Shown piece after piece: positions 1 through 64,000 of a stretch of DNA of 64,000 nucleotides. Below the pieces are notes generated by a model. That model saw only the letters and a program-made list of their open reading frames with translations, did no database searches and was not told the DNA's origin. The stretch lies in assembly GCF_000374645.1 (NCBI RefSeq), contig NZ_KB894800.1, positions 230,589 through 294,588 on the forward strand. Reading direction: 5' to 3'. A program made the translations under genes and the position numbers. How positions within the stretch are numbered: the first letter of the stretch is position 1; each line of letters starts with the position of its first letter. This stretch comes from Arhodomonas aquaeolei DSM 8974. Lineage in GTDB: Bacteria; Pseudomonadota; Gammaproteobacteria; Nitrococcales; Nitrococcaceae.

Positions 1-907
1 CGGCGATGCCGTCGCGGAACTCGCCGCCGAGGGTCGCGGCGAGGACGTCCTCGTCGACGCCCACGTACTCCGGACGTGCGAGCAGCCGGGCGGCGCTGCG
101 GCGGTTGGCGCCGTCGGCGTCCAGCCAGCGGCAGGCGTGGAGCAGCGCCCGCAGCACCGCACGGTGAGTGGCGGGGTGGCGCTGCGCCCAGTCCTCGGTC
201 ACGGCGAAGACCTTCTCGGGGCCGTTGTTCCAGATCTCGTAGCTCGAGATCAGGCTGCAGCCCGCGCCGCGGGCGACGGCGAAGCCGTTCCACGGCTCAC
301 CGGCGCAGAAGCCGTCGATGCGGCCCTCCTCCAGGTTGGCGGCCACGAACTGCGGCGGGATCACGATCAGGCGCACGTCCCGGTCCGGGTCGATCCCCGC
401 CGAGGCCAGCCAGTAGCGGAGCTGGTAGGTGTGACCGGAGACCGGGAACACCGTGGCGAAGGTCAGCGGCCCCGCCCCCTGCCGCCGGTCCGCCTCGATC
501 ACCCGGCGCAGGGCGTGGGCGGTGATCGGCCGCCGCGCCATCGCCTCCGGGTCGGTGCGGCAGAGGCGCTCGTAGAGGCGGCGGGAGACGGTCACCGCGT
601 TGCCGTTGAGGTTCAGGGTCAGGGCCGTGACCATGGGCTTGCGCGGGCTCACCACACCGAGCGTGCCCGCCAGGGGCATGGGGCCGAGCATCTGTGCGCC
701 GTCCAGGGCGCCGAGCTGGACCTTGTCCCGTACGTTCGCCCACGAGGCCTCCCGGGTGATGCTCACGTCCAGCCCCTGCTCGGCGAAGAAGCCCATCTCC
801 CGCGCCACGACCAGCGGCGCGCAGTCGCTCAGCGGAATGATCCCGAGGCGCAGCTCCCGCTTCTCCGGCGGGGCGCCGGCCCCCGTTTGCCCTGATCCTG
901 ACGACAT
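1..907 (-). CDS. nasS: NasS-like nitrate sensor, NrtA/CmpA-type binding protein (3' end outside window)
   Basis: About 302 codons are visible and the reading frame runs off the left edge. The protein begins MSSGSGQTG and soon enters the NrtA/CmpA-type fold (RLGIIPLSDCAPLVVAREMG, then GFFAEQGLDV). There is no signal peptide or lipobox, which separates cytoplasmic NasS sensors from periplasmic NrtA. In the known NasS-NasT systems, NasS binds nitrate or nitrite and releases the ANTAR antiterminator NasT. The ATG at 907 has a good GGGAGG site just upstream and lies 23 bp behind nasT on the same strand, so the two are probably cotranscribed in the order nasT-nasS. Context next to nitrate assimilation genes supports the role. 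A transporter binding protein is the less likely alternative. Confidence 0.85.
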   Translation of the reverse strand, partial: MSSGSGQTGAGAPPEKRELRLGIIPLSDCAPLVVAREMGFFAEQGLDVSITREASWANVRDKVQLGALDGAQMLGPMPLAGTLGVVSPRKPMVTALTLNLNGNAVTVSRRLYERLCRTDPEAMARRPITAHALRRVIEADRRQGAGPLTFATVFPVSGHTYQLRYWLASAGIDPDRDVRLIVIPPQFVAANLEEGRIDGFCAGEPWNGFAVARGAGCSLISSYEIWNNGPEKVFAVTEDWAQRHPATHRAVLRALLHACRWLDADGANRRSAARLLARPEYVGVDEDVLAATLGGEFRDGIA

Positions 908-930
908 CGTGATCCTCCCTTCGCCGTCGC

Positions 931-1491
931 TTAGTCGAGCAGCTCGCGGGCCAGCTCGTAGAGACTGAGGCGCCGGTCCATGGCCATCTTGCGCAGGCGC
1001 TGGTAAGCGGCCTCCTCGCCGATGCCCTGGCGCTCCATGAGCAGGCATTTGGCGCGGTCCACCGCCTTGCGCTGCTCCAGGCTCTGCTGCACCCGCCCGA
1101 GCTCCGAGCGCAGCGCATCGTGGGCCTGGAAGTGCGCGATGGCGACGTTCACCAGCGAGCGTACGGTCGCCGGGGCCAGGCCGTCGACCACGTAGGCGCT
1201 GACCCCGGCCCGCGCCGCCTCCAGGCTGACCTGCGGGTCGTCCTCGTCGGCGAGCATGACGATGGGGCGCGGGAAGCGCCGGCCGAGCTGGGCGAGGTGC
1301 TCCAGGGTGTCCCGGCTGGGCAGCTCGGCGTCGACGATCACGGCATCCGGGGCGAGCTCGGTCATGCGCGCATAGAGGTCGTCGCGCTCATCGACGCTCG
1401 CCACGACCTCGAAGCCCGCGTCGGTGAGCGCCTGTTCCAGCGCCCGCGAGCGTCTGTCCTTGGCCTCTATGAGCAGGATGCGTGCGGCCAT
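931..1491 (-). CDS. nasT: NasT-like ANTAR-domain RNA-binding antiterminator
   Basis: This 186-residue protein has a CheY-like receiver domain (about residues 1-120: MAARILLIEAKDRRSRALEQ, AVIVDAEL) and a C-terminal ANTAR helical domain (about 125-186, with AKCLLMERQGIGEEAAYQRL). ANTAR domains bind paired RNA hairpins with hexanucleotide loops to prevent transcription termination. NasT normally does so in the leader of the nitrate assimilation operon when NasS is nitrate-bound. The ATG at 1491 is chosen because family members start at the MAARILLIE strand; an in-frame upstream start would add 15 poorly conserved residues. It is divergent from the nitrate operon, whose leader carries a matching hairpin at 1811-1830. 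Confidence 0.9.
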   Translation of the reverse strand: MAARILLIEAKDRRSRALEQALTDAGFEVVASVDERDDLYARMTELAPDAVIVDAELPSRDTLEHLAQLGRRFPRPIVMLADEDDPQVSLEAARAGVSAYVVDGLAPATVRSLVNVAIAHFQAHDALRSELGRVQQSLEQRKAVDRAKCLLMERQGIGEEAAYQRLRKMAMDRRLSLYELARELLD

Positions 1492-1645
1492 TGCCTGCCC
1501 CGTGACAGCGGATAGTCCATGCCCTGAAACCAGCAACTGTCATGCCACATTGCCCGGTGAACCCGCACCCCGCGGTGTGGCGCCGGCCAGGGCCCGCCGG
1601 CACTGCGCGACATGCCCCGGCAGCACCCGGATCTGCCCCGCTGCA

Positions 1646-1661
1646 GTGCAGCATTGCACCA
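1646..1661 (+). promoter_or_regulatory. possible NtrC half-site upstream of the nas sigma-54 promoter
   Basis: TGCACCA at 1655-1661 equals one arm of the NtrC consensus (TGCACCA-N3-TGGTGCA). The downstream arm is poorly matched. It overlaps an inverted repeat, GTGCA-GCAT-TGCAC (1646-1659). It sits about 75 bp upstream of the -24 element, a usual distance for an enhancer. Only one arm is good, so this is a weak call. Confidence 0.35.
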
Positions 1662-1734
1662 CGACGAAGCGTCACCCCGGTACGTCAGACGGGGCAATTC
1701 CTAACAAAAACTAAAAAAACAATTACTTATATAA

Positions 1735-1751
1735 CTGGCACGGCCGTTGCA
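1735..1751 (+). promoter_or_regulatory. sigma-54 (-24/-12) promoter of the nitrate assimilation operon
   Basis: The sequence CTGGCACG-GCCG-TTGCA matches the RpoN consensus at every conserved position, with exactly 10 nt between the -24 GG (1737-1738) and the -12 GC (1749-1750). Transcription should start near 1761, leaving a leader of about 110 nt before the transporter ATG at 1871. An unusual AT-rich tract (about 1701-1735, with runs of A) lies directly upstream in otherwise GC-rich DNA and could help bending or IHF binding, although I see no clear IHF consensus. This implies nitrogen control, most likely through NtrC. Confidence 0.88.
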
Positions 1752-1810
1752 GCGTTCAGGGCGACGTGGACCAGGCCTGCCTGACGGTGGGTACGAGTGC
1801 GTCGATCAAC

Positions 1811-1830
1811 GCCCTTCAACGGCGAGGGGC
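1811..1830 (+). promoter_or_regulatory. candidate NasT/ANTAR-binding hexaloop hairpin in the nas leader
   Basis: GCCCTTC (1811-1817) pairs with GAGGGGC (1824-1830), seven pairs including one G-U, closing the six-nucleotide loop AACGGC (1818-1823). Known ANTAR targets have hexaloops with A at position 1 and G at position 4, and this loop fits both. The usual target has two such hairpins. Upstream I find only a CAGG/CCTG tetraloop hairpin (1772-1783), and no T-run follows the hexaloop, so the exact mechanism is unclear. Confidence 0.55.
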
Positions 1831-1870
1831 CGATCGTCCGTCATTCGTATCGAACAACCGGGGTAGCGTC

Positions 1871-3220
1871 ATGGAGCTGCGTAACAAGGCAACGAAGATC
1901 AATCTCTTCGACCTCCGGTCCGTGCAGACACGGACCTTTCACCTCACCTGGCTGGCCTTCCACCTGTGTTTCTTCGGGTGGTTCGGCATCGCACCGCTGA
2001 TGGCGGTGGTGCGCGACGACCTGAATCTCACCAAGTCCCAGGTCGGCTCCACCATCATCGCGTCGGTCGCGATCACCGTGCTGGTGCGGCTGCTGATCGG
2101 CCCGCTGTGCGACAAGTTCGGACCGCGGCGCACCTATGCCTGGCTGCTGTGCCTCGGCTCGCTGCCGGTCATGGCCATCGGCCTGGCGGACAGCTACGAG
2201 AGTTTCCTGCTCGCACGTCTCGCCATCGGCGCCATCGGCGCCTCGTTCGTCATCACCCAGTACCACACCTCGGTGATGTTCGCGCCCAACGTGGTGGGCA
2301 CGGCCAACGCCACCACCGCCGGCTGGGGCAACCTCGGCGGCGGCACCACCCAGATCGTCATGCCGCTGGTCTTCTCCGCGGTGCTGATGTTCGGTGTCAG
2401 CGAGGCGGTGGGCTGGCGCGCGGCGATGGTGCTGCCCGGCGTGGTGCTCTTCGTCATGGGCCTCGCCTATTACCGCTTCACCCAGGACGCCCCGGACGGT
2501 GACTACCGCGAGCTTCGAGCCCGGGGGCTGATCCCCGAGGCCCGCAACGAGCACAGCGCCAGCGGCAGCTTCCTGGTCGCCGCGCGGGATCCGCGGGTGT
2601 GGGCGCTGTTCGTGGTCTACGCCGCCTGCTTCGGCGTGGAGCTGACCATCAACAACATCGCCGCGCTGTACTTCTTCGACACCTTCGAGCTCGGCCTCGC
2701 CACCGCCGGCTTCATCGCCGGGCTGTTCGGGCTGATGAACCTCTTCGCCCGGACCCTCGGCGGCATCTTCTCCGACCGCTTCGCCCGCGCCGCGGGCCTA
2801 CGCGGGCGCGTGCGGTGGCTGTTCATCGCGCTGTTCTGCGAGGGCCTGGCGCTGATCGCCTTCTCCCAGATGGCGGTGATCGCCGCCGCGGTGGCGACCC
2901 TGGTGGTGTTCAGCCTGTTCACCCAGATGTCCGAGGGCGCCACCTACGGGCTGGTGCCGTTCATGCACAAGAAGGCGCTCGGGGCCGTCTCGGGCATCGT
3001 CGGCGCCGGCGGCAACGCCGGCGCGGTGGCCGCGGGCTTTCTCTTCCGCACCGAGGGCCTGACCTACGGCCAGGGCCTGCTCTACCTCGGCATCGCGGTG
3101 CTCGCGTGCTCGTTCTTCGCCTTCGCCGTGCGCTTCTCCCCGGAGACCCTGGCGGAGGAGGACCGCGCCTTCAGTGCCGCCGCCGCGGGCGACGAGTCCG
3201 TCGCCCCCGCCACCGCCTGA
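1871..3220 (+). CDS. MFS nitrate/nitrite transporter, NarK/NrtP/NasA family
   Basis: This 449-residue, 12-helix inner-membrane protein imports nitrate (and perhaps nitrite). Both nitrate signature motifs of the family are present: AGWGNLGGGTTQ at about residues 150-161 and GAGGNAGAVAAGF in the second half. The MFS motif GPLCDKFGPRR follows an Arg in helix 2. It is first in the operon nitrate transporter-nirB-nirD-nitrate reductase-cobA, which matches assimilatory use. The ATG at 1871 (MELRNKATKINLFDL) is the family start; an in-frame upstream ATG at 1766 would extend through the leader and its hairpin and is rejected. The ribosome site (GGGG at 1860-1863) is weak, which may matter if the leader controls translation. 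Confidence 0.93.
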   Translation: MELRNKATKINLFDLRSVQTRTFHLTWLAFHLCFFGWFGIAPLMAVVRDDLNLTKSQVGSTIIASVAITVLVRLLIGPLCDKFGPRRTYAWLLCLGSLPVMAIGLADSYESFLLARLAIGAIGASFVITQYHTSVMFAPNVVGTANATTAGWGNLGGGTTQIVMPLVFSAVLMFGVSEAVGWRAAMVLPGVVLFVMGLAYYRFTQDAPDGDYRELRARGLIPEARNEHSASGSFLVAARDPRVWALFVVYAACFGVELTINNIAALYFFDTFELGLATAGFIAGLFGLMNLFARTLGGIFSDRFARAAGLRGRVRWLFIALFCEGLALIAFSQMAVIAAAVATLVVFSLFTQMSEGATYGLVPFMHKKALGAVSGIVGAGGNAGAVAAGFLFRTEGLTYGQGLLYLGIAVLACSFFAFAVRFSPETLAEEDRAFSAAAAGDESVAPATA

Positions 3221-3285
3221 CCCCTTCTGCAGACACGGTAACGGGGCGGCGGCACCGACCGCCGCCCCCTGAACGAGGTTCCGTC

Positions 3286-5724
3286 ATGACTGAACGACTC
3301 GTCGTCATCGGCAACGGCATGGCCGGCATCCGCACGGTGGAGGAGCTGCTCAAGCTCGACGACAGCCGCTACGAGATCACCGTCTTCGGTGCCGAGCCCC
3401 ACGTGAACTACAACCGCATCATGCTCTCGCCGGTACTCGCGGGCGAGAAGACCCTCTCGGACATCGTCCTCAACGACCGCGAGTGGTACGCCGACAACGG
3501 CATCACCCTGCACACCGGCGATCCGGTCGAGCGCATCGAGCGCGGGCGCCGGCGGATCGTCTCCGCCAGCGGCCGGGAGACGCCCTACGACCGGCTGCTG
3601 CTCGCCACCGGCTCGACCCCGTTCGTGCTGCCGGTCCCCGGCAACGACCTCCCCGGCGTGGTCAGCTTCCGCGACATCGGCGATGTGGAAACCATGCTGG
3701 AGGCCGCCCGCCGCCACCGCCACGCGGTGGTCATCGGCGGCGGCCTGCTCGGGCTGGAGGCGGCCAACGGCCTTATGAAGCAGGGCATGTCCGTCACCGT
3801 GGTGCACATCGCCGATAGCCTCATGGAGCGCCAGCTCGACCGCCCCGCCTCGGGACTGCTCCGGGACACGCTCATCGAGCGCGGCCTGGACTTCCGCATG
3901 GAGGCGGTCACCGAGCGCATCCTCGGACGCCGGCGAGTGAGCGGGGTGCGCTTCGAGGACGGCTCCGAGGTCCGGGCGGACCTGGTGGTGATGGCCGCCG
4001 GCATCCGCCCCAACACCGCCCTGGCCCGGGACGCCGGCCTGCACTGCGAGCGCGGCGTGGTGGTGCACGACACCATGCAGACCTTCGATCCGCGCATCTA
4101 CGCGGTGGGCGAGTGCGTCGAGCACCGCAAGGCCACGTACGGCCTGGTCGCGCCGATCTGGGAGCAGGCCCGAGTCTGCGCCAACCACCTGGCCCAGTAC
4201 CAGATCGGACGCTACGAGGGCTCGGTGGTCTCGACCCAGCTCAAGGTGACCGGCATCGACCTGTTCTCCGCCGGCGACTACGAGGGCGGCGAGGACACCG
4301 AGGACATCGTCCTCCAGGACCCGCGGCGCGGCGTCTACCGCAAGCTCGTCGTCCGCGACGACCGCCTGCAGGGCGCCGTGCTGTACGGCGACACCGACGA
4401 CGGCCCGTGGTACTTCGACCTCATCAAACGCGGCGAGGACATCTCGGAGATCCGCGAGCGGCTGATCTTCGGCCGTGCCCAGGCGGAGGGCGGCGGCGAC
4501 AGCGCCGGCGGACGCGCCGCACTGATGGGCGACGACGAGCAGGTCTGTGACTGCAACGGGGTGTGCAAGGGCGCCATCGTCGCCGCGGTGCGCGACGACG
4601 GCCTGACCAGCCCGGCCGCCGTGATGAAGGCCACCAAGGCCGGCACCTCCTGCGGCTCGTGCAAGTCCCTGGTCGGCGATATCGTCACCCTCGCCGCCGG
4701 CGCCGACGCGGTGACCGAGGACAAGCCCACAGTGTGCGAGTGCACGACGCGCTCCCACGACGAGGTCCGCGAGGCCATCCGCGAACGCCACCTCACCTCC
4801 CCGGCAGCGGTCCGCGAGGCCCTGGGCTGGCAGGAGCCGGACGGCTGCTCCAAGTGCCGGCCGGCGCTCAACTACTACTGCATCAGCACCTTCCCGGCCG
4901 AGGCCCGGGACGACGCACAGTCACGGTTCATCAACGAGCGCGCCCACGCCAACATCCAGAAGGACGGCACCTACTCCGTGGTGCCGCGGATGTACGGCGG
5001 CATCACCAACCCGCAGGAGCTGCGCGCCATCGCCGACGTCGCCGAGAAGTTCGAGGTGCCGACCGTGAAGGTCACCGGCGGTCAGCGCATCGACCTGCTG
5101 GGGGTGAAGAAGGCCGACCTGCCCGCGGTCTGGCGCGAGCTGCGCGAGCGCGCGGGCCTGGAGTCCGGCCATGCCTACGGCAAGGCGCTGCGCACCGTGA
5201 AGACCTGCGTGGGCCGGGAGTGGTGCCGCTTCGGCACCCAGGACTCCACCACCATGGGCATCGAGCTCGAACGCATGGCCGCCGGCTCCTGGACCCCGCA
5301 CAAGGTGAAGATGGCGGTCTCCGGCTGCCCGCGTAACTGCGCCGAGTCCACCATCAAGGACTTCGGCGTGATCGCCAACGACAGCGGCTGGGAGCTGGTG
5401 GTCGGCGGCAACGGCGGCACTAGGCTGCGCGCCGCCGAGGTCCTCTGCCGGGTCACCGGCCACGAGGCGGTGCTCGAACACGCCGCGGCCTTCCTGCAGA
5501 TCTACCGCGAGGAGGCGCGCTACCTGGAGCGGACCGCCCACTGGATCGACCGCGTGGGCCTCGACTACGTCCGCTCGCGGGTCGTCGACGACGCCGACGG
5601 CCGGCGCCGGGCCCACGAGCGCTTCCTGGAGTCCCAGCGGCACACCCAGGTGGACCCGTGGGCGCCCCGCTCCGACGCCAGCGCCCCGGACCCGGAATTC
5701 CGCGCCCTCCGGGCGACGGGCTGA
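3286..5724 (+). CDS. nirB: NADH-dependent assimilatory nitrite reductase, large subunit (NirB/NasB)
   Basis: An 812-residue cytoplasmic siroheme enzyme that reduces nitrite to ammonium with NADH. Domain order: FAD/NAD(P)-binding reductase (VVIGNGMAGIRT near residue 5; second GGGLLGLEAA near 150); two BFD-like [2Fe-2S] modules (VCDCNGVCKG with CGSCK, then VCECTTRSHDEV with CSKC); and the siroheme/[4Fe-4S] half. The cluster/siroheme cysteines are Cys641, Cys647 (CVGREWC), Cys681 and Cys685 (CPRNC). Length is close to E. coli NirB (847). The ATG at 3286 precedes the Rossmann strand and has a GAGG-type site. It lies 65 bp after the transporter and 28 bp before nirD. Confidence 0.96.
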   Translation: MTERLVVIGNGMAGIRTVEELLKLDDSRYEITVFGAEPHVNYNRIMLSPVLAGEKTLSDIVLNDREWYADNGITLHTGDPVERIERGRRRIVSASGRETPYDRLLLATGSTPFVLPVPGNDLPGVVSFRDIGDVETMLEAARRHRHAVVIGGGLLGLEAANGLMKQGMSVTVVHIADSLMERQLDRPASGLLRDTLIERGLDFRMEAVTERILGRRRVSGVRFEDGSEVRADLVVMAAGIRPNTALARDAGLHCERGVVVHDTMQTFDPRIYAVGECVEHRKATYGLVAPIWEQARVCANHLAQYQIGRYEGSVVSTQLKVTGIDLFSAGDYEGGEDTEDIVLQDPRRGVYRKLVVRDDRLQGAVLYGDTDDGPWYFDLIKRGEDISEIRERLIFGRAQAEGGGDSAGGRAALMGDDEQVCDCNGVCKGAIVAAVRDDGLTSPAAVMKATKAGTSCGSCKSLVGDIVTLAAGADAVTEDKPTVCECTTRSHDEVREAIRERHLTSPAAVREALGWQEPDGCSKCRPALNYYCISTFPAEARDDAQSRFINERAHANIQKDGTYSVVPRMYGGITNPQELRAIADVAEKFEVPTVKVTGGQRIDLLGVKKADLPAVWRELRERAGLESGHAYGKALRTVKTCVGREWCRFGTQDSTTMGIELERMAAGSWTPHKVKMAVSGCPRNCAESTIKDFGVIANDSGWELVVGGNGGTRLRAAEVLCRVTGHEAVLEHAAAFLQIYREEARYLERTAHWIDRVGLDYVRSRVVDDADGRRRAHERFLESQRHTQVDPWAPRSDASAPDPEFRALRATG

Positions 5725-5752
5725 GCGCCCGTACTACAGAGGAGACACGAGC

Positions 5753-6094
5753 ATGTCAGCAGCCGTCGATACCGGCGAGTGGGTCGCGATCGGCCCCCTC
5801 GACGCCATCCCCCGCCGCGGGGCCCGCACGGTGGAGACGCCCGACGGGCCGGTGGCGGTGTTCCGCACTGCCGACGACACCGTCTTCGCCGTCGCCGACC
5901 ACTGTCCGCACCAGGGCGGGCCGCTGTCCCAGGGCATCGTCTCCGGCGCGGCGGTCTACTGCCCGCTGCACGACTGGTGCATCGAGCTCGCCACCGGCCG
6001 GGCCCGGGCGCCGGACGAGGGCAGCACGCCCCGCTACCCGGTGACCGTGGAGGGCGGCACCATCCACCTGCGGCTGACCCCGGAGGCGTCATGA
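5753..6094 (+). CDS. nirD: nitrite reductase small subunit / Rieske ferredoxin (NirD/NasG)
   Basis: A 113-residue Rieske-fold protein. Unlike E. coli NirD, which lacks the cluster ligands, this one keeps the full set: Cys51-x-His53 and Cys70-x2-His73. It should therefore hold a real [2Fe-2S] cluster. In Paracoccus the equivalent NasG carries electrons from the NADH-nitrite reductase to the nitrate reductase, so the same double role is plausible here. The gene has a GAGGAG ribosome site and overlaps the following nitrate reductase gene by 4 bp (ATGA), which indicates translational coupling. Confidence 0.93.
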   Translation: MSAAVDTGEWVAIGPLDAIPRRGARTVETPDGPVAVFRTADDTVFAVADHCPHQGGPLSQGIVSGAAVYCPLHDWCIELATGRARAPDEGSTPRYPVTVEGGTIHLRLTPEAS

Positions 6095-8562
6095 GCACCG
6101 CGGTCCGCACCACCTGCCCCTACTGCGGGGTCGGCTGCGGCGTGATCGCCGAGCCCGGCCCGCGGGGCGTGCACGTGCGCGGCGACCCGGACCATCCGGC
6201 CAACCACGGCCGCCTCTGCGCCAAGGGCGCGAACCTGGGCGAGACCGTGGGCGACGGGGGCCGGCTGCGCCACCCGGAGATCCGCGGTCGCCGGGTGAGC
6301 TGGTTCCGCGCCCTGGACGAGGTCGCCGACGGATTCCGCCGGGTGATCGACACCCACGGCCCGGAGGCCGTGGCGATCTACGCCTCCGGCCAGCTCCTCA
6401 CCGAGGACTACTACCTCGCCAACAAGCTCATGAAGGGCTATATCGGCGCGGCCAACATCGACACCAACTCGCGGCTGTGCATGTCCTCGGCCGTCGCGGC
6501 CCACGAGCACGCCTTCGGCGAGGACGTCGTGCCCGGCGACTACACGGACCTGGACCAGGCCGACCTCGCCGTGCTCGTCGGCAGCAACACCGCCTGGTGC
6601 CACCCGGTGCTCTACCGCCGCCTGCGCGACGCGCGCGAGGCCGACCCGCAGCGGCGCATGGTGGTCATCGACCCGCGGACGACCGCAACGGCGCGGGAGG
6701 CCGACCTGCACCTGGCCATCCGCCCGGGCACGGACGCGTGGCTGTTCAACGGCCTGCTCGCCCACCTTGCGCGCACCGGCGCAATCGACCGCGACTGGGT
6801 CGAGGCCCATACCGGGGGACTGGACGCCGCCGTCGCCGCCGCCCGGCGCAGCGCGCCGGACACCACCGAGGTGGCCCGGGCCTGCGGGCTGGTGGAGGCG
6901 GACGTCGCCCGGTTCTTCGACTGGTTCGCCGCCACGCCACGCACGCTGACCCTGTTCTCCCAGGGGGTGAACCAGTCCAGCAGCGGCACCGACAAGGCCG
7001 GCGCCATCCTCAACTGCCACCTCGCCACCGGCCGCGTGGGCCGTCCCGGCGCGGGCCCGTTCTCGCTCACCGGTCAGCCCAACGCCATGGGCGGGCGCGA
7101 GGTCGGCGGGCTCGCGAGCACCCTGGCGGGGCACCGCGGCTTCGACGCCGCGGCCGCGGTGCAGGCGTTCTGGGGCAGCCCCGCCATCGCCGGCGAACCG
7201 GGACTCAAGGCCGTGGATCTGTTCGAGGCGATTCACGCCGGGCGGGTGCGTGCGGTATGGATCATGGCCACCAACCCGGCAGTGAGCCTGCCGGATACCG
7301 AGCGCGTGCGCGAGGCACTGCACCGCTGCGAGCTGGTGGTGGTCTCGGACATGACCCGCGAGACCGACACCGCGGCCTGGGCGGACGTCCTCCTGCCCGC
7401 CGCCGCCTGGGGCGAGAAGGACGGCACGGTAACCAACTCCGAGCGCCGCATCTCCCGCCAGCGCCCCTTCCGCGACGCCCCGGGCGAGGCACGGCCGGAC
7501 TGGTGGATGATCGCCGCGGTCGCCCGGCGCATGGGCTACACCGGCTTCGACTACGCGGGCCCCCACGAGATCTTCGACGAGCATGCGCGGCTCTCCGCCC
7601 TCGACGGCGCGCCGCGTGCGTTCGACATCGGCGGCCTCGCCGGCCTGGACCGTGCCGGCTACGACGCCCTCGCCCCCCGACAGTGGCCGCTGCCCGCCGC
7701 CGGCGGTGCCGAACACCCGCGCCTGTTCGCCGACGGGGGCTTCCCCACCGCCGACGGCCGGGCCCGCCTGCAGGCCGTCGAGCCCCGGGCGCCGGCCCAC
7801 GCGACGGACGCCGACTACCCGCTAAGCCTCAACTCCGGGCGGGTGCGCGATCACTGGCACACCCTCACCCGCTCCGCCCGTGCACCCCGCCTGTGTGGCC
7901 ACACGCCGGAACCGCGGCTGGCGGTGAGTCCCGCCGACGCGGCCGCGCTCGGCCTCGCCACCGGCGGTCTGGCCCGGGTGGAGAGCGCCTGGGGCACCAC
8001 CGTGGTGCGCGTGGAGATCACCCCGGAGCAGGCACCGGGGGCCGTGTTTCTGCCCATGCACTGGAGCGAGCAGTTCGCCAGCGGCGGCCGCGCCGGGGCC
8101 CTGGTCAACCCGGCGGTGTGTCCCCGCTCCGGGGAACCGGAGTTCAAGCACACACCGGTGCGCGTCACCGCCCTGGCCACGGCCTGGCAGGGCGTCGCCG
8201 TCGCCCGCGGGCGCTTGGACGTCACCGCCCTGGACTGCTGGACCCGCGTGCCCGGCCGGGGACACGAGCGCTACGAGCTCGCCCACGGCGAGGTCCCGGC
8301 GGACTGGCATGCCTGGGCGCGGACACTGCTCGACGACGGCACCGACGGTGACTGGCTGGAATACGCCGATCCCCGCGCCGGGCGTTACCGCGCGGCGCTG
8401 ATCGGCAGCGACGGCAGCCTGCACGCCTGCGTCTACGCGACCCCCGACGAGGAGGGGCTGCCCGAGCGCTACTGGCTGACCAACCTGTTCGAGGCCGGTC
8501 CCCTGGACGGCACCGCGCGCTTCGCCGTGCTCGCCGGCCGGCCCTCTGCGGTGACCGGCTGA
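6091..8562 (+). CDS. nasA: assimilatory nitrate reductase catalytic subunit (Mo-bis-MGD, NasA/NasC/NarB type)
   Basis: This 823-residue cytoplasmic enzyme reduces nitrate to nitrite. An N-terminal [4Fe-4S] cluster site (Cys9, Cys12, Cys16, Cys43 in GRLCAKG) leads into the molybdopterin oxidoreductase domains. Cys130 in SRLCMSSA is the likely Mo ligand, and the C-terminal MGD-binding domain carries SLNSGRVRDHWHT. Longer homologues end in an extra BFD-type [2Fe-2S] domain. This protein stops at ...LAGRPSAVTG, just where that domain would begin. There is no separate NasC-type NADH reductase gene, so electrons probably come through NirB/NirD. Names differ between species: nasA in Klebsiella, nasC in Paracoccus. 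Confidence 0.94.
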   Translation: MSTAVRTTCPYCGVGCGVIAEPGPRGVHVRGDPDHPANHGRLCAKGANLGETVGDGGRLRHPEIRGRRVSWFRALDEVADGFRRVIDTHGPEAVAIYASGQLLTEDYYLANKLMKGYIGAANIDTNSRLCMSSAVAAHEHAFGEDVVPGDYTDLDQADLAVLVGSNTAWCHPVLYRRLRDAREADPQRRMVVIDPRTTATAREADLHLAIRPGTDAWLFNGLLAHLARTGAIDRDWVEAHTGGLDAAVAAARRSAPDTTEVARACGLVEADVARFFDWFAATPRTLTLFSQGVNQSSSGTDKAGAILNCHLATGRVGRPGAGPFSLTGQPNAMGGREVGGLASTLAGHRGFDAAAAVQAFWGSPAIAGEPGLKAVDLFEAIHAGRVRAVWIMATNPAVSLPDTERVREALHRCELVVVSDMTRETDTAAWADVLLPAAAWGEKDGTVTNSERRISRQRPFRDAPGEARPDWWMIAAVARRMGYTGFDYAGPHEIFDEHARLSALDGAPRAFDIGGLAGLDRAGYDALAPRQWPLPAAGGAEHPRLFADGGFPTADGRARLQAVEPRAPAHATDADYPLSLNSGRVRDHWHTLTRSARAPRLCGHTPEPRLAVSPADAAALGLATGGLARVESAWGTTVVRVEITPEQAPGAVFLPMHWSEQFASGGRAGALVNPAVCPRSGEPEFKHTPVRVTALATAWQGVAVARGRLDVTALDCWTRVPGRGHERYELAHGEVPADWHAWARTLLDDGTDGDWLEYADPRAGRYRAALIGSDGSLHACVYATPDEEGLPERYWLTNLFEAGPLDGTARFAVLAGRPSAVTG

Positions 8563-8573
8563 TGGAGGCGACC

Positions 8574-9353
8574 ATGACCCCGTATCGACCCGTCCCGGAG
8601 GGCGGCTGCGTCTCACTGGTGGGCTGCGGACCCGGCGACCCGGACCTGCTCACGATCCGTGCGGCCCGGACCCTTGCCGCCGCCGACGTGATCGTCCACG
8701 ACCGCCTCATCGACCACCGCATCCTGGCGATGGCCCCGGAACATGCCCGGGTGATCGACGCCGGCAAACGCTGCGCCCGCCACACCCTGGCGCAGCCGGC
8801 GATCTGCGCACTGCTCGTCGAGCACGCCCGGGCCGGGCGCCACGTGGTGCGCCTCAAGGGCGGCGATCCGTTCGTGTTCGGCCGCGGCGGCGAGGAGCTG
8901 GCGGCGTGCCGGGCCGCTGGGGTGCCCTGCGAGGTGGTGCCGGGCGTGACCGCCGCCCTGGGCTGCGCCGCGGCGACGGGCATCCCGCTGACCCAGCGGG
9001 GACGGGCGTCGGCGGTCACGTTCATCACCGGCCACGGCCGCGACGGCGACCTGCCGGCCCAGGACTGGCGGGCACTGGCCGGACCGGGACGCACCCTGGT
9101 CTGCTACATGGCCACCCGCCAGTGGCCGCGTCTGCGCCGGGCGCTGCTCGACGCCGGGCTGGGACGGGGGCTGCCGGTGGCGGTAATCCACGGCGGCACC
9201 CGCGCCGACCAGTCGGTGTATCGCACGACCCTCGCCGACGGCCTGCCGCCCGTGCGCGACGAGCGCCCGGCGCTGGTGATCGTCGGCGAGGTCGCCGCGG
9301 AGACCGCCTGTGACGTGCCGTTGCCACCGGCGGTGGCGGCGGCGCTGCCTTGA
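8574..9353 (+). CDS. cobA: uroporphyrinogen-III C-methyltransferase (SUMT)
   Basis: A 259-residue SAM-dependent methyltransferase making precorrin-2, the first step to siroheme, the cofactor NirB needs. Family motifs are the N-terminal LVGCGPGDPDLLTIRA loop, LKGGDPFVFGRGGEE, and PGVTAALGCAAATGIPLTQR. It is a stand-alone enzyme, without the dehydrogenase/chelatase half of CysG, so those steps must be encoded elsewhere. The ATG at 8574 is preferred because GGAGG lies five bases ahead. An earlier ATG at 8562 overlaps the stop of the nitrate reductase gene and would add four residues. It is the last gene of the nas operon. Confidence 0.95.
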   Translation: MTPYRPVPEGGCVSLVGCGPGDPDLLTIRAARTLAAADVIVHDRLIDHRILAMAPEHARVIDAGKRCARHTLAQPAICALLVEHARAGRHVVRLKGGDPFVFGRGGEELAACRAAGVPCEVVPGVTAALGCAAATGIPLTQRGRASAVTFITGHGRDGDLPAQDWRALAGPGRTLVCYMATRQWPRLRRALLDAGLGRGLPVAVIHGGTRADQSVYRTTLADGLPPVRDERPALVIVGEVAAETACDVPLPPAVAAALP

Positions 9354-9358
9354 CGCGC

Positions 9359-10246
9359 CTACTCGCCGGCGGCGGGCACCGCGGCGGCGGTCGCGCCGCG
9401 CGGTCGCAGCAGGTGATTCACCCACAGCGCGAGCCCCATCAGCGCCCCGCCCAGGGCCAGACGCCCGAGGTCCGCATCGCGGTTCCAGATGAGCACATTC
9501 ACGAGCAGACCCGCCGGGATCAGGGCGTTGTTCATCACCGCGAGGCTGCCCGCGTCGGTGAGCGCCGCGCCCTTGTTCCAGAGGAAATACCCCAGCCCCG
9601 AGGCCACCAGCCCCAGCCACAGGAGCACGCCCCACTGCACCGGGGTCGTCGGCAGCGACGAGGCATCGCCGAAGATCAGGAACGCCGGCACGCCCACGCA
9701 CAGCGCGCCCACGTAGAACCACCCGAACGCCTGGAGCTGCGGGACGGCGGCCTCGACCTCGCCGGCGATGCGGCGGTAGGTGATCTGGCCGGCGGCGAAG
9801 CACAGGTTCGCGCCCTGGACCACCAGGAAGCCCGCCCAGATATCGCTCGACACGCCCTGGTAGCGGATCACCGCGGCACCCGCCACGGCGAGCGCCGCAC
9901 CGGCCAGCGCACCGGGATTGACCCGGCCCTTGAGGGCGTCATCGAGCAGCGAGATGTACAGCGGCGTGAAGATGGTGAACAGCAGCACCTCGGGGACGCT
10001 GAGCAGCAGGAACGACTGGTAGAAGAACACGTACATGGCCCCGAGCTGCACCGCCCCGACGCCCATCAGCGCAAGGACGAGCCGCCCCGGCAGCCGCCCC
10101 GGGCGCAGCATCGGCGCAAACACCAGCGTTGCCAGACCGATGCGCACGAGCACCGCGAAGTAGCTGTCCACCTGGCCGGCGAGATAGACCCCGATCAGCG
10201 AGAAGGAGAAGGCCCAGACGACGGTCACGAACACCAGGTACGCCAT
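9359..10246 (-). CDS. yigM: YigM-type biotin transporter (DMT/EamA superfamily)
   Basis: A 295-residue, 10-helix inner-membrane protein made of two EamA repeats. The N-terminus (VWAFSFSLIGVYLAGQVDS, followed by YFAVLVRIGLA) and the motif GYFLWNKGAALTDAGSLAVM closely follow what I recall of E. coli YigM, which takes up biotin. Position supports this: it begins 3 bp after the bioB stop, in a biotin operon with a BirA operator. It ends 5 bp from the convergent cobA stop, with no obvious terminator between them. A general drug/metabolite exporter is the fallback annotation. Confidence 0.85.
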   Translation of the reverse strand: MAYLVFVTVVWAFSFSLIGVYLAGQVDSYFAVLVRIGLATLVFAPMLRPGRLPGRLVLALMGVGAVQLGAMYVFFYQSFLLLSVPEVLLFTIFTPLYISLLDDALKGRVNPGALAGAALAVAGAAVIRYQGVSSDIWAGFLVVQGANLCFAAGQITYRRIAGEVEAAVPQLQAFGWFYVGALCVGVPAFLIFGDASSLPTTPVQWGVLLWLGLVASGLGYFLWNKGAALTDAGSLAVMNNALIPAGLLVNVLIWNRDADLGRLALGGALMGLALWVNHLLRPRGATAAAVPAAGE

Positions 10247-10249
10247 CGC

Positions 10250-11248
10250 TCAACCCTCCCCGCCGGCCAGGGCCGGTTCGCGCTGCGGAGCCTCCACCTC
10301 CAGCCCCAGCCGGGCCAGCAGGGCGCGGTCCGCGGTCTCGTCCGGGTTCTCCGCGGTGAGCAGGACGTCACCGAAGAACAGCGAGTTCGCCCCGGCGAGC
10401 ACGCACAGCGCCTGCACGGCGTCACTCATCTGCGTCCGCCCCGCCGACAGCCGCACCCGGGCCCGCGGCATGAGGATGCGCGCCACGGCGATGGTGCGCA
10501 CGATGGCCAGCTCGTCCGGGGGCCCGGCCTCCGCCATGGGCGTACCCGGCACCGGGATGAGCTGGTTGATGGGCACGCTCTCCGGGTGGGCAGGCAGGTT
10601 CGCGAGGGTGCGCAGCAGCTCCGCGCGGTCCGTCTCGCCCTCACCCAGGCCGACGATCCCACCGCAGCATACCCGCAGCCCGGCATCGCGGACGTGCGCC
10701 AGGGTGCTGAGACGCTCGTCGTAGCGGCGGGTGGTGATGATCTCCGGGTAGTATTCGGGGGAGGTGTCGAGGTTGTGGTTGTAGTAGTCCAGCCCGGCAT
10801 CGGCGAGCTCGCGGGCCTGCCCGTCGCTGAGCAGCCCCGCCGAGAGGCACACCTCCAGGCCCTGCTCGCGCACCGCGGCGATCATCTCGCGCAGCCGCGG
10901 CATGTCCCGGGCCTTCGGCCCGCGCCAGGCCGCGCCCAGGCACAGCCGCGCCACGCCGGCCTCGCGAGCGCGGCGTGCCGCCTCGCGCACCGACGCCACC
11001 GGCATCAGCGCATGGGGCTCGACGTCGGTCTGGAAACGCACGCTCTGCGGGCAGTAGGCGCAGTCCTCCGGGCAGGCGCCGGTCTTCACGGACACCAGCG
11101 AGGCGAGCTCCACCTGGGCGGGATCGAAGTACCGGCGGTGCACCTGCTGCGCGGCGAACAGCAGCTCCGTGAACGGTGCGTCGAACAGGGCCCGGACCTC
11201 GTCGGCGGACCAGTCGTGACGGATGTCACCGGTGGCGGGTACGGACAT
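10250..11248 (-). CDS. bioB: biotin synthase BioB
   Basis: A 332-residue radical-SAM enzyme that inserts sulfur into dethiobiotin. The [4Fe-4S]/SAM cysteines are Cys59, Cys63 and Cys66 (GACPEDCAYCPQS). The second-cluster region is recognisable in CCGGIVGLGE and the conserved Arg in RLSAGRTQMSD. Length is normal for the family (E. coli 346). It is the first gene of a two-gene bioB-yigM unit; no other bio genes follow, so the rest of the pathway is elsewhere. The BirA-type operator at 11297-11330 lies about 50 bp upstream of its ATG. Confidence 0.97.
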   Translation of the reverse strand: MSVPATGDIRHDWSADEVRALFDAPFTELLFAAQQVHRRYFDPAQVELASLVSVKTGACPEDCAYCPQSVRFQTDVEPHALMPVASVREAARRAREAGVARLCLGAAWRGPKARDMPRLREMIAAVREQGLEVCLSAGLLSDGQARELADAGLDYYNHNLDTSPEYYPEIITTRRYDERLSTLAHVRDAGLRVCCGGIVGLGEGETDRAELLRTLANLPAHPESVPINQLIPVPGTPMAEAGPPDELAIVRTIAVARILMPRARVRLSAGRTQMSDAVQALCVLAGANSLFFGDVLLTAENPDETADRALLARLGLEVEAPQREPALAGGEG

Positions 11249-11296
11249 GGCAGTCGGCCTTCTTCTTCATGGATGGGCCGGGCCATTGTGCACGGA

Positions 11297-11330
11297 CCGT
11301 AAACCTTTATTCAACTTTTAAGGTTTACGG
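11297..11330 (-). promoter_or_regulatory. BirA (biotin repressor) operator of bioB
   Basis: A perfect 11-bp inverted repeat, CCGTAAACCTT (11297-11307) and AAGGTTTACGG (11320-11330), is separated by 12 AT-rich bases. The core GTAAACC-N16-GGTTTAC has the same arms and the same 16-bp spacing as the E. coli bio operator. A possible bioB promoter on the minus strand (TTGAAT, then CACAAT with 18 bp between) overlaps it. The organism should therefore have a BirA with a DNA-binding domain. Confidence 0.9.
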
Positions 11331-11547
11331 CGCACGCGATTACAAAAGGCCTACCGCAAGGTAACGGGACGGCCCGGTCACGGACCGGTGCCTCCGCTCG
11401 GTGCGTCAGGCACGCGCCCCCTCCGGTAGGAGCCGATGACCCCTTTACAGGTTGAACCGGGCACCTGATTTACGGGTAGCGTTGCACCGACACGGACTTG
11501 TGGCACAGCTCGGGTAGATACCGTCTTACCCGTGTGCCTGCAAGCCG

Positions 11548-11582
11548 GTAGGTCGTGCACGGCCAAAGGCCGTGTGCGACAT
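11548..11582 (+). repeat. REP-like element 1 (GTAG head plus hairpin)
   Basis: The head GTAGGTCG is followed by a 13-pair stem: GTCGTGCACGGCC (11552-11564) with GGCCGTGTGCGAC (11568-11580), loop AAA and two G-U wobbles. The element ends CGACAT. GTAG heads next to an imperfect stem are typical of REP elements mobilised by RAYT transposases. Confidence 0.6.
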
Positions 11583-11650
11583 CCCCCGCCACCGCCCGAG
11601 ACGTCGCGCGCCTGACCTGTGCCGGACGATACCCCATCTTCCGTAAGTCT

Positions 11651-11679
11651 ATGTCGCACGCCTTCGGCGCACGACCTAC
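11651..11679 (-). repeat. REP-like element 2, inverted
   Basis: Read on the minus strand this is GTAGGTCGTGCGCCGAAGG followed by CGTGCGACAT, clearly related to element 1. Head (GTAGGTCGTGC) and tail (GTGCGACAT) are shared, with the stem tip changed. Flanking CCG before the head is also shared. The inverted placement 70 bp from element 1 makes a BIME-like pair. Confidence 0.6.
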
Positions 11680-11696
11680 CGGTGCTTGAGGGAGCC

Positions 11697-11725
11697 GTAG
11701 GTCGGCCGCTCTGGGCAGCCGACTT
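11697..11725 (+). repeat. REP-like element 3
   Basis: The element runs from GTAGGTCGGC to GCCGACTT, with a 6-bp outer stem (GTCGGC/GCCGAC at 11701-11706 and 11718-11723). The flank ending in TTCCCCC resembles the ATCCCCC after element 1. It differs from elements 1 and 2 in the inner stem. Confidence 0.5.
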
Positions 11726-11879
11726 CCCCCCTCCGGTACGTCGGCATCGGGACGTTGGCTGCCAGAAGCAGCCAACCTGCCCGAGGCGGTACGACAACGC
11801 CCGGGATCCAGCCATACCCCGGGATGCCGCACACGGCCTGCGACCGTAAACAGACTGCCGGCAAGGTGCGGTGCCTCTG

Positions 11880-11903
11880 AAAAAGGGCCCCGATGGGGCC
11901 CTT
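11880..11903 (-). terminator. rho-independent terminator of the ALDH-ADH-DUF779 operon
   Basis: On the minus strand a nine-pair stem (AAGGGCCCC with GGGGCCCTT) with a 3-nt loop is followed by a run of five T. It lies 9 bp after the DUF779 stop codon at 11913. Confidence 0.85.
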
Positions 11904-11912
11904 CCAACAGAT

Positions 11913-12275
11913 CTACGTCCGGTCCGGCTCGCCGGTGACCTGCGAGCGCACGATGAAGCGCACGCCCTCCGGGGCCTCCAGTGAGAAGCCACTGCCGCGG
12001 CCCGGAACGACATCCAGCACCAGGTGGGTGTGGCACCACAACTCGTACTGGCTCCCGCCGATGTAGAACGGCTCGCCGTGGACATCACCGAGATGGACGT
12101 CACGCTCGCCGACGCGGAACTCGTCACGGGGGTAGCACATGGGCGCGCTGCCGTCGCAGCAGCCCCCGGACTGGTGGAACAGCAGCGGTCCGTGACGGGT
12201 CCGCAACCGCTCGATCAGCTCGGCGGCTCCGGGGGTGACCGACACCCCCGGGGCCTGTTCGCCGGTCCCGCTCAT
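11913..12275 (-). CDS. DUF779 family protein (aldehyde dehydrogenase-associated)
   Basis: A 120-residue protein of the DUF779 family, often encoded beside acetaldehyde/aldehyde dehydrogenases; its biochemical role is not established. Visible conserved features are [19 protein letters not shown] near residues 31-49 (a Cys-Cys pair and a further Cys) and [13 protein letters not shown] near 77-89 (Cys and two His), which together look like a metal- or thiol-based site. The start overlaps the ADH stop by 4 bp (ATGA), so it is translationally coupled. It is last in the operon, 9 bp before a strong terminator. Confidence 0.87.
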
Positions 12276-13297
12276 GCCAGGTCCAGGACCACGCGCCCGT
12301 CGATATGGCCCTCGCGCATGCGGTCGAGCACGGCGTTGATCTCCTCCAGCGGCGCGGTGCTGACCGTGGCCTTCACCGCCCCCTCGCCGGCGAACCGGAG
12401 GGCCTCCTGGAGGTCCAGCCGGGTGCCGACGATGGAGCCACGCACGGTGATGCCGTTGAGGACCACGTCGAAGATCGGCAGCGGGAAGTCCCCCGGCGGC
12501 AGGCCGTTGAGGGCCACCGTGCCGCCGCGGCGCACCGCCCCCAGCACCTGGGAGAAGGCCTTGGGCGAGACCGCCGTGACCAGCGCGCCGTGGGCCCCGC
12601 CCACCGCCGAGTGGATGCGCTCACCGGGATCCTCCTCGGCGGCGTTGACGGTCAGCTCCGCCCCCAGGCGCTCGGCGAGCGCGAGCTTCTCGGGGGAGAC
12701 GTCGATGGCGGCCACGTGCAGCCCCATGGCCCGGGCGTACTGCACCGCCACGTGGCCGAGCCCGCCGATGCCGGAGATGGCCACCCAGTCGCCGGGGCGC
12801 GTCTCGGTGACCTTGAGGCCCTTGTAGACCGTCACGCCGGCACAGAGGATGGGGGCGATCTCCGCAAAGCCGACCTTGTCCGGCAGCACGCCGACGTAGT
12901 CCGGGTCCGCGATCACGTACTCGCCGTAGCCGCCCTGCACCGAATAGCCGGTGTTCTGCTGGGATTCGCACAGGGTCTCCCAGCCGCCGATGCAGTGCTC
13001 GCAACGCCCGCAGGCGTTGTAGAGCCAGGGCACGCCGACACGGTCGCCCTCGCGCAGGTGGGTCACACCGCGGCCGACCCCCGAGACGTAGCCCACGCCC
13101 TCATGGCCCGGAATCAGCGGCAGGATCGGCTTGACCGGCCAGTCGCCCTCGGCGGCGTGCAGGTCCGTATGGCAGACCCCGGAGGCCTGGATGCGGACCT
13201 GGACCTCCCCGGGGCCGGGCTCGGGCACCGGCACCTCGTCGATCTCCAGCGGCTTCCCGAATTCGCGGACCACCGCGGCCTTCATCGTCTTACTCAT
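12272..13297 (-). CDS. adhP: zinc-dependent alcohol dehydrogenase, AdhP type
   Basis: A 341-residue medium-chain dehydrogenase, NAD-linked, interconverting primary alcohols and aldehydes. Catalytic zinc ligands include Cys42 (GVCHTDLH) and His65 (GHEGVGY). Structural zinc ligands are Cys96, Cys99, Cys102 and Cys110. The nucleotide-binding loop is [13 protein letters not shown]. It lies 32 bp after the aldehyde dehydrogenase gene with a GGAGGAG ribosome site and overlaps the DUF779 gene, forming a three-gene operon that would oxidise an alcohol to an acid. E. coli AdhP is the closest familiar relative; substrate is not shown by sequence. Confidence 0.93.
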
Positions 13298-13329
13298 GGC
13301 TTCTCCTCCTCCGTGTGGCTACCCGCCGT

Positions 13330-14850
13330 TCAGAACAGTCCCATCGGGGCGGGGTCGTAGCTGACCAGCAGGTTCTTGGTCTGCTGGTAGTGATCGAGCA
13401 TCATCCGGTGGTTCTCCCGCCCGATGCCGGACTGCTTGTAGCCGCCGAACGCGGCGTGGGCGGGATAGAGGTGGTAACAGTTGGTCCACACCCGGCCGGC
13501 CTCGATGCCGCGGCCCATGGCGTAGGCGGTGTTCATCGCGCGGGTCCACACGCCGGCGCCCAGGCCGTAGAGGGTGTCGTTGGCGATCTTCAGGGCGTCG
13601 TCCCTGTCGTCGAAGCCGGTCACCGAGACCACCGGCCCGAAGATCTCCTCCTGGAAGATGCGCATGGCGTTGTCGCCCTCGAAGACGGTGGGCTGCACGT
13701 AGAAGCCGCCGGCGAGATCGCCGGACATCTCCGCCGGACCGCCGCCGGCGAGCACCCGCGCGCCCTCCTGGCGGCCCAGGTCCACGTACGCGAGGATCTT
13801 CTCGTACTGGTCGCGGGAGGCCTGGGCGCCGACCATGGTGTCCGTGTCCAGCGGGTTGCCCAGGCGCAGGGCCCGGGTGCGCTCCAGGGCGGCCTCCATG
13901 AAGTCGTCGTAGAAACGCCGCTGCACCAGCGCCCGCGACGGGCAGGTGCAGACCTCGCCCTGGTTGAGGGCGAACATGGCGAAGCCCTCGAGGCTCTTGT
14001 CGCGGAAGGCGTCGTCCTCGGCGAAGCAGTCGGCGAAGAACACGTTGGGCGACTTGCCGCCGAGCTCCAGTGTGACCGGGATCAGGTTCTCCGAGGCGTA
14101 CTGCATGATCAGCCGGCCGGTGGTCGTCTCGCCGGTGAACGCCGCCTTGGCGATGCGCGGGCTCGCCGCCAGCGGCTTGCCCGCCTCCACGCCGAAGCCG
14201 TTGACCACGTTGACCGTGCCGGCCGGCAGCAGATCGGCGATCAGCTCCATGAGCACCAGGATGCTCGCCGGCGTCTGCTCGGCGGGCTTGAGGACCACAC
14301 AGTTGCCCGCCGCCAGCGCCGGCGCAAGCTTCCAGATGGCCATCAGCAGCGGGAAGTTCCAGGGGATGATCTGGCCGACCACGCCCAGGGGCTCGTGGAA
14401 GTGATAGGCGACGGTGTTGCCGTCGATCTCGCTGATCCCGCCCTCCTGGGCCCGGATGGCGCCGGCGAAGTAGCGGAAGTGGTCGATCGCCAGGGGCAGG
14501 TCGGCGGCCAGGGCCTCGCGCACGGGCTTGCCGTTATCCCAGGTCTCGGCGACCGCCAGCGTCTCGAGGTTCTCCTCCATACGATCGGCGATGCGGTTGA
14601 GCACCAGCGCCCGCTCGGCCACCGGGGTGTTGGCCCATCCCCGGCGCGCGGCGTGAGCGGCATCCAGGGCGCGCTCGACATCGGCCGGACCGGAGCGCGC
14701 CACCTCGCAGAAGACCTCGCCGGTCACGGGGGTGGGGTTCTCGAAGTAGGCCCCTTCGACGGGCGGCACCCACTCTCCGCCTATGAAGTTCTCGTAACGG
14801 CTTCGGAAGTGTACGCGGGCACCGTCTGTTCCGGGCTTGGCGTAAAGCAT
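13330..14850 (-). CDS. NAD-dependent aldehyde dehydrogenase (AcoD/ExaC/AldB type)
   Basis: A 506-residue ALDH-superfamily enzyme. Catalytic residues are Glu262 (LELGGKSPN) and Cys301 ([13 protein letters not shown]). The GEVCTCPSR form with a second Cys two residues on is characteristic of the acetaldehyde/ethanol-oxidation group (AcoD, ExaC). The NAD-binding motif IIPWNFP (about 161-167) is present. The ATG at 14850 has a strong AGGAGGAG site. First gene of the operon, 59 bp downstream of a sigma-54 promoter and divergent from an AcoR-like activator, which together suggest induction by an alcohol or aldehyde. Confidence 0.94.
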
Positions 14851-14908
14851 CGGCTCTCCTCCTGGTTGTCGTTGAAAGGCCGTCCTCAGGGCGGCACCGC
14901 CATGAAGA

Positions 14909-14923
14909 GCAACGGACGTGCCA
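14909..14923 (-). promoter_or_regulatory. sigma-54 promoter of the ALDH-ADH-DUF779 operon
   Basis: On the minus strand, TGGCACG-TCCG-TTGC matches the RpoN consensus with correct 10-nt spacing between GG and GC. The start site would be near 14897, giving a leader of about 47 nt. The divergent gene encodes a sigma-54 activator, so promoter and regulator fit together. Confidence 0.88.
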
Positions 14924-15000
14924 GTCCGGTGGCGCCCGGCCCGGGCCTTGCGCCGCGGGGGCTGGCGTAGCAGGCTCATGGGCGGAGGGTGCTCCACGGG

Positions 15001-15049
15001 TGTCGCGGGCGGGACAGGTGCCACGGGACACCCGTTGCAGAATGCGACA
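15001..15049. promoter_or_regulatory. candidate enhancer (UAS) for the AcoR-like activator
   Basis: TGTCGC (15001-15006) and GCGACA (15044-15049) are exact inverted copies. GGGACA motifs at 15011-15016 and 15025-15030 give further half-site-like matches (TGTC-N8-GACA at 15001-15016). The block is about 80-130 bp upstream of the -24 element on the minus strand, a normal enhancer distance. The motif is inferred from symmetry only. Confidence 0.4.
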
Positions 15050-15072
15050 CCCCGGACGGAGGAGAGAGGCCA

Positions 15073-16938
<1,866 letters not shown>

Positions 16939-17009
16939 CCCCGGCGGGGCCGGCGGTACCATCGTCGCGAGTCATCCGGCCCCGTTCACCACACCGGCGA
17001 TCCGAGACC

Positions 17010-17762
17010 ATGTCGCGCAGCGAGACCCGAATCCACCTCCCTGGCCCCCTGAGCGCCGGCACCACCATCAACGCGCCCGACGAGACGGTGCGCCACCTCC
17101 GCGCCCGCCGGCTGCGTGCCGGCGACGCCCTGACGGTGTTCGACGGCAAAGGCGGCGAATACGCCGCCCGTGTCGACACCCTGGAGCGGCGCGATGCACG
17201 GCTGACCCTGACGGAGCACCGCCTGCGCGAGAGCGAGCCGCCGCGCCCGTTCCTGCTTCTGCAGGGCGTCGCCAAGGGGGACCGCATGGACTTCGCGGTG
17301 CAGAAGGGCGTGGAGCTGGGCATGACGCGCATGATCCCGGTCATCACCGCACGCTCGACGGTCCGCCTCGGCGACGAGCGCGCCGCGCGCCGCCGCGCCC
17401 ACTGGGAACGGGTCGCGATCAGCGCCTGCGAACAGTGCGGCCGCAACCGTATCCCCCGGATCGACACCCCCTGCACCCTGGAAACCGCCTGGTCGATGAC
17501 GGCGGACCATTCCGGCGTTGTGCTCGACCCCGACGGCGGCACGAGCATTTCCGACCTGCCGGCCCCGGATGGCGGCATCGCCCTGCTCGTGGGGCCCGAG
17601 GGCGGACTCAGTAACGGTGAGGTGGAAGAGGCCGCCGGACAAGGCTTCGCACGCCTCGCGCTCGGCCCCCGCATCCTGCGCGCCGAGACCGCCGGCATCG
17701 CCGCGCTGACACTGCTGCAGGCCCGCTTCGGCGACCTCGCGCGGGGAGACCGGACCTTCTAG
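17010..17762 (+). CDS. rsmE: 16S rRNA (uracil1498-N3)-methyltransferase RsmE
   Basis: A 250-residue SPOUT-class methyltransferase that methylates U1498 of 16S rRNA. The N-terminal PUA-like domain (HHLRA-type stretch VRHLRARRLRAGD, about 27-39) is followed by the SPOUT knot with LLVGPEGGLSNGEVE (about 191-205) and LGPRILRAETA (about 218-228), both diagnostic. The ATG at 17010 gives the normal family length. Its stop codon overlaps that of the convergent beta-helix gene: the four bases CTAG serve as TAG on both strands. Confidence 0.95.
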   Translation: MSRSETRIHLPGPLSAGTTINAPDETVRHLRARRLRAGDALTVFDGKGGEYAARVDTLERRDARLTLTEHRLRESEPPRPFLLLQGVAKGDRMDFAVQKGVELGMTRMIPVITARSTVRLGDERAARRRAHWERVAISACEQCGRNRIPRIDTPCTLETAWSMTADHSGVVLDPDGGTSISDLPAPDGGIALLVGPEGGLSNGEVEEAAGQGFARLALGPRILRAETAGIAALTLLQARFGDLARGDRTF

Positions 17763-19729
17763 TTCTCCGGGAAGGCGGTCCAGCCTGCGGTCCAGTCCGC
17801 GCCGTCCCCCGGTGCCACCGCGCCGATGTAGGTGGTGGACTCGTCCCAGAACTCCGACTGCGGCGGTGCCACGCCGGCACCGGCAGCCGGGCTGGTGCCG
17901 AGCGGGGCATACCGCGGGGCGGTCACGCTGAACGCCCGGGGCGACAGACGCGGCTCCGCGCCCAGCGTGGTGGCCGGCGCGGTTTCGAGGAAATCCCGCT
18001 CGACGAAGCCGCCGTCGTCGTCGGCCTCGCCGGTCTCCGGCTGGAAGGCGGCCGCGACGGGCATGGCGATCATGGTGTGGTCGAAGCTCAGGTCGCCGGA
18101 ACCCGCCAGCGAGGCGCTCGTCCCGCCCTGGACGTCGACGGCCTCCAGCGGGAACCCGGCCACGAGCAGGTTGTGGAAGTGGGCACCGGTACCGCGGCGC
18201 AGGGTCATGCCCCGCTGGCGGCCCTGCGCCTGCCCGGGGCCGAGCAGGGTGACGTTGTAGAGCGTCGGCCCGGAGCGCGGCCGCGCATCCGGCGAGCCCT
18301 TGAGGTTGTCCGCCTCGATCCCGTTATCGCCCCTTCCGGGATACTGCTGCACGATGACGTTCTGGACCCGGCCCTGCCAGCCCATGTCCCAGTCAATGCC
18401 GTCGTCGCCGGGCCCGGTGATGAGGGTCTGGGCGAGATCCGTCGTCCCGCCGAAGAACTCGATGCCGTCGTCCAGCCCGCGGTGGATCTGGAGGTGGCGG
18501 AGGATGGTGTTCCGGCCGCAGCCGCCGACGGTCAGGCCGTTGAGCTCGTTGTTGGCGAAGACCTCGTGACCGGCGAACTCGATGCGCACGTACTCCATGA
18601 CCCCGCAGGAGTGCGCCGGGTCGTCCCCGCCGAAGGCCCCACGGGGATCATCGGCCGGGATGCCCTCCACGTGGGCGCCGTCGACGTTCACCGGCGCGCC
18701 CCCGAGCAGGACCACACCGCCCCAGTCGCCGGAACGGCGTTCGCCCGGCGGCTGCGCGCTCGTGAAGACGATGGGCCGGTCGGGGCGGCCGCTGGCCTGG
18801 ATGTCCGCCCCGCGGGTAATCACCAGCGCGGCACCGAACGCGCCCTCTATCGTGGTGCCCGGCTCGATGGTCAGGGTGGCGCCGTCCTCCACGAAGACGG
18901 TATCCATCAGCCGGTAGGTCGTACCGGTGCTCCAGGTCGTGTCCGCGGTGATCGGCTCATCCAGGCGGACCGCACCGCCGTTGCCGGCGCCGGAAAGCCC
19001 GGCCACCGCCGCGACGGCACCGGCCACGACGAGACCGGCGAGCAACACCCCGGCGACGATACCCCACTGCCCGCGACGGCCGCCGCGCTCATCCACCGTG
19101 CCGCCCTCGCCCTCCGGCGGCGCCAGCTCAGCCATCACGGCCTCGGCATGGGCCACGGAAAGCCGGCCGCGCCGGATGTAGGTGGCGTAAACGCGCAGCC
19201 GGCCCCTCTCATCGAGCTCGCCATCGGCCTGCAGCCGGCAGACGTTGGCGTACAGCTCGTCACGCCAGTTCAGCGGTGCGACCCCGGCTCGCCCGCGGGT
19301 ATCGCGTTCGATCGCGCTGGTGGTATCGGCGTCCAGGTGGCCGCGGCGCGCGAGGCGGTCCAGCCCCTCGCGGTCATCCAGCGAGAGCAGCTCGGCGCGG
19401 GCCAGCGCCGCCGCCACGGCCTCGGCGTATTCCTCGACCGGCCCACGCCTGCCCCCGGCCCCGCTGTCAGCGGAAGGCGGAAAAGACGCACCGCCGGGCG
19501 GGGCCTCGCCGTCCTCCGGGAGAGAGCGCTCCAAACGCCCCGCGAGATCGCGCAGCGCGGGATCACCGCTGTCCCGTCCCTCGCGCAGGACGTGCCGGAG
19601 ATAGTCGCCATCCTGGACCAGACGGAGATAGGAAAGCGACTCTCCCGTGGCCGCCCGGTAGGCCGTGACGAAGGCCCAAAGCGTCGACTGGGTATGCTGA
19701 CTCTCGCCCACGTGAATCCGTCCCTGCAT
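17759..19729 (-). CDS. membrane-anchored right-handed beta-helix protein, unknown function
   Basis: A 656-residue protein from the ATG at 19729; a GTG at 19765 would give 668. The N-terminal 220 residues are charged, helical and without a signal peptide. One hydrophobic segment (about 223-246, WGIVAGVLLAGLVVAG) should leave the rest outside the cytoplasm. The C-terminal 400 residues repeat short beta-helix rungs typical of pectate-lyase-like folds (TLTIEPGTTIEG, DWGGVVLLGGAPVN, NTILRHLQIHRGLDDGIEFF, GDDGIDWDMGW). The outer part resembles secreted beta-helix proteins of marine bacteria. The pairing with a large cytosolic N-terminal domain is unusual. No catalytic assignment is possible. Confidence 0.75.
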   Translation of the reverse strand: MQGRIHVGESQHTQSTLWAFVTAYRAATGESLSYLRLVQDGDYLRHVLREGRDSGDPALRDLAGRLERSLPEDGEAPPGGASFPPSADSGAGGRRGPVEEYAEAVAAALARAELLSLDDREGLDRLARRGHLDADTTSAIERDTRGRAGVAPLNWRDELYANVCRLQADGELDERGRLRVYATYIRRGRLSVAHAEAVMAELAPPEGEGGTVDERGGRRGQWGIVAGVLLAGLVVAGAVAAVAGLSGAGNGGAVRLDEPITADTTWSTGTTYRLMDTVFVEDGATLTIEPGTTIEGAFGAALVITRGADIQASGRPDRPIVFTSAQPPGERRSGDWGGVVLLGGAPVNVDGAHVEGIPADDPRGAFGGDDPAHSCGVMEYVRIEFAGHEVFANNELNGLTVGGCGRNTILRHLQIHRGLDDGIEFFGGTTDLAQTLITGPGDDGIDWDMGWQGRVQNVIVQQYPGRGDNGIEADNLKGSPDARPRSGPTLYNVTLLGPGQAQGRQRGMTLRRGTGAHFHNLLVAGFPLEAVDVQGGTSASLAGSGDLSFDHTMIAMPVAAAFQPETGEADDDGGFVERDFLETAPATTLGAEPRLSPRAFSVTAPRYAPLGTSPAAGAGVAPPQSEFWDESTTYIGAVAPGDGADWTAGWTAFPEN

Positions 19730-19951
19730 TCCGGTCCCGCTTATGGTGGAGACGGAATGTGACACGACAATTGCCGTGCGAACGGCCTCTCACTCGGCAG
19801 CGACGGGCTCGGCGGGAGAACCGATAGCGGATGACGTCGTCAACCGCCCATCATCGCTCAGTTCCGGCCCCGTTGCCGCTGCGTCCTCGATAGCGTAGCG
19901 ATGGAGAGGGCATATGGCCGCTGCCCGGTTAACCGCCATCTCAAGGGTCAG

Positions 19952-20659
19952 TCAGCTCGTCGAGAACTTCGTGCCGGTGCGGTCCGCGGCGCGCAACAGG
20001 TGATGGTGGACCATGTGCTCGGCGAGCAGGGGGTCGCCGCTGTCGATCGCATCGATGAGCATCTCGTGCTCCGCCACGGCCTCGGGCAGACGAGCGAGTG
20101 CGTACAGGGGCAGCGTCTGGCTCTCCAGTACCAGCGGCTGGTAGCGCGCCAGCACGTCCCGCATGATGGCGTTGCCAGCGATACCGGCGATGCCCATGTG
20201 GAACTCGTAGTCGTGCTGCGCGGCATCGCTGAGCCGACGTGTCTCCATGCAGGCGTTCAGTCGCGCGTTTGCCTCCCGCAGCGCACGAATGTCCCCCGCC
20301 GTGGCCCGCCTGGCGGCGAGGCGGGCCGTCTGCGCCTCCAGGGCGAAACGAAGCTGGTAGACCTCGACGTAGGAAAAGCCCTGCCCGCCCTGTTCTCCCT
20401 GTGCGCTCCCGGCCGACAGTGTCCCGTGCCGGAATGTCGTATCACCGACGTAGACCCCGCGTCCGGGCTGGACGTCCACCACCCCCATGAAGGAGAGCGT
20501 GGCAAACGCCTCGCGAAGGGAGTTCCGGCTGACGCCGAGCTCATGCGCCAGCTCGCGCTGGGAGGGCATCCGGTCCCCGGCGGCCAGCCCCTCGCTGACG
20601 ATGTACTGCTGGATACGCCAGGCCGTCGTGTGGGTGACCGGTTTTCCTTCCGTCGCCAT
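19952..20659 (-). CDS. GntR-family (FadR subfamily) transcriptional regulator
   Basis: A 235-residue regulator. The N-terminal winged helix has the GntR signature (GDRMPSQRELAHELGVSRNS, then LREAFATL; about residues 27-55). The C-terminal all-helical FCD domain has likely metal/ligand residues (HDYEFHMGIAG, and HMVHHHLLRA near the end). The ATG at 20659 (MATEGKPVTH) is the natural start; in-frame sequence upstream does not resemble the family. It is divergent from the ABC/amidase operon and most likely represses it through the palindrome at 20827-20850, being released by the imported substrate. Confidence 0.92.
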   Translation of the reverse strand: MATEGKPVTHTTAWRIQQYIVSEGLAAGDRMPSQRELAHELGVSRNSLREAFATLSFMGVVDVQPGRGVYVGDTTFRHGTLSAGSAQGEQGGQGFSYVEVYQLRFALEAQTARLAARRATAGDIRALREANARLNACMETRRLSDAAQHDYEFHMGIAGIAGNAIMRDVLARYQPLVLESQTLPLYALARLPEAVAEHEMLIDAIDSGDPLLAEHMVHHHLLRAADRTGTKFSTS

Positions 20660-20790
20660 GACTACGCACCTTTTTCGCTCAGGGGCATCACCGCGGTGCA
20701 CGCGCACGCACCAAAAGTCACCCGACAACAGCCCACTATGCACCAACAAGTTACTTTTCTACCCAGTTTCTGGATTTTCAGTAATTTTTA

Positions 20791-20850
20791 TTGACGCTTC
20801 AAGCCCGCTCTGCTTCTTTTAACTTGTGTGGCAGGACCGGTCCTACCACA
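20791..20850 (+). promoter_or_regulatory. promoter region and 24-bp palindromic operator of the ABC/amidase operon
   Basis: TGTGGCAGGACC (20827-20838) and GGTCCTACCACA (20839-20850) form a palindrome with a single mismatched pair and no spacer. The centre AGGACCGGTCCT resembles FadR/GntR-type operators. A possible -35 (TTGACG, 20791-20796) lies upstream; the -10 is not clear (TTTTAA near 20817 has poor spacing). The operator ends 28 bp before the binding-protein ATG, a position suited to repression by the divergent regulator. Confidence 0.7.
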
Positions 20851-20878
20851 ACCGGTTAACTGGCTTCTGGAGGCCATC

Positions 20879-22108
20879 ATGTTCAAATTCAAGCACCTCG
20901 GTATGGGCGCTGCGCTGGCGGGCGCCGCCCTCGCACTGACGGGCACCGCCGCCGCGCAGGACAGCGGGCCTGTAAAGATTGGCGCCATCTTTTCTCAATC
21001 CCCGCCCGGATCCGTGGTTCAGGGAACCCAGGTGAAGGCCGGCCTGGAGATCGCCCGGGATATGCTCAATGAGCAGGGAGGCATCCTCGGCCGCAAGGTC
21101 GAGCTGGTGATGGAGGACGGCCAGGGATTGCCCGAGAAGGGGCGTTCCGCCGCCGAGAAGCTCATCACCAGGGACGGCGTGGTCGCGATCACCGGTGAGC
21201 ACCAGAGCTCGAACGTGCTTGCCGAGATCGAGGTCGCCAAGCGCTACAACATCCCCTACGTCAACACCAACGGCTGGTCCGACGCGATCCGCGAGAAGGG
21301 CTACCGGCAGGTCTTCAACCCCGCCAACTACAACACCCGGGTCTCCCAGGCCATGGCCTCCGTGCTCGCGGACATGGACGTCGACTCGGTGGTGACGTTC
21401 GCCGAGAACACCGACTACGGCATCGGCCAGGCGGAGCTGCTGGGCAAGTATCTCGCCGAGAAGGCACCGGACATCGATTTCCGCTACGAGACGCTGGACC
21501 GCCAGTCGAAGGACTTCATGCCCGCCGTGCTGCCGCTCAAGGCGAATCCGCCGGACGTGGTCGTGAACATCCTCCTGCCGCCGGCCGCCTACATCCTGAT
21601 GAACCAGCTCTACGAGCAGGGCGTCGCCCCGAGCGCGACCACCTGGCTATACGACGGCGCGGGCCTGGCGGACTATCCGGACTTCTGGGACAACGTCGGC
21701 GAGGCTGGCCGTACCCTGCTGGAGTTCGGCCTCTATCATCCGGCCATGTCGATGCCGCCGCTGGGCGAGAAGGTCAGCGAGGCGTACACCGAGCGTTACG
21801 GCAAGGAGCCGAACCGGCTCATCTTCCAGGCGGCCGACAGCCTGTTCCTGCTCGCCGAGGCGATGAACCGCGCCGGCACGACGGACGCCGACCCGGTCAT
21901 CGAGACCCTCCAGGGCATCGAGTACACCGGCACTCGGGGCACCATCACCTTCTCCGACGAGCCCGGCTACAGCTTCCAGCAGTGGCTGGAGGTCCCCTTC
22001 GTGACCTACCAGCTCACGGAAACGGGTCAGCCGGTCAGCGAGGCCCCGCTGGTGCAGAAGGCCGGGCAGTCGCTGGACCCCGACCTGCTGGTCCGCCCGG
22101 GCGACTGA
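20879..22108 (+). CDS. ABC transporter substrate-binding protein (Peripla_BP_6, amide/branched-chain amino acid type)
   Basis: A 409-residue periplasmic binding protein with a clear signal peptide (MFKFKHLGMGAALAGAALAL, cleaved after the AAA-Q junction near residue 26). Family traits are KIGAIFSQSPPGS at the mature start, the ligand-loop region RDGVVAITGEHQSS, and the type I fold throughout. It starts from an ATG with a TGGAGG site. First gene of an operon with an amidase, two permeases and two ATPases. Substrate unknown: the amidase suggests an amide, carbamoylated or acylated amine rather than plain leucine/valine. Confidence 0.93.
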   Translation: MFKFKHLGMGAALAGAALALTGTAAAQDSGPVKIGAIFSQSPPGSVVQGTQVKAGLEIARDMLNEQGGILGRKVELVMEDGQGLPEKGRSAAEKLITRDGVVAITGEHQSSNVLAEIEVAKRYNIPYVNTNGWSDAIREKGYRQVFNPANYNTRVSQAMASVLADMDVDSVVTFAENTDYGIGQAELLGKYLAEKAPDIDFRYETLDRQSKDFMPAVLPLKANPPDVVVNILLPPAAYILMNQLYEQGVAPSATTWLYDGAGLADYPDFWDNVGEAGRTLLEFGLYHPAMSMPPLGEKVSEAYTERYGKEPNRLIFQAADSLFLLAEAMNRAGTTDADPVIETLQGIEYTGTRGTITFSDEPGYSFQQWLEVPFVTYQLTETGQPVSEAPLVQKAGQSLDPDLLVRPGD

Positions 22109-22192
22109 TCCGAGCGAATCGTGTCGCACCCGCTGCGCCAGACCCGCTCCCGCCGGTATGGCGCAGCGCCTTCAACCCTGCCGGACACCACG

Positions 22193-23686
22193 ATGACCCC
22201 GAGCGAAGCACGTGACCGCTACCTGACCGCCCTCGCCGCCCTGCGCGGTTACCCGTACCCGGAACGCCACGAGCTGTGGGGGGCCCGTTTCGACGTCAAT
22301 CAGCCGGAGCTCGACGCCCTGGCGAACGCCCCGGATCCCTCCGCCCCTCCCTTCCACCCCGGCAGGCCCGCCGGCACGCCCCGCACGGGCATACCGGCCA
22401 CATCGCTCGCGCCGGCGCACACGGCGATTCAGCGGTTCGACACCGCTCTCGCCCGGGTGAGCGAACAGCGCCAGCTCAACGCCTTCATCGGCCTGTGCCC
22501 ACCGCCGGTCTCCCCCGTCAGCGGCCCCCTGAGCGGCATGCTCGTGGGCATCAAGGACATCATCAGCGTACGCGACATGCCCCGTACGGCCGGCAGTCTC
22601 GCCCTGACGAGCGAGCCTGCGGCCGAAGACGCCCCCTGTGTCGCCCGGCTGCGCGAGGCAGGGGCACTGATCGTGGGCACGCTGAACATGCACGAGCTGG
22701 CCTACGGCATCACCAGCGTCAATCCCCACTACGGCACCGTGGTCAATCCGCGCGCGCCGGCGCGCATCGCCGGGGGCTCCAGCGGCGGCTCCGCAGCAGC
22801 GGTCGCCGCGGGCATCGTCGACACCGCACTGGGCACCGACACCGCGGGTTCCATCCGTATCCCCGCCGCATGCTGCGGGGTGGTCGGCTTCAAGCCGACC
22901 TACGGCGCGGTATCCACCGAGGGCGTTCTGCCACTGGGCTGGTCGCTCGACCACGTCGGGCCGATCACGCGTAACGTGGCGGACGCGGCGGCCATGTTCG
23001 ACGTCATGGCCGGGGGCCCGGCCGTCCCCACCGATGAGCCGGACGACCACCGCGGCTGGACGCTGGTACGGCCCGCGGACTTCTTCTTCGAGCGGCTCGC
23101 CCCTGCCGTGCGCGAGCGCCTGGAGCGGGTCCTCTCGCTGCTTCACAACCGCGGCATCGCAGTGGTGGAGCGCCCGCTGCCATTGCTCGACCACGCCGCG
23201 GGCGCCCAGTTCGCCACACTCTGCGTGGAGGCGACGCAGCAGCACATGCGGCTCATTGAACATCACCCCGAACGGCTCGGCGAGGATGTCCGCGTCCGCC
23301 TGGAGATCGGGCAGTTCATTCCCGGGGTCGACTACCAGCGCGCACAACGGCTGCGCGGCGAACTGGACATCGCCATGCACGCGGCACTGGAGCGGTGCGA
23401 TGCCCTTGTTACGCCCACGCTGCCGGTGCCGGCACCACCGGTGGGCGCCACCGCCGTCGAGGTGGCCGGCCGAAGCATGCCGGTCCACACCGCCGCCACC
23501 CGGTGTACCGCACCGTTCAACCTCACCGGCATGCCCGCGGTGACTCTGCCCTGCGGCACGGACGACTCCGGCGCGCCCATCGGCCTGCAGCTCGCGGGGC
23601 GGCGCGGCGAGGACGCCCGGCTACTGCACCTCGCCCTGGAGGTCGAGACGCTGATCGGGGAATTCGACACGGGGGGATGGAGCTGA
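22193..23686 (+). CDS. amidase signature family hydrolase
   Basis: A 497-residue amidase signature enzyme. Catalytic Lys is in GIKDIISV, and the Ser-cisSer-Lys triad's serines lie in the glycine-serine motif [15 protein letters not shown] followed by GTDTAGSIRIPAA. It lacks the GatA-specific flanking features and is unlike the gatA further on. Chosen start ATG 22193 (MTPSEARDRY); an in-frame ATG at 22121 is possible but adds a low-complexity Arg-rich stretch. It lies between the binding protein and the permeases, and its last bases overlap the next gene, so its substrate is probably what the transporter imports. Confidence 0.9.
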   Translation: MTPSEARDRYLTALAALRGYPYPERHELWGARFDVNQPELDALANAPDPSAPPFHPGRPAGTPRTGIPATSLAPAHTAIQRFDTALARVSEQRQLNAFIGLCPPPVSPVSGPLSGMLVGIKDIISVRDMPRTAGSLALTSEPAAEDAPCVARLREAGALIVGTLNMHELAYGITSVNPHYGTVVNPRAPARIAGGSSGGSAAAVAAGIVDTALGTDTAGSIRIPAACCGVVGFKPTYGAVSTEGVLPLGWSLDHVGPITRNVADAAAMFDVMAGGPAVPTDEPDDHRGWTLVRPADFFFERLAPAVRERLERVLSLLHNRGIAVVERPLPLLDHAAGAQFATLCVEATQQHMRLIEHHPERLGEDVRVRLEIGQFIPGVDYQRAQRLRGELDIAMHAALERCDALVTPTLPVPAPPVGATAVEVAGRSMPVHTAATRCTAPFNLTGMPAVTLPCGTDDSGAPIGLQLAGRRGEDARLLHLALEVETLIGEFDTGGWS

Positions 23687-24576
23687 TGCTTTACCTCGAT
23701 CTGACGGTCACGGGCCTGATGACCGGCGTGTTCTACGCGCTGATGGCCATCGGGCTGACCCTGATATTCGGGATCCTGCGGGTGGTGAATTTCGCCCACG
23801 GGGAGTTCTACATGGTCGGGGCCTACACCTACACCCTGCTCAGCACCGCCCTCGGCGTTCCCGTGTGGCTCACCCTGCCGGCAGCGGTGCTCGTCGGCGC
23901 GGCCCTCGGCTGGGTGACGGAGCGGACGCTGATGCGCCCGCTCTACGCGGGCTACTCCAGCTGGGGGCTGATGAAGGACGAGTACGCGATCATCGTCACC
24001 TTCGGGCTGTCGCTGCTGCTCATCAACCTCGTCGACAAGGTCATCGGCCCCTACCCCTACCGCGGCCCCGAGCTCATCGACACGGCACGCGTGCACCTCG
24101 GTCCGGTGATCGCCGACGGCCACCGGCTGATGGCCACCGGGCTCGGCGTGGCGGTGATCGCGGGCGTGTTCGCGTTCATGCGTTTCACCGTCGCCGGCAA
24201 GCAGGTACAGGCGGTCGCCCAGAACCGCCTCGGCGCCTCCCTCGCGGGGATCGACCCCGGCCGGGTGAGTGCCGCCGTGTTCGCCGCCTCGGGGGGACTG
24301 GCCGCGTTCGCCGGGGGGCTGCTCGCGCCGATCATCAACGCCTCCCCGGACGTCGGCGTATTCACCGCGGTGAAGTCCTACGTGGTCGTGGTGCTCGGCG
24401 GGATGGGCTCGGTCGCCGGCGCCGTGGTGGCCGGGCTGTTCCTGGGCGTCGCCGAGAGCTTTGGCGCCGTGTTCATCTCCTACGGCTACCGGGACACCTT
24501 CGGCCTGGTCATCCTCATCCTGGTTCTCATGTTCCGCCCCCAGGGGCTGTTCGGCGAAAAGGGCAGGAGCGTCTGA
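23686..24576 (+). CDS. livH: ABC transporter permease, LivH type
   Basis: A 296-residue inner-membrane permease of the branched-chain amino acid/amide family with about eight helices (GLMTGVFYALMAIGLTLIFG; VVNFAHGEFYMVGAY). The EAA-like loop is QAVAQNRLGASLAGIDPGRV. The ATG at 23686 overlaps the amidase stop by one base. An alternative ATG at 23677 adds three residues. It pairs with the LivM-type permease directly downstream. The symbol describes the family; the substrate may not be an amino acid. Confidence 0.92.
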   Translation: MLYLDLTVTGLMTGVFYALMAIGLTLIFGILRVVNFAHGEFYMVGAYTYTLLSTALGVPVWLTLPAAVLVGAALGWVTERTLMRPLYAGYSSWGLMKDEYAIIVTFGLSLLLINLVDKVIGPYPYRGPELIDTARVHLGPVIADGHRLMATGLGVAVIAGVFAFMRFTVAGKQVQAVAQNRLGASLAGIDPGRVSAAVFAASGGLAAFAGGLLAPIINASPDVGVFTAVKSYVVVVLGGMGSVAGAVVAGLFLGVAESFGAVFISYGYRDTFGLVILILVLMFRPQGLFGEKGRSV

Positions 24577-25538
24577 TGGGCAACTCGGAGCGCCGCCTGC
24601 GCGCGGAATTCCACGGCTCCCTCGTCATCCTGGCACTGGTCGCGGCCCTGCCGCTGGTCCTCACCAGCGTGTACTGGCAGGGCGTGGTCATCGTCAGCCT
24701 CTACTACGCCCTGCAGGCCATGGGCTGGAACCTGGTGACCGGCTACACCGGCCAGATGAACCTCGCGCCGGCGGCGTTCGCCATGGTCGGGGCCTACGGC
24801 GTGGGCCTGCTCAGCCATCACTGGGGGATATCGCCGTGGCTGGGGGTGCCGGTGGGCGTGGCCGCCGCTGCGGGCATCGGGCTGGTGCTGGGACGCATCG
24901 TGCTGCCCCTGCAGGGGGCCTACGTGGCCCTGACCACGCTGTCGTTCGCGGAGATCCTGCGGCTGGTGATCGGCAACTCGTATTCCGTCACCCGCGGCGA
25001 CCTGGGCCTGAACGTGCCCACGGTCTTCGACGGGCGCCTGCCCTACTACTACCTGATGCTCGCGGTGGTCGTGCTGGTGCAGATCGCGCTCTACGCACTG
25101 ATGCGCTCGCGCATGGGGCTGTTCCTCCAGGCGGTGCGCGACGACGAGGTCGCGGCGGCGAGCCGCGGGGTCTCCATCGTGTGGTGGAAGACGCTGGCCT
25201 TCGTGGTCAGCTCGGCGATCTGCGGGCTCGCCGGCACGCTCTACGCACCGTTCGCCGGGCTGATCAGCCCCGAGCTGGGGCTGATCCTCAATACCGGCCT
25301 GGTGGTAAGCATGGTGGTCATCGGCGGCATGGGCACGATGATCGGCCCCATCGTCGGCGCCCTGCTCGTCTACACCGCGGGCGAGATGCTGCGCGAGGTC
25401 GGCGACTACCACCTGATCGTCTTCGCGCTGCTCGTCATCGTCTTCGCCCGGTTTTTCCGCGGCGGCATCTGGGGACTGCTGCAGCTCGGCGCCGACCGGC
25501 TCCCGGGGCGGCGGGAGACCGGCGCGAGGGAGGGGTGA
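24576..25538 (+). CDS. livM: ABC transporter permease, LivM type
   Basis: A 320-residue permease, second half of the membrane channel. It shows the LivM hallmarks: WNLVTGYTGQMNLAPAAFAM near residues 50-70, the conserved loop AVRDDEVAAASRGV, and terminal helices ending FARFFRGGIWGLLQ. Its ATG overlaps the livH stop by one base. The C-terminal tail (about 20 charged residues) follows the last helix, as is normal for this family. Confidence 0.92.
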   Translation: MGNSERRLRAEFHGSLVILALVAALPLVLTSVYWQGVVIVSLYYALQAMGWNLVTGYTGQMNLAPAAFAMVGAYGVGLLSHHWGISPWLGVPVGVAAAAGIGLVLGRIVLPLQGAYVALTTLSFAEILRLVIGNSYSVTRGDLGLNVPTVFDGRLPYYYLMLAVVVLVQIALYALMRSRMGLFLQAVRDDEVAAASRGVSIVWWKTLAFVVSSAICGLAGTLYAPFAGLISPELGLILNTGLVVSMVVIGGMGTMIGPIVGALLVYTAGEMLREVGDYHLIVFALLVIVFARFFRGGIWGLLQLGADRLPGRRETGAREG

Positions 25539-25542
25539 ACGC

Positions 25543-26262
25543 ATGACGTTTCTGAAGGTAAAGGGACTGGAAAAGCGCTTCGGCGGACGGCACGCGGTGG
25601 ACTCGGTGCACTTCGACGTGGCGGCGGGGGAGCTGGTGGGCCTGATCGGACCCAACGGCTCGGGCAAGACTACCCTGCTCAACATGCTCAGCGGCCATCT
25701 GGCGCCGGACGGCGGCACGGTGACCCTGGAGGGGCGGGAGGTCACCCGGCTGCCGGTCCACCGGCGGGCCCGGGCAGGGATACTGCGCATGTTCCAGCTC
25801 ACCCGCGTCTTCGACCGGGTCAGCACGCTGGACAACCTGCTCGTCGCCGGGCGCGGCCTGGGCCTGAACGCGCGGGACGCCCTGACCCGGGCCCGCGCAC
25901 TGCTCGACGAGCTCTCCCTGTCACCGGTGGCCGCGCTCGACGCCGGCCGGCTCTCGGGCGGGCAGCGCAAGCTCCTGGAGTTCGGCACCTGCTTCATGGT
26001 GCCACCGCGCATCGCCCTGCTCGACGAGCCCTTCGCGGCCGTCCACCCGAGCATGCGCGAGATCATGGGCCGGTTCGTGCGGGAACGCCACGCCCTGGGA
26101 CAGACGTTCCTTCTGGTGAGTCACGACATGCCCGTCGTCCGTGAGATGTGCGAGCGCAGCGTGTGCATGAACGCGGGCTCGATCCTCGCCGACGGTAACA
26201 CGGAGGACGTCCTCAACGACCCGGCGGTGATCGAGGCCTACCTGGGCGGAGAAGCGGCATGA
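25543..26262 (+). CDS. livG: ABC transporter ATP-binding protein, LivG type
   Basis: A 239-residue ATPase. Walker A is GPNGSGKTT (about 37-45), the Q-loop region FQLTRVF follows, the ABC signature is LSGGQRKLLE, and Walker B is IALLDEPFA. The H-loop His is in LLVSHDM. It starts 4 bp after livM with a GAGGG site and overlaps livF by 4 bp. The second ATPase partner is LivF; both would energise the LivHM channel. Confidence 0.93.
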   Translation: MTFLKVKGLEKRFGGRHAVDSVHFDVAAGELVGLIGPNGSGKTTLLNMLSGHLAPDGGTVTLEGREVTRLPVHRRARAGILRMFQLTRVFDRVSTLDNLLVAGRGLGLNARDALTRARALLDELSLSPVAALDAGRLSGGQRKLLEFGTCFMVPPRIALLDEPFAAVHPSMREIMGRFVRERHALGQTFLLVSHDMPVVREMCERSVCMNAGSILADGNTEDVLNDPAVIEAYLGGEAA

Positions 26263-26987
26263 CGGCACTGTTGCAGATCGAGGACGTGACGGCGGGCTAC
26301 ACCTCGGATATCGACATCCTGCGCGGTGTCTCCGTGACGGTGCCCCCCGGGTCGATACGGGGGCTGATCGGGCTCAACGGCGCCGGCAAGTCCACCGTCA
26401 TGAAGACCGCCTGCGGCTTCCTCACCCCCCGCCGGGGCCGGGTCCGCTTCGACGGCGAGGAGATCACGGGCATTGCCACCCACCGCCTGCTCCGGCGCGG
26501 CATCAGCCTGATCCCGCAGGAGTCGAGCCTCTTCCCCCACCTCAGCGTCGAGGACAACCTCCGGCTGCCCCTGCGGGCCGCCCGCCGCGCGGGGCTGTCC
26601 AGCGACGACGCCCTGGAGCGCACCCTGGAGCGCTTCCCCGAGATCCACGGCAAGCTCCGCGCGGACGCCGGCTCGCTGAGCGGCGGCCAGCAGAAGATGG
26701 TGGAGTTCGCCAAGGCCCACATGCTCCGGCCCCGGCTGTGCCTCATCGACGAGCCGAGCATCGGGCTCTCGCCCAAGATCGCCGGCGAGGTGTTCGGCTG
26801 GATACGGCAGTTCGCGGACGAGGGCATGGCGATACTGCTCGTCGACCACAACATCCGCAAGGTCATCGAGCTCTCGGACCACACCTACGTGCTGACCCTC
26901 GGCGAGATCACCGCCGAGGGGCCGCGCTCCCAGTTCGAAGGCGACATGCACGAGCAGGTCCGCGAGTGGCTCGGCCTCAACTTCTGA
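26259..26987 (+). CDS. livF: ABC transporter ATP-binding protein, LivF type
   Basis: A 242-residue ATPase. Walker A is GLNGAGKST, Q-loop IPQESSLFPHLSVEDN, signature LSGGQQKMVEFAKA, Walker B LCLIDEPSIGL and H-loop LLVDHNI. The GEITAEGPRSQF ending is typical of LivF. It is last in the operon. A GC-rich hairpin follows at 26991, then the convergent L,D-transpeptidase-type gene. Confidence 0.93.
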   Translation: MTALLQIEDVTAGYTSDIDILRGVSVTVPPGSIRGLIGLNGAGKSTVMKTACGFLTPRRGRVRFDGEEITGIATHRLLRRGISLIPQESSLFPHLSVEDNLRLPLRAARRAGLSSDDALERTLERFPEIHGKLRADAGSLSGGQQKMVEFAKAHMLRPRLCLIDEPSIGLSPKIAGEVFGWIRQFADEGMAILLVDHNIRKVIELSDHTYVLTLGEITAEGPRSQFEGDMHEQVREWLGLNF

Positions 26988-26990
26988 TAT

Positions 26991-27009
26991 CCGGCCGCGC
27001 GGCGGCCGG
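26991..27009. terminator. GC-rich hairpin between convergent genes, possible terminator
   Basis: CCGGCCGC (26991-26998) pairs with GCGGCCGG (27002-27009) around a 3-nt loop, 4 bp after the livF stop. No T-run follows on either strand, so it may act with Rho or only protect the 3' end. Confidence 0.4.
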
Positions 27010-27035
27010 GTACGCCGTCGCGCCCCGGCCGCCTC

Positions 27036-27752
27036 TCAGTGGGCGTCCGCCACCAACCCCGGCGACTCCCCGCCGCCGCAGCCGAGATAACGGGAGTGCT
27101 GGATCCAGCTCGCCTGCGGGTAGTACGCGAACAGGTACTGCCCGCCCTTGATGCTGTCGATCAGGGGCTCGGCCACCGCCGGGCGCACCGCCGGGCAGCC
27201 GTAGCTGCGCCCCAGTCGTCCGACCCGGCGGATGAACGCCGGGGTGGCGTAGTCCGCCCCGTGAACGACAATGGCCCGGCTGTAGGCGTGGTCGTTGACC
27301 CCGGGCTCCAGGCCCTTCAGGCGCAGCGAGTAGCCGTTGCGGCCGTGATAGCTGTTGAGGGTGCGGTACAGCCCGAGACTGGAGGCGTGGCTCTCGGGCA
27401 CGTTGGAGAAGTGCTCGGCGCGATTGCCGCCGGTGGCCTGCCCGTGGGCGACCCACTCGCGAAACAGCAGCCGGCGGGCGTCGAGGTCGAACACCCACAG
27501 CCGCCGTTTCGTCGACGGGAGGGAGTAGTCGATCACCGCGAGACGGCCGGCCGCGGGCTGGCCGCGCTGAACGGCACAGCTCATGGCCTCGGCGGCCAGC
27601 GACAGGGCCCGGGGATCGGCCCCGGGGGCGAGCTGCTCGAGGGTGTCAGCCAGGGGAGCGGCCTGGACGGTGCCGGCGAGCATCAGCACAGCCAGCGCGA
27701 CCCCGGCGAGGCGATACCGCCGGAGCGGAAGCATTCTCTGAAGAAAGGGCAC
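27036..27752 (-). CDS. secreted murein L,D-transpeptidase catalytic-domain protein (YkuD_2 type)
   Basis: A 238-residue protein with a signal peptide (about 1-31, AGVALAVLMLAGTVQA). The catalytic Cys is Cys186 in GRSYGCPAVRP, with His164 in IVVHGADY, in the arrangement of the short YkuD-like murein L,D-transpeptidase catalytic family. It should act in the periplasm on peptidoglycan tetrapeptides or lipoprotein anchors. The start is a GTG at 27752 with GGAGG 11 bases upstream; the next ATG (27734) has no ribosome site. It is head to head with a YcbB-type enzyme at 27884. Confidence 0.85.
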   Translation of the reverse strand: MPFLQRMLPLRRYRLAGVALAVLMLAGTVQAAPLADTLEQLAPGADPRALSLAAEAMSCAVQRGQPAAGRLAVIDYSLPSTKRRLWVFDLDARRLLFREWVAHGQATGGNRAEHFSNVPESHASSLGLYRTLNSYHGRNGYSLRLKGLEPGVNDHAYSRAIVVHGADYATPAFIRRVGRLGRSYGCPAVRPAVAEPLIDSIKGGQYLFAYYPQASWIQHSRYLGCGGGESPGLVADAH

Positions 27753-27883
27753 GTCTCGGTCTTCCTCCGTGACAGCACGAGCGGCTACGCTGCTGGAACG
27801 AACCGTCCGCAGATCGCCGCCAAGGGCTCCATTATCGCGAAACGGGCGACGGTCACAACCGCAGGCGGATCCGGAGGGGGAAG

Positions 27884-29521
27884 TTGACCGTGCGCACAGG
27901 CCGGATCACCGCAACCATCGTACTGCTCGCCGGGCTCGTGACCGGTAGCCATGCCGCCCTGGCGGACGCGGTCGGGGATCCGCTCGGCGATCGGCTAGAG
28001 ACACTGCTGGACGACCCGTCTCCACCGCTCTCCGGCGACCTGGCGCCCAGAATCGAGGCGTTCTATGCAGTCCGGGACTTTCGCCCGGCCTGGCGACGGC
28101 CCGAGGCCGTAACCGCATTCACGGCCGCACTCGACACCCTCGCTGACGACGGCCTGAGGCCTGCGGATTACGCCGCTGACCGGCTCGTCGCGGCCCACCA
28201 CCAGGCCTACGCCGGGGAGGGGCCGGTAGACGAACGCGCGCGCTTCGATATCGCCGTCACCCGGCTGCTGCTCACTGCGCTCCGTCACCTGGACCGCGGC
28301 AAGGTCGACCCCGCCTCGCTGGAGGCGGACTGGGACGTCCCCCTCCCGCCCTTCTCGCCCGACGTGGCCGCTCTCTCCGACGACGTCGACGCCCTGGACT
28401 TCGAGACCGCCTTTGCCCGGGCCCGGCCGGACTACGCCCCTTATCGCCGGCTGCGCACGGCGCTCGCGCACTATCGCCGGATCCGCGACACCGGCGGCTG
28501 GCCATCCCTGCCACCGCTGGACACCGCGCTGCACCCCGGGGACCGGGCCCCGGCGGTCGCCGTGCTCCGCCGGCGACTCGCGGTCACCGGCGCACCAGTG
28601 GGGGACAGCGCGGCCCCGGCACTCTACGACGACGCCCTGGCCGGGGCGGTGCGGCATTTCCAGCGCCATCATTACCTGGAGGTGGACGGTGTCGTCGGCG
28701 CCGCCACGCGGACGGCGCTCAACGTCAGCGTGGACGCCCGCATCGACCAGATCCGGGTAAACCTGGAGCGCGCACGCTGGCTGCTCCACGGCCTGCCGCG
28801 CTCGTTCGTGCTGGTGGACATCGCCGGCTACCGGCTCACCTACTACCGCCCGGATCATAAGCCGTGGCACACGCGTATCGTCGTCGGCACGCCCTACCGG
28901 CGCACGCCGACGCTGCGCTCTGAGATCACGCATCTGACGCTCAACCCGACCTGGACGGTGCCCGCGTCGATCACCTGGCGTGAGCTGCTGCCCCGCATCC
29001 GTCGGGACCCCGGCTACCTCGCCCGCGAGCACCTGCAGGTCCTCACCCCGGAGGGTCGGGCGCTGGACCCGGCGGCGATCGACTGGAGCGATCCGCCCGC
29101 AGTGGTGCTGCGCCAGAAGGCGGGAGCGGACAACGCCCTGGGGCGGGTGGTATTCCGCTTCCCCAACCCCTACGCGGTCTATCTCCACGACACCCCGGCC
29201 CGGGCGCTGTTCAACCGCCCCCGGCGCGCGTTCAGCCATGGCTGCATCCGCGTCGAGCACCCACTGGAGCTGGCCCGCCTGCTCCTCGACGATCCGCAAC
29301 GGTGGGACGCCACCGCCATCAGCGAAACCGTCGCCACCGGCGTCACGCTCAGTGTCGACCTGCCCGAGCCGGTCCCGGTCATCGTGCACTACTGGACGGT
29401 CAACATCGCCGGTGACGGCACCCTCGCGTTCAAGCCCGACATCTACGGGCGCGACCGTGCGGTCCTGGCCGCCCTCGAACGCCCCGCGGCGGCGGCCGGA
29501 TCCGCGCTGCTCCGCCCGTGA
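27884..29521 (+). CDS. L,D-transpeptidase of the YcbB/LdtD type
   Basis: A 545-residue periplasmic enzyme forming 3-3 crosslinks in peptidoglycan. Signal peptide about 1-27 (ITATIVLLAGLVTGSHA). A scaffold domain (about 45-210) precedes a peptidoglycan-binding module (about 218-285, AVAVLRRRL...VDGVVGAATRTALN). The YkuD catalytic domain has His452-Gly-Cys454 in SHGCIRVEHP. The start is a TTG at 27884 after GGAGGGGG; a GTG six bases on is an alternative. E. coli YcbB is 615 residues. The divergent 131-bp gap contains no obvious strong promoter. Confidence 0.92.
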   Translation: MTVRTGRITATIVLLAGLVTGSHAALADAVGDPLGDRLETLLDDPSPPLSGDLAPRIEAFYAVRDFRPAWRRPEAVTAFTAALDTLADDGLRPADYAADRLVAAHHQAYAGEGPVDERARFDIAVTRLLLTALRHLDRGKVDPASLEADWDVPLPPFSPDVAALSDDVDALDFETAFARARPDYAPYRRLRTALAHYRRIRDTGGWPSLPPLDTALHPGDRAPAVAVLRRRLAVTGAPVGDSAAPALYDDALAGAVRHFQRHHYLEVDGVVGAATRTALNVSVDARIDQIRVNLERARWLLHGLPRSFVLVDIAGYRLTYYRPDHKPWHTRIVVGTPYRRTPTLRSEITHLTLNPTWTVPASITWRELLPRIRRDPGYLAREHLQVLTPEGRALDPAAIDWSDPPAVVLRQKAGADNALGRVVFRFPNPYAVYLHDTPARALFNRPRRAFSHGCIRVEHPLELARLLLDDPQRWDATAISETVATGVTLSVDLPEPVPVIVHYWTVNIAGDGTLAFKPDIYGRDRAVLAALERPAAAAGSALLRP

Positions 29522-29640
29522 CGGGCGCGCCGGGACGCCCCCCGCGCGATTAACACCCCCGGCGTTGTATGCTAGTTTCCCGCTTTCGCCCGGCGGGCGC
29601 GCAAGGCCCGTAGCAACCCAACCCTGTTCGGAGAACACGC

Positions 29641-29928
29641 ATGTCCCTGGATGCCTCAGCCGTGGCGCATATCGCGCATCTGGCGCGCCTGGGTATCGAC
29701 GAGAGCGCCGTGCCCGACTACGCGCGCAACCTCAGCGAGATCATCGACTTCGTCGAGCAGCTCTCCGGCGTGGACACCGGGGACGTCGAGCCGCTCGCCC
29801 ACCCGCTGGAGATGGGCCAGCGGCTGCGTCCGGACGAAGTCAGCGAGACCGACCAGCGCGAGCGCTTCCAGGCCATCGCCCCCGCCACCGAGGCGGGCCT
29901 GTACCTGGTGCCCCGCGTCATCGAGTGA
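29641..29928 (+). CDS. gatC: Asp-tRNA(Asn)/Glu-tRNA(Gln) amidotransferase subunit C
   Basis: A 95-residue subunit that stabilises GatA in the GatCAB complex. Typical sequence: [15 protein letters not shown] near the start, [15 protein letters not shown] (about 38-52) and LRPDEV; the end ([13 protein letters not shown]) is the conserved C-terminus. It starts the gatCAB cluster. A possible -10 (TATGCT, 29568-29573) sits about 70 bp upstream without a convincing -35. Confidence 0.95.
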
Positions 29929-29956
29929 GCCTCGCAACCACAGGGTCCGAACCGTC

Positions 29957-31411
29957 ATGCACGAATACAGCATTACCGAGCTCGCCGCCGGCCTCGAGCG
30001 CGGCGACTTCACCAGCCGCGAGCTCACGGGGCACTATCTGGAGCGCATCCGCCGGCACGACGGCACGCTGAACAGCTTCATCAGCGTCACCGAGGAGGCC
30101 GCGCTGGCCCGGGCGGAGGCCGCGGACGCACGCCGCGCCCGCGGCGAGGCCGGGCCGCTGACCGGCGTGCCCATCGCGCACAAGGACATCTTCTGCACCG
30201 ACGGTGTGCGCACGAGCTGCGGCAGCCGGATGCTCGACAACTTCATCGCGCCCTACGACGCCCACGTGGTCGAGCGCCTCGACGAGGCCGGCGCGGTGAT
30301 GCTCGGCAAGACCAACATGGACGAGTTCGCCATGGGCTCGTCCAACGAAACCAGCTTCTACGGCCCGGTGAGCAACCCCTGGGACACCGCCGCGGTGCCC
30401 GGCGGCTCGTCCGGCGGCTCCGCCGCCGCGGTGGCCGCACGGCTGACCCCGGCGGCCACCGGCACGGACACCGGCGGCTCCATCCGCCAGCCGGCGTCCA
30501 TGTGCGGCATCAGCGGGCTCAAGCCCACCTACGGCCGGGTCTCGCGCTACGGCATGGTCGCCTTCGCCTCCAGCCTCGACCAGGGCGGCCCCATGGCCCG
30601 CTCCGCCGAGGACCTGGCCGTGCTGCTCGGCGCCATGGCCGGCTTCGATCACCGCGACTCCACCAGCGTGCAGCGCGAGGTCCCCGACTACCGCGCCACC
30701 CTCGGCGACGACATCCGCGGCCTGCGCATCGGCCTGCCGGCGGAATACTTCGGCGAGGGCCTCGACGCGGGCGTGCGCGCCGCCATCGACGAGGCGGTCG
30801 CCGCGCTCCGTGCCGAGGGCGCCGAGATCACCGAGGTTTCACTGCCCAACACCCACCTCGCGGTGCCGGTGTACTACGTCATCGCCCCGGCGGAGGCCTC
30901 CTCCAATCTCTCGCGCTTCGACGGCGTGCGCTTCGGCTACCGCTGCGAGGACCCACGCGGGCTCGAGGACCTCTACACCCGCAGCCGCGGCGAGGGTTTC
31001 GGCGACGAGGTCAAGCGCCGCATCATGGTCGGCACCTACGCCCTGTCGGCGGGCTACTACGATGCCTACTACCTCAAGGCGCAGCAGGTCCGGCGCATGA
31101 TCCGCGACGACTTCACCCGCGCGTTCGAGGACGTGGACGTGATCCTCGGCCCGGTGGCGCCGACCCCGGCGTTCGACATCGGCGAGAAGGCCGACGACCC
31201 GGTACAGATGTATCTCTCCGACATCTACACCCTGGCGGTGAACCTCGCCGGCCTGCCCGGGCTGTCGGTGCCCGCCGGCTTCGCCAACGGCCGCCCGGTG
31301 GGCATGCAGCTCATCGGCAACTACTTCGACGAGGCGCGGCTGCTCAACGTCGGCCACCGCTTCCAGCAGGCCACCGACTGGCACACCCGCGCCCCCGGCG
31401 ATTTCGCCTGA
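29957..31411 (+). CDS. gatA: Asp-tRNA(Asn)/Glu-tRNA(Gln) amidotransferase subunit A
   Basis: A 484-residue amidase-signature glutaminase subunit that produces ammonia for amidation of misacylated tRNA. The catalytic Lys is in [14 protein letters not shown], and the Ser-cisSer pair in [16 protein letters not shown] followed by [13 protein letters not shown]. The GatA-specific [20 protein letters not shown] and [14 protein letters not shown] are present. It starts 28 bp after gatC. A long perfect GC stem lies between gatA and gatB (31425-31447). The cluster implies that this organism makes Gln-tRNA and/or Asn-tRNA by the indirect route. Confidence 0.97.
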
Positions 31412-31424
31412 CGCGCGACGAACT

Positions 31425-31447
31425 GGCGGCGGCGCCCCGGCGCCGCC
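31425..31447 (+). other. strong intercistronic hairpin between gatA and gatB
   Basis: Within 31425-31447 GGCGGCGCC pairs with GGCGCCGCC around a very small loop. There is no T-run, so it is not a standard terminator. It could stall RNases or attenuate gatB expression; no more can be said from sequence. Confidence 0.4.
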
Positions 31448-31481
31448 ACGATCGACTACTTACGACTAGCGGGAACCCGTC

Positions 31482-32918
31482 ATGGAGTGGGAACCGGTCA
31501 TCGGACTCGAGATTCACGCCCAGCTCGCCACCCGGACGAAGATCTTCTCCGGGGCGTCCACCGCCTACGGTGCCGAGCCCAACACCCAGGCCTGCGCGGT
31601 GGATCTGGGGCTGCCCGGCGTGCTGCCCGTGCTCAACGAGCAGGCGGTGCGCTTCGCCGTGCGCCTCGGGCTCGCCCTGGATGCGGAGGTCGCCGGACGC
31701 TCCGTGTTCGCGCGCAAGAACTACTTCTACCCCGACCTGCCCAAGGGCTACCAGATCTCGCAGTACGAGCTGCCCGTGGTCGGCACCGGCCACCTGGACA
31801 TCGACCTCGAGGACGGCACCACCAAGCGCATCGGCGTCACCCGCGCGCACCTGGAGGAGGACGCCGGCAAGAGCCTGCACGAGGGCTTCGAGGCGATGAC
31901 CGGCATCGACCTCAACCGCGCCGGCACGCCGCTGCTGGAGATCGTCTCCGAGCCGGACCTGCGCTCGGCGAAGGAAGCGGTCGCCTACATGAAGAAGCTC
32001 CACTCGCTGGTGCGCTACCTCGGCATCTGCGACGGCAACATGCAGGAGGGGAGCTTCCGCTGCGACGCCAACGTCTCGGTGCGCCCGAAGGGCGAATCGG
32101 GCTTCGGCACCCGTGCCGAGCTCAAGAACCTCAACTCGTTCCGCTTCGTCGAGCGCGCCATCAACCACGAGATCGAGCGCCAGATCGAGCTCATCGAGGA
32201 CGGCGGCGAGGTCGTGCAGGAGACGCGCCTGTACGACGCCGACAAGAACGAGACCCGCTCGATGCGCACCAAGGAAGAGGCGAACGACTATCGCTACTTC
32301 CCGGACCCGGACCTCCTGCCGCTGGAGGTGACCCGGTCGCTGATCGAGGAGATCCGCGGCGAGCTCCCGGAGCTGCCGGACGCCAAGAAGGCGCGCTTCG
32401 AGGCCGACTACGGCCTGCCCGCCTACGACGCCGGCGTGCTCACCGCCAGCCGCGAGCTCGCCGACTACTACGAGGCCACCGTGACCGCGGCGGACGGCGA
32501 GGCCAAGCTCGCCGCCAACTGGGTCATGGGCGAGCTCTCCGGGGCGCTGAACAAGGCCGGCCTGGACATCACCGACTCACCGGTGAGCGCCGCCGACCTC
32601 GGCGGGCTGCTGTGCCGGATCAACGACGAGACCATCTCCGGCAAGATCGCCAAGGACGTCTTCGAGGCCATGTGGAACGGCGAGGGCGACGCCGACACGG
32701 TGATCGAGTCGAAGGGGCTGAAGCAGGTCACCGACACCGGCGCCATCGAGGCCATGGTGGACGAGGCCATCGCCGCCAACCCCACCCAGCTCGAGCAGTA
32801 CCGTGCCGGCAAGACCAAGCTCCTCGGCTTCTTCGTCGGCCAGGTGATGAAGGCGTCCGGGGGCAAGGCGAACCCGCAGCAGGTCAACGAGATCCTGCGC
32901 CGCAAGCTCGACGGCTGA
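31482..32918 (+). CDS. gatB: Asp-tRNA(Asn)/Glu-tRNA(Gln) amidotransferase subunit B
   Basis: A 478-residue kinase/amidotransferase subunit. Family landmarks: [20 protein letters not shown] at the start, [24 protein letters not shown]-like [17 protein letters not shown], and [16 protein letters not shown]. The C-terminal YqeY-like tail binds tRNA (about 330-478, ending [11 protein letters not shown]). It begins 70 bp after gatA, with a GGGAAC-type weak ribosome site, and completes gatCAB in the usual order. Confidence 0.97.
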
Positions 32919-33021
32919 TCACCCGGCCGCCGCCGGGGGCGCGCCGCGTCCCCGGCCCATGCTTGAACACCCCCGCCACGCCCCCATCTCGAACGGTACA
33001 GCCGCGACGGGACCGAGCCTC

Positions 33022-33897
33022 ATGAGTGACCGCCTCTACCGCTTTCTCTTCGAGAACGCCGACGTTCGCGGCGAGCTCGTCCAGCTCGACAGCGTCTACC
33101 GGGAGCTCACCCGGCGGGCGGACTATCCCCCGGTGGTGAACCGCCTGCTCGGCGAGGCGCTGGCGGCGGCGGCGCTGCTCACCGCGACGCTCAAGTTCCG
33201 CGGCCGGCTGGTGATGCAGATCCAGTCCAGCGGCCCGCTGACCATGCTCGTCGTCCAGGCCAGCAGTGACGGCGGCATGCGGGCGATGGCACGCTACAAC
33301 GCCGAGGTACCGGACGCCACCCTGGACGAACAGGCCCGTGACGGCGCGCTGGCCATCACCCTGGAGCCCGACGACGACACCCAGCGCTACCAGGGCATCG
33401 TCGATCTCGCCCCCGGAAGCCTGGCGGCGGCCCTGGAGAAATACTTCCGCGAGTCCGAGCAGCTTGACACGCGGGTCTGGCTCTCGGCGGCCGAGGGCCG
33501 CGCCGGCGGTATGCTGCTGCAGCGCATCCCGGCACGCGAGGACGCCAACACGGACACCGACGCATGGGCGCGCAGCGGCCACCTCGCGGAGACGATTACC
33601 GCCCGCGAGCTGCTCTACCTGGACGTCTCCCAGATCCTGCGGCGCCTGTTCCACGAGGAGGACATCCGGCTGTTCGACCCCATGCCGCTACGCTTCCAGT
33701 GCCGCTGCTCGCGGGAGAACGTCGGCGCCATGATCGCCTCGCTGGGCCCGGAGGAGGTGCGCTCCATCGTCGCCGAGCAGGGCGGGGTGGAGGTCCACTG
33801 CGACTTCTGCAACGCGGCCTACCACTTCGACCCGGTGGACGCCGAGCAGCTGCTCGCCGACCCCAGCGCGCCGCCGCCCTCCGACACCCAGCACTGA
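33022..33897 (+). CDS. hslO: redox-regulated chaperone Hsp33
   Basis: A 291-residue holdase chaperone activated by oxidation. The C-terminal zinc/redox switch has CxC (FQCRCSREN) and, about 30 residues on, CxxC (HCDFCNAAYHF), the diagnostic four cysteines. The body shows the family sequences QSSGPLTMLVVQASSDGGMR and SEQLDTRVWLSAAEGRAGGM. The ATG at 33022 (MSDRLYRFLFE) is chosen over an in-frame ATG at 32959, because family proteins begin close to this point. It is convergent with murU, separated by 18 bp. Confidence 0.95.
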   Translation: MSDRLYRFLFENADVRGELVQLDSVYRELTRRADYPPVVNRLLGEALAAAALLTATLKFRGRLVMQIQSSGPLTMLVVQASSDGGMRAMARYNAEVPDATLDEQARDGALAITLEPDDDTQRYQGIVDLAPGSLAAALEKYFRESEQLDTRVWLSAAEGRAGGMLLQRIPAREDANTDTDAWARSGHLAETITARELLYLDVSQILRRLFHEEDIRLFDPMPLRFQCRCSRENVGAMIASLGPEEVRSIVAEQGGVEVHCDFCNAAYHFDPVDAEQLLADPSAPPPSDTQH

Positions 33898-33915
33898 GCC
33901 GGCATGGCGGCGCGC

Positions 33916-34587
33916 TCAGGCGCCGCGGCGCCGGCTCAGCCACTCGTCCAGCGCCTTAAGCCGCTCCGGCGTGCCGACATCCCACCACGCCCCACGGTGA
34001 TGGGTCGCCCCGAGCCGCCCCGCCGCCGAGGCGTTGCGCAGCAGCGGCGCCAGCCGGAAGGCCCCGTCGTCGTGCCCGCGGAACAGCCCGGGCCGGTAGG
34101 TGCCGATGCCCGCGAACGTCAGCCGCGGCGGCGCCTCGACCGCCCGCCCGTCGCGGAGCCCGAAGTCCCCCTCCGGATGGTGGCCGGGGTTGTCCACGAG
34201 CACGATGTGCCCGTCGCCAGCCGGCTCCCGGGGCAGCATGGCCGGGTCGAAGTCCGTCCACACGTCGCCGTTGACCACCCAGAACGGGGCCTCGCCGAGC
34301 AGCGGCAGCGCCCGCCGGATCCCGCCGCCGGTCTCCAGCGCGCTGTCGCCCTCGTCCGAGATCGTCACCTCGAGGCCCCAGGCACCGCCGTCGCCGAGGT
34401 ACTCCCGCAGACGTGCGCCCTGCCAGGCGACGTTGACCACCACGCGGGTCACACCGGCCCGGGCCAGGGCCGTGAGGTGCCAGTCGATCAGCGGCCGGCC
34501 ACCCGCGCACAGCATGGGCTTGGGCCGGTCGTCCGTCAGCGGGCGCATGCGCTCGCCGCGCCCGGCGGCCAGGATCATCGCGTGCAT
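33916..34587 (-). CDS. murU: N-acetylmuramate alpha-1-phosphate uridylyltransferase
   Basis: A 223-residue nucleotidyltransferase (HAMILAAGRGERMRPLTDDR; KPMLCAGGRPLIDWH) that makes UDP-MurNAc from MurNAc-1-phosphate in the anabolic peptidoglycan recycling route first described in Pseudomonas. Asp in WVVNGDVWTDFD and the late WWDVGTPERL are conserved in sugar nucleotidyltransferases. Its ATG overlaps the amgK stop (TGATG), so the two are coupled. The AmgK-MurU pair bypasses MurA and is linked to intrinsic fosfomycin tolerance in species that have it. Confidence 0.93.
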   Translation of the reverse strand: MHAMILAAGRGERMRPLTDDRPKPMLCAGGRPLIDWHLTALARAGVTRVVVNVAWQGARLREYLGDGGAWGLEVTISDEGDSALETGGGIRRALPLLGEAPFWVVNGDVWTDFDPAMLPREPAGDGHIVLVDNPGHHPEGDFGLRDGRAVEAPPRLTFAGIGTYRPGLFRGHDDGAFRLAPLLRNASAAGRLGATHHRGAWWDVGTPERLKALDEWLSRRRGA

Positions 34588-35588
34588 CACCCCCCCTCCT
34601 CTCCCACGCGGTAGCGCGCGAAGAGCTCGAGCAGCGGCGCCAGCTCCGGCCACGCGGCGGCCTCGCGGCGCACGTAGCGTGCGAACCGCGGCAGCTCAGG
34701 GAGATAACGGGACTTGCCGTCACGATAGTGCAGCCGGGCGAAGACCCCCAGGACCTTGAGATGACGCTGCACCGCCATCCAGTCCAGGTCCTGGCGGAAC
34801 GCCGCCTCCCCCGGCAACGCCAGCCCGGATTCGGCGGCGCGCTCGCGGTATAGCGCGATCCAGCGCGTCTCGTCCGCCTCCGGCCACTCCCAGAACGCGT
34901 CGCGGAGCAGGCTCGCGAGATCGTAGGTCAGCGGACCGACGACGGCGTCCTGGTGATCGATCACGCCGGGCAGCCGCTCGCAGTCCATGAGGTTGCGGAC
35001 CATGAAGTCCCGGTGCACCCCCACCCGCGGCTGGGCCAGTGCGCGCCCGATGAGCCGCTCGCACACCGCCTCCCAGTCCCGGCGCTCGGCGTCGTCCAGA
35101 CGGATGCCCCGGTGACGGCCCAGGTACCAGTCGACGAACAGCGACAGCTCCCGGGCAAGCAGGTCCCGGTCATAGGGCGGCAGCCCGTCGGGCAGCGGCG
35201 CGGCCTGCCAGCGCACCAGGGCGTCGATGGCCGCCGGCATCAACCGTTCGCCCTCGCCGGCGTTGAGCCCGGCGAGATAGTCCCGACCGCCGAGATCCTC
35301 CAGCAGCGCCCAGCCACGCCCGGCATCCGACGCCAGCACCGCCGGGGCATGCAGGCCAGCGTCGCGCAGCAGCCGGCCGGTCACCAGGAACCGCGCGAGC
35401 TGGGGCGAGTCCTCGCCCGCGACCATCAGCACGCACGTACCGGCCTCGTGAGCGACGCGGAGATAGCGCCGGTCACCGGCATCCCCGGTCATGGGTGCGA
35501 GCTGCACGCGGGCACCCAGCCGCGCCTCGATCCAGTCCTGCATCGCCGCCGTCGCGGTATTCGTGTCGCTGCCCTTCACGCCGGTCAC
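34587..35588 (-). CDS. amgK: N-acetylmuramate/N-acetylglucosamine anomeric kinase
   Basis: A 333-residue aminoglycoside-phosphotransferase-fold kinase that phosphorylates MurNAc at C1, feeding MurU. Catalytic loop GVHRDFMVRNLM (the HxDxxxxN-like motif) and metal loop VIDHQDAVVGPLTYDLASLLRD. Start: a GTG at 35588 with a strong GGGAGG site and four-base spacing; the frame stays open further upstream but without start signals. It is divergent from lptD (181 bp apart), the same neighbourhood found in Pseudomonas (amgK-murU beside lptD-surA). Confidence 0.93.
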   Translation of the reverse strand: MTGVKGSDTNTATAAMQDWIEARLGARVQLAPMTGDAGDRRYLRVAHEAGTCVLMVAGEDSPQLARFLVTGRLLRDAGLHAPAVLASDAGRGWALLEDLGGRDYLAGLNAGEGERLMPAAIDALVRWQAAPLPDGLPPYDRDLLARELSLFVDWYLGRHRGIRLDDAERRDWEAVCERLIGRALAQPRVGVHRDFMVRNLMDCERLPGVIDHQDAVVGPLTYDLASLLRDAFWEWPEADETRWIALYRERAAESGLALPGEAAFRQDLDWMAVQRHLKVLGVFARLHYRDGKSRYLPELPRFARYVRREAAAWPELAPLLELFARYRVGEEGG

Positions 35589-35769
35589 GGCGCCTCCCCT
35601 GTGGCTGTTGGCAAAGGCGACGATGATACTACCAGCCCGCCGCCTCCCGGGACGCCCGTCGCCGGTCCTATGGCCGTAAAAGCGCCGGCGCGACGGGCAA
35701 CGCCACGAGCGCGTTTGCGGCGGCGTGGGAGCTGTGCGAAGGTAGCGACGCCTTGCAGGAGAAGAACGC

Positions 35770-38019
35770 GTGACCCGGAAAACCCCACTGGTCCGCCTCG
35801 CATGGATTACCGCGCTCGCCACCCTGGCCCCCTCTGTCGCCGGGGCGGCCGACGGCCCGTGGGCGCTGTGCGGCCCGCCACTGACCCCGGCGCCCCTCGG
35901 TGATCCGGCCAAGCGCGACGACCCTGACACGCCCACGGAGGTGGACGCCGGCGCCGTACGCTACGACCAGGGACGCTACGTGCTCACCGGCGGCGCGGTG
36001 ATCCGGCGCGCGGATCGCAAGGTCACCGCGGAGCGCATGGAGTACCGCACCGACCCGGAGCGCGTGAGCGCCAGCGGCGACGTCCACTACGAAGAGGCCG
36101 GTGCGGTGGTCACCGCGGATGAGGCGGAGATGAACCTGGACGCCGACACCGGGCGCTTCTCGGCGGTGACCTACCGGGTCGACGCCGGCCACCTCCAGGG
36201 CAGCGCCAGCCGCGCCGAGCGCCTGGGCCCCAAGCGCAGCCGTTACTACGACGTGAGCCTGTCCACCTGCAACCCCGGCGAGGAGGTGTGGTTGCTGCAC
36301 GCCGGTACGGTCACCATCGACCGGGAGGAACGCCAGGGCACCGCGACCAATGCCTGGCTATCGGTCGCCGACGTGCCGGTATTCTATTCGCCGTGGCTGC
36401 GCTTCCCCGTCGGCAGCGAACGCATGACGGGCCTGCTGGCACCGAGCCTCGGCCAGAGCAGCAGCGGCGGCTTTCAGGTCGCCACGCCCTGGTACTGGAA
36501 CATCGCACCCAACCGCGACGCCACCATCACGCCGACGTACTACAGCAAACGCGGCCTGATGCTCGGCGGCGAGCTCCGCTACCTGGAGCCCTGGGCCGCG
36601 GGCGAGGTCCGCGGCACCTACCTGCCCGACGACAGCGCCTTCGGCGACGACCGTTGGCTCGTCCAGCAGCACCACCGCTTCGCCGTCGGCCGGCACTTCA
36701 GCGGCGAGGTCGAGCAACGCCGCGTAAGCGACGACGACTATCTGGACGACTTCGGCACCGGATTCAACGACAGCGACTTCACCTCGTCCGAGAGGAATCT
36801 CGAAAGCTACGCCCGGGCGTCCTGGAGCACGCAGGACTGGCAGGTCACCGCCGACGCCCAAGACTGGCAGACGATCGACCCGCGCGTGGCCCCGCGCGAC
36901 GAGCCCTATGCGCGCCGGCCCCGGCTGAGCTTCGACTACCGGCCGCTGATCACCGACCTGCCCCTGGACGTGTCTTTCGAGGCCGAGGCGGTGGATTTCG
37001 ACCACCCCCATCCGGAGCAGCGCGTCACCGGCCAGCGCTTCGACATCAAGCCACGATTGGCCCTGCCGCTGCGCTCGCTTGCCTACCATTTCGAGCCGGC
37101 GCTGTCCTGGCGCTACACCAGCTATCAGCTCGACGCCCCGGACGGCGCCAGCCGCAGCCCCGAGCGCAGCGTGCCGATCTACAGCCTGGACACGGGGTTG
37201 AGCTTCGTGCGCTACACCTCGTGGTTCGGTCATGACATGACCCAGACCCTGGAGCCACGGATGTTCTACCTCTACGTCCCCGAGCGCGACCAGGACGACC
37301 TGCCCACGTTCGACACCGACGCCTCGGACCTCAGCTACAGCCAGCTCTTCCGGGAGGAGCGCTTCAGCGGCCCGGACCGCGTGGGTGACGCCAACCAGCT
37401 AAGCCTCGGCGTGACCTCGCGCCTGCTGGATCAGAACACCGGCCGGAACTACCTGCGCTTCTCCGCCGGCCAGATCTTCTATTTCGACGACCGCGAGGTC
37501 ACGCTGGATGGCAGCGACGACACCGAGGAGCGCTCCGACTACTTCACCGAGCTCCGGCTGAATCTGCCCCTCGGGCTGAGCAGCACCATCAACTACAGCT
37601 GGGACGAGGCCGATTTCGGGAACCACGACCTCTACAGCCGGGTCCGATGGAACAATGGCGGCCCGCTGCTGCTCAACGTCAGCTACCGCGACCGCAGCGG
37701 CGAGGGCCGCAACCCGCTGGAGCAGGCGGAGACGAGCTTCGCGCTGTCCGTCTCGCCGCGCTGGTCGGTGCTCGGCGGCTGGAACCAGGATCTGCTCGAG
37801 AAGGAGACGGACGAGCGCTTCATCGGCCTGGAGTACGAGAGCTGCTGCTACGCGATCCGCGCGGTCTACCAGGCGACCCAGGACAACGCCCCCGGCGACA
37901 ACCTGGAAAACCAGATCCTGCTCCAGTTCGCGCTCAAGGGCCTGGGTGGCCTCGGTGATACAATCCCCCAGTTTTTCGAGAATGCGGTGCCGGGCTACAA
38001 GGCCCGGCCAGGCTACTGA
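35770..38019 (+). CDS. lptD: LPS assembly outer-membrane protein LptD
   Basis: A 749-residue beta-barrel that inserts LPS into the outer leaflet with LptE. Signal peptide about 1-26. The N-terminal OstA/jellyroll domain (about 55-190) precedes a barrel with many alternating strands. The four cysteines needed for the inter-domain disulfides are all present: Cys34, Cys167, Cys692 and Cys693 (ESCCYAIR). The start is GTG at 35770 with an AGGAG site. The C-terminus ends GYKARPGY rather than in a typical terminal Phe strand. It leads the lptD-surA-pdxA-rsmA operon. Confidence 0.96.
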   Translation: MTRKTPLVRLAWITALATLAPSVAGAADGPWALCGPPLTPAPLGDPAKRDDPDTPTEVDAGAVRYDQGRYVLTGGAVIRRADRKVTAERMEYRTDPERVSASGDVHYEEAGAVVTADEAEMNLDADTGRFSAVTYRVDAGHLQGSASRAERLGPKRSRYYDVSLSTCNPGEEVWLLHAGTVTIDREERQGTATNAWLSVADVPVFYSPWLRFPVGSERMTGLLAPSLGQSSSGGFQVATPWYWNIAPNRDATITPTYYSKRGLMLGGELRYLEPWAAGEVRGTYLPDDSAFGDDRWLVQQHHRFAVGRHFSGEVEQRRVSDDDYLDDFGTGFNDSDFTSSERNLESYARASWSTQDWQVTADAQDWQTIDPRVAPRDEPYARRPRLSFDYRPLITDLPLDVSFEAEAVDFDHPHPEQRVTGQRFDIKPRLALPLRSLAYHFEPALSWRYTSYQLDAPDGASRSPERSVPIYSLDTGLSFVRYTSWFGHDMTQTLEPRMFYLYVPERDQDDLPTFDTDASDLSYSQLFREERFSGPDRVGDANQLSLGVTSRLLDQNTGRNYLRFSAGQIFYFDDREVTLDGSDDTEERSDYFTELRLNLPLGLSSTINYSWDEADFGNHDLYSRVRWNNGGPLLLNVSYRDRSGEGRNPLEQAETSFALSVSPRWSVLGGWNQDLLEKETDERFIGLEYESCCYAIRAVYQATQDNAPGDNLENQILLQFALKGLGGLGDTIPQFFENAVPGYKARPGY

Positions 38020-38075
38020 CCGGACGCGGTGCCCGCGTGCACCGGGCGTCCCCACGACTGATCGAGGTATAGACC

Positions 38076-39383
38076 GTGTTGCGCATGAGCCTCTACCGGT
38101 GCATCGCCGCCGCCTTCCTGACGCTCGCCCTGGCGGGGCCGGCGGCGGCCCAGCTGCTGGACCGGATCGTCGCCGTGGTCAACGAAGACGTCATCCTGAT
38201 GTCGGAATTCCAGGACGAGCTCGCCCAGGTCCGCTCGCAGCTGCAGCAGCGTGACATCGAGGCGCCGTCGGAGCAGGAGCTGCGCCAGCAGGTCCTGGAG
38301 CGCCTGGTCGTCGAGCAGCTCCAGATCGACGCCGCCAACCGGCGCGGCATCACCGTCGACCAGGCCACGCTCGACGCCGCGGTCCGCCGCGTGGCCGAAC
38401 GCAACAACCTGGACCTGCGCGGCTTCCGCGACGCCCTCGTCAATCAGGGCATGTCCATGGACGGGTTCCGCGAGCGCCTGCGCCGCCAGATCCTTGTCCA
38501 GCGCCTGCGCCAGCGCGTCATGGATCAGCGGGTCAACGTCACGCCCCAGGAGATCGAGCAGTACACCGCGCGCCTCGCCGAGGACCAGCAGGAGTACCAC
38601 CTCCGACACATCCTTGTGGCGCTACCGGAGGCGGCCTCGCCCGAGGCCATCTCCGACGCCCGCGACAAGGCCGAGGCCCTGCGCCGCCAGCTCACCGAGG
38701 GCGGCGCCAACTTCGCGACCCTGGCGGCGGCGCGCTCGGACGGGCGCAACGCGCTGGAGGGTGGCGATCTCGGCTGGCGCCGGGCCGGCGAGCTGCCGGG
38801 CGTTATCGCCGACCGCCTGAACGCCCTCGACCCCGGCGGGATCAGCGAGGTTCTGCGCACGCCCTCGGGCTTCCACCTGTTCAAGATGGAGGACCGCCGC
38901 GCCGCCGAGCGGCACGTCGTCACCCAGAGCCATATCCGCCACATCATGATCCAGACCAATGAGGTCGTCACCGACAGCGACGCCCGCAAACGGCTGCAGT
39001 CGCTGCGCCAGCGCATCGAGGGCGGCGCCTCGTTCGAGGCACTCGCCCGCGCGAACTCCGATGACAAGGCCACCGCCGCCGACGGCGGCGACATGGGCTG
39101 GCTCGGCCCGCAGGAGATGCCGCCGGCCGTCCGCCGCGCCGTCGAGGGCATGCAGGCCGGCAGCGTGAGCCGGGCGTTCAAGTCCCGCAACGGCTGGCAC
39201 CTGATCCAGCTGGTCGAACAGCGGCGCAAGGACACCACCGAGGCCTACCGCCGCAACCAGGCCGCCGAGCAGCTGCGCCAGCGCAAAGAGGACGAGGAGC
39301 TCGAGCTGTGGCTGCGCCAGCTCCGCGAGGAGGCCTACGTGGACTACCGCCTCGACAACCCGGCAGGGGCCGCCAACTCGTGA
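38076..39383 (+). CDS. surA: periplasmic chaperone/peptidyl-prolyl isomerase SurA
   Basis: A 435-residue periplasmic chaperone for outer-membrane proteins, including LptD. Signal peptide about 1-25 (AAAFLTLALAGPAAA), N-terminal chaperone domain (LLDRIVAVVNEDVILMSEFQ), then two parvulin domains (about 170-270 and 285-385, each with an H-I-L/M strand such as LRHILVALPE and IRHIMIQTNE). The C-terminal helix ends the protein. GTG start at 38076 with GAGGT seven bases upstream. It follows lptD by 56 bp and overlaps pdxA by 4 bp. Confidence 0.96.
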   Translation: MLRMSLYRCIAAAFLTLALAGPAAAQLLDRIVAVVNEDVILMSEFQDELAQVRSQLQQRDIEAPSEQELRQQVLERLVVEQLQIDAANRRGITVDQATLDAAVRRVAERNNLDLRGFRDALVNQGMSMDGFRERLRRQILVQRLRQRVMDQRVNVTPQEIEQYTARLAEDQQEYHLRHILVALPEAASPEAISDARDKAEALRRQLTEGGANFATLAAARSDGRNALEGGDLGWRRAGELPGVIADRLNALDPGGISEVLRTPSGFHLFKMEDRRAAERHVVTQSHIRHIMIQTNEVVTDSDARKRLQSLRQRIEGGASFEALARANSDDKATAADGGDMGWLGPQEMPPAVRRAVEGMQAGSVSRAFKSRNGWHLIQLVEQRRKDTTEAYRRNQAAEQLRQRKEDEELELWLRQLREEAYVDYRLDNPAGAANS

Positions 39384-40363
39384 CCGCCCCCGCCCTGGCG
39401 GTCACCATGGGCGAGCCGGCGGGCATCGGTCCGGACCTGCTCGCCATGCTCGCGGCGAACCCGCCGGCCGACTGCCGCCCGGTACTGGTGGGCGATCCGG
39501 AGGTGATCGCCACACGGGCCCGGACTCTCGGACTGGATATCGAGCTCGTGCCCTACCGCCCGGACGCACCGGCCCCGGACCACGGACTGGAGATCGAGGC
39601 GGTCGCGATGCACAAGGCGGTGACCCCGGGACGGCTGGACCCCGGCAACGCCACCGCCGTGCTCGCCATGCTCGACGCCGCCCTGGGCGGCTGTCTTGAC
39701 GGGCACTTCGCCGGCATGGTCACCGCCCCCGTGCACAAGGGTGTGATCAACGAGGCCGGCGTACCCTTCAGCGGCCACACGGAATACCTCGCCCACCACA
39801 GCGGCGGCGACCTGCCGGTGATGATGCTCGTCGCCGGCGGACTGCGCGTGGCGCTGGTCACCACCCACCTGCCCCTGCGCGAGGTCGCCGACGCGATCAC
39901 CGCCGGGCGCCTGGAGCGGGTGACCCGCACGCTCGAGGACGAACTGCGCCGGCGCTTCGGCATCGCCGCACCCCGGATCCTTGTCGCCGGCGTCAATCCC
40001 CACGCCGGCGAGGGCGGCCACCTCGGAGGCGAGGAGATCGAGGTGGTCACACCCGTGCTCGAACGCCTGCGCGGCGAGGGCATGGCGCTCACCGGACCGC
40101 TGCCCGCCGATACCCTGTTCACCCCCGAGCACCTGGACCACGCCGACGCGGTGCTCGCCATGTATCACGACCAGGGGCTGCCGGTGCTCAAGTACGCGGG
40201 CTTCGGCGAAGCGGTGAACGTCACCCTGGGGCTGCCCGTGGTGCGCACCTCCGTCGATCACGGCACCGCCCTGGACCTCGCCGGCAGCGGCCGGGCGCGG
40301 GACGGCAGCCTCCGCGCCGCGATCGAGCTCGCCACCCGCCTCGCGACCGGGGGCGGCCGTTGA
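39380..40363 (+). CDS. pdxA: 4-hydroxythreonine-4-phosphate dehydrogenase PdxA
   Basis: A 327-residue NAD-dependent enzyme of pyridoxal phosphate synthesis. Motifs: [15 protein letters not shown] at the start, metal-binding histidines in [20 protein letters not shown]-like [15 protein letters not shown], and the final histidine in [13 protein letters not shown]. The start is a GTG overlapping the surA stop (GTGA), and its own stop overlaps the rsmA start, so translation through surA-pdxA-rsmA is coupled. It shares the usual gammaproteobacterial order. Confidence 0.96.
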
Positions 40364-41130
40364 GCCACCGGCCCCGCAAGCGCTTCGGACAGAACTTCCT
40401 CCATGAGCGCGCCTACATCGAGCGCATGATCGCCGCCATCGCACCGGTGTCCGGCGAGGCCATCGTGGAGATCGGTCCCGGCCAGGGCGCGCTCACCCGG
40501 CCGCTGCTGGAGGCCGCCGGGGCACTCACGGTCATCGAGCTCGACCGCGACCTCATCGCCGGACTGGAGCGCCTCGACGCCGGCAGCAGCCGGCTGCGCA
40601 TCATTCAGGGCGACGCCCTGCGAGTCGATCCGGCCTCGCTGGGCGAGGGGCCGATCCGCATCGTCGGCAACCTGCCCTACAACATCTCCACGCCGCTGCT
40701 CTTCCACCTCACCGCCGGTACCGCGCCCGTCTCCGACCTGCACCTCCTGCTCCAGCGCGAGGTCGTCGAACGCATGGCCGCGGCACCGGGGGGCGGCACC
40801 TACGGCCGGCTGTCGGTGATGATCCAGTACCGCTGCCGGGTGGAGCCGCTGTTCGATGTCCCGCCCGGGGCGTTCACGCCGGCCCCCCGGGTCACCTCGA
40901 CCTTCGTGCGCCTGGTGCCTCATGCCGCCCCGCCGGTCGACGTGCCCGACGAGGAGCGCCTCGCCACCGTGGTTACCCGTGCGTTCGCGGCCCGGCGCAA
41001 GACCCTGCGCAATGCCCTGTCCGGGCTGCTCGAAACCGACGCCATCGCCGCGGCCGGGATCGACCCGCGGACACGCGCCGAAACGCTGAGCCTCGACGAC
41101 TTCGCCGCGCTCGCACGCCGACTGGGCTGA
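40360..41130 (+). CDS. rsmA: 16S rRNA (adenine1518/1519-N6)-dimethyltransferase RsmA (KsgA)
   Basis: A 256-residue SAM-dependent enzyme making four methylations on two adjacent adenines near the 16S 3' end. Motifs: [11 protein letters not shown] at the start, [16 protein letters not shown] (SAM motif I), [17 protein letters not shown] (NLPY catalytic motif). The likely start is TTG at 40360, overlapping the pdxA stop by 4 bp; no ATG lies near the family start. In E. coli apaG-apaH follow; here apaG is absent from the window and apaH lies 2 kb on, after two other genes. Confidence 0.96.
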
Positions 41131-41210
41131 AGCGGACACGGAGCGCTTCTCCACGGCGCGTGCGTGCATTACCCTGAGGCCATGCCTAATGCCGACGGGG
41201 AGGCCATGGC

Positions 41211-41642
41211 ATGGAGGGGTATCAGCACATTCTGCTGGCCGCGGATTTCCAGGACGACAGCGCCTGTGTGGGCCTGCGCGCCCGGGACATGGCGGAGCGC
41301 TACGGCGCCCGGCTAAGCCTGCTGCACGTGGTGGAGAACATGCCGGTGGAGCCCGGCAACGAGCTCATGATCCCACCCACCGCGAACGTGGAGCAGGAAC
41401 TGCTCGCCAATGCCGAACGCCGCCTGCGCGAGCTCGGGGAGAAACTGGGCGTCGCCGAGGACGATCGGGAGGTGCGGGTCGGACAGACCAAGCGCGAGAT
41501 CATCGAACATGCGCAGGAATGCGGCGCGGACCTCATCGTGGTGGGCTCACACAGCCGCCACGGTCTCGCACTGCTGCTCGGCTCGACGGCGAACGCGCTA
41601 CTCCACGGCGCGCCCTGCGACGTCCTCGCGGTGCGCCTCTAG
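41211..41642 (+). CDS. universal stress protein, UspA family
   Basis: A 143-residue single-domain USP. It begins with the family strand YQHILLAADFQDDS and ends with the ATP-loop motif VVGSHSRHGLALLLGSTANA followed by APCDVLAVRL, which fits the G-2x-G-9x-G(S/T) nucleotide-binding pattern. Function is stress protection in a general sense; no specific role can be read. It stands alone with GGGGAGG upstream (41199-41205), between rsmA and a small minus-strand frame. Confidence 0.93.
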   Translation: MEGYQHILLAADFQDDSACVGLRARDMAERYGARLSLLHVVENMPVEPGNELMIPPTANVEQELLANAERRLRELGEKLGVAEDDREVRVGQTKREIIEHAQECGADLIVVGSHSRHGLALLLGSTANALLHGAPCDVLAVRL

Positions 41643-41676
41643 CGGCAGCGCCCCGGGCGTGTTGCGCCTGCGGGCC

Positions 41677-41760
41677 TCAGAGGTAGGGGACGAACACCGA
41701 GGCCGCAAAGGCCACGGCGACGGCAATCGTCAGAGATGTCAGCAGATCGGGTTTTCGCAT
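41677..41760 (-). CDS. possible 27-residue single-helix membrane peptide
   Basis: An ATG frame encodes MRKPDLLTSLTIAVAV followed by AFAASVFVPYL: a short basic N-terminus and one hydrophobic segment able to span the membrane. It lies alone on the minus strand in the 298-bp gap between the universal stress gene and transaldolase. The ribosome site is weak (AGCGAG). Small membrane peptides of this form are common, but chance cannot be excluded. Confidence 0.3.
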   Translation of the reverse strand: MRKPDLLTSLTIAVAVAFAASVFVPYL

Positions 41761-41940
41761 GATGGCTCGCTGTTTCCGGCGCCTGCGCCCCCGGCCGACG
41801 ATACATGCCACCGGAAGCGAACGCGCTAGAGCGTAACACAACATGACCGCCCGCAACTTTGCGGAAACCCGGCAATATGCCGATTCCGCACCGCGGTCGG
41901 CCCCGGGGAGACGACGATCACGACCAACAGGGAAACCGGG

Positions 41941-43062
41941 ATGAGCAACACCCCCCTGCACCACCTGCAACGCCTCGGCCAGAGCGTGTGGCTGGACACC
42001 ATCCACCGCGGCCTCATCGACGACGGCGGCCTGCATGCCCACCTCGAACGTGACGCGGTCACCGGGGTGACCACCAATCCGACCATCTTCGACCAGGCGA
42101 TCGCCGACGGCACACGCTACGACAGCGCGCTCCGCGCGGCGCTGGCGCGACATCCCGAGGCCCGGGCGGAAGACCTGTTCTTCGAGCTCGCGATCGCGGA
42201 CGTGTGCGACGCGGCCGACATCCTCCTGCCCGTCTACGAGGCCACGGAAGGGCGGGACGGCTTCGTCAGCATGGAGGTTTCCCCGCTGCTCGCCGGCGAC
42301 AGCGAGGCCAGCATCGAGCAGGCGTGCTGGCTGGTCGAGCGCATCGAGCGCGATAACCTCATGGTCAAGATCCCGGGCACTGAGGCCGGACTGGCGGCCA
42401 TCGAGACCCTCACCGCGCGGGGCATCAACGTCAACACGACGCTGCTGTTCTCCCGCGAGCGCTACGCCCAGGTGCTCGAGCACTGGCTCCGCGGCCTGGA
42501 ACACCGGCTCGACCGCGGCCTGGAGGTCACGGGCATCGATGCCGTGGCGAGCTTCTTCGTCAGCCGCGTGGACGCCGCGGTGGACCGGGAGCTTGAGGCC
42601 GCGGGCCCCGGTGCGCTGGAGGCCCTGGGCGGACGTGCCGCCATCGCCAATGCGGCAGCGGCCTACCGCCACTATCAGGAGATGCGCCACGGCGAGCGCT
42701 TCGCCCGGCTGGAAGAGGCAGGCGCTCACCCCCAGCGGCTGCTGTGGGCCTCCACGGGTACCAAAAACCCGGAATACAGCGATGTTCTCTATGTGGAGGG
42801 TCTCGCCGGCAGCGAGACCGTCACCACCCTGCCGCCGGCCACCCTCGAGGCGTTCCGGGACCACGGCCACGCCGCCGAGGGGCTGAGCGCGGCGATGGAA
42901 AGCGCGGATGCCGTGCTCGCCGGCCTCGCCGATCACGGCATCGTCCTGAACGCCATCACCGAGCGGCTGGAACACGAGGGCGTGGCGGCGTTCGAGCGCA
43001 GCTACGTCCACCTCCTCGAGACACTGGAGGACCGCCGCCGGGCACTCACCACGGCGACCTGA
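41941..43062 (+). CDS. tal: transaldolase
   Basis: A 373-residue enzyme of the pentose phosphate pathway, of the longer (type found in actinobacteria and cyanobacteria) transaldolase group. It begins LHHLQRLGQSVWLDTIHRG and has GVTTNPTIFDQAI; the Schiff-base lysine is in NLMVKIPGTEAG (about residue 143). WASTGTKNPEYSDVLYVE is the conserved phosphate-binding region. A GGGAAACCGGG stretch precedes the ATG. A good terminator follows directly. Confidence 0.93.
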   Translation: MSNTPLHHLQRLGQSVWLDTIHRGLIDDGGLHAHLERDAVTGVTTNPTIFDQAIADGTRYDSALRAALARHPEARAEDLFFELAIADVCDAADILLPVYEATEGRDGFVSMEVSPLLAGDSEASIEQACWLVERIERDNLMVKIPGTEAGLAAIETLTARGINVNTTLLFSRERYAQVLEHWLRGLEHRLDRGLEVTGIDAVASFFVSRVDAAVDRELEAAGPGALEALGGRAAIANAAAAYRHYQEMRHGERFARLEEAGAHPQRLLWASTGTKNPEYSDVLYVEGLAGSETVTTLPPATLEAFRDHGHAAEGLSAAMESADAVLAGLADHGIVLNAITERLEHEGVAAFERSYVHLLETLEDRRRALTTAT

Positions 43063-43064
43063 CG

Positions 43065-43083
43065 CCCCGAATCGCGGGGTTTT
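43065..43083 (+). terminator. rho-independent terminator after tal
   Basis: CCCCG (43065-43069) pairs with CGGGG (43075-43079) around a 5-nt loop and is followed by TTTT. It lies 2 bp after the tal stop codon. Confidence 0.75.
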
Positions 43084-43163
43084 CCTCGGCGTGCTGCTCT
43101 GCAACACTGCAGGGACGTGCCCGGGCCGGCACCCGAATCCATCGCCAGTGAGGAGGCCATCCG

Positions 43164-44009
43164 GTGGCCGTTTACGCAATCGGCGACATACAGGGCTGCT
43201 ACGACGCGCTGCAACGGCTGCTCGAACGGATCCGCTTCGATCCGGCGGCGGACCGCCTGTGGTTCACCGGCGATCTGGTCAACCGCGGACCGCAGTCACT
43301 GCAGACCCTGCGCCTCGTGCGCGGGCTCGGTTCGTCTGCGGTGACGGTGCTCGGTAACCACGACATCCACCTCCTCGGTATCGCCGCCGGGTTCGCCCGC
43401 GCCAAACGCACGGACACGGTCACCGAAATCATCGAGGCCGAGGACGGCGAGGAGCTGCTCGAATGGCTGCGGCGCTGCCCGCTGCTGCACGAGTCGGCGG
43501 AATTCCCGGGCCGGGTGCTGGTGCATGCCGGCCTCTCCCCCGCCTGGAGCCTGGAGGAGGCCCGGGCGGCCGCCCGCGAGGTGGAGGCGGTGCTCGGCGG
43601 CGACGATCACCGGGCGTTCCTGCGCCATCTCTACGGCAACCGCCCCGACCGCTGGGACCCCGCCCTCGAGGGCTGGGAACGCCTGCGCTACATCACCAAC
43701 GCCCTGACCCGGATGCGCTTCTGCAGCACCGATGGCCGGCTGCTGCTGGACTACAAGGGCTCGCCGGCACAGGCCCCGCGGGGATACTACCCCTGGTTCC
43801 GGGTTCCTCACCGGGCTCTCGACAAGGGCGGGCTGCAGGTGGTCTTCGGCCACTGGTCGACATTGGGACTGATCTCGGACGCCCGCGTGCTGTCGCTGGA
43901 TACGGGCTGCCTGTGGGGTGGCTCCCTCACCGCGGCACGGCTCGACGACGGCGACGCGATAACCGCCGTCGCCTGCGAGGCCGCGCTGCAGCCCGGCCCC
44001 GGCCGCTGA
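43164..44009 (+). CDS. apaH: symmetrical bis(5'-nucleosyl)-tetraphosphatase
   Basis: A 281-residue metallophosphoesterase that cleaves Ap4A to two ADP, and also removes Np4 caps from RNA. Metal-binding motifs are all visible: GDIQGCYDALQ, FTGDLVNRGPQS, LGNHDIHLL, VHAGLSPAW and GHWSTLG. GTG start at 43164 with an excellent GAGGAGG site. apaG, its usual upstream partner, is not in the window. Confidence 0.95.
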   Translation: MAVYAIGDIQGCYDALQRLLERIRFDPAADRLWFTGDLVNRGPQSLQTLRLVRGLGSSAVTVLGNHDIHLLGIAAGFARAKRTDTVTEIIEAEDGEELLEWLRRCPLLHESAEFPGRVLVHAGLSPAWSLEEARAAAREVEAVLGGDDHRAFLRHLYGNRPDRWDPALEGWERLRYITNALTRMRFCSTDGRLLLDYKGSPAQAPRGYYPWFRVPHRALDKGGLQVVFGHWSTLGLISDARVLSLDTGCLWGGSLTAARLDDGDAITAVACEAALQPGPGR

Positions 44010-44053
44010 GACCGCGACCGGCCGGGGGTTGCATCCGGGGGGGCATTCCTGCC

Positions 44054-44079
44054 TATACTCGCGCTGGGTGGTCAGACCA
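44054..44079 (+). promoter_or_regulatory. TRAP operon promoter with GntR-type operator
   Basis: TATACT (44054-44059) is a good -10; TTGCAT (44029-44034) could be the -35 but with 19-bp spacing. Ten bases downstream lies TGGTC-A-GACCA (44069-44079), a perfect palindrome matching the FadR/VanR-type GntR consensus. It covers the expected start site, so binding would block transcription. No gene for such a regulator is adjacent; the regulator at 19952 has a different operator next to it. Confidence 0.6.
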
Positions 44080-44172
44080 AAACAAGCATCCGCCAAGATG
44101 CCCTGACCCGTAACGAACCGGGGAGCGCGGCAGACGACACAAAGCCGCGCGGCCGTGGACCGGAGGGGAGCC

Positions 44173-44319
44173 ATGACGACAACCACTGGCACGCCCATGC
44201 GCAGCGCGACCGTGGCAGGTCTCCCGTCCCTGTCTTCCCCGCCGTTCCCATCAATGTCCGGATACCCGGTATCCACCGGGCCGGCATATCCGCGGCACAA
44301 CCGCGTGTATGCACCATAA
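44173..44319 (+). CDS. possible 48-residue leader peptide upstream of the TRAP operon
   Basis: An ATG frame (MTTTTGTPMRSATVAGLPSL, ending NRVYAP, stop TAA) has a strong GGAGGGGAG ribosome site, five to six bases ahead. It is rich in Ser, Pro and Thr, without membrane segments or recognisable domains. It sits between the promoter/operator (44054-44079) and dctP (44399), so it would be in the leader of that mRNA. The ribosome site argues for translation; the composition does not argue for a folded protein. Confidence 0.35.
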   Translation: MTTTTGTPMRSATVAGLPSLSSPPFPSMSGYPVSTGPAYPRHNRVYAP

Positions 44320-44398
44320 TCGGAGTGAAAAAACGACTCCAAAACCCTGCAAGGCGCCCCGGCGCAAGCAGTTCAGCGCACTTTACAGGAGGCAGAGT

Positions 44399-45505
44399 AT
44401 GAAGTTCCCTTCCGGTATCACCCGTATCGCGGCGGCGGCTGTCGTCGGCGGTGCGATGACCCTCGGAGCGGTCGCGAACACGGCGCAGGCCCAGGACAGC
44501 GTGCGCTGGCGCATGCCGATTGCCTTCCCGTCGACCCTCCCGGGCCTGGCGTCGCCCGCACCCTGGGTCGCAAAACGGCTTAACGAAATCAGCGACGGCA
44601 GCATCCAGATCCGCGTCTCGGAGCCGGGCAAGATCGTGCCGCCCTTCGACATCCTCGACGCGGTCAGCGACGGCAAGGTCTCCGCGGGCTACACCTGGGT
44701 CGGCTACGACCAGGGCAAGGTCCCGGCCATTCCGCTGTTCGCGGCCGTCCCCTTCGGCATGAAGCCGTGGGCGTTCATGGGCTGGTACTACTTCGACGAG
44801 GGACACAACCTCGTCCAGGAGGTCTACGCGAACGCGGGCTACAACGTGCACGCCGAGCTGTGCGGCATTATCGGGCCAGAGACGGCGGGCTGGTACCGCG
44901 AGCCCATCGAGAGCCTGGATGACTACAAGGGCCTGAAGATCCGCTTCGCGGGCCTCGGCGGCCGGGTGCTCGAGAAGCTGGGCGCCTCGGTCACCATGAT
45001 GCCCGGCGGCGAACTGTTCCAGGCCCTGGAGACCGGCACCATCGACGCGACCGAGTTCTCGCTGCCGATCATCGACCAGATCCTCGGCTTCAACAAGGTC
45101 GTGAAGTACAACCTCTTCCCGGGCTGGCACCAGCAGTTCACCGCCCAGTACATGCTGATCAACAAGGATGACTGGAACGCACTCGGCGAAAACCAGCGCT
45201 CGCAGATCGACACGGCCTGCATGGCCGCGACGACTTACGCGCTCTCGGAGTCCGAGGCCAAGAACGGCAAGGTGCTGATGGAGTTCCAGGACAAGGGCGT
45301 GCACACCGCGCAGATCCCGGAGCCGGTCCTCAAGGAGCTCCGCGCCACCACCCGCGAGGTCATGCAGGAAGAGGCCTCCAAGAACGAGGACTTCAAGCGG
45401 GTCTGGGAATCGCAGAAGGAGTTCATGAAGCAGTACAAGGTCTGGGGTGAGCGTGCCTACCTCAAGCCCGAGATGATGCTCGGGGGCGAGGAAGCCAACA
45501 ACTAA
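44399..45505 (+). CDS. dctP: TRAP transporter substrate-binding protein DctP
   Basis: A 368-residue periplasmic binding protein. Signal peptide about 1-32 (RIAAAAVVGGAMTLGAVANT, cleaved after AQA). The mature start VRWRMPIAFPSTLPG, the central GLKIRFAGLGGRVLEKLG (with the family's Arg that salt-bridges the substrate carboxylate) and GGELFQALETGTIDATEF are typical of the DctP fold. Starts from an ATG with AGGAGG. The family usually imports organic acids; this subgroup resembles those near mannitol/chloroaromatic-type clusters, and no firm substrate can be assigned. Confidence 0.93.
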   Translation: MKFPSGITRIAAAAVVGGAMTLGAVANTAQAQDSVRWRMPIAFPSTLPGLASPAPWVAKRLNEISDGSIQIRVSEPGKIVPPFDILDAVSDGKVSAGYTWVGYDQGKVPAIPLFAAVPFGMKPWAFMGWYYFDEGHNLVQEVYANAGYNVHAELCGIIGPETAGWYREPIESLDDYKGLKIRFAGLGGRVLEKLGASVTMMPGGELFQALETGTIDATEFSLPIIDQILGFNKVVKYNLFPGWHQQFTAQYMLINKDDWNALGENQRSQIDTACMAATTYALSESEAKNGKVLMEFQDKGVHTAQIPEPVLKELRATTREVMQEEASKNEDFKRVWESQKEFMKQYKVWGERAYLKPEMMLGGEEANN

Positions 45506-45566
45506 GTTCCCGGCCTTTCAGGGTTTTTCGGGAAAACAGCTTGGTGTGATGGAGAGATTGGTGACC

Positions 45567-46184
45567 ATGTCGAAAGACGATAGCAACGAGTCTGCACAGG
45601 GATTCCACATCCCCGAGGGGGAGCTGGACTTCCACCATCACACCGAGCTGCCCGACACCGCCGCTTCCCTCGCTCTCGATCGCACGATCGGGAGCGTGGG
45701 GAAGCTTATTTCCTGGCTGTGGCTGGCCGTCGTCGCCGTGATCCTGATCAGCGTTATCTCGCGCTACGTCTTCGGTCAGGGCTCGATCATGCTCGAGGAG
45801 CTGACCTGGCACATATACGGTATCGCCTGGCCAATCGGACTCGCCTACACCCTGGTCACCGACGACCATGTGCGCGTGGACGTCCTGCATGAGCGCATGG
45901 CACTGAAGACGCAGGCCTGGATCGAGGTCATCGGCCTGATCGTGCTGCTGCTGCCGTTTCTCGGGCTGGTCCTCTATTACAGCCTTCCCTACGCATACGA
46001 CTCCTTCATCCGCGGCGAGACCTCTCAGGCGCCGTCGGGTCTTCCCTATCGCTTCCTGCTGAAGTCGATAATCCCGTTATCCATGGTGCTGCTGGCTGTC
46101 GCCGTGATCGCGAGAATCAGTCGGTGCACGGCGCTACTGTTCGGCTTCCCGAAGCCGCGACGTCAAACCACGTCCGTTCACTAG
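45567..46184 (+). CDS. dctQ: TRAP transporter small permease DctQ
   Basis: A 205-residue, four-helix inner-membrane subunit. The N-terminus is longer than usual (about 55 mostly charged residues, with a HHH run) before the first helix, WLWLAVVAVILISVISRYVF. The family motif EELTWHIYGIAWPIGLAYTL and the VRVDVLHERM loop are present. The ATG at 45567 is preferred, with GGAGAGA upstream; a GTG (45546) and an ATG (45549) in frame have no ribosome site. It lies between dctP and dctM. Confidence 0.9.
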   Translation: MSKDDSNESAQGFHIPEGELDFHHHTELPDTAASLALDRTIGSVGKLISWLWLAVVAVILISVISRYVFGQGSIMLEELTWHIYGIAWPIGLAYTLVTDDHVRVDVLHERMALKTQAWIEVIGLIVLLLPFLGLVLYYSLPYAYDSFIRGETSQAPSGLPYRFLLKSIIPLSMVLLAVAVIARISRCTALLFGFPKPRRQTTSVH

Positions 46185-46241
46185 AGGGCCCCGGCGCCTT
46201 CCCCTGCCACCGAAATAACGGGCCGGAGCGAGAGAGTTACC

Positions 46242-47598
<1,357 letters not shown>

Positions 47599-47606
<8 letters not shown>

Positions 47607-48180
47607 CCGGCGAATCCGCGGCCGGCACGGGCACGCCGAGTGCCCGTGTCAGCCGCTCCCACTCGAAGTGCGGCCCCGGGTCGGTCTTGCGGCCCGGGGC
47701 CACGTGACAGTGCCCCACGATCCGCTCCCTGCGGATCCCGGGATAGTGGCCCATCAGCGTCTCCAGCAGCGGCAGCAGGCGGGTGTACTGCGCCTCGGTG
47801 TACGGCACCTCGTCCGTGCCCTCCAGCTCGATACCGATGGCGAAGTCGTTGCATTCCACCCGCCCGGCCAGCGCCGAGCGCCCCGCATGCCAGGCCCGGG
47901 CGTCCAGGCCGACGAACTGCACCAGCTCGCCGTCACGGCGGATGAGCAGGTGCGAGGAAACCCGCAGGTCGGCGACCTCCGCGAAAAACGGGTGCGCCGC
48001 CGGGTCGAGCCGGTTGGTGAACAGCCGCTCGATGGCGTCGCCGCCGAAATCCCCGGGCGGCAGGCTGATCCCGTGCAGCACAATGGCGTCGACCGCCGTC
48101 CCCACGGGGCGCTCGTTGTGGTTCGGTGACGGGCACCAGCGCGCCGAGGCCAGCCAGCCCGTGTCGTCAACCCAGTCCAT
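47599..48180 (-). CDS. ampD: 1,6-anhydro-N-acetylmuramyl-L-alanine amidase AmpD
   Basis: A 193-residue cytoplasmic zinc amidase that trims recycled anhydro-muropeptides. Zinc ligands by homology with Citrobacter AmpD: His36 (IVLHGISLP), His157 (VGHCHVAPG) and Asp167 ([11 protein letters not shown]). There is no signal peptide, which separates it from AmiD-type enzymes. The ATG at 48180 has GGGAGAG upstream. Its product (anhMurNAc) could feed the AnmK/AmgK/MurU route represented by amgK-murU elsewhere in this window. Confidence 0.95.
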
Positions 48181-48302
48181 TTGCCGGACTCTCCCGCATC
48201 GTCTGTCTGGCCCGAATGCTACCATTGCGGCTGCGCCGTCCGGGTGCCGGCCTCCACGGTCCGGGCGGCGGGGCACACGAGCAGGAGCGAGGCGTCACCA
48301 CC

Positions 48303-50321
48303 ATGGCCACCACCGGCAGCAACGAACTGGCCCGCGAGGCCAGCCTGTATCTGCGCCAGCACGCGGACAATCCGGTGCACTGGCACCCCTGGGGCGAGGC
48401 GGCGCTGGCGGAGGCCCGTGAGCGCGACTGTCCGATCCTGCTGTCCATCGGTTACTCCGCCTGTCACTGGTGCCACGTCATGGCCCACGAGTGCTTCGAG
48501 TCGCCGGAGATCGCCGCGGCGATGAACGAGGGCTTCGTGTGCATCAAGGTCGACCGCGAGGAACGCCCGGACCTCGACCGCATCTACCAGACGGCCCACC
48601 AGCTCCTGAACGGCCGCGGCGGCGGCTGGCCACTCACGGTGTTCCTCACGCCGGAGCAGGTCCCCTTCTTCGCGGGCACCTACTTCCCCCCGGACGCCCG
48701 GCACGGCCTGCCGGGCTTCGGCGACATCCTGGCCCGGGTCAGCCAGGCCTGGCAGGAGCAGCGCGACGCCATCGACGGCCAGAACACGCGTATGATCGAG
48801 GCGCTGAAGGCACTCCAGCAGCCCCCCGAGGGCGAGCGCTGCGCAGCGGACGAGGCCGCCGGCCGGGCCCGTGACAGCCTCGGCGAGGCCTTCGATCCGA
48901 CCTTCGGCGGCTTCGGGGAGGCACCCAAGTTTCCGCAGCCCGCCGCCCTCGGTCATCTACTCGGCCACTACGCCCGGCGTGACGACCGCGACGCCCTCCA
49001 CATGGTCTGCCAGACGCTGCAGCGCATGGGACTCGGCGGGATCTTCGACCAGGTCGGCGGCGGTTTCGCGCGCTACTCGGTCGACCGTTACTGGATGATC
49101 CCGCACTTCGAGAAGATGCTCTACGATAACGCCCTGCTGGTCGGCCTGTACGCCGACGCCTGGCGGATCACCGGCGACGGCCTGTTCGCCCGCGTGATCG
49201 GGGAGACCGTGGACTGGCTGATGCGCGAGATGCAGTGCGGGGACGGCGGCTTCGCCAGCGCCCTGGACGCGGACACGCCCGAGGGTGAGGGCGCCTACTA
49301 TCTTTGGACGCCGGAGACGGTGCGCGAGGCGCTGCCCGCCGAGGACGCCACACTGACGATCCACCGTTTCGGGCTCAACGAGCGCGCGAACTTCCATGGC
49401 CGCTGGCACCTCCACGTCCATGCCACCTTCTCGGAGCTCGCGCCGGTCATGGGCGCCTCGCGCGAACAGATCGTGTCGCGATGGGCCCAGGCCCGGGAGC
49501 GGTTGCAGGCGGTGCGCGCCGGGCGCACCCCGCCGGCGCGGGACGACAAGCGCCTTACCGGCTGGAACGCGTTGACCGCCCGCGGCCTCGCCCACGCCGG
49601 CCGGCTCATGGGCCGCCAGGAATGGGTGGACACCGCCGCCGGCATCCTGGGCTTCATTGACGACAACCTCTGGGCCGACGGCCGGCTGCTCGCCCGCTAC
49701 GCCGACGGCTCGGCCGCCCTGCCGGCCTACCTGGACGACCATGCCTACCTGCTCTGGGCCCTGCTCACCCAGCTCGAGGCACGCTGGGAACCGCGCTGGC
49801 TGGAGCGGGCACGGACGGTGGCCGATCTGCTGCTCGCCCGCTTCGAGGCACCGGGCGGCGGCTTTCACTTTACCGCGGACGATCACGAGCCGCTGATCCA
49901 GCGACCCTACGGCTTCAGCGATGACGCCCTGCCGTCTGGCACCGCCATTGCCGTGCACGGCCTGCAGCGCCTCGCCGACCTCACCGGCGAGGCCGCCTAC
50001 CGCGACGCCGCCCGGCGCGGCGTCGATGCCGCAGCCGGGGCCGTTGCCCGGGCACCGGAGGCCCACTGCACCATGATCGATGCCATGCTCGCCTGGGAGC
50101 ACGGTGAGGAGACCGTGCTCATCCGTGCCGACGGCACGGACGCGGCGGAGTGGCGCCACGCCGGCGACACCGCGTACACCCCGGGCCGCCAGGTCTTCGT
50201 GCTGCCCACGGACGACGCCACCGGCCTCGGTCCGGCCGCCGGCGCCCGTGTCTGCACCGGCACCCACTGCCTGCCCGAGGCGGGCACACCGGAGGCGCTG
50301 GCCGACCTGCTGCGGGGCTGA
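48303..50321 (+). CDS. DUF255 thioredoxin-domain protein (YyaL/SSP411 family)
   Basis: A 672-residue protein. Residues 1-165 form a thioredoxin-like domain with Cys54-His-Trp-Cys57 ([16 protein letters not shown]) and [11 protein letters not shown]. The rest is an (alpha/alpha)6-barrel like those of glycoside hydrolases ([27 protein letters not shown]). The family is widespread but its reaction is not established. It is proposed to act on a nucleoside or sugar-like substrate or in redox control, and I cannot decide from sequence. The ATG at 48303 matches the family start [19 protein letters not shown]. Confidence 0.88.
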
Positions 50322-50489
50322 CCGGGAGGCGGAAGCTCAGGATCGGCAACGGCGAATCACCGCGGACTGGCCACGAGCGCGACGGGGATTTCCGGGGCGA
50401 GGGAAGGGAAAGCCGCCGGGCAGCGCGATGCCGCGCTCCCGGCCATGGTGACCGCCGCCCGAGGTCACGGGGACGACGGTGGACGCGGT

Positions 50490-51428
50490 TCAGACCGGCA
50501 TGGCCTCGCCGAAGGCTGCCTCGTAGTGCCGGCGGAACTCATCCAGATCGAAGTAATGATTCTGGGTGCCGTGCTTGGCGATCTTGATCGACCCCATCAG
50601 CGAGGCGATGCGACCGGTGACCTCCCAGTCCAGGCCGCGGCCGAGGCCGAAGAGAAGCCCGGCGCGATAGGCATCGCCGCAACCGGTCGGGTCCAGCACC
50701 TGCTCCGGCTCCACCGCCGGAATCTGGATCTGCTTGCCGCCGGTAAAGATCCACGAGCCCTCGCCGCCGCGGGTGACCACCAGCGCCTCGACGCGCTCGG
50801 CGATGCCGTCCAGGTCGAGTCCGGTGCGCTCCTGCATCAGCTGGGACTCGTAGTCGTTGACCGCCACCCAGGTGGCCTGGTCGATAAAGCGCAGCAGCGC
50901 CTCGCCGTCGAACATCGGCAGGCCCTGGCCCGGATCGAAGATGAACGGGATCCCCGCCGCCTTGAACTGCTCGGCGTGCTGGACCATCGCGTCCGGACCG
51001 TTCGGTGCGACGATGCCGACCGGGTTGTCATAGCCCGCCGGCACGCTCACCCGGTGGGCCTCACCCATCGCCCCCGGATGGAACGCGGTGATCTGGTTGT
51101 CGTCCATGTCCGTGGTGATGTAGGCCTGCGCCGTGTAGTGGTCGTCCAGCGCGATGATGTGATCGCGCGGGATATCCCAGCGCTCCAGCCAGTCAGTGTA
51201 GACACCGAAATCCGCACCTACGCTCGCCAGCGGCACACCGCGCTCGCCGAGCAGGCGCAGATTGTAGGCGATGTTGCCGGCGCAGCCGCCGTATTCGCGG
51301 CGCATCTCCGGGACCACGAAGGCCACGTTCAGGATGTGGACCTGGTCGGGCAGGATATGATTGGCGAAGCGGTCCTTGAACACCATGATGGTGTCGAAGG
51401 CCATGGATCCGCTGATCAGCGCGGTCAT
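50490..51428 (-). CDS. PfkB-family carbohydrate kinase, adenosine-kinase-like
   Basis: A 312-residue ribokinase-fold enzyme. N-terminal ALISGSMAFDTIMVF and REYGGCAGNIAYNLRLLG, and the PfkB C-terminal signature DPTGCGDAYRAGL with the catalytic Asp near residue 256. Bacterial proteins of this type are annotated as adenosine kinases; ribokinase or another sugar kinase cannot be excluded. It lies 95 bp downstream of gcvH in the position where E. coli has gcvP, which may mark a local rearrangement. Confidence 0.87.
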   Translation of the reverse strand: MTALISGSMAFDTIMVFKDRFANHILPDQVHILNVAFVVPEMRREYGGCAGNIAYNLRLLGERGVPLASVGADFGVYTDWLERWDIPRDHIIALDDHYTAQAYITTDMDDNQITAFHPGAMGEAHRVSVPAGYDNPVGIVAPNGPDAMVQHAEQFKAAGIPFIFDPGQGLPMFDGEALLRFIDQATWVAVNDYESQLMQERTGLDLDGIAERVEALVVTRGGEGSWIFTGGKQIQIPAVEPEQVLDPTGCGDAYRAGLLFGLGRGLDWEVTGRIASLMGSIKIAKHGTQNHYFDLDEFRRHYEAAFGEAMPV

Positions 51429-51523
51429 TCACTACTCCCTCTGTCGCCGATAAGAAGCCAACACGGGACCACAGATCACCCGGAGTAGCAAGTGCGGCCC
51501 CGTCCCGGTCACACCGGGGAAGC

Positions 51524-51910
51524 TCACTCCTCGGCGGCGAACTCGGTGTAGGCCGCGGCGTCCAGCAGCGCGTCCACGGCGCCCTCGTCGGCGGGACGCA
51601 TGCGGAACAGCCAGCCCTCGCCGTAGGGGTCCTGATTGATGAGCTCCGGCTCGTCGGCGAGGCGCTCGTTGGCCTCGGTGATCTCGCCGGCGAGCGGTGA
51701 ATAGATATCGGAGGCGGCCTTGACCGACTCCACCACCGCCACCGTCGCCTCGCTGTCGACACCGCCCGGCTCGGGCAGCTCCACGAACACCAGGTCGCCG
51801 AGGGACTCCTGGGCGTGATCGGTGATGCCCACGGTCACGGTGCCGTCATCCTCAGTGCGCACCCACTCGTGACTGCGGGTGTACTTCAGTTCGGTGGGGA
51901 TGTTGCTCAT
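51524..51910 (-). CDS. gcvH: glycine cleavage system H protein
   Basis: A 128-residue lipoyl carrier that moves the aminomethyl group between GcvP, GcvT and GcvL. The lipoyl Lys is Lys64 in [22 protein letters not shown] at the start and [10 protein letters not shown] near the end are typical. gcvT and gcvP are not next to it, although it keeps the E. coli position after ubiI. A likely -10 (TATAGT on the minus strand, 51949-51954) lies 40 bp upstream of the ATG, so it may be transcribed separately from the ubi genes. Confidence 0.95.
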
Positions 51911-51999
51911 CGTCGCTGCTCTCCCTGAATCCTGAAAATCTCCGCGAGACTATACCCACCCCGGGCGCCCGGATACCAGCGCACCGGGTCCGGTATGCC

Positions 52000-53220
52000 T
52001 CAGGCCGCGACCCCCGGGGTGCGCATCAGTGCCGGCAGCTCGCCGGCCAGGCCGGTGGCCGCCCGCATGAACGCCCGCCGCAGCGGCGGCACGCGGTCAG
52101 CGGTGCCGAAGCCGGCGCCGCGCAGACGCACGAGCAGCGGATCATGGCGGGTAAACGCGGCATGGAAGGCGTCCATGGCGAGCTGCATGGCGTGGTTGTC
52201 GCCACGCCGGGCCCGCTCGTAGCGGCGCAGCAGGCCGCGGCCACCGGGGTCGCGGCCGGCGGCCAGTGCCGTGACAACGCCCTCGGCAAGGGTCGCGGCG
52301 TCGCGGAATCCGAGGTTGGCGCCCTGCCCCGCCAGCGGATGGATGACGTGGGCGGCATCGCCGACCAGGGCGACGCGCTCGTCGATGTAGCGCTCCGCGT
52401 GCAGCCGGCGCAGGGGAAAACGCGCCCGCGGCCCGACGGACTCGATCCCGCCCACCAGTGACCCGCCCGCCTCGTCGAGCAGCGTCGTGAAGGCGGCATC
52501 CGATAGCCCGGCGGTCACCTCGGCCTCGTCGGCGGGCAGGGACCAGACGATGGAGCAGCGCCCGTCCGCCAGCGGCAGGAAGGCAAGCGGCCCGCCCTCC
52601 AGGAAGCGCTGCCGTGCGGCGTGTCCGTGGCGGGCGCCCGTCGTAACGTTGGCAACGACGGCCTCCTGGCCGTACGGCGCAACGCGGGCGTGGATACCCG
52701 CCCGGGTACGCACCGCCGAGCCCGCACCGTCGGCGCCGACCAGCAACCGGGTGCGCAGGCGCCGGCCGTCCTCGAGGCGCACGTCCAGGCCCTCCGCCTC
52801 CGGCGTCCACTCGGCGATCGCCCCGGGCGCCAGCCGGCTCACGCCCGCCTGCGGGGCCCGGGCGGCGAGCATGGCGCAGACCAGCTCGTTCTCCACGATG
52901 TGGCCCAGGTGCGCGAGACCGGCGTCGGCGGCCTCGAAGCGCACCCGCGCCTCGCTCGCGGCGTCCTCGGCGTGGATGGCCTCGAACCGCCCCGCCCGCT
53001 CGGCGAGGATCTCCGGCCACACCCCGAGCCCCGTAAGCAGCCGCTCGCTGGCGAGGTTCAGGGCAGAGACGCGCTGGCGCACCTCCCCGCCCTGCCAGGG
53101 CCGGGGCGGCTCACGGTCGAGCAGCGCCACCCGGGCGCCGCCGTCGGCGGCGGCCAGGGCCGTGGCGAGCCCGATCATGCCGCCGCCCTGCACCAGCAGG
53201 TCATACTCGTCGCGTCTCAT
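52000..53220 (-). CDS. ubiI: UbiH/UbiF/VisC-family FAD hydroxylase, probably UbiI
   Basis: A 406-residue flavin monooxygenase of ubiquinone synthesis. FAD motifs: DLLVQGGGMIGLATALAAAD (GxGxxG), the middle motif LLVGADGAGSAVRTR, and VALVGDAAHVIHPLAGQGANLGFRD. By position (ygfB-pepP-ubiH-this-gcvH) it equals E. coli visC/ubiI, which hydroxylates C5 of the ring. The ATG at 53220 has a GGGAGGG site and overlaps the ubiH stop by 4 bp. UbiF cannot be excluded from sequence alone. Confidence 0.87.
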   Translation of the reverse strand: MRRDEYDLLVQGGGMIGLATALAAADGGARVALLDREPPRPWQGGEVRQRVSALNLASERLLTGLGVWPEILAERAGRFEAIHAEDAASEARVRFEAADAGLAHLGHIVENELVCAMLAARAPQAGVSRLAPGAIAEWTPEAEGLDVRLEDGRRLRTRLLVGADGAGSAVRTRAGIHARVAPYGQEAVVANVTTGARHGHAARQRFLEGGPLAFLPLADGRCSIVWSLPADEAEVTAGLSDAAFTTLLDEAGGSLVGGIESVGPRARFPLRRLHAERYIDERVALVGDAAHVIHPLAGQGANLGFRDAATLAEGVVTALAAGRDPGGRGLLRRYERARRGDNHAMQLAMDAFHAAFTRHDPLLVRLRGAGFGTADRVPPLRRAFMRAATGLAGELPALMRTPGVAA

Positions 53221-54440
53221 CGGCCCTCCCACAGGGGCAGTCCGCGGGCCAGCCGCGGCTGACGGCCAGCCCGGCCCATGGCATGGGTGATCAGTGTGCG
53301 GCGCACCGCGGGCAACAGCTCCAGCGCGGCGAGCGCTGCACCGCGGGCGGCGGTGATCCCCGGCAGCCGGTTGGAGAATCCGCGCACCAGGACGTCGGTA
53401 AAGGAGGATGTGCGGCGCACATCGCCACGGCGGGCGACCGCATAGCCGGCGAGGATATCGTCCGCACCGCAGTCGCCACCGGCCGCGACCGCTGCGCCGG
53501 CCCGCTCCGCCAGCTCGGCTACATCACGCAGCGCGAGGTTGAAGCCCTGCCCGGCCACGGGGTGCAGGGTATGGGCGGCGTTGCCGAGCACCACGGTGCG
53601 TGCCCCCGTGACCTCGACGGCATCGATGGCACGCAGGGGGTAGCGCGCCCGGGCGCCGGCGGCGACCAGGCGCCCCAGCCGCCAGCCGAAGGCGCGCTGC
53701 AGCGCATCCAGAAAGGTCGCTTCATCCAGGGCGGCCATGGCCTCGGCGCGCTCGTGGGGCAGCGTCCATACCGCCGCGTAGCGCCCCTGCCCGGCCGGTA
53801 GCATCGCCAGCGGGCCTTCGGGCGTGAACCGTTCGAAGGCCCAGCCGCCGTCACCACGTTCGACGCCGACGTTGGCGATGACGGCGGTCTGGCCGTAATC
53901 GCGGTTGCGCCGGGGGACGCCGAGCTGCTCACACAGCGGCGAGGCGCTGCCGTCCGCCACCGCGAGCAGACGTGCACTCAGGGTGGTGTCACCGTCGGCG
54001 CCGCTCACGTCGACGTGTACGGTGTCCTCCCCGGCACTGACACCGGTTACCGTCGCCGGCGTGTAGCAGGTGGCCGACTTCTCCATGGCCGGCCGCAGCA
54101 CCCGCCCCAGGACCCGGTTGGGTGCGACGTGGCCCAGCGCGTCCAGCCCCTCATCCCCGGCATACATCCGCGTTGCCGCGAAACGGCCGCGCTCGCTGAC
54201 GTGGATGGCGCGGATCGGAGCGGCCTCGGCGGCGATATCCCGCCACAGGCCCAGGGCCTCGAAGAAGCGGCGACTGGACGGGGCGAGCGCGGTCTGGCGC
54301 TCGTCGAAGCTCGGCTGCATGGCGCTGCCGGGTGCCGCCGCCTCGATCACGGCCACCCGCAGTCCACTGCCGTGAAGGGCCGCGGCGAGGCTCGCCCCCA
54401 CCAGGCCGCCGCCGGCGACGATGAGGTCGTAGTCGCTCAT
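53217..54440 (-). CDS. ubiH: 2-octaprenyl-6-methoxyphenol hydroxylase UbiH
   Basis: A 407-residue FAD monooxygenase hydroxylating C1 of the ubiquinone ring. Motifs: YDLIVAGGGLVGASLAAALH, LLAVADGSASPLCEQLG and TVVLGNAAHTLHPVAGQGFN. The gene sits between pepP and ubiI with 4-bp overlaps at both ends, exactly as in many gammaproteobacteria, which is the main reason to call UbiH and not another paralogue. The ATG at 54440 precedes the first FAD strand; a longer upstream frame lies inside pepP. Confidence 0.91.
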   Translation of the reverse strand: MSDYDLIVAGGGLVGASLAAALHGSGLRVAVIEAAAPGSAMQPSFDERQTALAPSSRRFFEALGLWRDIAAEAAPIRAIHVSERGRFAATRMYAGDEGLDALGHVAPNRVLGRVLRPAMEKSATCYTPATVTGVSAGEDTVHVDVSGADGDTTLSARLLAVADGSASPLCEQLGVPRRNRDYGQTAVIANVGVERGDGGWAFERFTPEGPLAMLPAGQGRYAAVWTLPHERAEAMAALDEATFLDALQRAFGWRLGRLVAAGARARYPLRAIDAVEVTGARTVVLGNAAHTLHPVAGQGFNLALRDVAELAERAGAAVAAGGDCGADDILAGYAVARRGDVRRTSSFTDVLVRGFSNRLPGITAARGAALAALELLPAVRRTLITHAMGRAGRQPRLARGLPLWEGR

Positions 54441-55741
54441 GCCGCCATCACCGCCTCGATATCGTCGATGGACTTGGCCACGTCGGCGGTCAGGATATCG
54501 GCACCGTCCGCGGTCACGGCGACGTCGTCCTCGATGCGCACACCGATGCCCTGGAAGCGCTCGTCCACGCCCTCGGCACCCGGCGGGATGTAGAGGCCGG
54601 GCTCGACGGTAAGCACCATCCCCGGCTCGAGCTGGCGCCACTGCCCGTCGATGCGGTAATCGCCGACGTCGTGGACGTCCAGCCCGAGCCAGTGACCGGT
54701 CCGGTGCATGAAGAAGCGTCGGTACTCGCCGGACTCGATGATCCCGTCGCGGTCGCCGTCGAGCAGCCCGAGCGAGAGCATGCCGTCGACGAGCACCCGT
54801 GTCGCGGCCTCATGGGGCCGGTTCCAGTGGTTGTCCGGATGGACCGCCTCAATAGCGGCCTGCTGGGCGGACAGCACCACCTCGTAGACCGCCCGCTGCT
54901 CGGCGCTGAAGCGCCCGTTGACCGGGTAGGTCCGGGTGATATCCGAGGCGTAGCACTCCAGCTCCGCACCCGCGTCCACCAGCAGCAGGTCGCCGTCACG
55001 CAGGCGCGCGTCGTTGCGGATGTAGTGGAGCACGCAGGCATTGGCGCCGCCGCCGACGATCGAGGGGTACGCGGGCCAGCCGTTGGCGCGGCGGAAGGCG
55101 GCGAGATACTCCGCCTCCATCTCGTACTCGTACATGCCCGGCCGGCAGGTCCGCATGGCATGCATGTGGGCGGCCGCCGAGACCTCGGCGGCACGGCGCA
55201 TCTGGCGAATCTCCGCCGGGCTCTTGACCACGCGCTGCTCGTGGAGCAGATGTTCCAGGGCCACGAACTCGCCGGGACTGCGCGCGCCGCCGCGGGCCCG
55301 GGAGCGGACCTGGTTGATCCAGGCCAGGAGCTGGGCATCGAACTCCGCATCCGAGCCCAGCGTACAGTACACACGGCCACGGCCCTCAATGAGGCCCGGC
55401 AGGATCTCGTCGATGTCGTCGATGGGGAAGGCGTCGTCGGCGCCGTAGTCGCTCACCGCCCGGTCCTGGCCGACAATCTCGCCGTCCCAGACCTCGTGGG
55501 CCGGGTCACGCTCGCGGCAGAACAGCACGTACTCGCCCTGGGCACGGCCGGGGATGATCGCCGCCACCGCCTCCGGCTCCGGGAAGCCGGTGAGATACCA
55601 GAAATCACTGTCCTGGCGGTAGGGGTGAAAGACGTCGCGATTGCGCCGGCGCTCCGGGGCGGCGGGCAGGATGGCGATCCCCCCCTCGCCCATCGCGGCC
55701 ATCAGCTCCCGCCGGCGCCGCTCGAACTCGCTGGAATCCAT
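54437..55741 (-). CDS. pepP: Xaa-Pro aminopeptidase PepP
   Basis: A 434-residue pita-bread-fold metallopeptidase removing N-terminal residues before proline. The N-terminal domain (EFERRRRELMAAMGEGGIAI) leads to the catalytic domain with metal ligands in LLLVDAGAELECYASDITRTYP (two Asp), MHRTGHWLGLDVHDVGDY (His), LTVEPGLYIP and GVRIEDDVAVT (two Glu). Length matches E. coli PepP (441). It lies 25 bp after ygfB. Confidence 0.95.
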   Translation of the reverse strand: MDSSEFERRRRELMAAMGEGGIAILPAAPERRRNRDVFHPYRQDSDFWYLTGFPEPEAVAAIIPGRAQGEYVLFCRERDPAHEVWDGEIVGQDRAVSDYGADDAFPIDDIDEILPGLIEGRGRVYCTLGSDAEFDAQLLAWINQVRSRARGGARSPGEFVALEHLLHEQRVVKSPAEIRQMRRAAEVSAAAHMHAMRTCRPGMYEYEMEAEYLAAFRRANGWPAYPSIVGGGANACVLHYIRNDARLRDGDLLLVDAGAELECYASDITRTYPVNGRFSAEQRAVYEVVLSAQQAAIEAVHPDNHWNRPHEAATRVLVDGMLSLGLLDGDRDGIIESGEYRRFFMHRTGHWLGLDVHDVGDYRIDGQWRQLEPGMVLTVEPGLYIPPGAEGVDERFQGIGVRIEDDVAVTADGADILTADVAKSIDDIEAVMAA

Positions 55742-55766
55742 TGAACCTCCGTGCCGTCGCCTGAAT

Positions 55767-56333
55767 TCAGTGCAGCCGCCTGGCGTTCTCGTTCTGACGC
55801 GCCTGGGCGGTGAGATGCTCCTGGACGAGGAGCGCGCCCATGCGAACGTACTCCGCGAGCTCGGTGTAGGCGGCCTCGCTGTCCTCGTCCGGCTCCGGGT
55901 CGTCGTCGATGCGCGCGATCTCGCCGAAATCGCGCAGGACCTCGTCCACCTCCCGGGGGCGCTGCCCGCCCTCGCCGACGCCGCCCATGCTCACGCCGAG
56001 CAGAAAACCCTCGCACCAGTGCCCGAGCGCGGCGGAACGCTCACCGATGGGGGCATCGTCGGCAGGCAGCAACGGGCGAAAGCGCAGCTCCTCGTCGGCC
56101 ATGTCCTCGGCGGTATCGGTGAACAGCTCGGTGAGCACCTCCAGGCAGGCGCGGGCGGCCTCGCCGCGGGCATGGGCATGTTCAAGCACCTGCGCGATCC
56201 AGCGCGCACGATCCGGCTCGCCGGGGCCGCTGAGCATGCCGCAGAGCAGCCCGTGGGCCTCGGCGGCGGTGGTGTCGCTGTCCACCGCGGTGAGCGCCTC
56301 GTCGAGCTGATGGTACAGTTCGGTGTCAGGCAT
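55767..56333 (-). CDS. ygfB: UPF0149 family protein YgfB
   Basis: A 188-residue helical protein of the UPF0149/YecA-like family: AAEAHGLLCGMLSGPGEP (about 24-41), LGHWCEGFLLGVSMGG (about 103-118) and a Glu/Asp-rich linker before the final helix. In Pseudomonas aeruginosa YgfB modulates AmpDh3 expression and beta-lactam resistance; whether that applies here is unknown, although AmpD is also in this window. It heads the ygfB-pepP-ubiH-ubiI run and is divergent from the TIGR02449 gene. Confidence 0.93.
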   Translation of the reverse strand: MPDTELYHQLDEALTAVDSDTTAAEAHGLLCGMLSGPGEPDRARWIAQVLEHAHARGEAARACLEVLTELFTDTAEDMADEELRFRPLLPADDAPIGERSAALGHWCEGFLLGVSMGGVGEGGQRPREVDEVLRDFGEIARIDDDPEPDEDSEAAYTELAEYVRMGALLVQEHLTAQARQNENARRLH

Positions 56334-56395
56334 GGGTGCTACTCCAATGAATGCATGGCGCCACCGGGGACGACGCGCTCAGTCTACCACCCGCG

Positions 56396-56424
56396 TTGAC
56401 CCTCCGGGTGGTCGCTTCTATAGT
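56396..56424 (+). promoter_or_regulatory. sigma-70 promoter of the TIGR02449 gene-zapA(-6S) unit
   Basis: TTGACC (56396-56401) and TATAGT (56419-56424) are separated by 17 bp, close to the housekeeping consensus. The predicted start is near 56431, about 20 bp before the GTG of the next gene. Confidence 0.8.
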
Positions 56425-56452
56425 CGGGTCAGACTCCCCGGGAGGCTTGCAG

Positions 56453-56668
56453 GTGACTGATTCCCTTGCTGAACATATCCGCTTGCTGGAGCGGCGCGTC
56501 GACGACCTGCTGGCCCTGTGCGAGCGGCTGCGCGAGGAGAACCGTATCCTGCGGGACTCCCAGGAATCACTCAACGCCGACCGCGCCAGCCTCCTCGAGA
56601 AGAATGAACAGGCGCGCTCGAAGATTGAGGCGATGATCAGCCGTCTCAAGGCCATGGAGAATCACTGA
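56453..56668 (+). CDS. TIGR02449 family coiled-coil protein (ZapB-like)
   Basis: A 71-residue protein that is almost one continuous coiled coil (EHIRLLERRVDDLLALCERL and on to KIEAMISRLKAM), with leucines at heptad spacing. The TIGR02449 family lies next to zapA in many gammaproteobacteria and resembles ZapB, so a role with the divisome is likely but not shown. The start is a GTG at 56453 with GGAGG seven bases upstream; an in-frame ATG at 56351 lies before the promoter and is rejected. It ends 2 bp before zapA. Confidence 0.88.
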   Translation: MTDSLAEHIRLLERRVDDLLALCERLREENRILRDSQESLNADRASLLEKNEQARSKIEAMISRLKAMENH

Positions 56669-56670
56669 CC

Positions 56671-57000
56671 ATGAGCGAGGAACCCGTCGCCGTCCGTATC
56701 CTCGAGCGCGAATACATGGTCTCCTGCTCCCCCGGCGAGCGCGAGAGCCTGCGCGAGGCCGCCGCCTTCCTGGATGCGCGCATGCGCGAGATCCGCGACG
56801 GCGGCCGCATCGTCGGCCAGGACCGGATCGCGGTCATGGCCGCGCTCAATATCGCCAGCGACTTCCTGGAGCAGGGCCGCCGCCTCAATGACCAGGACCT
56901 CGCCGCCCAGGCGATCCAGCGCCTGAGCAGCCGCATCGGCAGCGTCCTCGAGGACGATGCACCGGCCGCGACGCACGACGACCCGTCGTCGGCGGGCTGA
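56671..57000 (+). CDS. zapA: cell division protein ZapA
   Basis: A 109-residue FtsZ-associated protein that promotes Z-ring bundling. The ZapA fold is visible: VRILEREYMVSCSPGERESL (beta part) followed by AAFLDARMREIRDGGRIVGQ and DRIAVMAALNIASDFL (long dimerisation helix). It is cotranscribed with the TIGR02449 gene and followed by the 6S RNA and ygfA, the classic zapA-ssrS-ygfA order. Confidence 0.95.
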   Translation: MSEEPVAVRILEREYMVSCSPGERESLREAAAFLDARMREIRDGGRIVGQDRIAVMAALNIASDFLEQGRRLNDQDLAAQAIQRLSSRIGSVLEDDAPAATHDDPSSAG

Positions 57001-57049
57001 CCCCCGGCGCTGGACGCACGGCACCGATCTCCGGCACCATAATTATCGA

Positions 57050-57240
57050 CATCCCCTGCGGTGTACGAGAGCAGGCAATACGTTTTCTTGAGCCGACACT
57101 TAGTCGCCTTGGGGACGCACGCGTAGCGGCACTGGTGTGCATGTCCGCCCCGGAGCGGAAAGCCTAAAGGGTCGCTCGTTGTCCCCACCTGAACCGAAGG
57201 GTTCAAGGGCGATGCCTGCACGGCACCAACGCGGGGGATG
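57050..57240 (+). ncRNA. ssrS: 6S RNA
   Basis: About 190 nt between zapA and ygfA, the conserved 6S position. The ends pair (CATCCCC near 57050 with GGGGGATG at 57233-57240). Internal landmarks match E. coli 6S: TTGAGCCGACA (57093-57103), GCATGTCCG, GAGCGGAAAGCCTAAAG (57163-57179), and the conserved hairpin CCTGAACCGAAGGGTTCAAGG (57187-57207) followed by GATGCCTGC. It binds sigma-70 RNA polymerase in stationary phase. A CATAAT box (57038-57043) just upstream could be its own -10; it may also be processed from the zapA transcript. Confidence 0.92.
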
Positions 57241-57291
57241 TCTCTCGTTTCATACGGGTCACGGCCATCGCCGCGGCCCATCCCACGGATC

Positions 57292-57897
57292 ATGGCCATG
57301 ACATCCCGGCAGGACCGGCGGGCGCTGCGGCGCCGGCTGCGCGAGCAACGGCGAGCCCTGGATCGGCGAAGCCAGCACCAGGCGGCACGGGCACTGGTCC
57401 GCCACCTCTTCCGCCACCGGCTCTGGCGCCAGGTACACACCCTCGCGGCCTTCTGCGCCGCCGACGGCGAGCCCGACCTGTGGCCGCTGATGCACGCCGC
57501 CCACCGCGCCGGACGCCGCGTCCATCTCCCCGTGATCGCCGCCCCCGCCGCCCCGATGGGCTTCCGCGAATGGCGGCCGGGCCGACGGCTCGCTCCCAAC
57601 CGCCTGGGTATCCCGGAGCCCGTCACCGGCACCACGCGCCACCCGCGGCGGATGGATCTGGTGCTGACGCCGCTGGTGGGCTTCGACGCCGCCGGCAACC
57701 GACTCGGCATGGGCGGCGGGTTCTATGACCGGACCTTCGCCTTTCTCCACCGGCGCCGGCGCTGGCACCACCCGCGCCTGGTGGGCGTGGCCCACGACTT
57801 TCAGCAGGTCGACACCCTCGCCGCCGAGCCCTGGGACGTGCCACTGTGGGGCATACTCACCCCCTCGGGTCTGCGCCGCTTCCCGCTGGGGCAGTGA
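57292..57897 (+). CDS. ygfA: 5-formyltetrahydrofolate cyclo-ligase
   Basis: A 201-residue enzyme turning 5-formyl-THF into 5,10-methenyl-THF with ATP. Basic N-terminus RRALRRRLREQRRALDRRSQ, then LVGFDAAGNRLGMGGGFYDR, the diagnostic folate/ATP motif, and VGVAHDFQQVDTLAAEPWDVP. The start is uncertain between ATG 57292 and ATG 57298; an upstream ATG at 57238 would overlap the 3' end of the 6S RNA and is disfavoured. The place after 6S RNA is conserved in gammaproteobacteria. Confidence 0.92.
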   Translation: MAMTSRQDRRALRRRLREQRRALDRRSQHQAARALVRHLFRHRLWRQVHTLAAFCAADGEPDLWPLMHAAHRAGRRVHLPVIAAPAAPMGFREWRPGRRLAPNRLGIPEPVTGTTRHPRRMDLVLTPLVGFDAAGNRLGMGGGFYDRTFAFLHRRRRWHHPRLVGVAHDFQQVDTLAAEPWDVPLWGILTPSGLRRFPLGQ

Positions 57898-57956
57898 TGG
57901 GCGCCTCGCGCCGCGGCCGTGAAAGGCACAACACAGACAACGCAGGAGACTCGCCC

Positions 57957-58433
57957 ATGGCCTACTGGCTGATGAAGTCCGAGCCGGACGTCTACGGCAT
58001 CGACGACCTCGCCGCGGAGCCCGACCAGACCGACCACTGGGACGGCGTGCGCAACTACCAGGTCCGCAACATGATGCGCGACCGCATGCAGCCCGGCGAC
58101 CTGGCGTTCTTCTACCACTCCAACACCAAGGTCCCCGGCATCGCGGGCATCATGGAGATCGTCAGCACCGGCTATCCCGACCATACGGCCTGGGATCCGG
58201 AGTCGAACTACTACGACCCCAAGAGCGACCCGGACAACCCGCGCTGGTACATGGTCGACGTGCGCTTCCAGCGCCGCCTGGAGCGGCTGATCCCCTTATC
58301 CGAGCTCAAGGCGGAGCCCGCCCTCTCGGAGATGGCGCTGGTGAAGAAGGGCAACCGGCTGTCGGTCATGCCGGTCAGGGAGGCGGAGTGGACCGCGATC
58401 CTGGAGATGGAGCACGCGGACGGACGCGGTTGA
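57957..58433 (+). CDS. EVE domain-containing protein
   Basis: A 158-residue single EVE (PUA-like) domain: MAYWLMKSEPDVYGIDDL, HWDGVRNYQVRNMMRDRMQP, GDLAFFYHSN, GIAGIMEIVSTGYPDHT and WYMVDVRFQRRL. EVE domains bind modified cytosine or other modified bases in nucleic acid. The free-standing form is common beside ygfA in gammaproteobacteria, and its cellular target is not established. ATG at 57957 with GCAGGAGA upstream. It is convergent with argA, 14 bp apart. Confidence 0.92.
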   Translation: MAYWLMKSEPDVYGIDDLAAEPDQTDHWDGVRNYQVRNMMRDRMQPGDLAFFYHSNTKVPGIAGIMEIVSTGYPDHTAWDPESNYYDPKSDPDNPRWYMVDVRFQRRLERLIPLSELKAEPALSEMALVKKGNRLSVMPVREAEWTAILEMEHADGRG

Positions 58434-58447
58434 CCGGGGCGACTGCC

Positions 58448-59776
58448 TCAGGCCGGCCCCAGGGTCTTGAGATAGACGCGGGAGTTGCGCTGGAGGTTGT
58501 ACAGCGAGCGGCGGCTGCCTGGCAGGTCCTCCGGGGCGACACGGTGGAAGCCGCGCTCCTCGAACCAGTGCGCGGTCCGCGTGGTGAGCACGAACACCGC
58601 CTCCAGCCCGCGGCTGCGCGCCTCGGCCTCCAGCCGCGCGAGCAGCCGGTCGCCGCGGCCGGTGCCGCGGTAGTCCGGGTGGACCGCCACGCAGGCGAGT
58701 TCCGCCATGGGCGCATCCGGCATCGGGTGGAGCGCGGCGCAGGCCACCACCGTGCCCTCGCGCTCCATCACTGTGAACTCGCCGATCTCCGTCTCCAGCC
58801 GTTCCCGGGAGCGGCGCACCAGCACCCCGGCACGCTCCATCGGCTCGATCAGCGCGAGGATGCCGGGCACGTCGTCCACCCCGGCGCGGCGGGTGCGCTC
58901 GAAAGACTGCGCGGTGATCAGCGTGCCCACACCGTCGCGGGTGAACAGCTCCATGAGCAGCGCACCGTCACGGTGACGGTCGAGCAGGTGCACCCGGCGC
59001 ACGCCGCCATGGCAGACGTCGATGGCACCGCGCAGCAGCCGCGTCATCTCCTCCGGCAGCGCCTCGCCGTGCTCGCCGAGATACCCCCGTGTCTCGTCGG
59101 TGGTCATCTGCCGTACCAGCCCTCCTCGGACGTCGGTGACGTCCCGCCCCTCCAGCAGGTAGAGCAGCTTCTCGGCCCGCAGGGCCCGGGCCACCGCCAG
59201 GGCGACATCTTCGCTGTAGAGGTTGAAGACCTCGCCGGTGGGCGAGTAACCCAGCGGCGGCACCAGCACCACGGCGCCGTCGTCCAGCCGCTCACCGATG
59301 GCATCGGCGTCGATGCGCCGCACCTCGCCGGTGTGCTGGTAGTCCACGCCCTCGTGCACGCCGAAGGGGTGCGCCATGACGAAATTGCCCGACGCCGCGC
59401 GCACCCGCAGCCCCGCCATGGGCGAGTTCGCCAGCCCCATCGACAGCCGCGCCTCCAGCTCCAGACGCACCTCCCCGACGGCCTCGCGCACACACTCGAG
59501 CGCCGCCTCGTCGGTGACCCGGCGGCCGTGAACGTAGCGCATCTCCAGGTCCCGCTCGCGCAGCCGGCGCTCGATCTGCGGGCGCGCCCCCGGGACCAGC
59601 ACGATGCGCACGCCGAGGCTGTTGAGCAGGGCGATATCGTGGATCAGCGGCGCCAGCGCATCGCCGTCGAAGGCCTCACCGCCGAAGGCGATCACGAAGG
59701 TCGCCCCCCGGTGCGCGTTGATGTAGGGCGCGCCCTGGCGGAACACGCTCACCAGCCGCTGCGGATCCTCGCTCAT
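58448..59776 (-). CDS. argA: amino-acid N-acetyltransferase (N-acetylglutamate synthase) ArgA
   Basis: A 442-residue classic two-domain ArgA: an N-terminal amino-acid-kinase-like domain that binds arginine for feedback inhibition (FVIAFGGEAFDGDALAPLIH; IVLVPGARPQIERRL) and a C-terminal GNAT domain (LACVAVHPDYRGTGRGDRLL). Makes N-acetylglutamate, the first step of arginine synthesis. The ATG at 59776 (MSEDPQRLVSVFRQ) overlaps the argE stop by 4 bp; a longer upstream frame lies inside argE. It shares an operon with argE, which it follows. Confidence 0.96.
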   Translation of the reverse strand: MSEDPQRLVSVFRQGAPYINAHRGATFVIAFGGEAFDGDALAPLIHDIALLNSLGVRIVLVPGARPQIERRLRERDLEMRYVHGRRVTDEAALECVREAVGEVRLELEARLSMGLANSPMAGLRVRAASGNFVMAHPFGVHEGVDYQHTGEVRRIDADAIGERLDDGAVVLVPPLGYSPTGEVFNLYSEDVALAVARALRAEKLLYLLEGRDVTDVRGGLVRQMTTDETRGYLGEHGEALPEEMTRLLRGAIDVCHGGVRRVHLLDRHRDGALLMELFTRDGVGTLITAQSFERTRRAGVDDVPGILALIEPMERAGVLVRRSRERLETEIGEFTVMEREGTVVACAALHPMPDAPMAELACVAVHPDYRGTGRGDRLLARLEAEARSRGLEAVFVLTTRTAHWFEERGFHRVAPEDLPGSRRSLYNLQRNSRVYLKTLGPA

Positions 59777-60933
59777 GCGGCGCCCTCCATGCAGAAGCGA
59801 TGGATGAAGCGCTGCAGCAGCGTGACCGTGGGCGCCAGCCGGTCGAGGGCGATGAACTCGTCCGGCTGGTGCGCCTGGGCGATATCCCCGGGGCCGAGGA
59901 TGATCACGTCCATGCCCAGGTCGCGCAGCCACGGCCCCTCGGTACCGAAGGCCACCGCACCCGGCTCCTCGCCGGTGAGCGCCCGGGCGGCGGCCACGAT
60001 CCCGGCGGTCTCCGGCGTCTCCATCGGGGGCTGCCCGGGAAAGAGCGAGGACAGGGTGAGCTCGCCGGGCCGCTCGGCCATGACCCCCCGAAGCCGCGTT
60101 TCCACCTCGGCGCGCAGCGCCTCCGGGCTCATCCCCGGCAGCGGGCGCAGATCGTAGTGCAGTACCACCTCGCCGCAGATGCGGTTGGGGTTGTCACCAC
60201 CATGAATGTGGCCGAGGTTGAGCGTCGGCACCGGCACGGCGAAGCGTTCGTCGCGGTAGCGCCGGCCGAGCTCGTCGCGCCAGGTCATGAGCTCGCCGAT
60301 CACCCCGTGCATGGCCTCCAGCGCATTGATGCCCAGCGACGGATCGCTCGAATGCCCGGAGCGGCCGGTCACGCGCACCGCCTCCATCATCATGCCCTTG
60401 TGCACACGGATCGGATGCAGCCCGGTGGGCTCGCCGATGATCGCCTGGCGCCCGGCGACGGGGCCGCTGCCGGCGAGGGCCTTGGCCCCCTCCATACCGG
60501 ACTCCTCGTCCGCGGTGGCCAGCAGCACCAGCGGTGCATCCAGCTGCCCCGCCTCCAGGGTGCGCACGGCCTCCAGCGCCAGCGCCAGGAAGGCCTTCAT
60601 GTCGCTGGTGCCGAGGCCGTGGAGGCGGCCCTGACGCTCGCTGAGGGTGAAGGGGTCGCTGGCCCAGCGGTCGGCATCGAAGGGGACGGTGTCGGTGTGG
60701 CCCGCGAGCACCAGCCCGCCCTCACCGCGGCCCAGGGTCGCGACCAGGTTGGCCTTGCCCGGATCCCCCGGCAGACGGCGGATATCCACCGCGAAGCCGA
60801 GCGCCTCGCACCACTCGGCGAGGCACTCGATCACGGCGAGGTTGCCCTGGTCGAGGGCCGGGTCGACGCTGCTCACGGAAGGCAGCGCCACGAGCTCGGC
60901 GATCATCCGCCGCACATCGGGAATCCGGGACAT
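59773..60933 (-). CDS. argE: acetylornithine deacetylase ArgE
   Basis: A 386-residue M20-family metallohydrolase making ornithine. Metal ligands: His80 in LAGHTDTVPFD, Asp in LGTSDMKAFLALALE, Glu in LATADEESGMEGAKAL (catalytic Glu-Glu) and the late His in PGDIAQAHQPDEF. The dimerisation domain lies between (about 180-290). The ATG at 60933 has GGAGGGG upstream. A full ArgA+ArgE pair implies the linear acetyl cycle rather than ArgJ recycling. Confidence 0.94.
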   Translation of the reverse strand: MSRIPDVRRMIAELVALPSVSSVDPALDQGNLAVIECLAEWCEALGFAVDIRRLPGDPGKANLVATLGRGEGGLVLAGHTDTVPFDADRWASDPFTLSERQGRLHGLGTSDMKAFLALALEAVRTLEAGQLDAPLVLLATADEESGMEGAKALAGSGPVAGRQAIIGEPTGLHPIRVHKGMMMEAVRVTGRSGHSSDPSLGINALEAMHGVIGELMTWRDELGRRYRDERFAVPVPTLNLGHIHGGDNPNRICGEVVLHYDLRPLPGMSPEALRAEVETRLRGVMAERPGELTLSSLFPGQPPMETPETAGIVAAARALTGEEPGAVAFGTEGPWLRDLGMDVIILGPGDIAQAHQPDEFIALDRLAPTVTLLQRFIHRFCMEGAA

Positions 60934-61048
60934 GCCAGCCCCTCCAAACTCGGGTCAGTGATTCGAGACTGCGTGGATCCCGCGCCCGGAGCAAGCCCGG
61001 GGCGCGGCACAGGCAGGTCCTGGGGCGCCCCGACGCGATTCGGTCCGT

Positions 61049-61708
61049 CTAGAGGTCGCCCCAGCTCGATCGCCGTCGCCAGCGGATGCGGGTCACCAGG
61101 ACCCCGATGATCATGCCGGCGAACAGCACCCCCGCCCCCACCAGGAACCAGTCCTGCTGCTTGCGGTCGGAGAGGCGCTCGGTCTCGTTGACCAGATCCT
61201 GGATACGGCGCTCCAGATCGATCTTCTTCTTGGTCAGCCGGTCGTTTTCCTCGGAGAGCTTGAGCCCCTCCTTGGCCTGCTCGAGCTTCTGCGCCATCTC
61301 CTCTCGGGTGCCGGAGAGGGCATCGACCTGCTCGTTGGCATCGGCGAGCTGCTGCTTGGTCGTCTCCAGCTGGGAGGACAGCTCGCTGTTGCGCTGCTCC
61401 AGCTCGTTGACCCGGTCCTCCATCGAGGCAAGCCGGTCCGCGGCGGGACGCTCGCTGCTGAGATACTGCGACGGCACCCAGCCCGAGCGCCCGTCCCGGG
61501 TGCGCACCTGGCTCCAGCCGTCACGGCTGTCCATCAGCGTGAGCACCTCGCCGGTGGGCAGCATGCTCTGGATGCGGTAACCGTTACCGGGTCCGCTGCG
61601 CAGGTTGATGCGGAACTCGTCGGTGACGTAACGGGTCGCCTGGGCGAGCGCCACGGTGGCAAACGCCATGAGCACGGCGGCGAGAATCACGCGGGCTGGC
61701 TGTCGCAC
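61049..61708 (-). CDS. TIGR04211 SH3 domain protein, YgiM-like
   Basis: A 219-residue envelope protein. Signal peptide about 1-22 (ILAAVLMAFATVALA), bacterial SH3 domain (about 27-88: YVTDEFRINLRSGPGNGYRI and RSGWVPSQYL), a long coiled coil (about 95-185), then a C-terminal membrane helix (FLVGAGVLFAGMIIGVLV) and a basic tail. The layout is that of E. coli YgiM. The start is a GTG at 61708 with AGGAG seven bases upstream; longer frames lack a signal peptide at the start. A TACAAT box lies 150 bp upstream on the same strand (61860-61865). Molecular role unknown. Confidence 0.88.
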   Translation of the reverse strand: MRQPARVILAAVLMAFATVALAQATRYVTDEFRINLRSGPGNGYRIQSMLPTGEVLTLMDSRDGWSQVRTRDGRSGWVPSQYLSSERPAADRLASMEDRVNELEQRNSELSSQLETTKQQLADANEQVDALSGTREEMAQKLEQAKEGLKLSEENDRLTKKKIDLERRIQDLVNETERLSDRKQQDWFLVGAGVLFAGMIIGVLVTRIRWRRRSSWGDL

Positions 61709-61906
61709 GAACACACTCCTGTTGGCCGGGAAGGCCCCGGTAACGGGGCGCGATGGAACGCAATCCGCCTCGCGGCGCCCCCGCGCCACGGGCGGACGGT
61801 TACGTCACCCCCACCGATCTTCACCCGTGGATGAAGAATCAGTCCCCGAAAACGCCCGGATTGTAGCCCATGGCGGGGACCGGCAAAACCGAGCACCGCA
61901 CGGGCC

Positions 61907-61935
61907 TTGGGTCGACCGCGGCGGCGGGGTACGAT
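61907..61935 (+). promoter_or_regulatory. possible promoter of the cysteine synthase gene
   Basis: TTGGGT (61907-61912), 17 bp, then TACGAT (61930-61935). It is a fair but not strong sigma-70 match, with a leader of about 40 nt to the ATG. Confidence 0.35.
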
Positions 61936-61982
61936 CAGGAGCCGGTATCGCCGCGTCACCGACCACCCGGCAGGAGGGGAAC

Positions 61983-63068
61983 ATGGACCCGCAGACGAGG
62001 ACCACGGCCGGCCGCGGCCGTCTCTATGACAGTGCCGCCGACGCCGTTGGCGACACGCCGTGCATCCGCATCAACCGCCTCGCGCCCGGCCACGTGTCGA
62101 TGTACGTGAAGGCGGAGTTCTTCAACCCCGCCTCCTCGGTGAAGGACCGCCTGGCACTGAACATCATCGAGGCGGCGGAGCGCCGCGGCGATCTCCAACC
62201 CGGCCAGACCGTGGTCGAGGCGACCAGCGGCAACACCGGGATCGGCCTGGCCATGGTCTGCGCCGCCCGCGGCTATCCGCTGGTGGTGACCATGGCGGAG
62301 AGCTTCTCGGTGGAACGGCGCAAGCTCATGCGCTTCCTCGGTGCGCGGGTGGTCCTCACCCCGCGGGAGCTCAAGGGCTACGGCATGTACGAGAAGGCCA
62401 GGGAGCTTGCCGACACCCACGGCTGGTTCCTCGCGCACCAGTTCGAGACCGAGGCCAACGCGGACATCCACGAGGCCACCACCGCCCGGGAGATCCTCGC
62501 GGACTTCGACGGCCAGCGCCTGGACTATATCGTCAGCGGCTACGGCACCGGCGGCACCATCACCGGCATCGGCCGCGCCATGCGCGCCAGCCGCCCGGAC
62601 GTCCGGCTCGTGCTGAGCGAGCCGGACAATGCCCCGCTGGTGGGCAGCGGCGAGCCCCAGCCCCGCAATGAGCGCCACGAGCCCACCGCGGGCCACTCCG
62701 CCTTCCAGCCCCACCCCATCCAGGGCTGGACCCCGGACTTCATCCCGTGGGTGCTCCAGGAAGCCCTCGACAAGGGCTATGTCGACGAGCTCGTGCCGGT
62801 GAGTGGCGCGGAGAGCATCGAGTGGTCCCGCCGGCTGGCCCGGGAGGAGGGGCTGTTCACCGGTGTCTCCGGCGGGGCGACGTTCGCCGCCGCGCTGGCC
62901 GTCGCCGAACGGGCGCCGGCCGGCTCGGTGCTCCTCGCCATGCTCCCCGACACCGGCGAGCGCTACCTCTCGACGCCGCTGTTCGAGGGCATCGAGGCGT
63001 CGATGAACGACGAGGAACTCCAGCTGATGCGCTCCACGCCTGGCTACCGCATGCCGGAGCCGGACTGA
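61983..63068 (+). CDS. PLP-dependent cysteine synthase / cystathionine beta-synthase-like
   Basis: A 361-residue fold-type II PLP enzyme. The Schiff-base Lys is in NPASSVKDRLAL (about residue 57), the substrate loop is EATSGNTGIGLAM, and the phosphate-binding glycine loop is YGTGGTITGIG. It should make cysteine from O-acetylserine. It is longer than CysK (about 320), with an insertion around PQPRNERHEPTAGHS and a C-terminal tail. A GGAGGGG site precedes the ATG. CysK and CysM cannot be separated with confidence. Confidence 0.9.
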   Translation: MDPQTRTTAGRGRLYDSAADAVGDTPCIRINRLAPGHVSMYVKAEFFNPASSVKDRLALNIIEAAERRGDLQPGQTVVEATSGNTGIGLAMVCAARGYPLVVTMAESFSVERRKLMRFLGARVVLTPRELKGYGMYEKARELADTHGWFLAHQFETEANADIHEATTAREILADFDGQRLDYIVSGYGTGGTITGIGRAMRASRPDVRLVLSEPDNAPLVGSGEPQPRNERHEPTAGHSAFQPHPIQGWTPDFIPWVLQEALDKGYVDELVPVSGAESIEWSRRLAREEGLFTGVSGGATFAAALAVAERAPAGSVLLAMLPDTGERYLSTPLFEGIEASMNDEELQLMRSTPGYRMPEPD

Positions 63069-63205
63069 CACGGGGCTCCGTCCGGCAGGACGGCAGACCG
63101 CAGCCAACGGACCGGGGGACACCCGCGGTTCGCTCCGGGCGCGCGAGCAGGCACAATGGTGCGCCCCGCGGGCACGGCGCCCGCAGCCCAGCGACGACGG
63201 AACCA

Positions 63206-64000
63206 ATGGACGACTTTCAGGACCTGTTTCTAAAGAAGGGTGAGGACCGCCGCCTGCGCGCGGGCCACCTGTGGGTGTTCAGCAACGAGGTGGATATCGC
63301 GCGCTCGCCGCTCGCCACCCTGACGCCGGGTGCGCCGGTGACCATCCGCGCCCAGGGCGGCCGGGTCATCGGCTCCGGCTACGCCAACCCCCACTCGCTG
63401 ATCTGCGCACGGCTCGTCAGCCGCGGCCAGGTACGGGCGCTGGACGAGTCGATGCTCGTGCACCGGCTCAACGTGGCGCTGTCGCTGCGCGAACGGCTCT
63501 TCGAGCGGCCCTTCTACCGGCTCGTCCACGGCGAGGGCGACGGCCTGCCGGGCCTGGTGGTGGACCGCTTCGGCGACGTCGCCGTGGTACAGGTCAACAC
63601 CGCCGGCATGGAGGCAGTGCGCGACGCCGTGGTCGCCGCGCTGCAGCGCGTGATCGCCCCGGCCCACATCCTGCTGCGCTGCGATGCCGCCATCCGCGAG
63701 CTGGAGGGGCTGGAGCGTTACGTGAGCTGGGCCGGCCCCCCCGGCCCGGAGACCCTCACCGTCGAGGAGAACGGGGTGACCTTCCAGGTGCCCGCGGCCT
63801 CCGGGCAGAAGACCGGCTGGTACTACGACCACCGAGCCAACCGCGCCGCGATTGCGCCGTGGGTGAAGGGCGCACGGGTGCTCGACCTGTTCAGCTACGC
63901 AGGGGGCTGGGGTATCCAGGCCGCGGCGGCGGGCGCGGCCGAGGTCCTCACGGTGGACGCCTCCCGGGATGCCTGCGAGGCGGCAGCAGGCAACGCCGAG
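63206..64000 (+). CDS. rlmI: 23S rRNA (cytosine1962-C5)-methyltransferase RlmI (3' end outside window)
   Basis: 265 codons are visible and the frame runs off the right edge. The N-terminal PUA-like domain begins DDFQDLFLKKGEDRRLRAGH, followed by LWVFSNEVD. The RlmI middle segment is visible as LVHGEGDGLPGLVVDRFGD, and the SAM domain starts QKTGWYYDHRANRAAIAPW with VLDLFSYAGGWGIQAAAAGA (motif I). The ATG at 63206 gives the usual N-terminus. A small hairpin (CCGTCC/GGACGG, 63078-63093) after the cysteine synthase gene separates the two units. Confidence 0.92.
   Translation, partial: MDDFQDLFLKKGEDRRLRAGHLWVFSNEVDIARSPLATLTPGAPVTIRAQGGRVIGSGYANPHSLICARLVSRGQVRALDESMLVHRLNVALSLRERLFERPFYRLVHGEGDGLPGLVVDRFGDVAVVQVNTAGMEAVRDAVVAALQRVIAPAHILLRCDAAIRELEGLERYVSWAGPPGPETLTVEENGVTFQVPAASGQKTGWYYDHRANRAAIAPWVKGARVLDLFSYAGGWGIQAAAAGAAEVLTVDASRDACEAAAGNAE

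Follow-up and report, generated by a model that had tools for sequence, protein, structure and literature searches.

The question raised by the locus at positions 19952-26987 of the window (the whole stretch of DNA that was analysed, 64 kb) is which compound is handled by a Liv-type ABC importer operon whose amidase gene lies between the genes of the periplasmic binding protein (SBP) and the permeases. Six genes were identified on the forward strand in the order SBP, amidase, permease 1, permease 2, ATPase 1 and ATPase 2, accompanied by one divergent GntR/FCD gene (Table 1), and all of the components listed in the first-pass annotation were thus present. That annotation suggested uptake and immediate hydrolysis of an amide-containing compound, which is the reading best supported by the comparative and binding-residue evidence, while immediate hydrolysis and the substrate are points that we infer. 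With a probability of roughly 0.6, the locus is a transport-coupled catabolic module that, under GntR repression, imports a small amide, ureide or lactam and hydrolyses it in the cytoplasm, on the grounds of its architecture and operator-like palindrome, the SBP ligand residues, the SBP tree, the C-N hydrolases neighbouring related SBPs and the title of structure entry 8wch.

Table 1. Features identified at the amidase-containing importer locus (positions of the window)
Feature	Coordinates	Strand	Evidence
GntR-family regulator, 235 aa	19952..20659	-	Winged-helix GntR PF00392, 57 bits; FCD PF07729, 86.5 bits
24-bp near-perfect palindrome, proposed operator	20827..20850	.	Sequence symmetry, 11/12 pairs
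Liv/HAAT-type periplasmic binding protein (SBP), 409 aa	20879..22108	+	PF13458, 156 bits
Amidase-signature hydrolase, 497 aa	22193..23686	+	PF01425, 332.7 bits
Inner-membrane permease 1 (LivH/UrtB type), ATG 23677 or 23686	23677..24576	+	PF02653, 136 bits
Inner-membrane permease 2 (LivM/UrtC type)	24576..25538	+	Pairwise similarity only
ATPase 1 (LivG type)	25543..26262	+	PF00005 and PF12399
ATPase 2 (LivF/UrtE type)	26259..26987	+	PF00005

The amidase and permease 1 genes were found to overlap by 10 nt or 1 nt, depending on the ATG used for the permease (23677 or 23686), the two permease genes by 1 nt (24576) and the two ATPase genes by 4 nt, with a gap of 4 nt between permease 2 and ATPase 1. 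The tight coupling of 1-4 bp previously described was overstated for the SBP and amidase, which do not overlap: the SBP stop at 22108 is separated by 84 nt from the amidase ATG at 22193, or by 12 nt from an alternative GTG at 22121. The type-I SBP, two ATPases and two Liv-type permeases together possess the architecture of a Liv/HAAT-type ABC importer, with permease 2 assigned by pairwise similarity only (42% identity over 308 columns to P0009, an annotated branched-chain amino acid permease of Sulfitobacter). Judged by eye, the SBP carries a signal peptide and the amidase does not.

The regulator, with an ATG at 20659 and a possible longer TTG form reaching 20749, combines a GntR DNA-binding domain with an FCD effector domain. 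Its earlier description as FadR-type is correct as regards the FCD domain, but the FadR models reached only 27-28 bits, where their cut-offs are 189 and 249. All 25 of the listed NCBIfam models for named GntR families (FadR, NanR, LldR and others) were below cut-off, the best being NanR with 101.5 bits against 260. The nearly perfect 24-bp palindrome was confirmed (TGTGGCAGGACCGGTCCTACCACA), situated 28 nt ahead of the likely SBP ATG, and is the sole 24-bp palindrome with no more than one mismatched pair in the 64-kb window. Markov-simulated windows (n=20) contained 1.0 such palindromes on average, and its presence somewhere in 64 kb is therefore unremarkable; its location is remarkable, as among 20000 simulated intergenic sequences of the same composition only 7 contained one. 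With up to three mismatches allowed, the 22-base core pattern has a single location in the 3.96-Mb genome, where the match is exact and is seen on both strands. Since a reversed control pattern gave two forward and two reverse matches, this single copy indicates only the absence of further sites, and does not show an excess over chance. A scan of 20600-21000 for a sigma-70-like promoter found none.

An AlphaFold2 model of the SBP (mean pLDDT 89.4) matched solved type-I SBPs by VIA with Z up to 43, the best solved structure being 24-25% identical. Ranked second was 8wch (SAR11_0655; Z 41.9, rmsd 2.4, 362 aligned), the entry title of which describes it as bound to L-pyroglutamate, a lactam. Only a few Z units separate the top match from binders of leucine, valine, hydroxybenzoate and urea and from alanine/GABA-receptor binders, so the fold matches are not specific, which counts against the module reading. 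The ligand residues of LivJ, which we take to be S79, T102, Y202 and E226, were compared with the SBP by alignment column. One of the four was found to be kept (S79 as S110), with T102 replaced by W133, Y202 by L233 and E226 by G262, the last in a loop with a 5-residue length difference where the alignment could be shifted by a few positions. At the T102 column, Trp is present in all eight subfamily SBPs, while LivJ, LivK, 4n0q and 8wch have Thr. No subfamily SBP has Tyr at the Y202 column (0/8) or Glu at the E226 column (G, G, A, C, T, A, D and S). That 8wch, unlike the window SBP, keeps both Thr and Tyr also counts against the module reading. An Asp three residues before the E226 column, shared by the window (D259), L016, L117 and L118, could substitute for the role of E226. 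The SBP reached 48.4 bits with the curated LivJ-type model NF011933 (cut-off 477) and 44.8 bits with the curated UrtA model (cut-off 492.75). Given these changed residues and scores far below cut-off, the SBP seems unsuited to ordinary amino acids and does not resemble part of a plain branched-chain amino acid system.

In the searches made, one of which kept 80 of 488 confirmed matches, the nearest relatives of the SBP that were found came from a Candidatus Rokubacteria MAG (L016, 58-60% identity) and a Nitrospinota MAG (53-56%), both uncharacterised sequences; a relative above 60% identity with a branched-chain amino acid function, which the first-pass annotation held would speak against its proposal, was not among them. 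In the SBP tree the window grouped with L016 (100/99), then with L117 (100/99) and L118 (98/97; 35-37% identical to the window SBP), apart from LivJ and LivK. The alignment excludes L064 and L081, as they contain stop codons, and, as a precaution, L061 and L090. The SBP appears to belong to a rare branch. It was found in at least 1 of 398 genomes of the phylum set at 1e-75 and at least 1 of 340 of the class set at 1e-55 (the window's own in both, in draws that may overlap), in at least 1 of 95 of the Rokubacteria phylum set at 1e-60 (the genome of L016 itself), in at least 3 of 385 of the class of Tranquillimonas at 1e-50 (one being Tranquillimonas) and in at least 2 of 5 of the Tectomicrobia set at 1e-60. 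These counts are minimum values, as part of the first-look candidates was scored in many genomes of most sets. Plasmid records gave two matches (30-32%). The literature was searched for this SBP clade and no paper was recognised as treating it.

The sister SBPs were found beside other hydrolases. On the L016 contig (QHTB01000214.1), which ends inside permease 2, a RutB-like isochorismatase-family hydrolase (RutB model 318 bits, cut-off 378; biuret hydrolase 121, cut-off 370) lies 146 nt upstream of the SBP on the same strand, and an Asp/Glu/hydantoin racemase (PF01177, 198 bits) lies on the opposite strand. Permease 1 of L016 is 58% identical to that of the window and permease 2 is 61% identical over the 123 residues left; the L016 locus differs in the position of its hydrolase and in having no GntR among the listed ORFs. 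At L118, genes for an IclR regulator and hydantoinase/oxoprolinase A and B (HyuA, PF01968, 264 bits; HyuB, PF02538, 587 bits) are divergent from the transporter. HyuA/B were found again at L130, adjoining an SBP 95% identical to that of L118; an amidase approximately 1 kb past HyuB, encoded on the opposite strand and separated from it by a further gene, was not counted as linked. The L117 contig stops inside the SBP gene, and on the remaining 2.3 kb the three other ORFs tested (epimerase, PNPOx-type and gamma-glutamyltranspeptidase) included no C-N hydrolase of these families. L119, L120 and L121, loci around other distant SBPs that were examined by ORF reading only, yielded no usable neighbour evidence. 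A small supported SBP clade is thus seen, at the level of predicted families, to pair with three unrelated enzyme families. Enzymes of these families generally cleave amide, ureide or lactam bonds. As a background, five queries (the amidase, RutB-like hydrolase, racemase, HyuA and HyuB; tblastn, E<=1e-4) matched 6 of the 80 listed scan loci (80 of 488 confirmed), L016 included, and the amidase query alone matched 3 of the same 80. Two points count against the module reading: the informative clade is tiny (the window, L016, L118 and the near-copy L130) and, as no amidase adjoins the transporter at L016 or L118, an SBP-amidase pair of this kind was observed once.

The amidase possesses both the PF01425 domain and what we take to be the amidase-signature triad, Lys-cisSer-Ser, with K121, S196 and S220 identical in all four aligned rows. 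The 25 listed of 26 models for named subfamilies (indoleacetamide hydrolase, AtzE, GatA, allophanate hydrolase and others) were all below cut-off, the best listed reaching 295.8 of 532. The substrates of amidase-signature enzymes are very varied, which again counts against the module reading. Counting its own genome, the amidase was found at 1e-60 in 3 of the 23 family genomes and at 1e-85 in 3 of the 369 class genomes, with no relative on plasmids at 1e-60 or on viral contigs. Outside the own genome, no listed match covered residues 1-71. A GatC/AtzG-like domain at the N-terminus (residues 36-60 resembled the GatC tail) is not proposed, as residues 1-112 matched no Pfam model at E<=10 and no NCBIfam model at E<=0.1 in hmmscan. 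The AlphaFold2 model, built from four rows, had a mean pLDDT of 45.2 and was unusable for structure search.

An importer of branched-chain or other ordinary alpha-amino acids, joined to an unrelated amidase by chance operon fusion, would account for the Liv-like Pfam domains and gene order, for leucine, valine and isoleucine binders among the top solved fold matches and, if the nearby Asp replaces Glu, for the E226 column. The E. coli LivJ/LivK-LivHMGF system shares the fold and subunit plan, but with 18% identity and three of the four ligand residues changed. This explanation, and a plain branched-chain amino acid importer in particular, is held to be unlikely given the residues, the LivJ-type model score and the distance from LivJ and LivK in the tree, and two sister SBPs adjoin other C-N hydrolases. 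A UrtABCDE urea importer was rejected, as the curated UrtA, UrtB (180.1 bits, cut-off 250.3), UrtD (168.9, cut-off 304.1) and UrtE (165.1, cut-off 285.8) models were all below cut-off. UrtB and UrtE are nevertheless the top models for permease 1 and ATPase 2, respectively, and an importer of urea or short-chain aliphatic amides of the UrtABCDE/FmdDEF sort, with acetamide- or formamide-like compounds as the substrates of its amidase, would resemble clusters already described. In the available text of one report, fmdCABDEF of Methylophilus methylotrophus places an amide hydrolase beside a binding-protein-dependent importer; the cluster includes a porin, a putative positive regulator and a formamidase from a different family, and formamidases are assigned to FmdA-AmdA (PF03069) or nitrilase groups (PMC10781810). 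The window has an amidase-signature (PF01425) hydrolase and a GntR/FCD regulator, with no porin in the operon. Similarly, as far as the available text of a second report goes, an amiE-fmdA-fmdB-urtABCDE cluster on the Pseudomonas veronii chromosome co-locates amide hydrolase genes with a urea-type ABC transporter for which formamide uptake was suggested (PMC13209695); P. veronii has UrtABCDE, whereas the UrtA, UrtB, UrtD and UrtE models are below cut-off for the operon here. This second explanation is likewise improbable.

A lactam or hydantoin importer (pyroglutamate, hydantoin or caprolactam-like), whose amidase would act once the ring is opened or in place of that step, would fit the HyuA/HyuB and racemase genes beside sister SBPs and the ligand named in the title of 8wch. 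It seems improbable as well, since the operon lacks a ring-opening enzyme and 5-oxoproline is probably handled elsewhere in the genome: of two Hydantoinase_B matches, one is an oxoprolinase-like gene on the same contig at a distance of approximately 120 kb, beside genes read as TRAP, and the other is within a gene set read as acetone carboxylase. The statement that no named system explains the locus was too strong in the light of fmdCABDEF and of urtABCDE beside amiE/fmdA, as far as these are described. The general plan is already known, and by comparison the locus appears to be a variant with a different SBP branch and hydrolase. Rhodobacterales clusters (Sulfitobacter OXR-159 plasmid L014, Tranquillimonas L019, and L020) also combine an SBP, two permeases, two ATPases and an amidase. 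These differ in the identity of their SBP (31-34%) and amidase (32-36%) to those of the window, which counts against the module reading, in an amidase transcribed opposite to the transporter and in another type of regulator.

In the favoured reading of an amide, ureide or lactam module, the secreted SBP would capture a small polar compound of this kind, unlike an ordinary alpha-amino acid, which the two permeases and two ATPases would import. The cytoplasmic Ser-cisSer-Lys amidase would then hydrolyse it, yielding ammonia and/or a usable acid or amine, probably for use as nitrogen. The divergent GntR/FCD protein would repress the operon by binding the palindrome, and repression would be lifted by the substrate or by the product formed from it. 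As a tentative, narrower suggestion, the ligand may be a linear ureide or primary amide.

A broader and rather doubtful proposal is that the SBP clade, with a W-S/A-D signature at the LivJ T102 position, constitutes an undescribed Liv-type specificity class for ureide/lactam-class compounds, forming a cassette plan with interchangeable C-N hydrolases (amidase-signature, RutB-like and hydantoinase A/B). If so, the member in the window would import a carbamoyl (ureido) compound, with the amidase decarbamoylating it. Annotation of Liv-type SBPs as branched-chain amino acid transporters is very common. Should the clade bind amides, ureides or lactams, such annotations would be corrected by a simple residue signature, which would also point to routes of organic-nitrogen uptake, with the adjoining enzyme genes hinting at the chemistry, an advance that is testable but modest.

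The operon was recovered as the first-pass annotation had described it, with a divergent regulator, a binding protein, an amidase, two permeases and two ATPases all located at 19952-26987. The tight coupling that it had proposed from the binding protein through to the ATPases held for the last five genes, which are closely packed; the periplasmic binding protein (SBP) and amidase genes do not overlap, being separated by 84 nt (12 nt if an alternative GTG start is used).

Coordinates of the genes of the operon and its divergent regulator
Gene	Position	Strand
GntR/FCD regulator (divergent from operon)	19952-20659	-
Periplasmic binding protein (SBP)	20879-22108	+
Amidase	22193-23686	+
Permease 1	23677-24576	+
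Permease 2	24576-25538	+
ATPase 1	25543-26262	+
ATPase 2	26259-26987	+

By our reading of the ORFs, the operon is set among housekeeping genes. To the left is a 16S rRNA methyltransferase-like gene; to the right are L,D-transpeptidase-like genes, gatA/gatB, an hslO-like gene, and lptD-like and surA/pdxA/rsmA-like genes. The window has a second amidase-family gene at 30149-31354, which was read as gatA and set aside. GC content is 0.665-0.718 for the operon genes, compared to 0.684-0.722 for three flanking genes. Elsewhere, what looks like a DctP/DctQ/DctM-like TRAP transporter (44309-47606) falls where the GC content of the window is lowest (0.652 at 44001-48000).

Profile models assigned the SBP to Peripla_BP_6 (156 bits), the amidase to PF01425 (333 bits), permease 1 to BPD_transp_2, both ATPases to ABC_tran and the regulator to GntR with FCD, while permease 2 was assigned by 42% identity to an annotated permease. 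None of the NCBIfam models listed, which for the amidase and ATPases are the 25 best-scoring ones, reached its cut-off for any protein tested. Top scores were 296 against 532 for the amidase (among its best 25) and 102 against 260 for the regulator, with 48 bits against 477 for the LivJ-type model and values below cut-off for UrtA (45/493), UrtB (180/250), UrtD (169/304) and UrtE (165/286).

The SBP is rare in the sampled genomes: outside its own genome, none of 397 phylum genomes and none of 339 class genomes gave a match at the cut-offs applied, with only part of the candidates scored. Among the 80 of 488 genome-scan matches listed, the sole close relative was that of a Rokubacteria MAG, L016 (SBP 58-60%, permease 1 58% and partial permease 2 61% identity). 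A search by phylum added a Nitrospinota MAG, L117 (SBP 53-56%, contig cut), and a genome in the class of Tranquillimonas carries L118 (SBP 35-37%). Together with the window SBP, these sequences group in one supported clade (supports 100/99, 100/99 and 98/97).

In L016, the SBP is preceded by a RutB-like hydrolase 146 nt away, not called RutB because its score of 318 bits is below the cut-off of 378; an Asp/Glu/hydantoin racemase lies on the opposite strand. L118 carries a divergent IclR regulator with hydantoinases A and B, whose closest named models are caprolactamase CapA/CapB (451 and 260 bits against 1000), and L130 has the same neighbour set. No amide-, ureide- or lactam-cleaving family was identified among three ORFs tested on the remaining L117 contig. 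That unrelated families of this kind adjoin the SBP clade is the main argument for our reading, by which the operon is taken as a system repressed by the GntR protein, whose transporter would take up a small amide, ureide or lactam that the amidase would hydrolyse in the cytoplasm. This argument is weak in that few loci inform it, namely the window, L016 and L118/L130.

Queries with five enzymes (RutB-like, racemase, HyuA, HyuB and amidase) matched six of the 80 scan loci listed of 488 (L016, L019, L020, L023, L034 and L090), and the amidase alone three of these 80. An amidase is also paired with such a transporter in the more distant Rhodobacterales clusters L014, L019 and L020. On the Sulfitobacter plasmid (L014, 5343-15380), the SBP, Liv-type ABC genes, amidase, an aminotransferase and an N-acyl homoserine lactonase family gene adjoin. 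In Alloalcanivorax (L023, SBP 30%), weak EutA-like and isochorismatase-like tblastn matches lie close by.

The predicted SBP structure is a good model (mean pLDDT 89.4) and matched type-I SBPs, led by 3td9 (Z 43.0, rmsd 2.0, 346 aligned). The match to 8wch, whose entry title names bound L-pyroglutamate, gave Z 41.9 (rmsd 2.4, 362 aligned), followed by leucine, valine, hydroxybenzoate and GABA-receptor ligand binders; urea binders matched at Z 36.9-38.0 and AmiC at Z 36.3-37.0. As matches less than 1 Z apart were counted as ties, the fold leaves the ligand unspecified.

Four ligand residues of E. coli LivJ are S79, T102, Y202 and E226. By alignment columns, S79 is kept as S110 in the window SBP, with the others replaced by W133, L233 and G262. 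The T102 column holds Trp in all eight aligned subfamily SBPs and Thr in LivJ, LivK, 4n0q and 8wch; none of the eight has Tyr at Y202 or Glu at E226, where one (L015) has Asp. 8wch retains Thr and Tyr at the T102 and Y202 columns and has Ala at E226. The loop at E226 differs in length by five residues, and the window SBP, like those of L016, L117 and L118, has an Asp three positions ahead of this column, so that a substitute acid is possible. These residues argue against ordinary alpha-amino acid recognition, without naming a ligand.

The 24-bp nearly perfect palindrome reported at the operon start was also seen (20827-20850, 11 of 12 pairs), inside the 219-nt divergent intergenic region (GC 0.516). 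Of 20000 intergenic regions simulated with its base composition, 7 contained such a palindrome; simulated 64-kb windows (n=20) contained 1.0 on average. Its core pattern has a single place in the genome, even allowing three mismatches; the reversed control pattern gave two forward and two reverse matches. No sigma-70-like promoter was called in the intergenic region. A short inverted repeat, CCGGTTAAC (20852-20863), adjoins the operator-like palindrome, and a further one, AAAAGTCAC/GTTACTTTT (20713-20758), lies near it.

The nucleophile loop of the window amidase (residues 216-220) is DTAGS. It is DTGGS in twelve readable relatives (L002, L003, L010-L012, L019, L020, L097, L098, L104, L106 and L107) and DGGGS in L005, and no relative with a readable motif has Ala at this position. 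The Gly-to-Ala change adjoins the presumed oxyanion hole. At its N-terminal end (22193-22520) the amidase carries approximately 75 extra residues, which matched nothing in Pfam at E<=10.

For the substrate, our tentative narrower guess is a linear ureide or primary amide, because no ring-opening enzyme is found among the operon genes and the oxoprolinase-like gene of this genome lies elsewhere, by TRAP-like genes. At that locus (L127, C1, 3080-8675), it is immediately 3' of two genes read as TRAP membrane components. At another locus of the genome (L126, C2, 6230-13489), HyuB-like, HyuA-like and small-subunit-like genes are preceded by a regulator-like gene, and we read these as encoding an acetone carboxylase. 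That a GatA-like fold could carry out decarbamoylation is reasonable given the precedent of AguY, a carbamoyl-removing enzyme described as possibly evolved from GatA (PMC12283126).

Precedents for an amide hydrolase adjoining such a transporter are fmdCABDEF (PMC10781810) and urtABCDE beside amiE/fmdA (PMC13209695), and proteins induced in P. jessenii on caprolactam include a branched-chain-type binding protein (PMC6061476). The window operon would work like these but is not assigned to any of them: the scores of the SBP, permease 1 and the ATPases are under the urea-system cut-offs, and the hydrolase is of a different family from the formamidases described there. Placing an amide hydrolase next to a transporter of this type is a known plan, of which the operon of A. 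aquaeolei would be a variant.
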